Below the pieces are notes generated by a model. It did no database searches and was not told where the DNA came from. It was given only the letters and a program-made list of their open reading frames with translations. Positions 1 through 47,631 of a stretch of 47,631 bases of DNA are shown here, one piece after another. Each line of letters begins with the position of its first letter. Position 1 is the first letter of the stretch. Both the position numbers and the translations under genes were made by a program. The DNA comes from Nitrospirota bacterium (GTDB taxonomy: Bacteria; Nitrospirota; UBA9217), in the NCBI GenBank assembly GCA_029858565.1, contig JAOUEV010000025.1, positions 1-47,631 of the forward strand, read 5' to 3'.

Positions 1-319
1 AATCTGTCCTTCCACCTGCTGCTTTGACCTTTGCTTTCAATCCTTCGCGCAGCTCAACACTCTTCCTGATGAGCTTTTCGAACCGCTGGGGATCGAAATC
101 CACGTTCGTGAGCGTTGAAAAGAGCCCTTTGGTCAGGAAGAGATTCACTTCCTGATCATTGACGCCATGCCCCCGGCCCTCGACCGCGACGAGCGCAAGC
201 CCTTTCATGGAATAGATCAAAAGGTCCTGCAGCGACGAGACCTCCGGGTCCTTACCACATACTCCGATCTTGGTGCATCCCTTGCCGTTTGCAGCCTGTT
301 CGCACTGATAACAGAACAT
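1..319 (-). CDS. hcp: Hybrid-cluster protein (hydroxylamine reductase), 5' part, runs off the window
   Basis: Partial gene; only the first 106 codons are inside the window. The translation begins MFCYQCEQAA and places Cys3, Cys6, Cys15 and Cys21 in the compact N-terminal pattern that binds the cubane iron-sulfur cluster in Hcp proteins. Spacing between Cys15 and Cys21 is short, as in the anaerobe-type (class I/II) proteins. Hcp is a cytoplasmic enzyme known for NO and hydroxylamine reduction in nitrosative-stress defence. The ATG at 317-319 has an AGGAGG ribosome site just upstream (read on the minus strand). A palindrome of CRP/FNR-family spacing lies about 75 bases upstream of the start and may be the operator. 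The identification is firm; the hybrid-cluster ligands lie outside the window. Confidence 0.93.
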   Translation of the reverse strand, partial: MFCYQCEQAANGKGCTKIGVCGKDPEVSSLQDLLIYSMKGLALVAVEGRGHGVNDQEVNLFLTKGLFSTLTNVDFDPQRFEKLIRKSVELREGLKAKVKAAGGRTD

Positions 320-392
320 TGTTGCCTCCTTGAGTAGATGGTGTTGTTCTCGGTGATGGGAGCCATACTAACTGGAAGGCACAGTGAGCTCA

Positions 393-408
393 TATGACAT
401 GAATCATA
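393..408 (-). promoter_or_regulatory. Palindromic operator of CRP/FNR-family spacing upstream of hcp
   Basis: TATGA-N6-TCATA is a perfect inverted repeat with the 5-6-5 layout of CRP-family sites. A possible -10 (TAGTAT on the minus strand, 364-369) puts its centre about 41-44 bases upstream of the likely transcription start, the usual activator position. HcpR, a CRP/FNR-family regulator, controls hcp in many anaerobes; assigning this site to HcpR is inference. The rest of 320-615 shows nothing convincing. Confidence 0.45.
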
Positions 409-615
409 ATAGTTGCATAAATGTGAAACTAATAAGATCCGCGGATCCCGCCGAGATCAGGGCGCGTGAGCCTGCCCGGTGTATCCCCGATCACCCTGAA
501 AATCCTTTGACTCTCCAAGGAGCACATGTTATGCATTACAGGGAATTGAGTATCCGGCAGGTCCGGGAATTCCCTGTGCTCGGCACCTCAGGCTGCTCTA
601 TACGTTTAACTATCC

Positions 616-1770
616 ATGATCATCAAGACCACCTGCACACCAGCATCGATGTTCTCCGGCGAGCGGTTCTCGGTCACCTACCGGATCTACGGCGACGAAA
701 AAGAGGCCCGGGCCAAAGCTGAGAGCATCTGCATCGAGCAGACCGTGGAGTTCCCTGCCGAGTGCGTTGGCAAGGGAACGATCCGCGACCATGTTTTCGG
801 CAAGATCGAATCCTTCGAACGCCGTCACGGCGACAGTTTCCACGCGGTCATCAGCTATGCCGTGGAGATCGCCGCAGGCGAGCTGACGCAGCTGCTGAAC
901 GTCATCTTCGGGAACACGAGCATCAAGCCCGGCATCCGCGTTGAACATCTTGACCTTCCCTTTACTCTCACCACAGGGTACCAGGGACCCCGTTTCGGCA
1001 GAAAAGGGCTGCGGGAACTGCTGCGCATCCCCGCCCGTCCTCTTCTCTGTACGGCCATCAAACCCATGGGACTGTCCTGCGACGAGCTCAGCGACATGGC
1101 CTATCACTTCGCGCTCGGCGGCATGGACATGATCAAGGACGACCACGGTCTGACCGATCAGCGCTGCTCGCCCTTTGAAGAACGCGTGAAGAAGTGCGCT
1201 GAAGCGGTCGGGAAAGCGAACAAGGAGACCGCCGGATCGACTATATATGTCGCGAACATTACCGGTCCGAGCAGCAAGATCAGGGATCGGGCGATATTCG
1301 CGAAGAAGGCCGGAGCAGGCGGACTCATGATCGCGCCGGGGCTCGCGGGATTCGACCTTATGCGGGAGCTGGCGGAAGACGACTCGATCGGATTGCCCAT
1401 CCTAACCCACCCGGCCTTCCTGGGAAGCTTCGTGACCGGCCACGGCGGCATGGCGCACGGCGTCATCTTCGGCCAGCTTGCGCGGCTCGCCGGCGCTGAT
1501 GCCACGATCTTTCCCAATTTCGGCGGACGGTTCTCCTTTTCCCGCGATGAGTGCGCCGCGATCGTGCAGGGGACCGTTGAGCCCATGGGCCATCTCCGGA
1601 CGATCTTTCCCGCTCCCGGCGGCGGCATGAGCCTGAGCCGCGTTCCCGAGATGCTCGAGACCTACGGCCGGGACCTTATCTTCCTGATCGGCGGCGGCCT
1701 GTTCCAGCACGGCCCGGACCTGGCGGAGAACTGCAGGCACTTCCGGACGATGGTGGAGAAGATGGAATGA
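616..1770 (+). CDS. RuBisCO-like protein (form IV), activity unknown
   Basis: A 384-residue protein with the RuBisCO large-subunit layout: an N-terminal alpha/beta domain to about residue 125, then the barrel. The stretch TAIKPMGLS (Lys149) aligns with the first catalytic-lysine region, and IKDDHG (Lys174, Asp176) with the carbamylated lysine and metal ligands. The third metal ligand, Glu in true RuBisCO, is His177 here. The loop-6 catalytic lysine is absent; the region reads IFPNFGGRF. It therefore should not fix CO2. Form IV proteins include enolases and isomerases of methionine salvage and a decarboxylase of apionate breakdown; the sequence alone does not choose among them. The frame is closed by a stop at 607-609, so ATG 616 is the first possible start, without a clear ribosome site. 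No methionine-salvage genes are adjacent. Confidence 0.85.
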   Translation: MIIKTTCTPASMFSGERFSVTYRIYGDEKEARAKAESICIEQTVEFPAECVGKGTIRDHVFGKIESFERRHGDSFHAVISYAVEIAAGELTQLLNVIFGNTSIKPGIRVEHLDLPFTLTTGYQGPRFGRKGLRELLRIPARPLLCTAIKPMGLSCDELSDMAYHFALGGMDMIKDDHGLTDQRCSPFEERVKKCAEAVGKANKETAGSTIYVANITGPSSKIRDRAIFAKKAGAGGLMIAPGLAGFDLMRELAEDDSIGLPILTHPAFLGSFVTGHGGMAHGVIFGQLARLAGADATIFPNFGGRFSFSRDECAAIVQGTVEPMGHLRTIFPAPGGGMSLSRVPEMLETYGRDLIFLIGGGLFQHGPDLAENCRHFRTMVEKME

Positions 1771-1819
1771 GACCTGCGCCGCGCTGTCCGCGATCAATCC
1801 CCGTTGCGCCTCTTAGGTG

Positions 1820-1849
1820 TTGACACCTGTTTGTCGAACGGATTAACAT
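1820..1849 (+). promoter_or_regulatory. Possible sigma70 promoter before the YeeE-family gene
   Basis: TTGACA (1820-1825), 18-base spacer, TAACAT (1844-1849). It lies about 80 bases before the YeeE start in an otherwise empty gap. The -35 is perfect; the -10 is only fair. Confidence 0.4.
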
Positions 1850-1927
1850 GCTCCAGCATCATGATTGACGCGGGCAGGGAAGATCGATACGCGATCTGTG
1901 CAATCATCGTCGGGGAGGTTCAGGTCC

Positions 1928-3097
1928 ATGTCGGAGCATCCCTTTGTTTTCCTCGGAGCGGTCTCTCTCCTGCTCGGCCTTGCCGCGGGATTTATCATGC
2001 ATCGGTCAGACTTCTGCATCGCCGGCATATTCCGCGATCTCTTCCTTTTTCGCCGTACAGTGATGATGCGGTCCTTTGTCCTTCTTGTCGTGGCCACCAT
2101 GGCCCTTTTTGAGGCTGCCCGTCTCTTCGGGCTCCTGTCCGCCTATCCCTTTCCGCTCCTCTACGCGCCGTCCGCGGCGAACCTCATCGGCGGCCTCCTC
2201 TTCGGCATCGGCATGGTGCTGGCAGGCGGGTGCGTTGTGGGAACGCTGTACAAGGTCGGAGCGGGCAGCGCGCTCAGCATGACCGCCCTGGCAGGCCTTA
2301 TCATCGGCAGCGGCCTCTATGCCGAGTTCCATCCTGCCTGGGCCGCCTTTGTAAAGCGCACGACCCTTTTTCCGGGCAAGGTCACCATTGCCCAGATCAT
2401 GGGCGTCGATCCATTCATTGTCGTTCTTGTTGTCTTCATTCCTGCCTCACTTCTTCTCCTCTCCTGGCGCCGCCGCGGCGCATTCACCCACCAAGCCTTT
2501 GCCGCCGGTTATCTCCAGCCCTCGCGGGCGGCCTTGCTGCTTGCTCTGATCAGCGCGGCGTCCTATGTCCTTGTCGGCATGCCCCTGGGGGTTACCTCAT
2601 CGTTCACCAAGGCAGCCGGCCTGGTGGAAAGCGTGATACTGGACAGACACTATGAAACGCTGGCGTTCTACAAGGCCATGCCGCTGAATTTCATCCATCG
2701 CCTGACCGGCCCTGAACCGCTGATCGGCGGCGTGGGCCCGAGCTATGACACCCTGGCTGCTATCCAGCTGCCGCTCATTCTCGGCATCATGGCTGGCAGC
2801 GCGGGCTCGGCCCTCCTGCTCGGAGAGTTCCGGTTCACCTGGCGCGTGCCGGCCAGGCAGTATGCGCTCGCGGCCGGCGGAGGCATCATCATGGGACTCG
2901 CCTCCCGCATAGCCCCGACCTGCAACGTCTGGCACCTCATGGGCGGACTGCCGCTGCTGGCAGCCTCAAGCATCCTCTTTCTTATCGGCATTAGCGGCGG
3001 CGCATGGCTCGGCGGTCTGCTTCTTCTCCGGCTCCTCGGTGTCGGCTGCGGCAAGGCAGCAGACGGGCTGTGTGCTCCTCGCCGGCATGGAGCGTGA
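1928..3097 (+). CDS. YeeE/YedE (TsuA-like) inner-membrane transporter
   Basis: A 389-residue polytopic membrane protein of about ten helices. It shows the family's half-repeat glycine-cysteine signatures: HRSDFCIAG near the start, GGCVVGTLYKVG around residue 100, APTCNVWHLMGG around residue 320 and a final VGCG. YeeE/TsuA proteins take up thiosulfate, passing sulfur along conserved cysteines; a related branch (YedE) is linked to selenium metabolism. A downstream TusA-like gene encodes the usual soluble partner. Start: the frame is open from 1865, but ATG 1928 has GGGGAGG about 8 bases before it and gives a normal N-terminus (MSEHPFVF), so it is preferred. The substrate (thiosulfate, other reduced sulfur, or selenium) cannot be settled here; see findings. 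Confidence 0.88.
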   Translation: MSEHPFVFLGAVSLLLGLAAGFIMHRSDFCIAGIFRDLFLFRRTVMMRSFVLLVVATMALFEAARLFGLLSAYPFPLLYAPSAANLIGGLLFGIGMVLAGGCVVGTLYKVGAGSALSMTALAGLIIGSGLYAEFHPAWAAFVKRTTLFPGKVTIAQIMGVDPFIVVLVVFIPASLLLLSWRRRGAFTHQAFAAGYLQPSRAALLLALISAASYVLVGMPLGVTSSFTKAAGLVESVILDRHYETLAFYKAMPLNFIHRLTGPEPLIGGVGPSYDTLAAIQLPLILGIMAGSAGSALLLGEFRFTWRVPARQYALAAGGGIIMGLASRIAPTCNVWHLMGGLPLLAASSILFLIGISGGAWLGGLLLLRLLGVGCGKAADGLCAPRRHGA

Positions 3098-3175
3098 TCA
3101 TATTCGGAAAGGGTTCTGGATATTCCGGTCAACTGCTATAATTCATGACAAAGAAAGGACCGCACAGGATACGGC

Positions 3176-3418
3176 ATGGAAACCATCGAAATAGACATGC
3201 GCGGCCAGCTCTGTCCCGCAACGCTCCTTGTGGCGCTCAAGGAGATCAATGCCCGCGCCTCCCTGCTGCGCAAGGGCGCGGTGAAGCTCTGCTTCCTCAT
3301 TGACAATCGTGACGCGACCGGCACGATCCCCGAGTCAGCCTCCAACATGGGCTATGCCGTGACCGTGGCAAAGCAACCCGAAGGATGGTACCGCATCGAG
3401 GTCGCTGTGCGGACCTAG
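3176..3418 (+). CDS. TusA/SirA-family sulfur carrier protein
   Basis: An 80-residue protein starting METIEIDMRGQLCPAT. The family signature CPxx with the sulfur-carrying cysteine is at Cys14. It is the length of a bare TusA domain, without the extra C-terminal domain of the selenium-linked YedF proteins. It follows the YeeE gene by 78 bases on the same strand, the arrangement known for TsuA-TsuB, so a role in receiving sulfur or selenium from that transporter is likely. A TATAAT at 3137-3142, with no good -35, could give it some independent transcription. The ATG at 3176 has AGGA about 6 bases upstream. Confidence 0.85.
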   Translation: METIEIDMRGQLCPATLLVALKEINARASLLRKGAVKLCFLIDNRDATGTIPESASNMGYAVTVAKQPEGWYRIEVAVRT

Positions 3419-3434
3419 TCCCGGGCAACTGTCC

Positions 3435-5957
3435 GTGAACACTACCCAGGAACCTATGCAACCCTCTGAACGACAGCAGCATGCCGACCTCCTCCGGGAG
3501 AACAAAGCGCTCCGCCAAAGAAACGCGGCCGCGATGCAGTATATCCGCCGCAAGGTCGACCAGCTTCTGACGGTGATGGGCACGTCGCCGCTCCGGGCCG
3601 AGGAGCTTGACGACAACACGCTGATCGAGCTCGACCCCATCGGGATCGTCAGCGACTCCTTTGTGCAGGTCCTGCACCACCTCAAGGAAACTAACGATCA
3701 GCTCAAGACAGCCCACGACGAGATCACCGCTATCTTTAAATCGGCCGGCATGGGGATACTGGTGATCGACCGGGACCTGCGCGTTCTCGCATATAACCGC
3801 AAGATCCAGGAACAGTTCTGCGTCACGCAGAACGTCAAGGACTCGGTTACCTGCCGGGAGATCCTCTGCCAGACGGTCAAGGATGAGAATTGTCCGGCGC
3901 GACAGGCAATTCGAAGCGGAACAAGCGTCCGCCGCGAGATGGACCTGGCCGGACGCCGCTTCGACATGATCGCCACGCCGATCCAGGACAAGCAGGGTGC
4001 GGCGTCGCAGGTCGTGCTCGTGTACATGGACCTGACCGACCGCATCCAGGCCCAGGAAGATCTGCGCAGGAGCGAGGAACGCTACCGCGACCTTTTCGAG
4101 AACGCCACGGACCTGATCCAGGTCCTGAACTCCGATGGTTCGATCCAGTATGTCAATCATGCCTGGCAGGAGGCGCTCGGGTATAGGGCCGAGGATCTGG
4201 TCGGCATGTCGATCTTTGACGTCATCCATCCCGATTGCACAGATTGCGGGCCGGAGTTCAAAAGTGTCGTCTGCGGCCACAAAGGCGGCAGGTTCGAGAC
4301 CCTTTTCATCACCAAGGCCCGGAGAACGCTCGTGGTGGAAGGCAACGTAAGCCCCATTGTGGAAAACGGCGTGTTCGTCGGTACCCGCGGCATCTTCCGG
4401 GATATCACCGAGCGAAAACGGTCCGAGACCACTGTGGCAGCCGAGCGGGAGCAGCTTGCCGTTACCCTGCGGAGCATCGGCGATGGAGTTATCACCACCG
4501 ATATCAACGCGCGGGTTGTGCTGATCAACAAAGTAGCCGAACATCTGACCGGTTGGCGGCAGGATGAGGCTGTCGGCAGAACGATCCAGGAGCTGTTCCC
4601 GATCAAGGACGAGAGGACCGGCGCGGACCGCGTCTGCCCGGTGGAGAAGGTGCTCCAGACCGGAACACCCTGCGAACTGGAGGGGAACGCGGTCCTGGTG
4701 GCCCGGGACGGAGCCCGGCACCTCATCACCGACAGCGTCGCGCCGATCCGCGATCGCGACAGCAATGTGAGCGGAGCGGTCCTGGTCTTCCGGGACGTGA
4801 CCGAACGCAAGAAGCTTGAGAACCGGTTGATCAAGTCCGAGAAGATCGAATCTCTCGGCGTACTGGCAGGCGGCATCGCCCATGACTTCAACAACCTCCT
4901 GAACTCCATCATCGCCAATATCGACATTGCTACACGCCTTGTCAAGCCTGACAGCGACGTACAGCAGAGCCTCCAGCGCGCCCAGAAGGCGTCCACCAAG
5001 GCCAAGGAGCTCACTCAGCAGCTCCTGACCTTTTCCAAGGGCGGCGCTCCGGTCAAGAGGCTGGCTTCCATCGCGGACCTGATCCGCGACACGGCGGACT
5101 TCGGCGCCCGGGGCACCAATGTGCGGTGCCAGTATGACTTTGCCCCTGATCTCTGGAACGCAGAGGTCGATGAGGGCCAGATCAGCCAGGTGATCCAGAA
5201 CCTTGTCATCAACGCGGTCCAGGCCATGCCCCAGGGCGGGACGATAGAGATCGCTGCCCGCAACCTTGAGTTCGGCAGAATGACATCCCCGGCGCTCGGA
5301 CCGGGACACTATGTGATGATCACCGTGCGCGACCACGGCCATGGCATTCCTCCGGAGAACCTGAACCGGATCTTTGAACCCTATTTCACCACAAAATCCA
5401 CAGGCAGCGGACTTGGCCTGGCCACGACCTACTCGATCGTCAAAAAACATGACGGCGCGATCGATGTGGAGTCTTCGCTCGGGAACGGCACGATCTTCTC
5501 CCTGTACCTTCCCGCCACGCTGGCCGCGGCTGCCCCTGTTGAGCGCTCTGCAGCGCCGCTCCCCCGGCAAGAGCAGAGCGGCAGGATCCTGGTCATGGAC
5601 GATGATGAGCTGGTCAGGGAGACAGCGGGCGTGCTCCTGGACCTGCTCGGTTATCAGGCGGACTTCGCTGTTGACGGCGAGCGTGCCCTGGAACTATATC
5701 AGCAAGCGCAGCAGGCCGGCGCTCCCTTTGACGCCGTCATCATGGACCTGACGATACCCGGCGGAAAAGGCGGACTCGCAACGATCCGCCAGCTCCTCAA
5801 GATCGATCCCCAGGCCCGGGCCATTGTGTCGAGCGGATACTCCACCGACGCGGTCATGGCGAACTACAGCCAGCACGGTTTCTCCGGGATCGTGGTCAAG
5901 CCCTATACGCTCGATGAATTGGGAGATGAACTGCAGCGGGTGCTTGGAAAGAAGTGA
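3435..5957 (+). CDS. Hybrid sensor histidine kinase with three PAS domains and a C-terminal receiver
   Basis: An 840-residue protein. Order: N-terminal coiled coil (about 12-95), PAS domains at about 98-205, 218-335 and 345-460, a HisKA dimerisation domain with phospho-acceptor His483 in GGIAHDFNN, an HATPase domain with N-box and GSGLGLATTYSIVKK (about 540-700), and a receiver domain (about 715-838) with acidic pocket MDDDE, phospho-acceptor Asp771 in MDLTIPG and the conserved lysine in VKPY. There is no transmembrane segment, so it is probably a cytoplasmic sensor. Such HAHDFNN-type kinases often phosphorylate their own receiver. It starts 17 bases after the TusA-like gene. GTG 3435 is the first start; ATG 3456 (MQPSERQ) is a credible alternative because AGGA lies just before it. 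The signal is unknown. Confidence 0.93.
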   Translation: MNTTQEPMQPSERQQHADLLRENKALRQRNAAAMQYIRRKVDQLLTVMGTSPLRAEELDDNTLIELDPIGIVSDSFVQVLHHLKETNDQLKTAHDEITAIFKSAGMGILVIDRDLRVLAYNRKIQEQFCVTQNVKDSVTCREILCQTVKDENCPARQAIRSGTSVRREMDLAGRRFDMIATPIQDKQGAASQVVLVYMDLTDRIQAQEDLRRSEERYRDLFENATDLIQVLNSDGSIQYVNHAWQEALGYRAEDLVGMSIFDVIHPDCTDCGPEFKSVVCGHKGGRFETLFITKARRTLVVEGNVSPIVENGVFVGTRGIFRDITERKRSETTVAAEREQLAVTLRSIGDGVITTDINARVVLINKVAEHLTGWRQDEAVGRTIQELFPIKDERTGADRVCPVEKVLQTGTPCELEGNAVLVARDGARHLITDSVAPIRDRDSNVSGAVLVFRDVTERKKLENRLIKSEKIESLGVLAGGIAHDFNNLLNSIIANIDIATRLVKPDSDVQQSLQRAQKASTKAKELTQQLLTFSKGGAPVKRLASIADLIRDTADFGARGTNVRCQYDFAPDLWNAEVDEGQISQVIQNLVINAVQAMPQGGTIEIAARNLEFGRMTSPALGPGHYVMITVRDHGHGIPPENLNRIFEPYFTTKSTGSGLGLATTYSIVKKHDGAIDVESSLGNGTIFSLYLPATLAAAAPVERSAAPLPRQEQSGRILVMDDDELVRETAGVLLDLLGYQADFAVDGERALELYQQAQQAGAPFDAVIMDLTIPGGKGGLATIRQLLKIDPQARAIVSSGYSTDAVMANYSQHGFSGIVVKPYTLDELGDELQRVLGKK

Positions 5958-6023
5958 ACGAATTGCGAGCTATTATCTGGTCGGTGGCAGAAGTTCATCT
6001 AGCCGGGCTGGCAAGGGTGATGA

Positions 6024-6770
6024 TCACTTGATGCCCCGGGTGACCTCTTCATGGATGAACTGCCTGATATACTCCTGGTCGTGCGACGCGATCTCCTTGA
6101 AAAGTAATCCCATTCCCGGCTCGCGAAAGGGCCCCTCCCCGAAACGGTGGCTATAGCGCACCTCGGCAGTAAGAGGGATCGCGCGTCCTTTTATCATGAG
6201 CGTGACCGAGATCAGGGATTTCACCGGAGACGGCCGGAGCGTCCGGATGTACATGCCGTGCTCCGACAGGACCGACGCGCACTCGCCTTCAACGCAATCC
6301 AGAGGTTTCCCGTTCACCGTGACCGGCAGTTTGGTCTGGATCCTGATGTTCGCGCGCGGCACAGGCTCGGTCAAAGCCTGGACCGTGCGATACAGGTCTT
6401 CAGCCTGCAGGGGCTTGTGAAGACAGGCCCGAAAGCCCGCGCGGAGGTAGGTCGCCGGATCAGCTCCATTGGTGAGCTGTCCGATAACAGGGGTGGACGC
6501 TGTTTGCGGGTTCAAGCGCAGGTGCTCAAGAAGATGAAAGGCGCCTCTACCCGGAAGGTCCACATCGGTGATGACCAAAGCAGGCACCGCAACCGCCAGA
6601 TTTTCAAGGGCTTCGACAATGCTGCCCGAAGCGAGGATGCGGTAATTGAAGCGCTGCAGCTGCATGGCCAGTATGAATCGATGCTGGGGGTCCCGGTCAA
6701 CAACAGCGAGAAAACGCTGCTGACGCCCCTCTCCGTTCTGCGCTGTTATCTTGTTCTCTTCCGGTTTCAT
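6024..6770 (-). CDS. Response regulator: receiver domain plus PilZ domain
   Basis: A 248-residue cytoplasmic protein. Residues about 18-130 form a CheY-like receiver with phospho-acceptor Asp69 (VITDVDLPG) and the conserved lysine in LHKPL. Residues about 135-245 match a PilZ domain: a beta-barrel pattern with SEHGMYI in the xSxxG position and an ending in GMGLLFKEI. PilZ domains usually bind cyclic di-GMP, but the RxxxR motif before the barrel is not clear, so binding is uncertain. The frame stays open to 6890, yet ATG 6768-6770 has GAGG six bases upstream and is preferred. It is convergent with the hybrid kinase; a functional pair is possible but not shown. Confidence 0.85.
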   Translation of the reverse strand: MKPEENKITAQNGEGRQQRFLAVVDRDPQHRFILAMQLQRFNYRILASGSIVEALENLAVAVPALVITDVDLPGRGAFHLLEHLRLNPQTASTPVIGQLTNGADPATYLRAGFRACLHKPLQAEDLYRTVQALTEPVPRANIRIQTKLPVTVNGKPLDCVEGECASVLSEHGMYIRTLRPSPVKSLISVTLMIKGRAIPLTAEVRYSHRFGEGPFREPGMGLLFKEIASHDQEYIRQFIHEEVTRGIK

Positions 6771-6998
6771 GTACATCCTCAGTTCCGCCAAAAGAAATAA
6801 TAACGTCCGATATGGTACCACAGCAGTCCATGGCCACGCAAACGATCCAGCAGGGTATCTTTCGGGTATTCCCTGCCCCCCCCTGGCCATGTTCCGCCCT
6901 GTCTTGACCTCATTGCCGTGAACAAGCGATTATTCTATTGATCAGCTTGCGCTTTCCGGGCAGGTGTATTATCCTTTTCACAAAGGAGGTTCGCGCTC

Positions 6999-7607
6999 AT
7001 GACCATCCCTATCACGATCTATTCCGACTATATCTGACCATTCTGCTTCATCGGCGAAGGCGTCGTCGAAAAGCTGAAGCAGGAGTTCGATCTCACTGTG
7101 GACTGGATCGGCATCGAGATCCATCCCGAGACGCCGGCAGGCGGCAGGCCGCTCACGGAGCTCTTTCCCGCGGCCGACATCAAGCGAATGACAAATCATC
7201 TCCGCACCATGGCTGCGCCCTTTGGCATCACCTTCGCGGATTTTGCCAATCTGCCGAACAGCCGCAATGCCCATCTTGCCGCGGAATACGCCCGGGCGCA
7301 AGGGAAATTCCCGGAACTTCACGCTTCCCTATTCTCCGCCTACTTCTCCGAAGGCCTCGACATCAGCGATCTGGAAATTCTCGCTGAACTTGCAAAGGAC
7401 GCAGGACTGGACAGCGCCGAGCTGGTGAGGTCGATCCAGCAGGGAACATTCAGCGAAAAGCTCAGCCAGGCTCAGAAAAAAGCAAAGGACCACGATGTGT
7501 CCGGCGTGCCCGCGTTCTTTATCGGTGACAAAGAGCGGATCATGGGGGCTCAGCCGATCGAGGTGTTTCGGAAGGTGCTGAAGACGATCGAGTCAAACCG
7601 TAGCTGA
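6999..7607 (+). CDS. DsbA/FrnE-family thiol oxidoreductase, apparent selenoprotein (in-frame TGA at 7035-7037)
   Basis: Read through the TGA this is a 202-residue DsbA-family (FrnE-like) protein. ATG 6999 has AAAGGAGGT eight bases upstream. The first residues are MTIPITIYSDYI, then TGA, then PFCFIG. Family members have Cys-Pro-Trp/Phe-Cys exactly here, so the TGA occupies the first cysteine of the redox motif (U13-P14-F15-C16). A helical insert follows (about 60-150), and VSGVPAFFIG supplies the cis-proline loop next to the active site. A cytoplasmic location is likely, as no signal peptide is seen. A hairpin starting six bases after the TGA fits a bacterial SECIS. Without read-through the gene would lack its active site, while the 570 bases after the TGA remain a perfectly conserved-looking frame. 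Sec insertion genes are outside the window. Read-through is inferred; the frame and motif are directly visible. Confidence 0.87.
7043..7082 (+). promoter_or_regulatory. SECIS-like hairpin for the DsbA-like gene
   Basis: An eight-pair perfect stem CTGCTTCA (7043-7050) / TGAAGCAG (7075-7082) encloses a six-pair stem TCGGCG (7051-7056) / CGTCGA (7064-7069, one G-U pair) with loop AAGGCGT (7057-7063). A five-base bulge, AAAGC, lies on the 3' side between the stems. The loop contains GG and begins about 20 bases after the TGA, within the spacing known for bacterial SECIS elements. Confidence 0.75.
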
Positions 7608-7666
7608 CGAACCGCAGGGGCGGAGAATACAGCATCAACACCCCTGATAGTTCAAGGAAGTCCGCC

Positions 7667-8054
7667 ATGAAACAGCTTGAGAAGTATACGAACGAGATTT
7701 ATGCCATGCTTCGGATCCTTTCGGGATTTATGTTTTCGCTCCACGGCTTTCAGAAGATCTTCGGCCTTCTCTGCGGCATGCAGCGTGCTATCGGATCGCT
7801 GCTCTGGATAGGCGGTGTTATAGAGATGATCGGCGGCATCCGGATCATGGTCGGGCTCCAGACCCGCAGGGGCTGCCTTCATCTGCAGCGGCCAGATGGC
7901 GTTTGCCTATTTCCAGTTCCACTGGAAGTTTTAGATGGGAGAAGCCTTCTTCCCGGTGGTGACCAAGGGTGAGCTTGCCGCGCGGTACTGCTTCGTGTTC
8001 CTGCTCATTGCGACCAAGGGCACGGTCCTGTGGGGAATTGACAAGAAGGATTGA
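7667..8054 (+). pseudogene. Broken doxX-family membrane protein gene
   Basis: The first ~65 codons encode a normal DoxX-type start with membrane segments (FMFSLHGFQKIFGLL, GSLLWIGGVIEMIGGI). One extra base then appears in the GGGG run near 7868-7871; correcting it gives AAFICSGQMAFAYFQFHWKF, directly followed by TAG at 7932-7934, and then MGEAFFPVVTKGELA to a stop at 8052-8054. A frameshift plus a nonsense codon make this a decayed gene, unless both are sequence errors. It follows the DsbA-like gene by 59 bases with AAGGAAG before ATG 7667 and was probably in its operon. A second copy of its 3' end lies at about 13515-13638. Confidence 0.8.
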
Positions 8055-8074
8055 AAGGCTACGATCACCGGTAC

Positions 8075-8110
8075 GCCTGCAGGACTTCATGTTCTGCAGG
8101 CATTCTTTTT
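8075..8110 (+). terminator. Rho-independent terminator after doxX
   Basis: GCCTGCAG (8075-8082) pairs with CTGCAGGC (8094-8101), followed by a T run (8105-8111). The rest of the gap to 8316 is AT-richer and shows nothing else I can name. Confidence 0.8.
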
Positions 8111-8316
8111 TCTTGCGACCCCGCAGTAGTTATAGTATCCTTGCTTTACTAATTCCAGACCCGTCGCAGGACTGAAGCAGGAACCCCCTCTTTTAATAGA
8201 TAATCCAGATTGATGGAACGGACACGACGAACTATCAGGGTGTAGGTTATTCTGAAAATCCACCTTGTCCATTCGTTATAGCCAAAAAAGAACACGACGA
8301 GCACCAGGAGGCCACG

Positions 8317-8916
8317 GTGAAGTGGATATATTCGATATGTTTTATAATAATTTGCTGTGCTGCTCATCCGCTTACCGCATACGCAGAATTTCTCGGACCC
8401 TATTCCGGCACGGTATACGACTCAACATCCGGTAAACCCATCGAGGGGGCATCAGTACTTTTTTATTGGATGAAGAGAGTGCCTCACTTCGAGATTGTAA
8501 CCGAGCTTATAGACACGAAGCTGACGCGTACAAATGCTAAGGGCACCTACGAGCTGTCGATAGCATTAGCAAGTACAGGCTTGCTCGAAGCCCTTGACTC
8601 CACACATGTGCTGATCTATGAACCGGGATACAAAGTATATATAAAGATGATCGATCATGATAATCCTTACGCAAAATCCGATCCGGAATTTCGAAACCGC
8701 AATAATGTGGTCAAACTCGAGCGCATCCCGCCCGATTTCGATCACAAAGCTCATTGCGAGCGAATAGAGCAAGCCTTGTGGAGTTTGGAACGCCAGTCGC
8801 ATTCGGAGGACAAGGGTGTGAGTGGGTTCGGGAGAAGCATGCCCTTTGAAAAGGGGCTGTTTCTCAGGCGCGTAGAATGGGAGAAGCGCAGGCAACTGAG
8901 GGAGGGTCGCAAGTGA
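8317..8916 (+). CDS. Secreted protein with a carboxypeptidase-regulatory-like (Ig-type) domain
   Basis: A 199-residue protein. GTG 8317 has CAGGAGG seven bases before it. Residues 1-23 are a clear signal peptide ending in AYA-EF. Residues about 27-115 (YSGTVYDSTSGKPIEGASV and a TNAKGTYEL-type turn) have the pattern of the small beta-sandwich domains that follow carboxypeptidases and occur in many exported proteins. The rest is charged, without recognisable motifs. Its last four bases overlap the start of the next gene, so the two are translated together. Base composition is more AT-rich than the flanking genes, a sign of separate origin. Function unknown. Confidence 0.75.
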   Translation: MKWIYSICFIIICCAAHPLTAYAEFLGPYSGTVYDSTSGKPIEGASVLFYWMKRVPHFEIVTELIDTKLTRTNAKGTYELSIALASTGLLEALDSTHVLIYEPGYKVYIKMIDHDNPYAKSDPEFRNRNNVVKLERIPPDFDHKAHCERIEQALWSLERQSHSEDKGVSGFGRSMPFEKGLFLRRVEWEKRRQLREGRK

Positions 8917-11900
8917 GGTCATCTTTCCTATGGGGCTGCCTAGCTCTCTGTCTCAGCCTTTTTCCTGCTACAGGAATTTCAAGCGATCAAGATAGATACT
9001 TGTCCTACTGGCTGGAGCTATTGAGACAGGGGAATGCTCAAGAGAAGCAACTGGCGCTGGGTAGCCTGGGCATCCTCCGTTATGAAGAATACAGAAAGGA
9101 CACCAAGGTGCTCGATCCGATCTTCGCAGCGCTTAAGGATAAGGATTCTGCCGTGCGTGAAGCTGCCGCAGCATTTTGGACGCATATGGAGGGCCCTCTT
9201 GGTATTTCCATGTTCAAGTCGAATATGGCCTCCCATTTTTTACCTGCATTGCAGGATGATGTGCCCGCTGTGCGTGCTGAAATAGCGAAGGCGATTGCGG
9301 TTCAGCAGTCCTTCGCCAACCAGCAATTGGTCGACGCTCTCATCAAAGGTCTAAGGGATAAGGACATTTGGGTAAGGGTGAATGTTGTTTACGCGCTTGG
9401 AGAGCTTGGGAAAAAGTATTGGTCTTTTTCTACGAAGAAGATACCTTTGCCGGATCAACAGCCGATCATGCCCCGAGATAATCACAAGCGAAGGACAAAA
9501 TCCGGTGCGGTGCCTGGTGGTGTAACGGCCCCGGGAGCAGATCCGCCATATCGCTCGACCAACAAGGATGGGTCTCGCGGACGACGACGAGCGGACACTC
9601 ACGAGATAGCTCATCATCCGGCTCTTGAAGACGAGTCAGCACTCAGCGATTGTGTTCCTTCCGGAAACGGCTATAAGGTGGAGATAACTAAGCAATTGTT
9701 GGCAAGCGCTCAATCTCTTGATGTAAGCGGCGCCATAGTATCCATGACGAGACTGCTCGAAGAGGACGTTGACTGGCGTGATGTATTCGTCAAACAAGAG
9801 GTCGTGTATGCCTTTGCAAAGATGCATGTCGAGGATGAAGAGGCTATTGGCACGTTGTTGCGGAAGTACGATCATCCCTATTTGAAGAAACCAATCATAG
9901 AAACCCTGGGTATTATCGGAGCGCTCCAAGCCGAGCAGGCGCTCTTGAGATCGCTCGAGGACAATGATGAAAGCATTCGAAAGATCGCTCTTAATTCGCT
10001 GTCGGCGCTGCCGATCAAATGGGCGGAGCGAAAGAAGGAAAGAACTATTCAGATCTACAAGGATCAACTGACCAATCGATACCCGGAAGCCCGAATATAT
10101 GCCGTACGAGTTTTGGCTCGGGCAGCCTTTGTGGAGTGCGAGAAGCTTATTGTTTCCTTGCTTGGCGACAGAAATGAATCGGTCGTGATAGCGGTCGTAG
10201 AGGAACTGGGGCGACGCTGCGACGACAGGTTCCTTAAGGATCTCATCCCCCTTTTCGCGAGTGATAATGAGTTGGTACGAGATGCATCCGTTAAGGCCTT
10301 TCATCAGATTGCCGAGAGGACCACAAAGGAGCACGCTCTTGGCGAGCGAAAAGGCACATCGCGGTCTACTATAATGTTGAGTGATAATATGCCGCGACTG
10401 CATGCTCGCCAGATTCATCGAACAGCCTCCGGGTTGCTCATTGCGGTATTGGCAAAAGGAAGTGTAGTCGGGACAATGAGCGCATTGAGTATACTTGACG
10501 ATTTCGAAGATGAAAGGATCGAACCCCAACTGATCCGGTTGCTCGATAATAACTCGCTGAAAGTGCGCAATCGATCCGCATTCCTCCTCCGAGAATATGG
10601 GACCGACCAGGCTGTGGCGGCATTGGTCAAGGCACTCGATACCGCAGACAGATCGCTTAAGCTGAATTTGATATTTGCACTGGATGTCATTGGAGATATG
10701 CGCGCGAAAGATCCCTTGATTGCAATGCTTAAAGACAAGGACGAGACTGTCCGGTCCTATGCGTTAAGTGCGCTTGGGAAATATGATGATTCGTCAGTAG
10801 CAGATGCCTCCCTTCGCTCGCTCTCCGGTGAAACATCGGGAGCGGATCGAGCTTCTGCAATCAAGCTGTTAGGCAATAAACGGGATCCGCGTGCTGTGGA
10901 GTTGACGTTGAGTGCGCTGAACGAATATTGGGGACCCTCTGAATTCATGTTGAGCGAATTTGGTGATGTATCCTCTCAACAACGTGTGAGCGAAATTCTT
11001 GAGCGGTATGGATTGTTGAAAGATCAAGAGCTCATCATAAGCTTGAACAAATTGCTAGACAAACCAGATCTGTACAAGAAAATAAAGCATGATCACGAGT
11101 GGCAGCGTATATCGAAACGACTGGAAATGCTTGAGCAGAGATACAACAGGTCACAAAAGGCACCAGAGCTTCGTATATTGAACCGTGGGGTTTTGGAAGA
11201 ATTCTACCCGCAGGCGTTCCACAAGAGATATGACGACAAGACCGGTAACGTGATCAAGGTGATGCCAGAGCTTGAGTATTTGGGTAAGATTGGTGAAAAG
11301 CGGGCCGTCGAGCCCATCCTTTCTATTCTCGAAAATGAAATGAAGAAAGGGCCGGGGGTCGATGACCATTACAAAGTTCCGCTGGTCTCTGCACTCGGTC
11401 GACTGGACGATCTGCGACCTGTAGGGGTATTCGCTCAACTCCTGAGGTGCAAGGAGTCGTCGAATCCACTGAAAGAGGAAGTTCTCAAGGCATTAGGCCG
11501 GCTGAAAGCACGTGAAGCTGTTTCCCTGCTGCGGCAAATGTTGCAGGATGGGCGGAACGGGCTAGTTATGCGAGCGATTCAGGCCCTCGGAGAAATTGGC
11601 GATCCGCAAGTTATCGATGATTTGAAGGCAAAACTGTATCAAGATACCAGTATGTCGCCGTATGTAGTAAAAGCACTTTTACAGATCGGCGGCGACCGCG
11701 CGACTCTCGTGCTTATCGAGTACATGGTGGGGGACGGCGCCATGTCGAGCCATGATGATATATTCAGCTTTGTTCAGAGCTTGGACAGAAATCAGGCGGT
11801 CAGATTTTTCTTGAAATTCGCCGGAACAGCAGGTCGCGCAGATCGTCGGATCGTGAAGGTCGTTGAGATTCTTAAGACCTATAAGCCGCTGGCACAGATC

Positions 11901-13382
11901 GAGCAAATTGCACGCAGAAGCGAGGAGGAGGACCGGGACCTGTGGGTGGGCTATGTGCTCTTACTGGGAGAATTGCGGGACCCCGCCTTCATCAAGCCGC
12001 TCAAACAATATCTGAGAGATCCCGATCCTCGAGTGCGTAAAATAGCCCAAGAATCTTTGGAAGTCATCGAAGCCTCGAGTGTCGGTAACAACGCAGAAAA
12101 AGCACTGCCTGCTTCACAAGGAAAAAGGAATTTCGATGCCAGTATAAAGAACCGCTTGTGGTCGCAACGCTTGGCTATCAGGACAGCTTTTGCGAATGCC
12201 GTTCCAATGGCGCTAGATGGTCAATCTATTTACCTGGGGGGGTTCGGCGCAAGGACCAATCCCCGCTATCCAGTGCTTGACACGGCCTGGAAATTGGAGA
12301 AACGGGCTGTAGCGGATGGCGCGTCGATTCCGAAATTCGGCGACCAAGGAATAGTTTCAACCGATGCCACAGGCCGTATTACCGGCTTGGCTATTGAGGC
12401 GGCGTCCATCTATATGTGCGGATTTGACGAGGAGTTGACCACTCGGCGCTACCTGTGGCGTGTCGAAAAGAGACGATCTGAAGACGGTCTTCTTGACCCT
12501 GAGTTTGGCACCGGCGGAATAGTTAAAGTAAAACCCCAGAGTAATAATGAAAATTTAATGCCGTCGGCAATTCTATCTGTTGAGGATAATCTTATTGTCG
12601 CGGGTCACTGGACCAGATCCTCGCCCATGTATACGAGCCAAGCTCGGTTAGAAAAGCGCTCGAAGAAAACCGGTGCTTTGGTCGCTAAGTTTGGCATGCA
12701 GGGCGTCGTAATGATCGATGCATATGATATCCTAGCTGTCGCTGCCGATGCTTCCAACATCTATGTAGCAGCCGTGGATCACTCACTTGGAGTATCTGAT
12801 GCGCGCTGGCATATTCAGAAAAGATCATTAGAAAATGGCTCGCTTGTCTCATCATTTGGCCTCGATGGAATAGTAACTGAGAATCCGGGGCCGAGCGAAG
12901 ATCAGATCAATGCGCTTGCGGTCGAGGGCGACTATCTTTATGCTGTTGGCTTCAGCGTTATACCAGGAAAGTACACTGAGTGGCGAATTGAAAAACGCCG
13001 AACATCTGACGGCGCACTTGTTCCTTCATTCGGCAGGGCAGGTATTGTAACGAGCAGCAGGGGCACTGGATACGATCGGGCAATATCATTGGCGATCGAT
13101 CGGATAACGCCCGGGTTCATGTATATCGTTGGCAGGCATTCCGCGGGAGGTACCAAAGATAAACAATGGCGAATCGAAAAGCGTCGACTGGACAACGGAT
13201 CGCTTGTTGCTGATTTCGGAGAAGAAGGAATCATAACTTACAATCCAAGCGAACTCAGTGAAGGGGCTGCAGGTATAGTCGCAGACGATAGATTCATCTA
13301 TGTTACTGGAGACGATTACAGTCAGGTTAAATCCAATAGCGCGGGAGGCGGTATGTGGCAGTTGCTGAAATTTGCAAAGTAA
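8913..13382 (+). CDS. Very large exported HEAT-repeat protein with C-terminal delta-60-type repeats
   Basis: About 1489 residues. The GTG at 8913 overlaps the previous stop (GTGA) and has GGGAGG before it; it gives a signal peptide (MRSSFLWGCLALCLSLFPA), so it is preferred over the upstream ATG. Residues about 30-190 and 260-1060 consist of HEAT-like helical repeats (patterns such as LKDKDSAVREAAAAF and LRDPDPRVRKIAQESL). A charged low-complexity insert interrupts them at about 190-250. The last ~400 residues carry at least six copies of a unit with WRIEKR, then about ten residues, then FG.xGIV, the delta-60 repeat pattern thought to form a beta-propeller. This suggests a periplasmic or surface scaffold; no catalytic motif was found. 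GC is visibly lower than in flanking genes, consistent with acquisition by transfer. Confidence 0.8.
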   Translation: MRSSFLWGCLALCLSLFPATGISSDQDRYLSYWLELLRQGNAQEKQLALGSLGILRYEEYRKDTKVLDPIFAALKDKDSAVREAAAAFWTHMEGPLGISMFKSNMASHFLPALQDDVPAVRAEIAKAIAVQQSFANQQLVDALIKGLRDKDIWVRVNVVYALGELGKKYWSFSTKKIPLPDQQPIMPRDNHKRRTKSGAVPGGVTAPGADPPYRSTNKDGSRGRRRADTHEIAHHPALEDESALSDCVPSGNGYKVEITKQLLASAQSLDVSGAIVSMTRLLEEDVDWRDVFVKQEVVYAFAKMHVEDEEAIGTLLRKYDHPYLKKPIIETLGIIGALQAEQALLRSLEDNDESIRKIALNSLSALPIKWAERKKERTIQIYKDQLTNRYPEARIYAVRVLARAAFVECEKLIVSLLGDRNESVVIAVVEELGRRCDDRFLKDLIPLFASDNELVRDASVKAFHQIAERTTKEHALGERKGTSRSTIMLSDNMPRLHARQIHRTASGLLIAVLAKGSVVGTMSALSILDDFEDERIEPQLIRLLDNNSLKVRNRSAFLLREYGTDQAVAALVKALDTADRSLKLNLIFALDVIGDMRAKDPLIAMLKDKDETVRSYALSALGKYDDSSVADASLRSLSGETSGADRASAIKLLGNKRDPRAVELTLSALNEYWGPSEFMLSEFGDVSSQQRVSEILERYGLLKDQELIISLNKLLDKPDLYKKIKHDHEWQRISKRLEMLEQRYNRSQKAPELRILNRGVLEEFYPQAFHKRYDDKTGNVIKVMPELEYLGKIGEKRAVEPILSILENEMKKGPGVDDHYKVPLVSALGRLDDLRPVGVFAQLLRCKESSNPLKEEVLKALGRLKAREAVSLLRQMLQDGRNGLVMRAIQALGEIGDPQVIDDLKAKLYQDTSMSPYVVKALLQIGGDRATLVLIEYMVGDGAMSSHDDIFSFVQSLDRNQAVRFFLKFAGTAGRADRRIVKVVEILKTYKPLAQIEQIARRSEEEDRDLWVGYVLLLGELRDPAFIKPLKQYLRDPDPRVRKIAQESLEVIEASSVGNNAEKALPASQGKRNFDASIKNRLWSQRLAIRTAFANAVPMALDGQSIYLGGFGARTNPRYPVLDTAWKLEKRAVADGASIPKFGDQGIVSTDATGRITGLAIEAASIYMCGFDEELTTRRYLWRVEKRRSEDGLLDPEFGTGGIVKVKPQSNNENLMPSAILSVEDNLIVAGHWTRSSPMYTSQARLEKRSKKTGALVAKFGMQGVVMIDAYDILAVAADASNIYVAAVDHSLGVSDARWHIQKRSLENGSLVSSFGLDGIVTENPGPSEDQINALAVEGDYLYAVGFSVIPGKYTEWRIEKRRTSDGALVPSFGRAGIVTSSRGTGYDRAISLAIDRITPGFMYIVGRHSAGGTKDKQWRIEKRRLDNGSLVADFGEEGIITYNPSELSEGAAGIVADDRFIYVTGDDYSQVKSNSAGGGMWQLLKFAK

Positions 13383-13514
13383 CCTTTGGGACTCCTCGGC
13401 AAACACACAATAGACACAAGATGAGAAAGTGGATTAGTATCGATCTGTGACATAGTTCTTTATAGGAAGGCGACTGATACATACGGTGCTACTCGATGAT
13501 TCATCGCGATGCAT

Positions 13515-13638
13515 TCTGAGAGCCAACTTTCCCAAGGTTTCAGATGAACCGCGGCGAGCTTGCCACGTTGTACTGCTTCGTGTTCCTGCTCATCGCTGCA
13601 AAGGGAGCAGGATCTGGTCGCTGGACAGGAAGGATTAG
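13515..13638 (+). pseudogene. Second doxX 3'-end fragment
   Basis: The stretch GAGCTTGCC...TGCTTCGTGTTCCTGCTCAT matches the 3' end of the broken doxX at 7976-8028 at about 75-80 percent over 90 bases. It encodes RGELATLYCFVFLLIAAKGAG; after a one-base slip it ends IWSLDRKD and TAG (13636-13638), the expected DoxX C-terminus. Most of the gene is missing and the fragment is frameshifted. It occupies most of the 315-base gap at 13383-13697; the rest of that gap shows nothing else. Confidence 0.65.
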
Positions 13639-13697
13639 CACTACATCCAGGCAAGTCCCCCCTCACCCGGGGGAGAGGATAAAAAGGAGGCACTATC

Positions 13698-14429
13698 ATG
13701 AAATACCTACTTCCCCTGCTGCTTTTGACGCTGCTCGCCACGCCCCTTCACGCACAGGAAGCATTTGAAAAGGATGTGATCAAGACCTCTGGCGGCGATC
13801 TGGAGATCACCTTTATCGGCCATGGTACGCTCATGATGAAGTTCGGCGGTAAAGTGATCCATGTAGACCCCTTCAGCAAGGTCGCGGATTATTCCAAGCT
13901 GCCGAAGGCGGACCTGCTGCTGATCACCCACGAGCACCAGGACCATCTGGACATGGCGGTGATCGGCGCAATCAGGAGGCCGGACACGAGGGTGGTCCTG
14001 ACCGAGGAGGGCGCGAAGAAGCTCTCTGACGGCATGATCATGAAAAACGGCGACGTCCAGACCGTTTTGGGTGTGAAGATCGAGGCAGTGCCTGCCTACA
14101 ACCTGGTGCACAAGCGCGAGAACGGCCAGCCCTATCATCCCAAGGGACAGGGGAACGGGTACGTGCTGACCTTCGGCGCTACGCGGCTCTACATCGCCGG
14201 GGACACCGAGAACACGCCGGAGATGACAGCGCTCAAGAACATCGACGTCGCTTTCCTGCCCATGAACCTTCCCTACACCATGACGCCCGAGATGGTGGCG
14301 GACGCTGCAAAGGCATTCAAGCCCAAGGTGCTCTATCCTTATCATACGGGGGATTCTGATGTGACGAAACTCATCAGCTTGATGAACGATGCGGGAAATG
14401 TTGAAGTGAAGATCAGGAAGATGAAATAA
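13698..14429 (+). CDS. Exported metallo-beta-lactamase-fold hydrolase
   Basis: A 243-residue protein with a signal peptide (residues 1-19, cut after LHA). It has the metal-binding motif HEHQDHLD (His78, His80, Asp82, His83), a later GDTE and a C-terminal PYHTGDSD, as in the UPF0173/UlaG-like branch of the family. Those proteins are usually cytoplasmic, so the signal peptide is notable; this one should act in the periplasm. AAAGGAGG lies just before ATG 13698. The substrate is unknown. It stands alone between the doxX fragment and pyruvate kinase. Confidence 0.86.
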   Translation: MKYLLPLLLLTLLATPLHAQEAFEKDVIKTSGGDLEITFIGHGTLMMKFGGKVIHVDPFSKVADYSKLPKADLLLITHEHQDHLDMAVIGAIRRPDTRVVLTEEGAKKLSDGMIMKNGDVQTVLGVKIEAVPAYNLVHKRENGQPYHPKGQGNGYVLTFGATRLYIAGDTENTPEMTALKNIDVAFLPMNLPYTMTPEMVADAAKAFKPKVLYPYHTGDSDVTKLISLMNDAGNVEVKIRKMK

Positions 14430-14523
14430 GCATTATCTCCTGAGCGAATTCAGTGCTATACTCTTTGGAAGCAGCGGGTGTCCTTCCGCAAAGCGGCACT
14501 TGATATCTACCAAGAGGTCCTGC

Positions 14524-16017
14524 ATGGCAATTACGCTCCGTCCTGACGAGAACATCGACCGCTTCAAGCTCGGCCTGAACCACAAGTACCTTCATTTCCG
14601 CAGGACCAAGATCATCGCCACCATCGGCCCCGCGTCCTCCAGCCCCGTCATGATCAAAAAGCTGCTCAGGAGCGGCATGAACGTGTGCCGCATCAACTTT
14701 TCCCACGGCAAGCCGGATGATCATCTCAAGACAATGGCGCTGATCAGGAAGATCTCCGCCCAGCTCCGCATCCCGGTGGCGATCCTCGGGGACCTCTGCG
14801 GCCCCAAGATCCGCGTCGGCAGGTTCCGGAATGACGCCGTGACGCTGAAGGACGGTTCCATCGTTATGATCACCGTGGATAAGGTGCTGGGTACGGAAAC
14901 GCTCATTCCCTGCCAGTACAAGCAGCTGGTACGCGAGGTGAAGGTCAACGAACAGATCCTGCTCGACGACGGGAACCTGGAGCTGAAAGTGCTGGGCAAG
15001 GAGAACGGCCGGGTCCGTGCGCGGGTGGTGCGCGGCGGCATCCTCAAGAACAACAAAGGCATGAACCTGCCGGACACGAAGCTGAAGGTCGCTGCCCTGA
15101 CGGCAAAGGACCGAAAGGACGCGATCTATTGCATCAAAGGCGGCGTGGACTACATCGCCCTTTCCTTTGTGCGGAAATCCCGGGACATCGAGGACTTGAA
15201 AAAGATCCTGCGCCGCAGGAAGGCGGACATCCATGTGATCGCCAAGATCGAGAAGCCCGAGGCGCTCGACAATATCCGCGAGATCATCGCGGCAGCCGAC
15301 GGCATCATGATCGCCCGGGGCGACCTGGGTGTCGAGCTGCCCGCGAAAAAGGTGCCTTTTATCCAGGACACGCTGATCGAAGCCTGCATCTCCGAGCGGA
15401 AGCCGGTGATCGTGGCAACCCAGATGCTCGAAAGCATGATGGAACACGGCCGGCCCACGCGCGCCGAGGTCACCGACGTGTCCATGGCCTGCGACTCCGG
15501 CGCAGACGCGGTGATGCTCTCGGGCGAGACAGCATCAGGCAAATATCCCCTGGAAGCGCTTACCACCATGGACGCGATCCTTCGGGAAACCGAGTCCTAT
15601 CGGTTCTTTGCCCGGGGCGGCCTGTTCCGGGACCCGCTGACGCGGCCCACGCGGGATGTACAGGACGCGGTGAGCGCAGCGATCTCCCAGCTCTCCCGCG
15701 ACCTCATGGTCCGCTGCGTTCTGACCGAGACCCGGACCGGCCGAACCGCCATCGTCGTGGCGGCTGACAGGCCCTCCTCGCCGATCCTCGCCCTGACACC
15801 ATCGGTCTCGGTGCTGCGAAAACTGCTGCTCATATGGGGCGTTGTTCCGAACCTGACCACGGGAAAGCTCTTCTCCGTGGACAAGAGCCTTGCTTTCGCG
15901 GAATCTTTTATGCGGAAACAGGACATTGCCAAGTCCGGCGACTACATGCTCCTCGTGCGAGGCATCGGATATAAGAAGACCGACATCCAGTCGATCATCG
16001 TCCACCAGATGTCCTAG
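14524..16017 (+). CDS. pyk: Pyruvate kinase
   Basis: A 497-residue glycolytic enzyme converting phosphoenolpyruvate and ADP to pyruvate and ATP in the cytoplasm. Signatures: TKIIATIGPAS, NVCRINFSHG, the beta-barrel insertion domain (about 110-200), the catalytic-lysine region HVIAKIEKPEAL, the metal site MIARGDLGVELP and MLSGETASGKYP. The C-terminal allosteric domain is present (about 385-497). ATG 14524 follows AGAGG at a normal distance; the frame extends to 14500 but without a ribosome site. The N-terminus is about 25 residues longer than the shortest family members. Confidence 0.97.
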   Translation: MAITLRPDENIDRFKLGLNHKYLHFRRTKIIATIGPASSSPVMIKKLLRSGMNVCRINFSHGKPDDHLKTMALIRKISAQLRIPVAILGDLCGPKIRVGRFRNDAVTLKDGSIVMITVDKVLGTETLIPCQYKQLVREVKVNEQILLDDGNLELKVLGKENGRVRARVVRGGILKNNKGMNLPDTKLKVAALTAKDRKDAIYCIKGGVDYIALSFVRKSRDIEDLKKILRRRKADIHVIAKIEKPEALDNIREIIAAADGIMIARGDLGVELPAKKVPFIQDTLIEACISERKPVIVATQMLESMMEHGRPTRAEVTDVSMACDSGADAVMLSGETASGKYPLEALTTMDAILRETESYRFFARGGLFRDPLTRPTRDVQDAVSAAISQLSRDLMVRCVLTETRTGRTAIVVAADRPSSPILALTPSVSVLRKLLLIWGVVPNLTTGKLFSVDKSLAFAESFMRKQDIAKSGDYMLLVRGIGYKKTDIQSIIVHQMS

Positions 16018-16108
16018 CCAAATCTCTTGCCATTTTGCTCCTGATAATGTAATTTTCCCGAGGATCCCGGCACGCTCGTCGCAGACTCTATTCCACGAGG
16101 AGTACACA

Positions 16109-17119
16109 ATGATGCATTTGCCCTTTTCGCGTTCCCGTTGCGGGTGTTCTGTCGCAGCAGTGCTGCTTGTCGCATTGTTGTCCGCTTTTGGATGCGCTGA
16201 GAAAACAGCGGCGCCAAAGCTTACTTCCGAAGAAAAAGACAGAGAACGCGCGCGGGTGAAAGCAATCTTCACCCAGATCGACCAGGAGAACAATACGGTG
16301 AAGCGTACGGCCGGGTGGTTGAAGGAAGCGTACCAGGGGATCGGGATCAAGAAATTGAACGATGTCCCCCGGGACAGCTTCTCGTCCTACGCCAGCTTTC
16401 TTTACAAGAATCAGGTCTACGTCATAGTCCATCCGGGATACTTCACTTTTTTCCAGAACACCGGCGATGTCCCTCTTGGCCAGGTCGTTGAGGGGATGCC
16501 CATATTGAATGTGGTCGAGCGGTTCACCATGGATCTCAAGCCGGAGCAGCAGAACCTTCGCATCATGAGGGAACAGGAGCGCATTCTTCGCGACTTCATG
16601 GAGTTCATGTCCCGCGACAAGAAGCTTCTCATCGTGGTCGTACCCGGTGACTACCGTGCCCATATATCGGTCAAGGGAGCGGATGCCGGTGATGAATACG
16701 CCCGCTTCCTGAATGACCTCACCAATCGGTCGGAGTCGGTGCTGTACGTGGAATCGGAGACCTGGAGCAACGGCTTCCTGGCCCAGCGGGAACTGAACCT
16801 GTTCGCTGATTTCGTGAACGCTGTGGGCGCGAAGCGGGTCGTAATCGGCGGAGGATACATCGGGATGTGCCTGGACAATTTCTACGCGTCCATTGTGAAG
16901 GAGAAAATACCGCGCAGCAAGGCATCCTTTGCACTTGATCTCACCACGATCTCTCCGGCCATGGAGGTCCCGTCCGGCATCGAGGTGCTGGACCAGTCCG
17001 GCAGGCTGGATTTTGCCGGTGTGAAAAAATATTTCCGTTCCAGGGGCGATACGATGCTGCAGGATGAGGCAAAGCGGCTTCGGAAAAATCCTTTTTACGA
17101 TGTGTATGCGCACCGCTAG
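16109..17119 (+). CDS. Lipoprotein of unknown function
   Basis: A 336-residue protein. Two adjacent ATGs (16109, 16112) follow CGAGGAG, and the N-terminus is a lipoprotein signal with lipobox LSAFGC-A. The mature part is mixed alpha/beta and well ordered, with LLIVVVPGDYRAHISVKG and RVVIGGGYIGMCLDNFY as its most distinctive stretches; the latter pair looks like Rossmann-type strands. I do not recognise the family. It is followed at once by a bidirectional terminator. Confidence 0.75.
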   Translation: MMHLPFSRSRCGCSVAAVLLVALLSAFGCAEKTAAPKLTSEEKDRERARVKAIFTQIDQENNTVKRTAGWLKEAYQGIGIKKLNDVPRDSFSSYASFLYKNQVYVIVHPGYFTFFQNTGDVPLGQVVEGMPILNVVERFTMDLKPEQQNLRIMREQERILRDFMEFMSRDKKLLIVVVPGDYRAHISVKGADAGDEYARFLNDLTNRSESVLYVESETWSNGFLAQRELNLFADFVNAVGAKRVVIGGGYIGMCLDNFYASIVKEKIPRSKASFALDLTTISPAMEVPSGIEVLDQSGRLDFAGVKKYFRSRGDTMLQDEAKRLRKNPFYDVYAHR

Positions 17120-17135
17120 GGTCCGGCACCGAGCA

Positions 17136-17173
17136 AAAAAACCCTTCACCATCAGCGGTGAAGGGTTTTTTAT
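17136..17173. terminator. Bidirectional rho-independent terminator
   Basis: AACCCTTCACC (17140-17150) pairs perfectly with GGTGAAGGGTT (17157-17167), flanked by an A run on the left and a T run on the right. It ends both the lipoprotein gene and the convergent peroxiredoxin gene. Confidence 0.92.
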
Positions 17174-17192
17174 TTCGTTAAGGAAACCGGCG

Positions 17193-17810
17193 TTATTTCT
17201 TCTTCATTGCTTCGGCAACCCGGCCGACCATTTTGATGGACGGCTTGAGTGTCACATCGCCCTTCCGCTTCCATTGCGCCGGCACTGCTTCCGCCGGGCT
17301 TCCGGCCAGAAGGATGTTCGCACGGATCTTTCTGATCAGCTCGTCGATGTTCCTTCCGAGATTATAGAAGTTCATCTCTGAGTTCAACAGCACGCCCTGG
17401 GGGCTGATGATGTAGGTTCCGCGCAAGGCCAGGCCTGTTGCTTCGTCAAGCACATTGTAGGCGTGGCATGCCGCGCCCGTGGGATCGGACCCCATAAGGT
17501 AGCGAACGTTCGCCAGGGCCTTTTCATCCCGCTGCCATGCCAGATGCACGAACTTGGTGTCCCTGCTCACGGTGATCAGCTCGGCCTTCAGGTTCCGGAA
17601 CTCCTCCTGCCGCTCTGCCAGGGCGGCGAATTCCGTTGCTCAGACAAACGTGAAGTCCGCAGGATAGAAAAACAGCACTGTCCATTTCTTTGCGGCCATG
17701 AGCTTCTTGAGACTGACCTCTCCGAATACCTGTTTTGCCGGATCAAATGTTTCCAGGAGAAAATCCGGCGCCTTCTGACCGACCCTGAGTGAACCGCAGC
17801 ATTCTGACAT
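17193..17810 (-). CDS. AhpC/Prx1-type peroxiredoxin, apparent selenoprotein (in-frame TGA at 17640-17642)
   Basis: Read through the TGA this is a 205-residue peroxiredoxin that reduces peroxides in the cytoplasm. ATG 17808-17810 has AAAGGAGG upstream. FFYPADFTFV is followed by TGA and then ATEFAAL; the family has Cys here (FTFVCPTE), so the peroxidatic residue is selenocysteine 57. Both halves lie in one frame with no other break. At the usual resolving-cysteine position (EVCPANW in relatives) this protein reads EAVPAQW, with Val176, so it lacks that cysteine; Cys115 (GAACHAYNV) is the only later cysteine. Catalysis probably needs an external thiol reductant. A SECIS-like hairpin follows the TGA. 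Sec-containing peroxiredoxins are known in anaerobes. Confidence 0.9.
17597..17634 (-). promoter_or_regulatory. SECIS-like hairpin for the peroxiredoxin gene
   Basis: On the minus strand, GGAATTC (17634-17628) pairs with GAGTTCC (17603-17597, one G-U), and GCCGC (17627-17623) with GCGGC (17613-17609). The apical part is CCTGGCAGA, with GG exposed about 20 bases after the TGA. A five-base bulge (AGGAG) is on the 3' side, as in the hairpin at 7043-7082. Confidence 0.7.
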
Positions 17811-17918
17811 GAGAGCCTCCTTTGGTGGTTTTAACTTCCCCGGTGTCCTTTTCCAGTTTAGCTGAGTTATCGATCGCCCTCGAGGAAACGCGCTTCTGCA
17901 GGTCATCAGCAAGAGACC

Positions 17919-18404
17919 TCAGAATCCCCGGTACACACCAATGCCGAAGGAGAAGCGGGGGCCTTGATAGGGCGACCAGAGATGGACGTCCCGCGCTGAC
18001 AGCGCGGGATAGCCGTACTCTATCTCTCCGAGCGGATGGACCTCGACTCCCGCGACCTCTGCGATCACCGTGACCGAACGTCCGCGATGGTAGATGGCGG
18101 CATCCAGGAACTGCGCAACATGCACGATGAACCTGCCGCCTGTCTCATCGGTCATGAGCGGCCTGCCCTGGCTGTCCAATGGCTTCTGGAGCACCTCGAT
18201 ACGCGTGCCCTCCTTCTGGTTCTTGGTCTCGACGATCGTCCCTCCGACCATGACAAGCGCTCCGGAGAACCGCTCCGGTGATCTTTGCAGATCAGCATAA
18301 GCGGCATCGGGCGTCAACTTACCGAGCAGGTCCTTGGGAAAAGGCGGCGCGCACCCGGCCAGAACAGCAACGGCCAAGACAGCTGCACTGAGAATTCTTT
18401 TCAT
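17919..18404 (-). CDS. Slp-family outer-membrane lipoprotein (copy 1)
   Basis: A 161-residue protein with lipobox LAVLAGC-A. The mature part has the Slp pattern: a G-G-x-I segment (VMVGGTIVETKNQKEGTRIEVLQ), PLDSQGRP, then a GRFIV strand and a final YP-LSARDVHLW. Slp proteins are small outer-membrane lipoproteins of starvation or acid stress; their mechanism is unknown. ATG 18404 starts the lipoprotein signal. A TATAAT (minus strand, 18411-18416) ends six bases before the ATG and there is no ribosome site, so the message may be leaderless. It lies 59 bases after a paralogue on the same strand. Confidence 0.82.
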   Translation of the reverse strand: MKRILSAAVLAVAVLAGCAPPFPKDLLGKLTPDAAYADLQRSPERFSGALVMVGGTIVETKNQKEGTRIEVLQKPLDSQGRPLMTDETGGRFIVHVAQFLDAAIYHRGRSVTVIAEVAGVEVHPLGEIEYGYPALSARDVHLWSPYQGPRFSFGIGVYRGF

Positions 18405-18463
18405 GCTTGTATTATACCGCAGGTCAGAAAAAGACGGGGACAGCGGACGGCGAAGGCGGAATC

Positions 18464-18937
18464 TCAGCGAACCGCCCGATCGGACAGCGGGTCTATCCAC
18501 GAAGGATCGCCGGCAGCAGGCCGGGACCGGTCCCAGAGCCGCATCTCCTTCGCGGTAATGACCGGCATTTCGCGTTCCGCGGAGGAGACCGTGCCGCCAA
18601 CGGTGATCTCCCTGCCCGGAGAGTAGATCATGGCATCGAGGTATGCGCGATGGCGTACCAGGAATCGGCCTCCGGTCCGATCGGTCCTGCGGGGCCTGCC
18701 CCAGAAATCGAGGTCCTTCTGGACGATCTCGATCTCTGTTCCGATCTTAAGGTTGCGGAGCTCAGCGATAACGCCGCCGAGGATCACGGTCTTCCCGTTG
18801 TGCGCATCGGGCTCGGCCCGAAGGAGTGCGAATGTGAGGTTGGTGTCTGCGGTGCTGGTGAGTTCGGGGGAAAGGGCGGAACCGCAGCCGGCCAGGAGGA
18901 TACAGACCATGACGCACGGAAAGATGAAGGAACGCAT
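18464..18937 (-). CDS. Slp-family outer-membrane lipoprotein (copy 2)
   Basis: A 157-residue protein, lipobox CILLAGC-G, with AGGAG before ATG 18937. It shares the Slp layout with the next gene: VILGGVIAELRNLKIGTEIEIVQ, DFWGRPRRTD, GGRFLV and an ending VITAKEMRLW. The last ~20 residues after MRLW are longer than in the neighbour and look unconserved. The tandem pair probably arose by duplication. Confidence 0.82.
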   Translation of the reverse strand: MRSFIFPCVMVCILLAGCGSALSPELTSTADTNLTFALLRAEPDAHNGKTVILGGVIAELRNLKIGTEIEIVQKDLDFWGRPRRTDRTGGRFLVRHRAYLDAMIYSPGREITVGGTVSSAEREMPVITAKEMRLWDRSRPAAGDPSWIDPLSDRAVR

Positions 18938-18965
18938 GCTGATCTCCTCCGTCCTTCCGGACGGT

Positions 18966-19247
18966 TCACGCCGAAAGTTTGAGCGGGGCCTGCCGGTCCG
19001 ATTCCTGATCGATCTTCTTTTTTACGCGGTCGGAGAGTTCGACCGCGCTGAGGTCGAAGCGGCTCAGCTCCCGGGCCAGCAGGGCGGTCTTGTCATTGAT
19101 ATGCAGATGCTTGTTGATGATGATGCGCCGTGTTTCCAGGACCCGGCAGGACCCTCCCCGGGACGACTTGAGGTCCTCGTAGGTCACCTTGATCGCGAGG
19201 GCTTTTGCCACCTGTTCGAGCTCGGCCAGCGAGGTCTTTGTGCTCAT
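18966..19247 (-). CDS. Small conserved-looking protein, unknown function
   Basis: 93 residues, starting MSTKTSLAELEQVAKAL. It is mainly helical, with a central RRIIINKHLHINDKTALLA stretch that resembles the region before the metal motif of ImmA/IrrE proteins, but no HExxH is present. It starts 17 bases after the small gene at 19265-19390 and was probably co-transcribed with it. The ribosome site is weak (GGTGG). Confidence 0.6.
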   Translation of the reverse strand: MSTKTSLAELEQVAKALAIKVTYEDLKSSRGGSCRVLETRRIIINKHLHINDKTALLARELSRFDLSAVELSDRVKKKIDQESDRQAPLKLSA

Positions 19248-19264
19248 GGTTGCCACCGGGGACC

Positions 19265-19390
19265 TTACGCCTCTTCCTTGTGGATCTCCATGATGCTCAC
19301 GACGTTGATGTTCGCGTCCTTGAGCGCCTTCTGCACATCCGCGAGCTTCGCATCCTGCACCTTGAGAATGAAGTTCGATTTCGTAGCCAT
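19265..19390 (-). CDS. 41-residue small protein, unknown function
   Basis: Starts MATKSNFILKVQDAKL and ends IMEIHKEEA. GGAGGCGAATAAC before ATG 19390 is a good ribosome site. The helix AKLADVQKALKDANINVV followed by a strand looks like a small ferredoxin-like or ACT-like half domain. Codon use matches the flanking genes. It heads a two-gene leftward unit that diverges from the HU gene. Confidence 0.6.
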   Translation of the reverse strand: MATKSNFILKVQDAKLADVQKALKDANINVVSIMEIHKEEA

Positions 19391-19545
19391 GTTATTCGCC
19401 TCCGTCGCAATGAGTATCGCCGCCGTCCGGCAAGCACACCCTATCATAAATACCCAGCCGAAGTCAACGGGAAACCGGGCGTTCGCCGCGTGCGACAATA
19501 CCCGGAAAATACCCCGAATCAGCTAAGAACTGTTAAAAATTTCGC

Positions 19546-19574
19546 TTGCTATTTTCAAGGATACTAGCTATACT
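19546..19574 (+). promoter_or_regulatory. Sigma70 promoter of the HU gene
   Basis: TTGCTA (19546-19551), 17-base spacer, TATACT (19569-19574), giving a leader of about 65 bases before ATG 19647. Confidence 0.65.
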
Positions 19575-19646
19575 TCGTCACGGAACATTGATAATACTGG
19601 TGTAAAGAGCACTTTCTAATTCAAAGAGATTCAAGGAGGAGGATGT

Positions 19647-19934
19647 ATGGCAAAAGCCATGACGAAGTCTCAGATTGCGGATCACATTGCGAAGAAGGCT
19701 GACATCAAGAAGAAACTGGCGGTTCAGATCCTCGAGGACATCGCAGCACTGGCGTACAAGGAAGCAAAGAACTCCTTCACGCTGCCGGGCCTCGGCAAAC
19801 TCGTGCTCGTGAACCGCAAGGCGCGCATGGGCCGCAATCCCCAGACCGGCGCTGCCATCAAGATCCCTGCCAAGAAGGTCGTGAAGTTCCGCGTGGCCAA
19901 GGCTTGCAAAGAATCCATCCTCGGCAAGAAGTAA
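19647..19934 (+). CDS. HU-family DNA-binding protein
   Basis: 95 residues: helical dimer core (TKSQIADHIAKKADIKKK), the strand LPGLGKLVLVNRKAR, the DNA-binding arm GRNPQTGAAIKIPAKK and a short C-terminal helix. It bends and compacts DNA as a dimer. AAGGAGGAGG before ATG 19647 is a strong ribosome site, and the gene has its own promoter and terminator, fitting an abundant single-gene product. Confidence 0.96.
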   Translation: MAKAMTKSQIADHIAKKADIKKKLAVQILEDIAALAYKEAKNSFTLPGLGKLVLVNRKARMGRNPQTGAAIKIPAKKVVKFRVAKACKESILGKK

Positions 19935-19966
19935 CCTGCTCCTGCGCGCAACCGTATCAATAACGT

Positions 19967-19998
19967 GGGCATCCCGGACAACTCCGGGATGCCCTTTT
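19967..19998 (+). terminator. Rho-independent terminator after HU
   Basis: GGGCATCCCGGA (19967-19978) pairs perfectly with TCCGGGATGCCC (19983-19994) around a CAAC loop, followed by TTTT. It ends just 12 bases before the ccsA start. Confidence 0.93.
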
Positions 19999-20009
19999 CA
20001 TTCACTCTT

Positions 20010-20711
20010 ATGGAAACGCTGCTCTTCATTCTCTATCCGGCCGCGCTCCTGCGCGTCCGGCTGATCATCCCGGCGCTGCTGCTCCACGGCTGGCTCGTGC
20101 TCGATTCGGCCTTCCGCTACGGCCGGGTGCCGCTCATCGGCACCCGTGATACGCTGGGATTCCTGGCCTTGGCACTGGGCGCGGCGTTCCTCGCATTCCG
20201 GTGGAACCGTAAACGCGACGTTGCCGGGCCGCTGGTGATCGCCCTCATCCTCGCGATCCTTGCCGGCTCCTGGGTCTCGCCGGTCATGCGCGGTCCGCTG
20301 CCGCCCGTGCTCCGGACGATCTGGTTCGAGCTCCATGTGATCCTTTCCTTTGTCTCCTACGCGCTGTTCGGTCTGGCCGCGGTCTTCGGGATACTGTTCC
20401 TCCGCGGAAACGCGGTGCAGGACGAACAGGACCAGTATCGATGCGCCCTGCTCGGCTATGCGCTGTTCTCCCTGGCCATGATATTCGGCGGGATCTGGGC
20501 GCATCTCGCCTGGGGGACCTACTGGCTCTGGACGCCCAAGGAGCTATGGACAACTATCGTCTGGTTCTTCTACAGCCTTTACCTCCACGCGCGCCTCGTG
20601 CGCGGCTGGACAGGACGGCCCGTTGCCGCAATGGGAATCGTCGGATTTCTTATCGTGATGTTCACCTACGTTGGCGTGGGGCTATTGATGAAAAGCTCCC
20701 ATGAGTTCTAG
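20010..20711 (+). CDS. ccsA: CcsA/ResC-type cytochrome c assembly protein
   Basis: A 233-residue inner-membrane protein of about eight helices. It carries the family's tryptophan-rich motif as WGTYWLWTPKELWTT, preceded by GGIWAH, and a histidine in ELHVILSF. With ResB it forms the system II synthase that carries haem across the membrane and joins it to apocytochrome c. In most relatives the motif reads WxWDPKE; here the aspartate is threonine. ATG 20010 gives a normal membrane N-terminus; no ribosome site is clear, and the HU terminator sits directly before it. resB follows after two bases. Confidence 0.87.
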   Translation: METLLFILYPAALLRVRLIIPALLLHGWLVLDSAFRYGRVPLIGTRDTLGFLALALGAAFLAFRWNRKRDVAGPLVIALILAILAGSWVSPVMRGPLPPVLRTIWFELHVILSFVSYALFGLAAVFGILFLRGNAVQDEQDQYRCALLGYALFSLAMIFGGIWAHLAWGTYWLWTPKELWTTIVWFFYSLYLHARLVRGWTGRPVAAMGIVGFLIVMFTYVGVGLLMKSSHEF

Positions 20712-20713
20712 AC

Positions 20714-21430
20714 ATGAAGAACTTCTTCCTCTCACTCAAAACTACGGTCTGGACGCTCTTCGGCCTGATCTGCATCTTCTTCCTGGGCTCATACCTCATG
20801 CCGGCCCACCGGGACGTGCACGGCTCCATGAACGACCAGCTGCTGTTCCAATGGGTCTCCGAAACCGCGGTCCTGCACCCCTGGGCAGCGAGCTGGTTCT
20901 TCCTTTCGCTCGCCGGCCTTGCCCTGCTGACCGTGAACACGGTCGTATGCAGTGTACAGGCGATCCGCGGGAAATGGTCGCGCGCGGACTTTCTGCTGCG
21001 CATGGCTCCCCAGATCGTCCACATCGGTTTTCTCTGCATCCTGCTCGCCCATTTTCTCGGGGCGGGCTGGGGTTACCGCTTGGCAGGGTCATTGCCCGTC
21101 GAGATGTCTGCCAGGCTTCCGGACGACCGGGTCCTGTTTCTCAATGATCTTCGTCCCCAGATAGATTCGAGAGGCAGCCTGACGGGTTGGGCAGCTGAGG
21201 TCGTGATATTCGAAAACGGGCAGCGTGTTGCCGAAGGAGTCCTGGGACCGAATGAACCGCTCTTCTACAAAGGCATGGGTGTTTACCTCAAGAGCTTTGA
21301 CCTTCAGGACCGACCGATCGCCCACCTCATGGTGAACCGGGATCCCGGTGCATTTTGGGCACTGTTCGGCTCAGCGCTTTTCATTGTCGGCGCGACAATG
21401 ATCCTCCTGCTCAAGTGGAACAGGGCGTGA
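20714..21430 (+). CDS. resB: ResB-like cytochrome c assembly protein
   Basis: 238 residues. Helices near 10-30, 60-82, 98-118 and 212-232 enclose a periplasmic domain (about 120-210) with a KGMGVYLKSF-type strand near its end. This is the short form of ResB/Ccs1, the partner that chaperones apocytochrome c in the system II complex. It starts two bases after the ccsA stop, so coupling is likely. Longer ResB proteins have 450 or more residues, but short versions paired with CcsA occur in delta-proteobacteria and Nitrospirota. Confidence 0.82.
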   Translation: MKNFFLSLKTTVWTLFGLICIFFLGSYLMPAHRDVHGSMNDQLLFQWVSETAVLHPWAASWFFLSLAGLALLTVNTVVCSVQAIRGKWSRADFLLRMAPQIVHIGFLCILLAHFLGAGWGYRLAGSLPVEMSARLPDDRVLFLNDLRPQIDSRGSLTGWAAEVVIFENGQRVAEGVLGPNEPLFYKGMGVYLKSFDLQDRPIAHLMVNRDPGAFWALFGSALFIVGATMILLLKWNRA

Positions 21431-21503
21431 TCCGCCGGGCTCCATGCCGTTCTGATCAGGCATGCCGTCGGCCATCCCTCCCGATTGTGCTACACTCACT
21501 GAT

Positions 21504-22547
21504 ATGACATATCGTGTTCTCGTCGCCATGAGCGGCGGAGTGGACAGCTCGGTCACCGCCGCGCTCCTCCGGCAGCAGGGCCATGCAGTTGTCGGCGTTA
21601 CCATGAAGCTGGCCGCCGGTGTCTGCTGTGACATTGCCTCCGCGATGGCGGTCTGCGATCGCCTCGGCATTCCGCACCGCGTGATCGACGCTCAGGACTT
21701 GTTCTCCCGCGAGATCATCTCTCCATTCGTTACCGACTACCTGGATGGCCGCACTCCCAATCCCTGCGTACGCTGCAATGACCTTGTCAAATTCCACCTG
21801 CTCCTTGATTATGCCCGTGCTGCGGGTTTTACCCATCTGGCAACGGGCCACTATGCCCGCGTTGAACAGGACCATCATGCCGGCCATCCTCTGCTGAAAA
21901 AGGGCGTTGATCCGGCCAAGGATCAGAGCTATTTCCTCTATCGTCTGTCCGTGGACCAGCTTCGCCAGATCCTTTTCCCCCTGGGCGAGTATCGCAAGAC
22001 CGATGTGCGGCGCATTGCCGGGGAACTGCGGTTACCTGCCGCCGACCGGCCCGAGAGCCAGGAGATCTGCTTTATTCCGGACAATAATTACCGCTCCTTT
22101 GTCAAGGAACACGCGAACGAAGGGCTTCAGCCCGGAGACCTGGTCATGACCGACGGCACTGTGGTGGGTCGCCATGACGGCATCGCCCTGTTCACGGTGG
22201 GCCAGCGTAGAAAGCTGGGAGTCGCCGCAGGGGAGCGGCTCTACGTGGTCCGTATCGAGCCGGACAAGCGGCGCGTTGTGCTCGGGAAAAAGCAGGACCT
22301 CGAGGTTTCCGTGCTCATGCTTGCGGATACGCGATTCCCTGCTTTTGACAGGCTCGTAGAGCCTATTCGCGTGGAAGCAAAGATCCGCTACCGGTCCCCT
22401 CTGGCACAGGCGCGGATCGAGCCTGCCGGCGACAACAGGATCCGGGTGACCTTTGACCATCCGGTCCTCGGCGTCTCGCCGGGGCAGGCCTGCGTTTTCT
22501 ATAAAGGGGACGTGGTGCTGGGAGGCGGGACAATACAAGGGGCCTGA
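21504..22547 (+). CDS. mnmA: tRNA-specific 2-thiouridylase MnmA
   Basis: 347 residues. ATP pyrophosphatase loop MSGGVDSSV, catalytic cysteine in NPCVRCND, FTHLATGHYAR, KDQSYFLYRLS, and the second cysteine in SQEICFIPDN; C-terminal beta-barrel domains follow. The enzyme makes 2-thiouridine at position 34 of certain tRNAs, taking sulfur through a relay that can include TusA. The frame extends upstream, but ATG 21504 gives the usual MTYRVLVAMSGG start. TACACT at 21491-21496 ends seven bases before the ATG and there is no ribosome site; a leaderless message is possible. Confidence 0.96.
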   Translation: MTYRVLVAMSGGVDSSVTAALLRQQGHAVVGVTMKLAAGVCCDIASAMAVCDRLGIPHRVIDAQDLFSREIISPFVTDYLDGRTPNPCVRCNDLVKFHLLLDYARAAGFTHLATGHYARVEQDHHAGHPLLKKGVDPAKDQSYFLYRLSVDQLRQILFPLGEYRKTDVRRIAGELRLPAADRPESQEICFIPDNNYRSFVKEHANEGLQPGDLVMTDGTVVGRHDGIALFTVGQRRKLGVAAGERLYVVRIEPDKRRVVLGKKQDLEVSVLMLADTRFPAFDRLVEPIRVEAKIRYRSPLAQARIEPAGDNRIRVTFDHPVLGVSPGQACVFYKGDVVLGGGTIQGA

Positions 22548-22554
22548 CCGCTGA

Positions 22555-24873
22555 TCACCGGCTCTTTCGATTCAGCAAGAGACCGGCAATGCCCATACCG
22601 ATGATCCCGAGCACTGTGGGTATCGCAACCGCCAGGTATCCGATCAGGACAAAACGATATGCCGGCTTGAAGATGAACTCCACCACATGCCGGCCTTCCG
22701 GCACCTCCACAGCCTTCAATACGCCCATCGCCTTGAGCACCGGGACCTGCTGGCCATCAATCTTCGCAATAAATCCCTCATGATAGGTGTCCGTATACAG
22801 CAGAAATCGCGGACCTTCGGTCTGCGTCTCCAGAACGAGCCTATTCGCCGATTTATGCAGCACCTGTGGCTCCGGGCCATCCCTCGTATCAGGGGCCGGT
22901 CCAGACCGGGATTCCAGCGGCTGAAGGACCAATGACCTATTCCGGACGAGGGCGTCACTTTCCAGAACGATTGTCCCCTGCTCCAGAAGGCTGCCGTATT
23001 CTGTGATGGTCTTCTGGATACTGAAGGCAGAGAACCAGCGGAATTTCCTGCGCATGAGTTGATCAAATCCATCAAGATCGGAGAACCGGTAGTATTCTTT
23101 TGAGACAAACTGCGTGTGCATCGATTGCCAGTGGTCAAAGAAATAGGGCGCATCGATCCGCTTAGCAAGGTAATAATAATCGACACAGCACTCGCCGCCA
23201 AACTGCGGACCCAGGGGTTGTACGCGAAGATACTCCGTTGGACGCTCAAAGGAAAAACCGAACCCGTCGCTATAAGAAAACATGTTGCTTTGCCAGTTAT
23301 GGTATGCCCGCATCCCCGTCAGACGATGGAGTGACAGCGCACCATTGACAAGAAGCAGTGCGAGGAGCACTAGCGGAACAATATGAGCACGCATATCGCT
23401 CCAGCGGGTTGTCAGCATCGGCCAGACGATCAAAGCAGCCATTAGGAAGATCGCGATCAGCGGCCCGAGCCGCTGATCTGCAGGCAGGAAAAACAGGAGC
23501 CCAAGCTGCAAGACCACAAGTACAATCGGTCCGGCAGGGGACAGCGGCCTGCTCAACATGATCAGGGGACGCCGCGCCGCGACAAGGAACCTTCGAACGC
23601 CCAGTGAGGCCAGCACGGAAAAACAGAAGACCAGGAAACTCTCGAAAAACACCCAGGAGCGGATAACCGTGTAGAATGGCGAAATATATCGCATGATCCA
23701 ATACATCGGCGTTGCAGGTCCCACGGCATTGAACGCCATAATGACCGCCGCGGCAAACCAGAAGCCTCCACTGCGGGAGCAGGCAACCAGTTCATAAAGC
23801 GCAAAACCAAGCGCCAGGACTCCCACCATCGGAGCACCGTCACCGTAATCCGCGGTCGGCGTGATGAATAGGTCCTGCACAAGCTGTTTAAACCGCTCGA
23901 CGGCCGTTGCCAGGTCCAGGAAGGGAAGCGCGACGAACTGCTCCGTCTGCTCTGGGCCGGTGTAGCGAGCGATCTGATAATAGTTCGACACGATGTCATG
24001 ATAGATACTGTATGTTGGAAGAATGAGTGCTCCCGCAAGGAGGGCGCCAAGGAGGCAATGCCGGACCAGGAGCCGGTGGTTCACCACGCGGAGAAGTTCA
24101 GGATAATAAACCATCAGTAAAATCAGCAGCGTGACGATAAATGCCGCCAGGTAGGCCGGATAATAAACGTTCATGGAGATCGCAATGATGAGCGCCGCCG
24201 CGCTGATGCGTCCCGCCGTTTGACGCCGCACATAGCGAACGACCGCATAGAGCACCCAGGGAACATATTCAATGATCCCGAGCCGATAGATCTGGGTCGT
24301 CCAATAGCCTGCTTCACCGCAAAAAAGAAGAATCGTGAACATCGCGGTTCCCGCAACGGTGCTTCGCGTTAACTCGCGTACGAAAAGCAGCCCTCCAAAA
24401 GAAAAGAAGACCACCTCGGTAAGATGACAGGCGACGAATATCTGCTTCGGCGGCATATGAGCAATTGTGCCGAGAGCGAACCATATCCAGGCAATAGGAT
24501 TTAGCAGGAGACCATGATTCAACAGGAGATAGAAGGGCTGCCCGCCATAAAGGTATGAATTCCACAGCGGAAGCTCCCCCTGGCGAAAGGATGCGTAGGC
24601 ATAGAGGAACTCGGTAAATTGGGTCAGCGTATCATGGAGAGGAATCCAATTGGGATCCCAAATTGCCCGTCGGTAGAGCAGGAGAAGCAGACCGACGGCG
24701 GCAGGAACAACGAGGAACAGGTGCCGAACAGGCCTATTGTATCGGGATTTGCCCTTTTGCATTCCGAGCTGAAGTCCTTGTCCGGTGGTCGGCAGCCACG
24801 CTCTGAATTTCCTTTGTTCCTCGGGAGGCCCATTTACATGCACGGCGGCCTTCATCCGGCTGATCGTTATCAT
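22555..24873 (-). CDS. YfhO-like multi-pass membrane protein (glycosyltransferase-C type), copy 1
   Basis: 772 residues with about 12 transmembrane helices, then a C-terminal extracytoplasmic domain (about 560-740) and a final helix. The first loop contains DTLTQFTEF and GELPLWNSYLYGGQPF, the YfhO signature with the acidic residue expected of GT-C enzymes. YfhO proteins transfer sugars from lipid carriers to polymers outside the membrane. ATG 24873 overlaps the stop of the upstream paralogue (ATGA), so the pair is translationally coupled. It is the last gene of the glycan operon. Confidence 0.85.
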   Translation of the reverse strand: MITISRMKAAVHVNGPPEEQRKFRAWLPTTGQGLQLGMQKGKSRYNRPVRHLFLVVPAAVGLLLLLYRRAIWDPNWIPLHDTLTQFTEFLYAYASFRQGELPLWNSYLYGGQPFYLLLNHGLLLNPIAWIWFALGTIAHMPPKQIFVACHLTEVVFFSFGGLLFVRELTRSTVAGTAMFTILLFCGEAGYWTTQIYRLGIIEYVPWVLYAVVRYVRRQTAGRISAAALIIAISMNVYYPAYLAAFIVTLLILLMVYYPELLRVVNHRLLVRHCLLGALLAGALILPTYSIYHDIVSNYYQIARYTGPEQTEQFVALPFLDLATAVERFKQLVQDLFITPTADYGDGAPMVGVLALGFALYELVACSRSGGFWFAAAVIMAFNAVGPATPMYWIMRYISPFYTVIRSWVFFESFLVFCFSVLASLGVRRFLVAARRPLIMLSRPLSPAGPIVLVVLQLGLLFFLPADQRLGPLIAIFLMAALIVWPMLTTRWSDMRAHIVPLVLLALLLVNGALSLHRLTGMRAYHNWQSNMFSYSDGFGFSFERPTEYLRVQPLGPQFGGECCVDYYYLAKRIDAPYFFDHWQSMHTQFVSKEYYRFSDLDGFDQLMRRKFRWFSAFSIQKTITEYGSLLEQGTIVLESDALVRNRSLVLQPLESRSGPAPDTRDGPEPQVLHKSANRLVLETQTEGPRFLLYTDTYHEGFIAKIDGQQVPVLKAMGVLKAVEVPEGRHVVEFIFKPAYRFVLIGYLAVAIPTVLGIIGMGIAGLLLNRKSR

Positions 24874-27068
24874 CTGTATGCATTTCTTATAGTATCGAGC
24901 ACAACATAGCACGCAAGAGACAAAATGAACATTCCCGTTACGCACAGGTAGGCAACCAGTACAAAGCGATATCGCGGTCTGAATAGGAACTCAACAATGT
25001 GCTTACCCGGTTTCAGCCTGACCGCCTTAAGAAATCCCATGCCTTTAATGAGTGCGACGGATTCGCCGTCCACACGCGCTATGAAACCATCATGATACGT
25101 ATCCGTATACAGAAGATAGAGCGGTCGCTCCGCACTGACCGTGAACGCCACGTCGTTTGCCGTTTTATACAGAAGGTTGTACTGTCCCGCCGCCAGGTCT
25201 GCCGGGACGAGCGGTGCGCCCTGCGCGCCCCCCAGACAGCCCGCACCACCTCCCGAGCCCTGCGACGGCACGGGCAGGATCGCAGATCCCAGATAGGGTC
25301 GGTAATCATCAATCCTGCCCACGGCGCTGCAGCCGGAGAATAACCACAGCTTTCGCTGCATCAGGGCATCCACTCCAGGTGCGGCTGCATGATAATACTC
25401 CTTTGAAACGAACAGGGTGTGCGGCGAACCCCAGAGACCGAAATAGTAAGGGCCGTCAATTTTTTCCGCCATATGATAGTTTGTACTGCAGCACTCTCCT
25501 CCAGCTTCCAGCGGCTGAACAACGGTAAATTCCCGGGGGCGGATAAAGTCGAAGGAGAACAGGTTCGTGTAGGAAAACATAGGATATTCGACTTTTACCA
25601 GGGGATTCGTCTCGAGGAGCCATTGGTGATAGCCTCCCATAACAACCAGTAGCGACATGAGCGCTGCCGCTGCGATAGGAGGGACAGAGTATGCTGTGTT
25701 CGATCCATATCGTGCTATCACAACGATCACGGCGATTCCGATAAGACCGATTGTGGAAGTGATCCACCCGGCTTTCCCCAGGACCAGGAACAATAGGAGC
25801 GCCGAACCAGTAAAAGGAACGGTCAATTTATCATAACGCGGTATTTGTACTGCACGGATCATGGCTAAGAGCCGAAGGGCGCCGAGTGAGGACATGATGG
25901 CCAGGCAGAGGATAACGTAGCCGGAAAAAAAAGATGGCGACCGGATAATGCCGTAGTAAGGAATGAGCTTACCGGCAATACTGAAGAATGGGGTCGTATT
26001 CCCCAGATAATGCAGAAACATGAAACAGGTCATGGCAAGCCAGAACAGCGACCTGCGCGAGAAGGACAAGACCTCTATCAGCGCCAGAAGCACCGCACCG
26101 ACGCCGACAAAGGGAAGCGCCTCCCGGTATCCTGACTGCTCGATCCTCATGATACTCTTAACCGACGCCGTATACTGAGGACCGGTCGGTGGCATGGCCG
26201 GCAAGTTGGACCGACCACCCTGCTCCTCCTGTCGCACATCACTGTACCGTGAGACCTGATAATAATTGGCGGTAATATCACGATAGATCAGATATGTTGG
26301 CAGCAACAGGGCGCAGAAAAGTGGAAGCGCAAGAAGTGCGTGCTTCCCCGCTGCAGGAAGATTGACATAATGCCTGACCGTGCGGCTGTAGAATACCAGG
26401 AGACAAATACCAAGCGTTGCGAAAAAAGCCGCCACATAGGACGGATAATAGCTATTCCCGGCTATACCGAGGACTATGGCGACTGCTAATGCATTTTTCG
26501 CTGTCTGGTTCCGAATATAACGAAGAATAAAGAAGAGGCTCCACGGAACAAATGCTATGACGGCAAGCGGATAGACCTGAACCTTCCAGAACGTAGCTTC
26601 ACCGCTAAAGAGCAAGACCAGAAAGCAGATGGCACCAGCATATCGGCTGCGAGTGAGCTGTCGGACAAATGCAAATCCGCCGAATGCAAGGAGGAGCACT
26701 TCGCTGAGATGGTAAGCTGCGAAGATCCGGGGCGGGTCAAGATGCACAACCGTTCCCAGCGCGATCCATATCCAGGCAACAGGGGTGAGCAGAAGGCCGT
26801 GATTCAAATACAAGTAAAAGGGTTGGCCGCCGTACAGGTAGGAATTCCACAGCGGCAGCTCTCCTCGTTGGAATGATGAGAGCGCATAGAGGAACTCGGT
26901 ATATTGCGTCAGCGTATCTCGAACAGGTACCCAGTCGGGATGTAAAAAAGGCTTGCCGCCTATGACCAGAAACACAGCGACCGAAAAGAACATCAAGAGA
27001 TAAGGAGCACGGCGTGCCAGATGGAACATAGGAGAACTTGCCGCTATTTTACCGGTTGACCGTATCAT
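24870..27068 (-). CDS. YfhO-like multi-pass membrane protein (glycosyltransferase-C type), copy 2
   Basis: 732 residues, same layout as its neighbour (DTLTQYTEF, GELPLWNSYLYGGQPF, about 12 helices, C-terminal domain ending GKHIVEFLFRPRYRF). The two share roughly half their residues in the first 150 positions and the last 80, and differ most in between. Both have a VQPL...GGECC segment in the extracytoplasmic domain. The start ATG 27068 overlaps the upstream stop by one base (TAATG). Keeping two divergent copies suggests two acceptors or two donor sugars. Confidence 0.85.
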   Translation of the reverse strand: MIRSTGKIAASSPMFHLARRAPYLLMFFSVAVFLVIGGKPFLHPDWVPVRDTLTQYTEFLYALSSFQRGELPLWNSYLYGGQPFYLYLNHGLLLTPVAWIWIALGTVVHLDPPRIFAAYHLSEVLLLAFGGFAFVRQLTRSRYAGAICFLVLLFSGEATFWKVQVYPLAVIAFVPWSLFFILRYIRNQTAKNALAVAIVLGIAGNSYYPSYVAAFFATLGICLLVFYSRTVRHYVNLPAAGKHALLALPLFCALLLPTYLIYRDITANYYQVSRYSDVRQEEQGGRSNLPAMPPTGPQYTASVKSIMRIEQSGYREALPFVGVGAVLLALIEVLSFSRRSLFWLAMTCFMFLHYLGNTTPFFSIAGKLIPYYGIIRSPSFFSGYVILCLAIMSSLGALRLLAMIRAVQIPRYDKLTVPFTGSALLLFLVLGKAGWITSTIGLIGIAVIVVIARYGSNTAYSVPPIAAAALMSLLVVMGGYHQWLLETNPLVKVEYPMFSYTNLFSFDFIRPREFTVVQPLEAGGECCSTNYHMAEKIDGPYYFGLWGSPHTLFVSKEYYHAAAPGVDALMQRKLWLFSGCSAVGRIDDYRPYLGSAILPVPSQGSGGGAGCLGGAQGAPLVPADLAAGQYNLLYKTANDVAFTVSAERPLYLLYTDTYHDGFIARVDGESVALIKGMGFLKAVRLKPGKHIVEFLFRPRYRFVLVAYLCVTGMFILSLACYVVLDTIRNAYR

Positions 27069-28507
27069 TATCGCAGCCGTCCCTGCAGGTGCCACCGCGC
27101 GTAAGTCATGCCTGCCTGGAGCCAATACCGTACGTCGGACCAGCTTCGTACCGACGCAATCTGCCGTGCAATGTAGGACGGCCGCAGATAAAAGCTCCGG
27201 GTCAATGCCTTCTGCAGGCGCAGCAGTTCGGCCGCGTCAAAGTGCGCTGTACGCCAGCGAGGGATTGTCCCGAACATCTCGTAATCCTCCCATGTCGCGG
27301 ACGGATCGATCAAGCCGCGCGATTCCATCAATGACCGGACCGGGGTTCCGGGATACGGCACAATGATGGAAACCGACACGAATGTCCAGGGGAGCGTCAT
27401 GATCAGCTCCCTGGTCAAGGCTATATCCGCAGACGTCTCGTCGGGATCGCTGCCGATGATGAAGTTCCCTTCCACGTGCTCGATCCCTGCTTCGCTCGCG
27501 AGCTGCACGGCCTCCCGGACCTGTTCTATCGTGATCCGCTTGCGGATGCGCTCCAGGACCTGCGGACTGCCCGATTCGACACCAAAAGCGACCTTGCGGC
27601 AGCCGCTCTGCTTCATGGCCTGCAGAAGCTTGCGGGATACATGGGTCACCCGGGTGTCACAGCTCCATGAAGGCACGTTTGCACCGGCGAGGATCTCGCA
27701 GATCTCCAGGGTCCGGTCGGGCCGGAGGGTGAATGTGTCGTCGGCAATGATGACATGACCGAAATGGTACTGCTCCATGAATTGGCTGACTTCTTCGCGG
27801 ATGGAGGCAGGGGAGCGGAACCGGACCGTCTCGCCAAAGGTCGCGCGGATCGCGCAGAAGGTACAGGGAAACGGACAACCGCGGGAAGTGAACAGTTCCG
27901 TTGAAAGAGCCTTGTTCGAGAATCCGCGCGAGGAATGACCGGCCTGTTCCGCGTAGGAGATCAGGTCCCGGGCCGGGAACGGCAGCGTGTCAATGTCCTC
28001 GATCAGCGGCCGCGCCGCTTGCCGCACGATCTGGTCACCCGACCGGTGTACCGTGCCCTTGATGCCGTCTACCCTCTTTCCGGCAGCCACGTTGCGGCAT
28101 ATCTCGGCGAAGGTCTCCTCGCCCTCTCCGAAGGCAGCAATATCGATGAACGGAAATTCGCGAAGGGTTTCCGCCGGAAGACCGTTCACATGGGGTCCAC
28201 CGACGACCGTGGTGATGGAGGGATGGCTGGTTTTGACCATTTCGCAGATACGGCCGGTGTTGATGATCGTCGGTGTGACGCTTGAGATTCCAATGATAAG
28301 CGGCCGCGTCTTCTCAACAAGGTCCAGCAGCTTCCTGTCCGAATAGGCCTCGACCTCGAAGTCCACAAGGGACACAGAAAATCCATCGCGCCGGAGATAG
28401 GAGGCGAGATAAGCGAGGTTCATGGGCCTCGTATGGCTGAGCAGGGATACGTGCTGCAGAGGGTCCGGAGGCCGGATAAGGAGGATATGTGCAGTTGTGC
28501 TCTTCAT
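27068..28507 (-). CDS. Cobalamin-dependent-type radical SAM enzyme
   Basis: 479 residues. The N-terminal domain (about 1-150) has the B12-binding Rossmann pattern typical of this class (HILLIRPPDP, MNLAYLASYL, VVGGPHVNGLP, GEGEETFAEI). The radical SAM core follows, with cluster motif SRGCPFPCTFC (CxxxCxxC), VIIADDTFTL and GVESGSPQVLERI. The class includes methyltransferases that methylate unreactive carbon or phosphorus and ring-forming enzymes. ATG 28507 is two bases after the methyltransferase stop. In this operon a C-methylation of the sugar or its lipid carrier is a reasonable guess, not more. Confidence 0.9.
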   Translation of the reverse strand: MKSTTAHILLIRPPDPLQHVSLLSHTRPMNLAYLASYLRRDGFSVSLVDFEVEAYSDRKLLDLVEKTRPLIIGISSVTPTIINTGRICEMVKTSHPSITTVVGGPHVNGLPAETLREFPFIDIAAFGEGEETFAEICRNVAAGKRVDGIKGTVHRSGDQIVRQAARPLIEDIDTLPFPARDLISYAEQAGHSSRGFSNKALSTELFTSRGCPFPCTFCAIRATFGETVRFRSPASIREEVSQFMEQYHFGHVIIADDTFTLRPDRTLEICEILAGANVPSWSCDTRVTHVSRKLLQAMKQSGCRKVAFGVESGSPQVLERIRKRITIEQVREAVQLASEAGIEHVEGNFIIGSDPDETSADIALTRELIMTLPWTFVSVSIIVPYPGTPVRSLMESRGLIDPSATWEDYEMFGTIPRWRTAHFDAAELLRLQKALTRSFYLRPSYIARQIASVRSWSDVRYWLQAGMTYARWHLQGRLR

Positions 28508-28509
28508 GA

Positions 28510-29268
28510 TCAACGATGGCCCGGCTTTCTCGCTATGGCATAGACCGACAGCCCGACGGGAAGACGGACATGCCGAAGCAGCATGTTCTCGAACCGCATG
28601 ACCGCAAGCAGAATACGGTTGATCGGGCCGGGAGGCATCCATGCATCAGAAGGTGCTTGCCTGTCGGACCCGCGAAGCGGCAGGCGCTTGCTGATCAGCC
28701 GATAGGCCGCCAGGAGCGGAAAGAGCAACCCCACCCGGTACGTCGCCCTCTCAATGATCAACCCCGCGTCCTTCAGCAGTCCGGCTATCTCCCCCCGGCA
28801 ATAACGCCGACGCGTGAACACTGCCTCGTCATGGCTGCTCCTCAGAAACTCCAGGGCGGGAACCTGCAGGATCACGATCCCCCCGGGCCGGAGTGCTTTC
28901 GCAAAGCGCTCCAGGACCATCTTCTCGTCCGTTACGTGGCGGTGATAGAGCACATCGATCGATGTGATGACATCGTAGCGGCCCTCGCCCAGGTTTGCGG
29001 TCGTGAGATCCTTGACCGTGACCCGCGTCAGCCCCCGCTCCCTGCAGAACGACACGGCCTGGTCGGAACTGTCGATCCCTTCTGATTCTCCATAGGCAGA
29101 CAAGAGCTGAAGCAGCCGGCCGGTCCCACAGCCGGCATCAAGCATGACGAGCGGGCCTTTTGACCGGAATTCCTCATCAACTGCCTCAAGGATCAGCTCG
29201 TGAAGAGACCGGTACCACCAGTGCCGTTCTTCGACCGCGAACATTCTGCCGTATTCTTCCTGGCGCAT
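28510..29268 (-). CDS. Class I SAM-dependent methyltransferase
   Basis: 252 residues. It starts MRQEEYGRMFAVEERHWWY, a common opening for glycan-locus methyltransferases, then the SAM site LDAGCGTGRLLQLL, an acidic strand end (GIDSSDQ), DVITSIDVLYHRHVTD and ALRPGGIVILQVP. A hydrophobic or basic C-terminal stretch (about 175-245) may lie on the membrane. It could N- or O-methylate the sugar made by its neighbours; the substrate is not evident. It starts nine bases after the aminotransferase stop. Confidence 0.88.
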   Translation of the reverse strand: MRQEEYGRMFAVEERHWWYRSLHELILEAVDEEFRSKGPLVMLDAGCGTGRLLQLLSAYGESEGIDSSDQAVSFCRERGLTRVTVKDLTTANLGEGRYDVITSIDVLYHRHVTDEKMVLERFAKALRPGGIVILQVPALEFLRSSHDEAVFTRRRYCRGEIAGLLKDAGLIIERATYRVGLLFPLLAAYRLISKRLPLRGSDRQAPSDAWMPPGPINRILLAVMRFENMLLRHVRLPVGLSVYAIARKPGHR

Positions 29269-29277
29269 GCCGCCTCC

Positions 29278-30396
29278 TCAGGCTTTCCTGAAGAACGACC
29301 GGATCTCTGTGATCACTTCACCAACCTCGGCTTCGGTCAGGCCGGGAAAGAGCGGCAGGGACAGTATCTCGCCGGCAAGCCGCTCGGTCACCGGCAGGGC
29401 TCCCGGCTCCAGGCCGAGGAACCGGTAGCCGCTCATCAAATGCACCGGCACGGGATAATTGATCTTTGTCTCGATGCCCTTCTCCCGCAGGAAGGACAGG
29501 AGCCGGTCGCGTGAGCCCGTCCGGATGGTGTATGCGTAGAACTGATGGGTGCGGTCGCTGCCGGTGATCGGCAAAACGATATCGCCGACATCGGCCAGCT
29601 CCCTGGTGTAATTTTCCGCGATAGCTCGCCGCCTGGCGACCTGGTCGTCAAGGGTGTCAAGCCTGAGGTCAAGGATCGCGGCCTGCACTTCGTCAAGCCG
29701 CGAGTTGTATCCTTCCTCCAGGGAGTAGTAGGCATCCCGCATGCCGTAGAAGCGGAGCCTCCGCACGCGATCGGCAGACTCCGGGTCGTTCGTGACCACC
29801 ATCCCGCCGTCACCGTAACCACCCAGCACCTTTGTAGGATAGAACGAGAAGGCCGCAAGGTCTCCGAGGCTTCCGACACGTCTTCCCGAGAAGGTAGCGC
29901 CCGCGGCTTGTGCGCAATCCTCAAGAACGTGCAGTTTCTTTGACTGCGCTATAGCGTTGATCGCGGGCATGTCCGCAGGCTGGCCGAACAGATGTACCGG
30001 CACGATCGCCCGGGTTCTCGGCGTGATCGCCGCTTCGATCAGCCGGACATCCAGCAGGAACGTGTCTTCCTCCACGTCCACGAAGACCGGCATCGCGCCG
30101 GCGGCCCGGATCGCCGCGACAGTCGGCACAGCCGTGTTGGCGACGGTGATCACCTCGTCGCCCAAACCGATCCCGAGCGCCTTCATCGCAAGAAACAGAG
30201 CATCGGTTCCGGAATTGACGCCGATGCCGTGCCGCGCCCCGCAGTAGCCGGCAAAGCGTCGCTCGAACCGCTCTCCCTCCGGCCCCAGGATCAGACGGCC
30301 CGAGGAGAACACCCGGTCCACGCGCTCCAGGATGCGGGTCCGGTCAGATGCATAGTCGTCGAGGTACCGCCATAGGGGGATCCGGATCGGTTGCAT
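29278..30396 (-). CDS. DegT/DnrJ/EryC1-family PLP-dependent sugar aminotransferase
   Basis: 372 residues. NSGTDALFLAMKALG binds the cofactor phosphate, VLEDCAQAAGA supplies the aspartate, and SFYPTKVLGGYGDGG holds the Schiff-base lysine. The family places an amino group on C-3 or C-4 of keto-sugar nucleotides. With the dehydratase and reductase beside it, the product is probably an NDP-aminodeoxysugar; regiochemistry cannot be read from the sequence. GGAG overlaps the previous stop (GGAGTGACATG), a coupled start. Confidence 0.93.
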   Translation of the reverse strand: MQPIRIPLWRYLDDYASDRTRILERVDRVFSSGRLILGPEGERFERRFAGYCGARHGIGVNSGTDALFLAMKALGIGLGDEVITVANTAVPTVAAIRAAGAMPVFVDVEEDTFLLDVRLIEAAITPRTRAIVPVHLFGQPADMPAINAIAQSKKLHVLEDCAQAAGATFSGRRVGSLGDLAAFSFYPTKVLGGYGDGGMVVTNDPESADRVRRLRFYGMRDAYYSLEEGYNSRLDEVQAAILDLRLDTLDDQVARRRAIAENYTRELADVGDIVLPITGSDRTHQFYAYTIRTGSRDRLLSFLREKGIETKINYPVPVHLMSGYRFLGLEPGALPVTERLAGEILSLPLFPGLTEAEVGEVITEIRSFFRKA

Positions 30397-30397
30397 G

Positions 30398-31384
30398 TCA
30401 CTCCTCCAGCACTATGCTGCGGCATCCCGACCACAGCAGTTCAGCATCCGCAGCAAGTCGGCGGGCCGCTTCGTGGGCCCTGCTGAAATCCTGTTGTCCC
30501 AGGATCAGACCGGCCGCATGTTCGATCGTCAATTGAAAATGGTCGGCCCGCGGCGTTTCAATGCGGTTCACCTGCGATCCGGTCGTGACCTCAATGATGC
30601 CTGCGTGGTCCGCCGGTGTCGTATATGCCCGCTCCAGCCTGATCTTGCCCTTGTCACCGATGAGCTCGTACCAGCATTCATACTGCTGCTCGAAGCCGAT
30701 CGAGCAGAAGAAGCTTTCACCTTCCGTGGACATGCCGCTGGCCTGGAGGGACACGTTCACTCCTCTGCGGTACGACCGGTACCCGGTAACGTCACGCAAT
30801 GCACCGGCGAGATGGTAGCGGGCAGCGCTGAGCGGATAGCGCGCCTGGTCGTTGAACGCGCCTCCGCCCGGGCCGGAGCTGAGACGGAAGTCCCCTGGCG
30901 CGGCCAGCAGAAACCCGAAGGACGACCGGAAAGAACGAAGCCGGCCGATGTCCCCGCGCGCAACGATCTCCCGGATCATCCGGTGCTGGGGATGATGCAC
31001 ATACATGATATTCTCGAACAGCAGCAGTCCCTGCGACTCTGCGAATGCCGTCATCCTCTTGACGCTGTCAAGCGTCAGTCCGAGCGGTTTCTCGCAGATC
31101 ACGTGCTTTCCCGCAGCGAGCGCTTTCAGCGCCCATTCCTCGTGCAGGTGGTTCGGTACCGAGATATAGACGGCATTCACGAGCTCATGCCGGAGCAGGT
31201 CATCATAGCTTACGGCATCGTAATCGGTTCCGGGAAAGAACTGACGGGCCTTCTCAACGGTCCTGCTGGCGCAAGCCACAAGCTTCGCGTTCGCGGCCCT
31301 GAGCAGGCCCGGCAGGAACCTTCTCCGGGCAATATCCGAACATCCAAGGATGCCGATCCCGAGTGTGCGGTCGATCATCTTCAT
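30398..31384 (-). CDS. Gfo/Idh/MocA-family oxidoreductase, probable NDP-hexose 3-ketoreductase
   Basis: 328 residues. NAD(P)-binding GIGILGCSDIA near the N-terminus, VNAVYISVPNHLHEEW, and the family's catalytic-lysine motif CEKPLG, followed by the substrate domain with GGGAFNDQARYPLSA. Reductases of this family act on the 3-keto product of NDP-hexose 2,3-dehydratases, giving 4-keto-2,6-dideoxysugars, as in macrolide sugar pathways. The dehydratase is the gene immediately upstream (42-base gap), which supports that role. Confidence 0.88.
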   Translation of the reverse strand: MKMIDRTLGIGILGCSDIARRRFLPGLLRAANAKLVACASRTVEKARQFFPGTDYDAVSYDDLLRHELVNAVYISVPNHLHEEWALKALAAGKHVICEKPLGLTLDSVKRMTAFAESQGLLLFENIMYVHHPQHRMIREIVARGDIGRLRSFRSSFGFLLAAPGDFRLSSGPGGGAFNDQARYPLSAARYHLAGALRDVTGYRSYRRGVNVSLQASGMSTEGESFFCSIGFEQQYECWYELIGDKGKIRLERAYTTPADHAGIIEVTTGSQVNRIETPRADHFQLTIEHAAGLILGQQDFSRAHEAARRLAADAELLWSGCRSIVLEE

Positions 31385-31426
31385 AGGGTTTATGTTCGCG
31401 GCTCCGGGTCTGTCCCTGCCCCTGCT

Positions 31427-32983
31427 CTACAAGAGTGTGCCCAGTATGCTGCGGGCACAGGAGTTGACCTGCTCACCGAACAACAGGAACCAGCGGACCT
31501 CCTCCAGGGACATCCAGCGGAACTCAGGAGGGACATCCAGCTCCGCGCCTTCCGGCAGCAGCAGGATGCGGTGCAGATGCTCTTCGCGAAAGAACCGCGC
31601 ACCCTCCTCGGATTGACGGCTCTCCTGAAGCACCGGGAACCTTACCGGACGCATGAACTCCTCGAAGAGAAAGGGTTTCCGAAGCCTTCCGTCATCAGAG
31701 TAGTTCTCCTGGGTGAACTGCACCGTCGGTCCGATCTGGACGATGTTCCTGTTCCCGACCTCAGCTTTTGCCTGCATGAGCAGGCTGGTCCGCTCGCCGT
31801 CCTGGCGCAACAGCAGCCCGATGATCCCTGTCCCGACATTGTCCAGGATCGGCTGGCTCCAGGTCGCTACCTCGCGGGACTGAGATGTCACCTTGATACC
31901 GATGATCTTGAAGAACTTTCCCTGCTTGTGGGAATATGATCCAGACCGGTCCATTTCCCAGTCTGAAAGCCTGTCGAGCCCGATCCGCTTCTGAAAGATG
32001 TGGTTTCGCGCTTTCATGTCATCGAGCCACTGAATGATCTGGTCCAGACCGGCAAGGTCGCGCTCACCCTTCTCCCGCTCCCCGGTCCTAACGGACGACT
32101 GCGGGTCGCAAGAACACCTGCCGGGCTCAGATAACAGTGTGTTGTCCGATCCGGCGTTGATCACGCGCAGGTGCGCCCTTGTCCGCAGTGAGCCGAACAG
32201 GCTGGAGAGAACGCTTCGGGCGCAGGCGTTGACCAGATTGTCCTTTTGCACCAGCCGTGCTATCTGGCGAAGGGTAAGCCAGATAAAACCATCCGGAAGG
32301 TCGTTGGTTTCCTGGTCCTGAGCAAGCACGATCATATTCCTGTTGGACTTGAACAGGAACCTTCCGCCATCCTCTGTCTGAAGTTTGGCATAGAGCCGCC
32401 GGGACCGCTCGGGTTCCATGAACTGCGCAAGGAACGGCGGCAGGGATCCGCCGTGCACGCGCGTGTAATTGCTGTAGGTCGCCTGGACCGTGGGTGACAG
32501 CTGCACGAAGTGCAGGTTGCCAGGCTCCTCTTTGGCCTGAAGACAGAAGTGCAATACCCCGTTGATCCTTTTTGCGAGGATCCCCAGTATGCCGATCTCC
32601 GGCTGATCAATTATCGGCTGGTCCCATTCCAGTTCACCGTACTCTGTCCGGTGCCTCACCGCCAGTCCGGTGATCGAGAAGAATCGCCCGCTGCGATGGG
32701 CTATATTGCCGGACGATGGATCGCGTGCCCACTGGTCGAGCTGGTCGAGCGGGACAACATCAGTACGCAGCCGTGCCTGGAGGCGCTGCTCGCAGATCCA
32801 CCGGTCCACATGATCATCGTCATGGAGACTGTCGCGCGTCAGCCGGGACACGACGACATCGACAATGGTGTTTTGTCCGAAGCCGAGTGCCGCGACCATG
32901 CTCAATTCAGGTTCCTGCTGCAGCCGCGATGCGATGAGCTCGCGGATCTCCGAGGTGACCGGTATGAACTCCTTCTTCGACAT
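31427..32983 (-). CDS. NDP-hexose 2,3-dehydratase
   Basis: 518 residues in two homologous halves, as usual in this family. Half one has GRFFSITGLAVRHR, WDQPIIDQPEIGILG and QLSPTVQATYSNY; half two has GKFFKIIGIKVTSQSR, WSQPILDNVGTGIIG and QIGPTVQFTQENY. The enzyme removes water from an NDP-4-keto-6-deoxyhexose, opening the route to 2,6-dideoxysugars. It is best known from antibiotic clusters (TylCVI/EryBVI type) but also occurs in surface-polysaccharide loci. The first 45 residues are an extra helical lead. Start ATG 32983 is one base after the stop of the glycosyltransferase gene. Confidence 0.93.
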   Translation of the reverse strand: MSKKEFIPVTSEIRELIASRLQQEPELSMVAALGFGQNTIVDVVVSRLTRDSLHDDDHVDRWICEQRLQARLRTDVVPLDQLDQWARDPSSGNIAHRSGRFFSITGLAVRHRTEYGELEWDQPIIDQPEIGILGILAKRINGVLHFCLQAKEEPGNLHFVQLSPTVQATYSNYTRVHGGSLPPFLAQFMEPERSRRLYAKLQTEDGGRFLFKSNRNMIVLAQDQETNDLPDGFIWLTLRQIARLVQKDNLVNACARSVLSSLFGSLRTRAHLRVINAGSDNTLLSEPGRCSCDPQSSVRTGEREKGERDLAGLDQIIQWLDDMKARNHIFQKRIGLDRLSDWEMDRSGSYSHKQGKFFKIIGIKVTSQSREVATWSQPILDNVGTGIIGLLLRQDGERTSLLMQAKAEVGNRNIVQIGPTVQFTQENYSDDGRLRKPFLFEEFMRPVRFPVLQESRQSEEGARFFREEHLHRILLLPEGAELDVPPEFRWMSLEEVRWFLLFGEQVNSCARSILGTLL

Positions 32984-32984
32984 T

Positions 32985-33959
32985 TCAGGCCTGGTAATCC
33001 TTCAGGTATTTGATCTGGTCCCGCTTGTCCTCACCCGCGAGCTGCTTGTCCCGTATAACGAACTGCGGGTCCTTGTTCAGCGAGAGATATATCCTGCCGA
33101 CGTATTCACCCAGCAGGCTTATCGCGAGCAGGACCATGCCGCGAAATACCATGTTCGCGAACATCAAAGACTCGTAATCCGTGAGAAGCCGCTTCGTGCT
33201 CAGATCATCGAATACTTTATACAATCCGTAGAAAAGCCCGATGACCGAGATAGCAGCGCCCACGAACCCGATGATTCGGAGCGGAACGAGCGAAAAGCTG
33301 ACGATCATATTCCCCCAGAGCGCCACCAGCTTCGCAAGAGTGTACCCGGATTCGCTGTAGGTCCTCTTCCTGTGCAGAAGCTGAACTTTGCCGATATTGT
33401 CGGTCGAGCGAAGGATAATGGCGTCAAGATAAGGGTCGGGGCCGATGTATTTGATTATCTCCTTCATAAGGAAACGATTGACAATCTTAAAGCTCGAAAG
33501 GTACAGGTCCCCTGGTTTCTTCAGAATGACGTTTGCCATCTTGTTGTGCACTTTACTGCCAAAATTCCTGAACCAGCTATCCTTCTTTGACGCGTAATAC
33601 GCATAGACCACGTCGTACCCTTTTTTAATCTCCTCCACCAGCTTGCCGACCTCTTCCGGAGGATTCTGAAAGTCGTCATCCATGATTACACAATAATCGC
33701 CGTTTACGTGGTTCAGACCGGCGAGCACGGCATTGTGTTCGCCGAAGTTCTTCGAAAGTTTTATATAGGATATCTGATCGGGATAGTCCGCGTGGAGCTT
33801 CTTGCAGATGAGATCTGAACCATCTCGGCTGCCGTCGTTCACCAGCACGATATCAAGCTTGTAATGTTTTGTGTACAGATCAATCAACACGGAGCAGAGA
33901 TGCCCAATCGTCTGTTCGCCGTTATAAACGGGAATAACAATGGAAAGTGTGATGGACAT
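32985..33959 (-). CDS. Family 2 glycosyltransferase, polyprenyl-phosphate type (GtrB/ArnC-like)
   Basis: 324 residues. GT-A fold with SIVIPVYNGEQTI, VNDGSRDGS, SKNFGEHNAVLAGL and the metal motif VIMDDDFQNPPEE; then two C-terminal helices (about 230-300) and GEYVGRIYLSL. This layout is that of enzymes loading a sugar onto undecaprenyl phosphate at the inner face of the membrane. The frame extends upstream to 34037, but ATG 33959 follows GAGGGG and begins the conserved core. It is the first recognisable gene of the leftward glycan operon and would make the lipid-linked donor for the YfhO proteins. Confidence 0.93.
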   Translation of the reverse strand: MSITLSIVIPVYNGEQTIGHLCSVLIDLYTKHYKLDIVLVNDGSRDGSDLICKKLHADYPDQISYIKLSKNFGEHNAVLAGLNHVNGDYCVIMDDDFQNPPEEVGKLVEEIKKGYDVVYAYYASKKDSWFRNFGSKVHNKMANVILKKPGDLYLSSFKIVNRFLMKEIIKYIGPDPYLDAIILRSTDNIGKVQLLHRKRTYSESGYTLAKLVALWGNMIVSFSLVPLRIIGFVGAAISVIGLFYGLYKVFDDLSTKRLLTDYESLMFANMVFRGMVLLAISLLGEYVGRIYLSLNKDPQFVIRDKQLAGEDKRDQIKYLKDYQA

Positions 33960-34094
33960 GGAGAGACCCCTCCTCGGCGCGCGGGAACGCGCAATCTGTC
34001 CACGGAGGCACGAAAGCCCCGCGGCGTTCCGTCGCAAAGAAGCGCGAAAGAAAATCTGTTCGTAATGCGATTTCAGGCGGAACGGAGTGCGAAG

Positions 34095-34556
34095 TTATAC
34101 GAAACGGAGCGGAGGAGAAAGGCCGATATGAAGATAGTGAGAACTGTTGGAAAGCCGATGGCGCAGGTCCTGAACGACCATGTATTCCCTGACAGCAGGA
34201 ACGAACTCTTCGTCGTTTTCCAGGAGAACTGGTGATGTCTGTTCAGGTGCTGGCAGCTCCTGGGTATGCCGCAGAACCGCCCGTTTTTTCTTGATAAGGA
34301 AAAAATCCGGGTCCTTCTCGTTCGGAGCCACTTCCAATGGTGCGGTCGTTGCGCCTACGCGATCGTCACTGATGACCGAGGAAAGAACGATGTTCACCCA
34401 CACAATACCGATCGAGATGTCCTTGCCCTCGTCGTCGAAGGACAACGGCTCCAGACTCCTGATCGCCGATGTGGACAGATAGATCGGCGAAAACGCGTAG
34501 ATGCTGTACAGCACCAGGACCGCCGTACGTATCATATGTTTTGCCGTCCAATTCAT
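34095..34556 (-). CDS. Hypothetical exported or membrane-anchored protein
   Basis: 153 residues, not recognised. Residues about 8-30 (MIRTAVLVLYSIYAFSPIYL) form a hydrophobic segment, signal or anchor; the rest is charged, including FFLIKKKRAVLRH and an acidic ENDEEF. Either ATG 34556 or ATG 34535 could start it; neither has a good ribosome site. It lies between the divergent permease genes and the glycan operon and might be the first gene of that operon. Confidence 0.5.
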   Translation of the reverse strand: MNWTAKHMIRTAVLVLYSIYAFSPIYLSTSAIRSLEPLSFDDEGKDISIGIVWVNIVLSSVISDDRVGATTAPLEVAPNEKDPDFFLIKKKRAVLRHTQELPAPEQTSPVLLENDEEFVPAVREYMVVQDLRHRLSNSSHYLHIGLSPPLRFV

Positions 34557-34647
34557 TATGTCATATTTTACACCTGCTCGAAGTTGTCAGCAACAGATTT
34601 AATTGCTAGACCCGGCAGGTTCTGCTTTTACCAAGAACGACTCATTC

Positions 34648-34676
34648 TTGAGCTTTTCCCCGCTATCGTGTATCAT
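34648..34676 (+). promoter_or_regulatory. Promoter of the ABC permease genes, probably leaderless
   Basis: TTGAGC (34648-34653), 17-base spacer, TATCAT (34671-34676). The -10 ends ten bases before ATG 34687 and no ribosome site is present, so transcription would begin almost at the start codon. Confidence 0.5.
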
Positions 34677-34686
34677 CACTTCATCC

Positions 34687-35622
34687 ATGTTCCTCTATTT
34701 CTTAAAACGCCTCCTGCTGTTCGTCCCCACGCTCCTGGGCATCACGATCATCACGTTCCTGCTGATGCAGGCCCTGCCCGGCGATCCTGTCCAGACCCTT
34801 GCGGGCGAACGTGCGGACCCCGGTACGATCGAACGGATCCGCGCCGAACTTGGCACCGACCGTCCGCTGCCGGTCCAGTACATCGGCTACCTCAAGCTCC
34901 TGCTGCAAGGGGAACTCGGACGTTCCTACTACACGAACCGGCGCGTGACCGATGAACTGGCGCAAAAATTCCCGAATACGGTGAAGCTGGCGCTGGCCGC
35001 GGTCCTGTTCGCCTCCGTCGGCGGAGTCGCCCTCGGGATACTGGCTGCGGTCCGGCGCGACACCCTGTGGGACCGCCTGGCATCGTTCCTTTCCGTGGGA
35101 GGCATTTCCCTGCCGGTCTTCTGGCTTGGGCTCACGCTCATGCTCATCTTCGCCCTCCATCTTCGCTGGCTCCCTCCCTCAGGCATGGGGAACGGTCATC
35201 CTGCGTATCTTATTCTTCCCGCGGTCACGCTGGGGACATTTTCGCTTGCCTATATTTCCCGGGTCACCAGATCGTCAATGATCGAAACGCTCTCGCAGCC
35301 ATACATCGCTGCCGCGCGGGCAAAGGGGCTGAGCGGCCGCGTTGTGGTGCTCAAACACGCCCTGAAGAACGCGCTTGTGCCGGTCGTCACGCTCATCGGC
35401 CTTGACCTTGGATCTTATCTTAACGGTGCTGTGCTGACCGAAACGATCTTCGGATGGGACGGCCTGGGTCGCTATGCGCTCGATGGCATCATGAAACGCG
35501 ATTATCCCGTGATCATGGGAGTGGTGCTGTTCGGAGCTGCTCTATTCGTGATCATGAACCTTCTCGTTGACCTTACTTATCACTTGCTGGATCCCCGGAT
35601 GCGCGTGCAAAGCGGATCATAA
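34687..35622 (+). CDS. Peptide-type ABC transporter permease (DppB/OppB family)
   Basis: 311 residues, six helices. N-terminal FLKRLLLFVPTLLGITIITF and MQALPGDP are classic for DppB/OppB, and the ABC-contact loop reads YIAAARAKGLSGRVVVLKHALKNAL. With the next gene it forms the channel of an importer for peptides, nickel chelates or similar. No binding protein or ATPase gene is nearby. The frame is open from 34603, but ATG 34687 begins the conserved N-terminus. Confidence 0.93.
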   Translation: MFLYFLKRLLLFVPTLLGITIITFLLMQALPGDPVQTLAGERADPGTIERIRAELGTDRPLPVQYIGYLKLLLQGELGRSYYTNRRVTDELAQKFPNTVKLALAAVLFASVGGVALGILAAVRRDTLWDRLASFLSVGGISLPVFWLGLTLMLIFALHLRWLPPSGMGNGHPAYLILPAVTLGTFSLAYISRVTRSSMIETLSQPYIAAARAKGLSGRVVVLKHALKNALVPVVTLIGLDLGSYLNGAVLTETIFGWDGLGRYALDGIMKRDYPVIMGVVLFGAALFVIMNLLVDLTYHLLDPRMRVQSGS

Positions 35623-35623
35623 T

Positions 35624-36472
35624 ATGCCTGAATATCGAACAGCCAGCGGTCATTTCGCGCCTCTGTCCGCGGTCATCGCTGCGGCGATACTTGCTGTCCT
35701 TCTGATCACGGCCCTCGCGGCCCCGCTCATTACCCGGCACGTGATCAAGCAGGACCCCTATGCCATGGATCTCGATGCGCTTCGTCAGCCGCCGGGAAAG
35801 GACCATCTGCTCGGAACCGACAGCAAGGGCCGCGACCTGCTCGCACGCATCGTTCACGGTTCGCGCATTTCCCTGTTCGTCGGTTTCAGTGCGGCAATTC
35901 TTTCCCTCGTGATCGGGGTCCTGTTCGGACTGACCGCGGGATACTTCGGCGGCATGGTCGATCTTGTGTTGTCCAGGATCTTCGACATCTTCCTTGCCTT
36001 TCCCAGCCTGCTGCTCGCCATCGGTATCAGCGCGGTCATCCCACCCGGGCTGGGTTCTGCCATGCTCGCTATCACGCTGGTGAGCTGGGCCGGCTTTGCA
36101 CGGCTCATACGCGGCATGACGCTTTCCCTTAAAGAGCTGACTTTTGTGGAGGCGTCGCAGGCCCTTGGCGCTTCAACCGGACGGACGATCTTCCGTCACA
36201 TCCTGCCAAATGCTGCACCGCTCCTACTGGTCGCCGCAGGCCTCCGGGTCGGCGGTTTTATCCTTATTGAGTCGTCACTCTCTTTCCTTGGTCTCGGCGT
36301 CCAGCCGCCGACTCCGACATGGGGTTCCATGATCAGCCTGAACCGGGCTTACATCAACGCTGCTCCCTGGATGGTCATTTTCCCGGGTCTTGCCATCAGC
36401 ATGACGGTCATTGCCTGCAATATCCTGGGAGATCATCTGCGGGACCGCCTTGATCCTCGCTTTCCTGATTAG
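35624..36472 (+). CDS. Peptide-type ABC transporter permease (DppC/OppC family)
   Basis: 282 residues, six helices. LLGTDSKGRDLLARIVHGSRISL is the conserved opening loop and FVEASQALGASTGRTIFRHILPNA the ABC-contact loop; it ends DRLDPRF, as usual. ATG 35624 follows the partner's stop by one base. In the 180-base gap that follows I see no promoter or terminator that stands out. Confidence 0.93.
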   Translation: MPEYRTASGHFAPLSAVIAAAILAVLLITALAAPLITRHVIKQDPYAMDLDALRQPPGKDHLLGTDSKGRDLLARIVHGSRISLFVGFSAAILSLVIGVLFGLTAGYFGGMVDLVLSRIFDIFLAFPSLLLAIGISAVIPPGLGSAMLAITLVSWAGFARLIRGMTLSLKELTFVEASQALGASTGRTIFRHILPNAAPLLLVAAGLRVGGFILIESSLSFLGLGVQPPTPTWGSMISLNRAYINAAPWMVIFPGLAISMTVIACNILGDHLRDRLDPRFPD

Positions 36473-36651
36473 CGCTGTAGGTTTCTTATGAGCAGCGATG
36501 AATATTGTTCCGCTAAAATTGCACAGTGGTCATGACAAGATCAGCGGGATATACCTACAAGTCTTCTTCCTGCTTCATGTTATCGCAATGATCTTGGTGA
36601 CAGTTACTTAAATATCTGATCCCGGACGGCATATTTTCAAGGCTGCTTCCA

Positions 36652-37461
36652 GTGACAGAAACGGCAGGATACACTATGCAGGTTTCCCCAAAAAAATCCC
36701 TGGGCCAGAACTTCCTGACCGATCCAAATTACGTGCATAAGATCGTTGATGCTGCTGAGGTCGGCCCGCAGGACCGGATCCTGGAGATCGGTCCCGGTCT
36801 CGGCCATTTGACCCGGGAGCTTGCACGGCGCGCAGGCACGGTGCTCGCCATAGAGCTTGATAACAGAGTGATACCTCACTTGCGCGAAGAGTTTGCCGCT
36901 GCCACAAATGTCGAGATTCTCGAAGCAGATGCTCTGCTTTTCCCCTACGATGGACTGCAGGGAACATGGAAGGTCGTGGCCAACCTGCCTTACTATATTT
37001 CGACCCCGCTTGTGCAGAAACTTCTGTCCATGAAGCAGCTGTTCACCTCCCTTACGATCATGGTGCAGAAGGAAGTGGCAGAACGGATCGTGGCATCTCC
37101 GGGAGGCAAGGACTATGGCGTCCTTTCGATCCAGGTGCAGTACACTGCTAAGCCCCGCATTGCATTCGTTGTACCGTCCGGAGCTTTTACTCCACGTCCT
37201 AAGGTCGACTCCGCGGTCATGGTCCTCACGCCAAGACCTGCTCCCGCTGTAGCTGTTGTGAACGAGGAGTTTTTTTTCCGCCTGGTGAAAGCTGCGTTCT
37301 CGCAACGACGCAAGACCTTGAGAAACTCCCTGGCCCAGCTGGGCTTGGATAGTGCAGCCCTCAAGAACGCCGAACAGCGGTCAGGAATCGATCTCAGTCG
37401 CCGTGCGGAGACATTGACGATCGAGGAATTCGGTATTCTGGCAGGACTTCTGTATCATTAA
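36652..37461 (+). CDS. rsmA: 16S rRNA adenine N6,N6-dimethyltransferase RsmA (KsgA)
   Basis: 269 residues. KKSLGQNFLTDP, SAM-binding EIGPGLGHLT, NVEILEADAL, catalytic NLPYYIS and FTPRPKVDSAV are all present. It dimethylates two adjacent adenines near the 3' end of 16S rRNA during small-subunit assembly. GTG 36652 and ATG 36676 are both possible starts; ATG gives MQVSPKKSLGQNF, the usual family length, and has AGGA before it. Confidence 0.96.
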   Translation: MTETAGYTMQVSPKKSLGQNFLTDPNYVHKIVDAAEVGPQDRILEIGPGLGHLTRELARRAGTVLAIELDNRVIPHLREEFAAATNVEILEADALLFPYDGLQGTWKVVANLPYYISTPLVQKLLSMKQLFTSLTIMVQKEVAERIVASPGGKDYGVLSIQVQYTAKPRIAFVVPSGAFTPRPKVDSAVMVLTPRPAPAVAVVNEEFFFRLVKAAFSQRRKTLRNSLAQLGLDSAALKNAEQRSGIDLSRRAETLTIEEFGILAGLLYH

Positions 37462-37568
37462 ACTATCAACAACAAGTTGCATCAGAAATCTTTGGCCAAT
37501 ATTACTGTTACCTGCGCAATAAAATCGCATCGCATTGAAAAATAACAAATATAAACTACACAAAAAAC

Positions 37569-37597
37569 TTGACACCTCCAAAATAATGTGTTATCTT
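37569..37597 (+). promoter_or_regulatory. Strong sigma70 promoter of a candidate small RNA
   Basis: TTGACA (37569-37574), 17-base spacer, TATCTT (37592-37597), in an AT-rich stretch. No start codon with a ribosome site follows; structured sequence and a terminator do. Confidence 0.65.
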
Positions 37598-37603
37598 TTT
37601 CTC

Positions 37604-37732
37604 AACAATTCGCAGCCCTTTCGACCAACAGTCCACCCTGATCTTTGCGACGGATCAGTATGTACCGGACTGCTGGTTATCCCTCCGAAAGCCCCGGCAG
37701 ATGTTTCTCGTTTGCCGGGGCCCTACTTTTTT
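37604..37732 (+). ncRNA. Candidate structured small RNA of about 130 nt
   Basis: From the predicted start near 37604 the sequence can form a long arm: ACCAACAGTCC pairs with GGACTGCTGGT with one mismatch, and within it CTGATC pairs with GATCAG around TTTGCGACG. A terminator hairpin follows: GCCCCGGCA (37691-37699) with TGCCGGGGC (37713-37721), then CCTACTTTTTT. No credible coding frame with a ribosome site is seen. I do not recognise the family; it does not look like tRNA or tmRNA, and it is too short for typical 6S RNA. The next gene, gmhA, has its own promoter, so this is unlikely to be a leader riboswitch for it. Confidence 0.5.
37691..37732 (+). terminator. Terminator hairpin of the candidate small RNA
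   Basis: Nine-pair GC-rich stem with a 13-base loop, followed after a few bases by six T residues. Confidence 0.6.
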
Positions 37733-37808
37733 CTGCAGCGGTGATTTACGATTCAAAACGATTCCTCGCATGCTGCGTGCTGTCATTCCCGAGCAAACCA
37801 ACTTTGCC

Positions 37809-37836
37809 TTGACATTTATCGGTCCTGTCATATAAT
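37809..37836 (+). promoter_or_regulatory. Sigma70 promoter of gmhA
   Basis: TTGACA (37809-37814), 16-base spacer, TATAAT (37831-37836): a near-consensus promoter about 50 bases before ATG 37885. Confidence 0.8.
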
Positions 37837-37884
37837 CCTACCATTGCATCTGAAGTTGATTATTCCGGTCCATGCGGAGCACGA

Positions 37885-38463
37885 ATGCAGAATACGATAA
37901 TAGGGATTTTCGAGGAGAGCGCGCGGGTCAAAACGGCCTTTGCGCGGGAGAACGCTGAAAGGATCGCAGCGGTTGTGCGGCTTCTTGCGCAGACCTTCCG
38001 CAACGGCAGGAAGGTGATCCTCTTCGGGAACGGAGGCAGTGCCACGGACGCGTCGCACATCGCTGCTGAGTTTGTGAACCGGTTCCTTATGGACCGGCCG
38101 CCGCTTCCCGCGATCGCGCTGAATACCGATCCGGCTGTGCTTACGAGCATCAGCAACGATTTTGGCTATGATCAGATCTTCTCCAAGCAGCTTGCGGCCT
38201 TAGGACAGGAGGGCGATGTAGTTATCGGGATCAGCACCAGCGGGAACTCGCCCAATGTGTTGAAAGCGCTGGACGTGGCAAAGAAGGGCGGCATGAAAAC
38301 CGTGGTCCTGACCGGCGGCACAGGCGGCAAAATGGCGTCCCTGGCGGATCATACGTTCATTGTGCCGTCCCGCCACACACCCCATATCCAGGAAACCCAC
38401 ATCACCCTCGGGCATATCCTCTGCCAGCTCGTGGACGAAGAGCTGTTCGGCGGGAAGCGGTAG
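37885..38463 (+). CDS. gmhA: Phosphoheptose isomerase GmhA
   Basis: 192 residues, SIS-domain protein. FGNGGSATDASHIAAEF, the metal and substrate residues in that region, GISTSGNSPNVLKAL and the late His/Gln motif HIQETHITLGHILC are all present. It converts sedoheptulose 7-phosphate to D-glycero-D-manno-heptose 7-phosphate, the first step to LPS core heptose, which points to a Gram-negative envelope. The next gene starts three bases after its stop. Confidence 0.95.
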   Translation: MQNTIIGIFEESARVKTAFARENAERIAAVVRLLAQTFRNGRKVILFGNGGSATDASHIAAEFVNRFLMDRPPLPAIALNTDPAVLTSISNDFGYDQIFSKQLAALGQEGDVVIGISTSGNSPNVLKALDVAKKGGMKTVVLTGGTGGKMASLADHTFIVPSRHTPHIQETHITLGHILCQLVDEELFGGKR

Positions 38464-38466
38464 GTC

Positions 38467-39402
38467 ATGGCTGAATTCGATCCGACCAAGATAAAGACCT
38501 ACTCGCTGCGGGAGCGCCAGAGCAAGGTCAAGATCGATGAAATGGCAACACCCCATCGGAAGGGATCTGCCTTCCGGGACTTTCTCTCCTCGTTCCCGAA
38601 CATCCTCGCAGCAAAACAGCTTCGCGATATTGCGGCAGCGGTAGTGCAGGCGCGCAAGGATGGACGGCCGGTCATGCTAGGCATGGGCGCTCATGCCATC
38701 AAGGTCGGCTTGAATCCCTTGATCATTGACCTGCTCCAACGCAAGATCGTCACCAGCCTGCATCTGAACGGAGCGGGGATCATTCACGATTTCGAACTGG
38801 CGCTCATCGGCCACACCTCCGAGGACGTAGACCGGGAGATCCTTTCGGGCGCCTTCGGCATGGCGGAGGAGACGGGCACCATGATCAACGGCGCCATCGC
38901 AGCAGGCGCCGACAAGGGCCAGAGCATCGGCACGGCAGTGGGCTCGCTGATCGAAGGAGGGAGCTTCCCGAACAAGGACAAGAGCCTGCTCGCCGCAGGC
39001 GTTCGGCTTGGTGTGCCGGTGACCGTGCATGTGGCCATTGGAACCGACATCATTCACATGCATCCATCCTTCAATGGCGCTGCGACCGGCAAGGCAGGAG
39101 AGCGGGATTTCAGGACCTTCTGCTCACTGGTCGCCGGCCTCGAAGGAGGCGTCTACATCAATCTCGGCTCCGCGGTCCTGCTCCCGGAGATCTTCCTGAA
39201 AGCCGTGACCCTGGCCCGGAACCTCGGCAATACTGTCCAGCACTTCACTACCGTGAACATGGATTTCATCCAGCACTACCGGCCGAACACGAACGTAGTC
39301 CGCCGGCCGACGCACGGCGGCGGCAAAGGTTTCGCCCTCACCGGCCACCACGAGATCATGCTTCCGCTCCTTGCCGCGGCGGTCATCGAACTGATGGACT
39401 GA
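38467..39402 (+). CDS. Conserved protein of unknown function, possibly deoxyhypusine-synthase-like fold
   Basis: 311 residues, cytoplasmic. Distinctive segments: VMLGMGAHAIKVGLNPLIIDLL, LHLNGAGIIHDFELALIGHTSEDV, GVYINLGSAVLLPEIFLKAV and a C-terminal GGGKGFALTGHHEIMLP. The repeated glycine-rich strands suggest a Rossmann-type NAD-binding fold like deoxyhypusine synthase, but bacteria lack eIF5A and I cannot align a catalytic site, so no reaction is claimed. The three-base gap to gmhA shows one operon and hints at a sugar-phosphate or heptose-linked task. Confidence 0.6.
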   Translation: MAEFDPTKIKTYSLRERQSKVKIDEMATPHRKGSAFRDFLSSFPNILAAKQLRDIAAAVVQARKDGRPVMLGMGAHAIKVGLNPLIIDLLQRKIVTSLHLNGAGIIHDFELALIGHTSEDVDREILSGAFGMAEETGTMINGAIAAGADKGQSIGTAVGSLIEGGSFPNKDKSLLAAGVRLGVPVTVHVAIGTDIIHMHPSFNGAATGKAGERDFRTFCSLVAGLEGGVYINLGSAVLLPEIFLKAVTLARNLGNTVQHFTTVNMDFIQHYRPNTNVVRRPTHGGGKGFALTGHHEIMLPLLAAAVIELMD

Positions 39403-39438
39403 CAGGCATCCCGAACGCGTTCCGCCCCGTGGTGTTTT

Positions 39439-40086
39439 TCAGCGGATCTCCCGTAAATGGCGAACATACACGTCCGCGACGTAGGCGGCAGCGTGCTCCA
39501 GCTCGGCGGCAAAAAGCCTGCCTTCATCCTGCACATACTCATCAAAGCTCTTCTGGTTCTTCCGGTTGTTGTCAAAAGTAGTGTACTTGAACGACTTTTT
39601 CCACAGGATGTTGCCGGAGGGATCGGTCAGCGTGACCCCGCTCACGGTCCAGAGACCCGCAAGAGAGGAGAGCCTCACGAAACCCGTCTGGAACGTGAGC
39701 AGCGGACCGCGGTCATAAGCATACTCCTTGTCCACCGGATCGCGCAGCACAGCCACCTTCGGCCAGTCAGGCACCTCCTTCCGGACCTGCTCCAGAAAGT
39801 CCTTCATGACTAGTTCGCTAAAATCGGGAAGCACAACGCCCTTTCGCACCTTGCCGGCCACCGAGGCCTCGTGCGCGTATCCCGCCGGAACCGTCGCAAA
39901 ACCGCCGAGCGATACGAGGAGCGCGCCGGTCAGCGTTCTCGTCTCAATGGGCGGGCTCGCTCGCCTCACCGCCTGCATGGGGCCTATTTCCCCGAGATTA
40001 ACTCGTTTCAACGCGATATCTGATGAGCAGGATGCAAGCAGGAGTGCGAACGCCAGGATCATGCAACAGCGAATTCGTTCGGTCAT
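39439..40086 (-). CDS. Lipoprotein of unknown function
   Basis: 215 residues, lipobox ALLLASC-S. AAGGAGG before ATG 40086 fixes the start; the longer open frame is not used. Mature segments such as PDFSELVMKDFLEQVRKEVPDWP and LTDPSGNILWKKSFKYTTF recall outer-membrane-associated lipoproteins, but I do not recognise the family. It is convergent with the gmhA unit. The gap to the channel gene (40087-40237) shows no promoter I would defend. Confidence 0.75.
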   Translation of the reverse strand: MTERIRCCMILAFALLLASCSSDIALKRVNLGEIGPMQAVRRASPPIETRTLTGALLVSLGGFATVPAGYAHEASVAGKVRKGVVLPDFSELVMKDFLEQVRKEVPDWPKVAVLRDPVDKEYAYDRGPLLTFQTGFVRLSSLAGLWTVSGVTLTDPSGNILWKKSFKYTTFDNNRKNQKSFDEYVQDEGRLFAAELEHAAAYVADVYVRHLREIR

Positions 40087-40237
40087 AGAAGCCTCCTTAT
40101 AATAACAGCAACTCATGGCCACCACGCTCTTCGCGACCGCCAGCCGCTGCTGCGCCGCAGAAGCCCCGGCGTCGGCAAGGTGCTTCGCAGCGTCCTTAGC
40201 TCCACCAGCGTACCCGCCGCCTGTGTTCATTCTGAAA

Positions 40238-41857
40238 TCATGCAATTTCGAGCATGATCAGCCGTTCGCCTTCGCGGGGAACGGCGTCATTAAACCGAAC
40301 ATCGCCTGCAGCATCGACCACGGCGAGCCTTTTTCCCTTCCCTTCACCTACCGGGGTTCCCTTGTCGTTCAGGATCTCTCGAACGACGCAGTTCACACCG
40401 TTCACTTTGATCGTATTGATAATGCCCATGTCCGTTGCCGCTGATGCAAAGGCCGGTGCGGCGATGCTTGATGAACTGAGCGCCACGTGAATGTTGAAAT
40501 GTTTTTCGATCTTCTCGGCAAAGGACTTCTCAAAGATGCGAAGGACCACACGAATGTCCGGATGCAGGCTGCGCGCGTTCAGCCCGATCTCCAGGTTGCG
40601 CATGTCGTCGTCGGTGGCGCAGATGATGGACCTCGCCTCGCCCACGTTCGCATGCAGCAGCGACTCCTCCAGCGTAGCATCGGCGATGATGAGCGGCACG
40701 TTCATCTGCTGCACCGACTGGACGAACTTGCCGTCCGCGTTCCTTTCGATTGCCACGACCTTTTCTCCCAACGTCAGCAAATCCTCAAGAATGCGCATTC
40801 CTACATCGCCAACCCCGCATAGAATTACATGCTCCCTGAGCTTCTGTCGCCGCCTGCCCATAAGTATGTCGAGCCGTTTTTTGAGCATCACGTCGGTCAC
40901 CACGGCGAATAGAAATGCGACGAGCGTTACTCCCGACACCATAAGCAACAGGAACAGCACCCTGGTGACCGGATGGAACTCACGAAATGCCGTATCCTCG
41001 AAACCTCCGCTCGTGAGCGTCGCCAGGATCACGTAGAGAGCATTGAAAAATGTCAGGTTCTCCTCGAACCGGACCATCAGGATGCCCATGCCCATGAGGC
41101 AGAGAACAGCAAACAGGATGAACAGCAGGACGCGGTCCTGCCCCAGCAGCCGCTCATACATCCTTCGCAGGGACCATGTTCTTGCCGGCCGGTCGCAGGA
41201 CCCGGAGGAGCACGCAGAAACGCCTGCGATCATTCGCGCATGCGAACATTTCGCAAAGAGCACGAGTCGGTCGTCCGGCCCGATACTTGTTTCTCCTGGG
41301 GGAAAAAGCGCTTCGTTCACGGCGATAATCTTGATTTCATCGCTCTGCTCGGCGCCCCGAACGGTTCTGCCGGCAAGGCCGCGTCCCGGGCACCTGAAGA
41401 ACGAAAGGATCGTCTTGCTGGTCTCGAAAGACAGGAGGTTGTCTTCAAGGAGGGATGACGCGGTGAAGCTCGGCGAAGCGCGCTGAGAGACGCTCAGCAC
41501 CCTGAAGTTTCTGACACTCTCCTCGAGCTTGCGCGCCAGGTTGAGATTGAAGAGACGGATGACGACGCGAATGTGAGGATTCAGCTCAACCGCGTGCAGC
41601 GCGGCCTGGAGATTGAACTGTTCATTCTCCGAAGTCAGCACGATCGCGCGCGCAGCGGGCAGTTCCAAGGTGTCCAGCCGGCCCGGATCCTTTATATCGC
41701 AGCACGCGGTCCTGATGCCGGCAGCGGCCAGCCTGCCCAGCACCTCCGTCTGCTCCGGCCCCATTGCCACAAGCACCTCTTCTCCGGCATTGTGCAGAAA
41801 TTCCGCGATCCGGATGCCGATGCTGGACAATCCGAAGATAATGACCCTATCCGCCAA
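40238..41857 (-). CDS. Ion-channel-like protein with RCK (TrkA-N) domains on both sides of a pore module
   Basis: 539 residues from the TTG start. Residues about 3-200: a first RCK/TrkA-N domain (DRVIIFGLSSIG). About 240-320: two helices around a pore loop (TM1 LLFILFAVLCLMGMGI, pore LATLTSGGFED, TM2 FLLLMVSGVTLVAFLFAV). About 342 on: a second TrkA-N domain (HVILCGVGDVGMRIL) and TrkA-C-like end. The filter TSGGFED replaces TVGYGD of potassium channels, so ion selectivity is uncertain. Start: an ATG lies at 41873-41875, but AGGAGG falls just after it and eight bases before TTG 41855-41857, which I prefer. Confidence 0.83.
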   Translation of the reverse strand: MADRVIIFGLSSIGIRIAEFLHNAGEEVLVAMGPEQTEVLGRLAAAGIRTACCDIKDPGRLDTLELPAARAIVLTSENEQFNLQAALHAVELNPHIRVVIRLFNLNLARKLEESVRNFRVLSVSQRASPSFTASSLLEDNLLSFETSKTILSFFRCPGRGLAGRTVRGAEQSDEIKIIAVNEALFPPGETSIGPDDRLVLFAKCSHARMIAGVSACSSGSCDRPARTWSLRRMYERLLGQDRVLLFILFAVLCLMGMGILMVRFEENLTFFNALYVILATLTSGGFEDTAFREFHPVTRVLFLLLMVSGVTLVAFLFAVVTDVMLKKRLDILMGRRRQKLREHVILCGVGDVGMRILEDLLTLGEKVVAIERNADGKFVQSVQQMNVPLIIADATLEESLLHANVGEARSIICATDDDMRNLEIGLNARSLHPDIRVVLRIFEKSFAEKIEKHFNIHVALSSSSIAAPAFASAATDMGIINTIKVNGVNCVVREILNDKGTPVGEGKGKRLAVVDAAGDVRFNDAVPREGERLIMLEIA

Positions 41858-42021
41858 ATGATCTTCCTCCTGCATGCAATAGACGCTCGGTTTTGTCCTG
41901 ACCGCGAACCCCAAAGAGATCGAATCGCTTTTCTCTTGGCGATCCGTGGCTCGACTCTATCACAGAACGGTTTGCTTCACAACAGATTCCTTTTTTTAGT
42001 GTCAACGCATCTGAATCGAGT

Positions 42022-42609
42022 TCAGGACCCGGCCAGCACCAGCAGGTAGAAAATCGATCCGGGCCAAAGAAGAAAGAGCACCACCACAGCGGAGAAAGCC
42101 CCGATCCGGACCTTCTCCGATTTCCGCTGCTCTTCTATCCGCGCCAGGTCCTCGGCAATCCGCGCCTGCTGTAAGTGAAAATCATAGCACCGCCCCCTGC
42201 ACTCGGGACAGACTGCGGCGCGATGCTCATTCGACAGGATGTGACGCAGAGGCGTCACGCAGGCCTCGCAGAACTCCCTGCCGCAGTCTGCGCAACGCCA
42301 GGATGTCGGGCTCGACGGATGGGTTCTGCAGTACCCCGTCTCGCTCACAGAAACGGGCGCTTCTCCGCTCGCCTCCGGAACCATCTCTTCGCGGACACGG
42401 TGCTTTTCGATCGCATGCTTGTCCTGGGCCCGAGTTCTGTCCAGTTCATGCAGCGCCCCGCGGCGCGGGTTCTTCTCCGCGAAGACGCGGATGTCCCGGT
42501 CGATCTCCTCCTGGCTCCGGCGATCGGAGCCCGCGGGAAGGTCCCGCTTCTTCGGTGCTCCTGCTTTTTGCCTGAGCAACTCCTGCTTTTCCCTGTTCGT
42601 TCTGTCCAT
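42022..42609 (-). CDS. Zinc-finger membrane protein (B-box-like)
   Basis: 195 residues. A charged helical N-terminus (about 1-85) is followed by YCRTHPSSPTSWRCADCGREFCEACV and VCPECRGRCYD, eight Cys/His residues in a B-box-like zinc-binding pattern, a coiled-coil stretch (about 150-172) and one C-terminal membrane helix (GAFSAVVVLFLLWPGSIFYLLVL). ATG 42609 follows GGAGCAGGGAA. It begins inside the tail of the decayed LOG gene. Function unknown. Confidence 0.72.
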   Translation of the reverse strand: MDRTNREKQELLRQKAGAPKKRDLPAGSDRRSQEEIDRDIRVFAEKNPRRGALHELDRTRAQDKHAIEKHRVREEMVPEASGEAPVSVSETGYCRTHPSSPTSWRCADCGREFCEACVTPLRHILSNEHRAAVCPECRGRCYDFHLQQARIAEDLARIEEQRKSEKVRIGAFSAVVVLFLLWPGSIFYLLVLAGS

Positions 42610-42967
42610 GTTCCCTGCTCCAAAGCTTCGGTAATATGCTGCCATGCATCTTCCGCCGTCTCAACATAGTGAAAGAGCGACAGATCTTCCGGAACGATGC
42701 TCCCCTCTTCGACAAGCGCATCGAAGTTCACGATTCTGCGCCAGAACTGCTCGCCAAAGAGCAGCACCGGCGCGGGCTTCACCTTGCAGGTCTGGATCAG
42801 CGTGAGTGTCTCGAACAGCTCATCCAGCGTTCCGTAGCCGCCAGGAAAAACCACGAGCGCCCGGAGCAGGAACTGCATCTTCCGGATCGCGAAGCAAGGA
42901 TTAATAAGCCCGAGACATCATCCGCGTCCGTGGGGAAATAGCGGTAGCGAAGGTCTTTGGTGTTCAT
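42610..42967 (-). pseudogene. Decayed LOG-family (phosphoribohydrolase) gene with internal deletion
   Basis: The part from CFAIRKMQFLLRALVVFPGGYGTLDELFETLTLIQT to DLSLFHYVETAEDAW is unmistakably the C-terminal half of a LOG-family protein, including the PGGxGT motif. Upstream, ATG 42967 with GAGGAAAGG starts MNTKDLRYRYFPTDADDV, which could be the original N-terminus, but it is out of frame and about 130 residues, including the SGGGPGxMEA segment, are missing. The 3' end also lacks a normal stop and runs into the next gene. Probably inactive. Confidence 0.65.
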
Positions 42968-43023
42968 GGAAGATTCCTTTCCTCGAAGGAAGATGGAATG
43001 ATGCATATTCTCCCGAGACGCGG

Positions 43024-43683
43024 CTACCGCGGCACCCACTCCGCCTCCGGCTCGTCCTTCGGCTTCATAAAGAGGTCCTTGCCCTTCGCCGGCAGCTCCT
43101 GCCTGAAGGTTCTGGACCCCTTCGCGTGCGATGCAATCAGTTCGCCGCTGCGCCTGCCGGTCCTCCGGTACTGCAGGTCGACCTCCGGACCGACTGCTAT
43201 CCCCGCCTTGGCGAGGGACTCCGGATACTCACCCGTCTTCTCCAGGACCGTGTCCAGGGCCGACACCCCCTCGCGGATCGCCTGCACAGCTCTGGCGTTC
43301 TTTTCTTTCACCATGATAGCCGACATCATGGACATGACCACATACGCGGGAAATCCGATCACCAGCAGGGTCAGCCCAGCGTTGATCAGCGCGGACCGCC
43401 GGCGCTCCTTCGGGTCAGGCGTCGCGCTTTTGCGCGGCAGGGTCAGGAGTTTTGATACCGCCGCAACAGGGCCGAGCAGCGGCAGAAGGAACGCGACCAG
43501 CATACCATAGAACCCCGGCTCGCGGAAAGGGGCATACCCCTTCCAGCGCAGGGTGAAATAGTGCCCCACCGCGAGCATCGGAACCGCAACCACTATCAGG
43601 AAGGGAACAAACCAGAACAGATGTATCGCTGTTCCCGCCGCTACGAATCCCCATGCGGTCTTCTTTAATTGAGCTTCGGTCAT
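43024..43683 (-). CDS. Multi-pass membrane protein with pilin-like C-terminal region
   Basis: 219 residues. Helices near 8-43, 58-80 and 100-125, then an ectodomain: ARAVQAIREGVSALDTVLEKTGEYPESL resembles the helix and turn after the membrane segment of type IV pilins, and a short beta-rich end follows (LQYRRTGRRSGELIASHAKGSRTFR). No prepilin cleavage site is present. GAGGGAGAGG lies before ATG 43683. Its last bases are 57 bases from the decayed LOG gene. Function unknown. Confidence 0.68.
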   Translation of the reverse strand: MTEAQLKKTAWGFVAAGTAIHLFWFVPFLIVVAVPMLAVGHYFTLRWKGYAPFREPGFYGMLVAFLLPLLGPVAAVSKLLTLPRKSATPDPKERRRSALINAGLTLLVIGFPAYVVMSMMSAIMVKEKNARAVQAIREGVSALDTVLEKTGEYPESLAKAGIAVGPEVDLQYRRTGRRSGELIASHAKGSRTFRQELPAKGKDLFMKPKDEPEAEWVPR

Positions 43684-43710
43684 GGCCTCTCCCTCAGGAC
43701 GGATCCCCGC

Positions 43711-46062
43711 CTACTCCGTCGCTCCCGCCTCTCGCAGGATCTTCGCGATGCGATGCTTGCCGTTCCGCTTTGCGGTCTTGAGCGCCGTAAAGCCATTGGC
43801 CGCCTTCAGTCGAGTGTCGGCCCCGTGTTTGAGCAGCAACCTTACCAGCTCTTCATTCCCTGCGGCGGCAGCGATCGTAAGCGCCGTCTCGCCGCTCTTC
43901 CTAGCCTCGTTGACCGGAGCGCCGGCTTGGAGAAGCAATTCTGCCGCCTCCGTGCTGCCTCCGTCGGCCGCACTGGTCAGCGCTGTCCACACGGCAGCGT
44001 TCCCGGCCCGGACACGAGCTTTCCGCTCGAGCAGCAGCCGTATGATATCGACCGCGCCCGCGCCCGCAGCATTCAACAGCGCCTCGCCGTCCTTTCCATT
44101 CGGGTCAGCGCCGTTCTCCAGGAGGAATTGTACAATGGCCAGATAGTCCTTCGGCGCAGCCGTGCTGCCAAGCCGGCTCGAACCCGCTGCCACGGCAAGA
44201 GCGGCCGGAATGCCCTCCTTCGCTCCCTGTTTTACCAGTAGCCGCACCGTTGAGGCCCGTCCCCGCATGGCAGCCTGCTCCAATGCTGCGTCTTTTCCCT
44301 TCGCCCCCTTTTCGAGCAAAAGCTTCACGATCTTGTCGTTTCCGCCCCGCGCTGCCATCAGCAAGGCCCTGTCGGATGAAGCCGTGGCAATCTCCACGTC
44401 GGCGCCCTTCGCGAGCAGGGCTTTTGCTATGCCCGTATCACCCGCGGCAGCAGCAATCATGAGCGGCGTGTACCCTTTAAGCACTACACCGGTTACCCCT
44501 GCGTTCACCGCCGCGTTTTTATTCAGAAGCGCCTTCACTTCCATTTTTTTGCCGTTGATAACGGCATCCAGGAGGTCGCTTCCTTCCGCAGCCTCGAGCT
44601 CGGCCGTAACCCCGTGTGACCGGAGATACCGCGCGATCTCGGGCCTGCCCCGGTACACCGCCGCATGCAGCAATCCGGTCCCTATCTCATTCCTTGTTTG
44701 CAAGTCGCCGCCGCGCTTCACCAGGAACTTGACCATATCGATATCTCCAAGCGCAACGGCCATCCCCAGCGCCGTCCTGCCGTTCGAAGACCGTAGATTG
44801 ACGTCCGCTCCTCTATCGAGCAGAAGCCGGACAAGCTTCATGTCCTTACTGAGCACCGCAACCTGAAGCGCAGCCTGTTCTTCCTTCGGCACCGCATTCA
44901 CATCCGCACCCTTCGCGAGCAGCAGCTCAACGATCCGGAGCACGGCTGCATCGATCCGCAACTGTCTCGAGGTTGCGTTCCAGAGGTACTGCGTGAGCGC
45001 GGTCTTCCCGCTGCCGTCCGCAGCATTGACATCAGCTCCCTTCTCGATCAGAAGCTGCATGAGCGGCCCGCTCCCGACAAAAGAGGCGGCAAGCAGCGGA
45101 GTGAAACCGTCCATCCCCTTCCCGTTCACGTCCGCGCCCTTTTCGATCAATCGGGCGGCGATCATTTCGTCGCCATTGAACGCGGCGACTAGGAGCGGCG
45201 TGATCTCTTCCTCACGGTCCGTCTTTATAACGATCCGGGCGTCCGCATCGGCACCTGCGCCGAGCAGGTCCTCGGTCATCTCGCTTTCGCCGCCGGCAAC
45301 GGCAAGAGCAAGCGCGAGCCCGGCAGCTGGTCCCTTCATATCCATGCCTCCGCCCTTCAACTGGTTTCGCAGCAAATCCCTGTCGCCTTCGAGAATCGCG
45401 AGCAGCATCTTCGGCTCCTGCTCGTTGACGCTGAATCCCTGTCCGCGGACTGCGCGGAGCATCTCGACCACCTCGCGCTCCTGCTTGCTGTCGACCACCT
45501 GCTCCACGATCAACCCGCCCAGGAACCTGCCGGAAAAGTCGAGCTTCTCGCCGCCCTTCTTGACCAGGTGGGAAAGGGCGCCGGTCTTCTTCATTACGAA
45601 TGCGATCTCTGCTGGCGTCATGGCTCCAGCCTTCAGATTCAGGCGGTCCTTTACCGAAATGCCGCTCGCCAGGAACCGGTCGATCACCTCGGTGCTGCCG
45701 CCGCTGATCGCATAAGCGAATGCCGGGGCTCCGTCGTCAGCGCTTATCATCGTAGCGCTCGCCCCTGCCTTCAGAAGGAGCATCACCATATCCGGCCGTC
45801 CAGCCGCCGCAGCTGCCATTAGTGCCGTGCAGTCGGAGCAGGACTGGGTAGCCACCCTGAACGTGGCCTTCGCGTCAACCGGCCCTTTTGCAGCAAGATA
45901 CTCCTGGACCTTTTGTATGTCCCCGTCAGCCGCTGCCTGCACATAGGCCTGTTTCGCTTCCGTCTTCGGGCTTACCGCTGACGCCGTACCGGCAATCGCT
46001 TTCCCGGGCAACCAAAGTATTGCGGCGACCAGCAACAGGATGATCAGCTTCCGTGCCTTCAT
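43711..46062 (-). CDS. Exported ankyrin-repeat protein
   Basis: 783 residues. Signal peptide at 1-24 (LIILLLVAAILWLPGKAIA). Then about 20 ankyrin repeats through almost the whole protein; good examples are GFTPLLAASFVGSGPLMQLLIEKGADVN, broken only by a less regular section at about 140-230. The last repeat is GFTALKTAKRNGKHRIAKIL. Ankyrin arrays bind protein partners; this one should be periplasmic. GAGGAGG before ATG 46062 confirms the start. It ends 27 bases before the next gene on the same strand, so the two may share a message. Confidence 0.87.
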   Translation of the reverse strand: MKARKLIILLLVAAILWLPGKAIAGTASAVSPKTEAKQAYVQAAADGDIQKVQEYLAAKGPVDAKATFRVATQSCSDCTALMAAAAAGRPDMVMLLLKAGASATMISADDGAPAFAYAISGGSTEVIDRFLASGISVKDRLNLKAGAMTPAEIAFVMKKTGALSHLVKKGGEKLDFSGRFLGGLIVEQVVDSKQEREVVEMLRAVRGQGFSVNEQEPKMLLAILEGDRDLLRNQLKGGGMDMKGPAAGLALALAVAGGESEMTEDLLGAGADADARIVIKTDREEEITPLLVAAFNGDEMIAARLIEKGADVNGKGMDGFTPLLAASFVGSGPLMQLLIEKGADVNAADGSGKTALTQYLWNATSRQLRIDAAVLRIVELLLAKGADVNAVPKEEQAALQVAVLSKDMKLVRLLLDRGADVNLRSSNGRTALGMAVALGDIDMVKFLVKRGGDLQTRNEIGTGLLHAAVYRGRPEIARYLRSHGVTAELEAAEGSDLLDAVINGKKMEVKALLNKNAAVNAGVTGVVLKGYTPLMIAAAAGDTGIAKALLAKGADVEIATASSDRALLMAARGGNDKIVKLLLEKGAKGKDAALEQAAMRGRASTVRLLVKQGAKEGIPAALAVAAGSSRLGSTAAPKDYLAIVQFLLENGADPNGKDGEALLNAAGAGAVDIIRLLLERKARVRAGNAAVWTALTSAADGGSTEAAELLLQAGAPVNEARKSGETALTIAAAAGNEELVRLLLKHGADTRLKAANGFTALKTAKRNGKHRIAKILREAGATE

Positions 46063-46107
46063 AAACTACCTCCTCATTGTGTATGACGGACCTTGCCACC
46101 CTGCCCA

Positions 46108-46582
46108 TCAAAGTTTTACGTCCCTAAGCGTCAGAAAGTCGCCCAAGCGTGTTCGTAATGTCTCCGTACGCTGCATCTTTCGCAGGAATTCATATACCTG
46201 CCGCGTTTTCATGTATATCGACCGGATCCGCTCCGGCCCCAATTCCCCAGGGCGGATGAACAAAAGCCTTGATTCACGAACTCGACCTTGAATCGCTTCA
46301 GTTCTTCTTCCTTGAGCAGGGCCGCGATCGCGTCGAGTCCCAAGGCATGAGTGCCGGAGTGGTCCTTCTGCATGGCGGCAGAAAGGTCCACGCTTCCCCA
46401 AGCAACGAGGTCGGCTTGCTGTCATTGCTGAGCGCGAGCCGCTGACCCTTCTGAAGCGCCATGTCCGGCACCGTCGGTCGCGGGTCTGTGAAGACGATTG
46501 CCAGATCCGTCCTATGCTCTCTCTCGGCGGTGTATTGTATCAGGTCGCAGATAATGAACTCCTTCGCACTGTCTTTCCCGCA
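46108..46582 (-). pseudogene. Frameshifted remnant of an unknown gene
   Basis: Three frames carry successive protein-like pieces: KEFIICDLIQYTAERE through MALQKGQRLALSNDSK; then VDLSAAMQKDHSGTHALGLD through KRFKVEFVNQG; then RPGELGPERIRSIYMK to LGDFLTLRDVKL and a stop at 46108. Joined, they give about 150 residues of one protein with two frameshifts and no start. I do not recognise the family. The rest of 46583-46682 shows nothing. Confidence 0.4.
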
Positions 46583-46682
46583 TCATTCCCGTTTTAGTCT
46601 GTGCCTTTTGTCCCTGCTCGGTTTCGTCAGCTGCCTGCTCCCGCCCTTTGCCTACGGCGCTTTCTTGGCTCAAAGAAAGATC

Positions 46683-47285
46683 TCAATAATGTTGCCAAGC
46701 AGCATTCGGGCGGTGTTTGTCGCGCCAGTAGATCATTGTTTCATCAGAAGAGCATTGGTATTCCTTGCTGCCTTTCTTATGCGTGATGAAGAGACGATAT
46801 CTTTCTTTTCCCAACTTATCGTAGACGATGTCGACTTCCTTCGTGCGTTCGACAAGATACGTGCCGTCCATGTCTTCAAGCCGATCGGGATAGGCATGGG
46901 TATCTGCAAGATAGCACTCGAGACCGATCCTCACGTTCATCAGGTCAGACAATGCTGCGCTATTATATGCCCTTATCCTGTAGTCTGAGGGCGAATAGGT
47001 TGCAATGAAAAACGCGAGTGCCAGCTGGAACACGACAAAGGCGATTGCCCATGCGGCCATCCGCATGATTATCTTCGGCTTCGCCCCCCTGGATCTCCTT
47101 TCCTCGTTAGCCTTCTCAAAGAGGTGCATCAGGAGAAACGGGGGGCCAACGAAAAACAGAGTCAGGATCAAAACCAGCGCCACTACTTTGACTTCGTGCA
47201 GCAGGACAAAGAGGAGCCACGCTGCGGTCAGAAACAGCAGACCAAACAACCAGCATTTTCTTTTTTTCTCGATCGCGTCGCCCAT
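46683..47285 (-). CDS. Membrane protein with pilin-like C-terminal region
   Basis: 200 residues. Three helices (about 13-32, 33-55, 75-95), then RIRAYNSAALSDLMNVRIGLECYLAD, a stretch very close to the helix of delta-proteobacterial and Nitrospirota type IV pilins, then YPDRLEDM and a short beta-rich end (ERYRLFITHKKGSKEYQC). Unlike pilins there is no cleavable leader; the extra helices would keep it in the membrane. ATG 47285 is taken as start; the ribosome site is weak. A broken paralogue lies directly upstream. Confidence 0.72.
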   Translation of the reverse strand: MGDAIEKKRKCWLFGLLFLTAAWLLFVLLHEVKVVALVLILTLFFVGPPFLLMHLFEKANEERRSRGAKPKIIMRMAAWAIAFVVFQLALAFFIATYSPSDYRIRAYNSAALSDLMNVRIGLECYLADTHAYPDRLEDMDGTYLVERTKEVDIVYDKLGKERYRLFITHKKGSKEYQCSSDETMIYWRDKHRPNAAWQHY

Positions 47286-47359
47286 CACATATTCACTCTC
47301 AACTCAGCGATATCACCGGGTGCGTCTATCATCATGTCAGATCGGCTGAAGGAATGTTC

Positions 47360-47631
47360 TTACATTGCCTGCCACACGGCGTTTAGGTCTTTCCTGTCGC
47401 GCCAGTAGGTCGTTATTTCATCGGAATTGCACCGGTATTCCTTGCTGCCTTTCTTATGCCAGGTGAAGAGCCGGTATCGTTCTTTTCCCAGCTTTTCGTA
47501 GACAAGATCGATATCCTTCGTGCGTTCGAAGGTGTATTCGTCGCCCATCTCCTCGATCCTGTCAGGATACGCTTGCGTATCAGAGCCGGCATCAGCATGC
47601 TGCCGGATTGCTTTCAATCACGTTCTTGTAT
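47360..47631 (-). pseudogene. Partial, probably frameshifted copy of the pilin-like gene
   Basis: Encodes QAYPDRIEEM to ERYRLFTWHKKGSKEYRC, ending WRDRKDLNAVWQAM; about 65 percent of residues match the neighbouring gene over 70 positions. In-frame TGA at 47618-47620 blocks the frame, while another frame reads KNVIESNP, the continuation expected of the pilin helix, so a shift lies near 47590-47615. The window ends here. Confidence 0.55.

Follow-up and report, generated by a model that had tools for sequence, protein, structure and literature searches.

The window, by which we mean the whole stretch of 47,631 nucleotides of Nitrospirota DNA analysed here, contains a gene whose thirteenth codon is an in-frame TGA that, from comparison with its relatives, almost certainly encodes selenocysteine (Sec). 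We are highly confident that the product is a cytoplasmic FrnE-type thiol-disulfide oxidoreductase with the DsbA fold, in which Sec takes the place of the nucleophilic cysteine (U13-P-F-C16) and acts in a Sec13/Cys16 cycle. The evidence is comparative throughout, and consists of the conservation of the TGA, the Sec machinery, the covariation of a SECIS hairpin and the predicted fold; from it we infer that Sec is actually incorporated in the protein. The features of the gene are compiled in Table 1.

Table 1. Features of the Sec-FrnE-like gene, with positions counted from the first nucleotide of the window.
Feature	Position	Strand	Basis
Ribosome-binding site AAAGGAGG	6982-6989	+	Sequence; 9 nt before the ATG
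Complete CDS of the predicted Sec-FrnE/DsbA-like protein, 202 residues including Sec13	6999-7607	+	Read-through of the TGA at codon 13
In-frame TGA, almost certainly Sec13, opening the U-P-F-C redox motif	7035-7037	+	Homologous codon is TGA in 35 verified of the 87 genes compared
Bacterial SECIS-like hairpin	7041-7084	+	RNA fold; -21.4 kcal/mol, z -3.9 vs dinucleotide shuffles
TGC, Cys16, the resolving Cys of UxxC and the only one in the protein	7044-7046	+	Invariant in the alignment
SECIS core, apical stem of 7 bp (7051-7057 paired to 7063-7069) with a loop of 5 nt, AGGCG (7058-7062)	7051-7069	+	Covariation; 20 nt after the TGA
GGC, Gly21, whose first two bases are the G's conserved in the SECIS loop	7059-7061	+	Gly in 28 of 35 Sec and 2 of 52 Cys proteins
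CCC, Pro171, at the presumed cis-Pro position facing the active site	7509-7511	+	Invariant alignment column

Reading frame and fold of the product

Twelve codons (MTIPITIYSDYI) lead from the ATG to the TGA, which is followed by PFCFIG and by a frame that stays open up to the true stop, a second TGA at 7605-7607. Read through, the protein matches the Pfam family PF01323 (DSBA) over residues 5-194 with 132 bits (2.3e-38; cut-off 25.6 bits). Both redox positions, U13 and C16, are invariant in the alignment, and these are the only redox residues, a C-terminal CX4C being absent from the window protein. The role of Pro171 as the cis-Pro is one that we take over from thioredoxin-fold proteins generally.

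The AlphaFold2 model of the protein has a pLDDT of 95.8, and the top Foldseek matches of the model are the structures 5co3 and 5cp1 of Deinococcus radiodurans FrnE, with TM values of 0.91-0.92. The same protein is matched by sequence in the PDB at 1.3e-20 over residues 3-194. Judged from the sequence and the model, the first strand occupies residues 3-9 and there is no hydrophobic leader; the protein is predicted to be cytoplasmic, with no export signal. We consider it unlikely that this is a Sec protein of another kind, a glutathione-transferase-kappa or HCCA-isomerase-like enzyme. Those enzymes have the DsbA fold in common with it, HCCA isomerase being detected by sequence at 8.8e-9 and GST kappa by fold, but FrnE is closer on both counts (1.3e-20 by sequence, and a TM of 0.91 vs 0.83 and 0.78 for HCCA isomerase/GST kappa-type folds), and the invariant two-residue pair of U13 and C16 points to thiol/selenol-disulfide chemistry.

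Ordinary ORF calling starts the gene at a GTG at 7098 and yields a protein of 169 aa (7098-7607) from which strand 1 and the active site are lost. A true internal start at this codon, giving a truncated protein without the redox site, is what standard gene callers would be expected to report, and we hold it to be very improbable: a consensus Shine-Dalgarno sequence precedes the ATG at 6999, residues conserved in the family (SDYI) are already encoded ahead of the TGA, and a start at the GTG would cost a domain conserved from residue 3 its first strand and its active site. The version truncated at the GTG scores 93 bits against PF01323. A first reading of the DNA, made from the sequence only, had described a strong ribosome site before an ATG at 6999, twelve codons, the TGA, PFCFIG and intact family sequence after it, and had foreseen that a gene finder would begin near 7098; we recovered the same ribosome-binding site, the same frame and the same truncated call.

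The surroundings of the gene are not conserved across the family genomes compared and give no hint of a partner or substrate, the sole recurring neighbour being an upstream response-regulator gene, in one genome. Directly downstream in the window lies a DoxX-like gene (7667-8056) whose frame shifts near 7870 and whose second frame is interrupted by a TAG at 7932-7934; it is probably a pseudogene or an assembly error and does not adjoin the Sec gene in relatives. The window also encodes a HEAT-repeat protein of 1501 aa (8877-13382), just downstream of the Sec gene, and an ankyrin-repeat protein of 783 aa on the minus strand (43711-46062).

Conservation of the TGA codon

Of the 13 further genomes in this bacterial family, 9 have an orthologue, with 48-60% protein identity to the window protein. 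All nine have exactly one internal stop, which is always TGA and always at the Sec13 codon, within the motif SDYI-U-P(F/Y)C(F/Y)IG; counting the window gene, the codon is TGA in 10 of 10 family orthologues. Sec forms also occur in four other families of the window's phylum and in a second phylum, reached through L053 (a record titled Thermodesulfobacteriota), where 64 of 79 genes have an internal TGA among the matches listed and 19 of the 30 that were fetched have TGA at the redox position. The comparison set contains 87 genes, 35 verified TGA (Sec) forms and 52 Cys homologues. The named relatives were found with a Cys-coded query, which biases them to Cys, and are uninformative on the frequency of Sec. 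In the homologues the TGA aligns with the first Cys of the CxxC (CPFC), so the sequence-only reading was right to place it exactly at the nucleophilic cysteine.

It is extremely improbable that the TGA arose by nonsense mutation or by sequencing error in a Cys gene, which would make the gene a pseudogene or an artefact. The next gene, DoxX-like, looks broken, and local decay or error is conceivable on that account. We dismiss both because the same-codon TGA recurs independently in nine separately assembled genomes of the family, in each with the frame otherwise intact; the same TGA is also found in genomes of another phylum, and the SECIS stem covaries. A misread TGC or TGT, which the first reading had named as the result that would speak against it, is excluded by the same nine independent genomes, which also have TGA.

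The SECIS hairpin

The hairpin begins 3 nt after the TGA. The constraints published for bacterial SECIS elements are a loop of 3-9 nt, an upper stem of 4-16 bp, a G in the first two loop positions, a spacing of 16-37 nt and a minimum free energy of at most -7.5 kcal/mol (PMC13188914). The window hairpin lies within all of them, with its 5-nt loop AGGCG, 7-bp stem, 20-nt spacing and -21.4 kcal/mol.

When the seven pairs of the apical stem are placed at a fixed, ungapped position in 32 Sec genes of the two phyla, representing 30 distinct sequences, 95.2% of the cells are paired, a value that is somewhat flattered, as three of the 35 Sec genes (L138, L084 and L089) with the hairpin in a different register were left out. 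With all 35 included, 32 have 6-7 of the 7 pairs and these three have 3. The paired share drops to 21-53% in slid registers. Compensatory changes are found at four of the seven pairs (G-C/A-U/U-A, C-G/U-A, A-U/G-C/C-G and A-U/C-G), and the covariation score of the stem is 0.423 vs 0.165 in shuffles, a value as high being reached in 0 of 500. In the Cys homologues the apical stem is absent or decayed, at most 5 of the 7 pairs being present in 51 of 52.

Codon choice is constrained over the hairpin: where two genes encode the same residue, the codons are identical in 79% of the comparisons over the hairpin and in 47-60% elsewhere. Relative to codon-shuffled versions, the fold has a mean z of -1.26 in the Sec genes and -0.11 in the Cys genes, and the p value of 5e-7 for this difference ignores relatedness, which the shuffled controls leave in. 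In one orthologue (L026) the minimum-energy fold is weak (z -0.84) and the support comes from the shared stem geometry. No family was matched in an Rfam scan of the window, a result of little weight given how much bacterial SECIS elements differ among themselves.

A second Sec clade, of the CPWC type with the motif UPWCYF, comprises L085-L088, L141, L145 and L147. Folding by minimum energy mostly fails to show the hairpin in this clade, although the 7-bp geometry is retained, with other base pairs and the loop CGKGC.

Selenocysteine machinery

A search of the same genome for the Sec insertion genes, whose absence would have refuted the first reading by its own terms, returned all four: selA (1.4e-181), selB (1.9e-116), selC as a tRNA-Sec of 64 bits, and two copies of selD, all above curated cut-offs. 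Every one of the 35 genomes with a verified TGA form has machinery, selA in 34 and tRNA-Sec in the remaining one (G004). Within the window's family, nine of the ten gene-bearing genomes have a selA match, which in G008 is a fragment at a contig edge accompanied by a tRNA-Sec, and the tenth is G004, a 74%-complete genome with tRNA-Sec.

In the other families of the window's phylum, selA is present in 6 of 6 Sec-form genomes, and in the phylum it is absent from 12 of 12 Cys-form genomes tested. In the second phylum, selA occurs in all 19 genomes with TGA at the redox position and also in 11 of 14 Cys-form genomes. A rule by which the Sec or Cys form exactly tracks selA is thus true in the window's phylum and fails in the second. 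The rule that survives runs one way: the TGA is never found without machinery.

A variant code, with TGA meaning tryptophan or another residue throughout the organism, would leave the frame open as well, but its probability is negligible, given that the same gene terminates in TGA, that the TGA position is the catalytic Cys and never Trp in homologues, and that the genome has the full Sec machinery and the gene a SECIS hairpin.

Two further observations concern the machinery. Genome G000 has two full-length selD paralogues, L047 (C3:2376-3290) and L048 (C14:90529-91446). In both, an in-frame TGA occupies the Cys/Sec position (SHGAGUACKLG and SRTCGUAAKIG), and going by these sequences both copies of its selenophosphate synthetase seem to be selenoproteins themselves. 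G003, a 96%-complete genome of the same family, has a tRNA-Sec of 61.7 bits with neither a selA match nor a Sec-FrnE gene, which may mean that the Sec trait has been lost in part or that the assembly has a gap.

A glycine tied to the SECIS loop

Gly21 stands eight residues after Sec (+8), and the first two bases of its codon are both of the conserved loop G's. The two Cys proteins with Gly at this place, L053 (3001-3606) and L125, are also the only Cys members of an otherwise Sec clade (24 Sec, 2 Cys, support 96) in a tree that was built by a quick method and contains long branches. Their apical stems are down to 5 of 7 pairs; the genome of L125 has a selA match and that of L053 has none. From their sequences, both are probably Sec-to-Cys revertants in which the Gly has been kept as a fossil, which, with two cases and a quick tree, we regard as a lead. 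The wider scenario, in which the Sec state is old and common to the two phyla, the SECIS loop has shaped the protein through the Gly at +8, and reverting lineages lose the stem and keep the Gly, is one that we advance tentatively and rate a little below an even chance. If it were general, past losses of Sec to Cys could be read from protein sequence by their Gly fossils. The tie between the Gly at +8 and the SECIS loop, and the two Cys revertants with a fossil Gly, are possibly new details.

Proposed mechanism

In the mechanism that we propose, SelB with Sec-tRNA-Sec would read the UGA at 7035-7037 as Sec owing to the SECIS hairpin that adjoins it downstream, and, to judge from the machinery and the hairpin, the terminal TGA at 7605-7607 would remain a stop. 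Sec13 would attack a substrate disulfide or oxidised thiol, and Cys16 would resolve the mixed selenenylsulfide. The resulting Sec13-Cys16 selenenylsulfide would have to be re-reduced by an external partner, because Sec13 and Cys16 are the only redox residues; this reductant is probably thioredoxin or a small, low-molecular thiol. The reaction would run in the direction of a reductase/isomerase and not of an oxidase, and FrnE in a Sec form would imply that disulfides are reduced in the cytoplasm by a selenium-dependent enzyme.

Comparison with known proteins

D. radiodurans FrnE (DR_0659; PDB 5cnw, 5co3 and 5cp1), described as a disulfide reductase/isomerase of the cytoplasm and proposed to use its C-terminal CX4C in regenerating the active site (PMC8945050), shares with the window protein a full-length match, a TM of 0.91, an N-terminal motif of the CP(W/F)C type and the cytoplasmic location predicted here. 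It differs in having Cys at the Sec position and in its additional CX4C, a motif that does not define FrnE, as the FrnE proteins of S. roseofulvus and D. maricopensis lack it (PMC8945050). Periplasmic DsbA of the E. coli type has in common the thioredoxin fold with a helical insertion, the CxxC-type motif and the cis-proline; unlike it, the window protein has no signal peptide and a fold that is less similar to DsbA than to FrnE, and an envelope oxidase role is not indicated.

The Sec-dependent DsbA/FrnE oxidoreductase suggested by the sequence-only reading is strongly supported by the Sec machinery, the TGA in ten species, the covarying SECIS and the FrnE fold. Its view that such a form is seldom if ever annotated is wrong for the literature, in which the form has been known since 2005, and may hold for automatic gene calling. 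Standard callers cut the active site off, which exposes an entire group of probable selenium-dependent redox enzymes to misannotation. The first source is a set of nine predicted sequences from the Sargasso Sea, placed in COG2761 in 2005 (PMC1088965), followed in the GOS data of 2008 by the common "DsbA 1", with 63 sequences (PMC2398784). Animals, too, are among the groups from which Sec-FrnE or DsbA-like selenoproteins have been reported. A Sec-FrnE has been named in green algae (PMC6627142), "FrnE (DsbA)" is included in SelenoDB 2.0 (PMC3965025), and DsbA-like selenoproteins have been described in Asgard archaea (PMC11227280). An inventory of 119 prokaryotic selenoprotein families from 2026 contains "DsbA-like protein form 1, PF01323, UxxC" in its Table 1 (PMC13188914).

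The Sec-FrnE of green algae (Mamiellophyceae, M. viride), the SelenoDB entry and the Asgard DsbA-like proteins are also called Sec forms of FrnE or of the DsbA family, a likeness of name, and they have eukaryotic or archaeal Sec decoding vs the bacterial in-frame SECIS found here. The DsbA-like selenoprotein form 1 (PF01323/COG2761) shares the Pfam family, the UxxC with Sec first, one Sec per protein and a bacterial SECIS directly downstream, and differs in lineage, the likeness being one of description; its published representative is NIP15863.1. The pairs of Sec and Cys orthologues, together with the two probable Cys revertants, offer a clean set in which to compare what Sec contributes and how it comes to be lost. 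The window gene joins the UxxC DsbA-like selenoproteins known since 2005, a solid assignment to a class that is not itself new.
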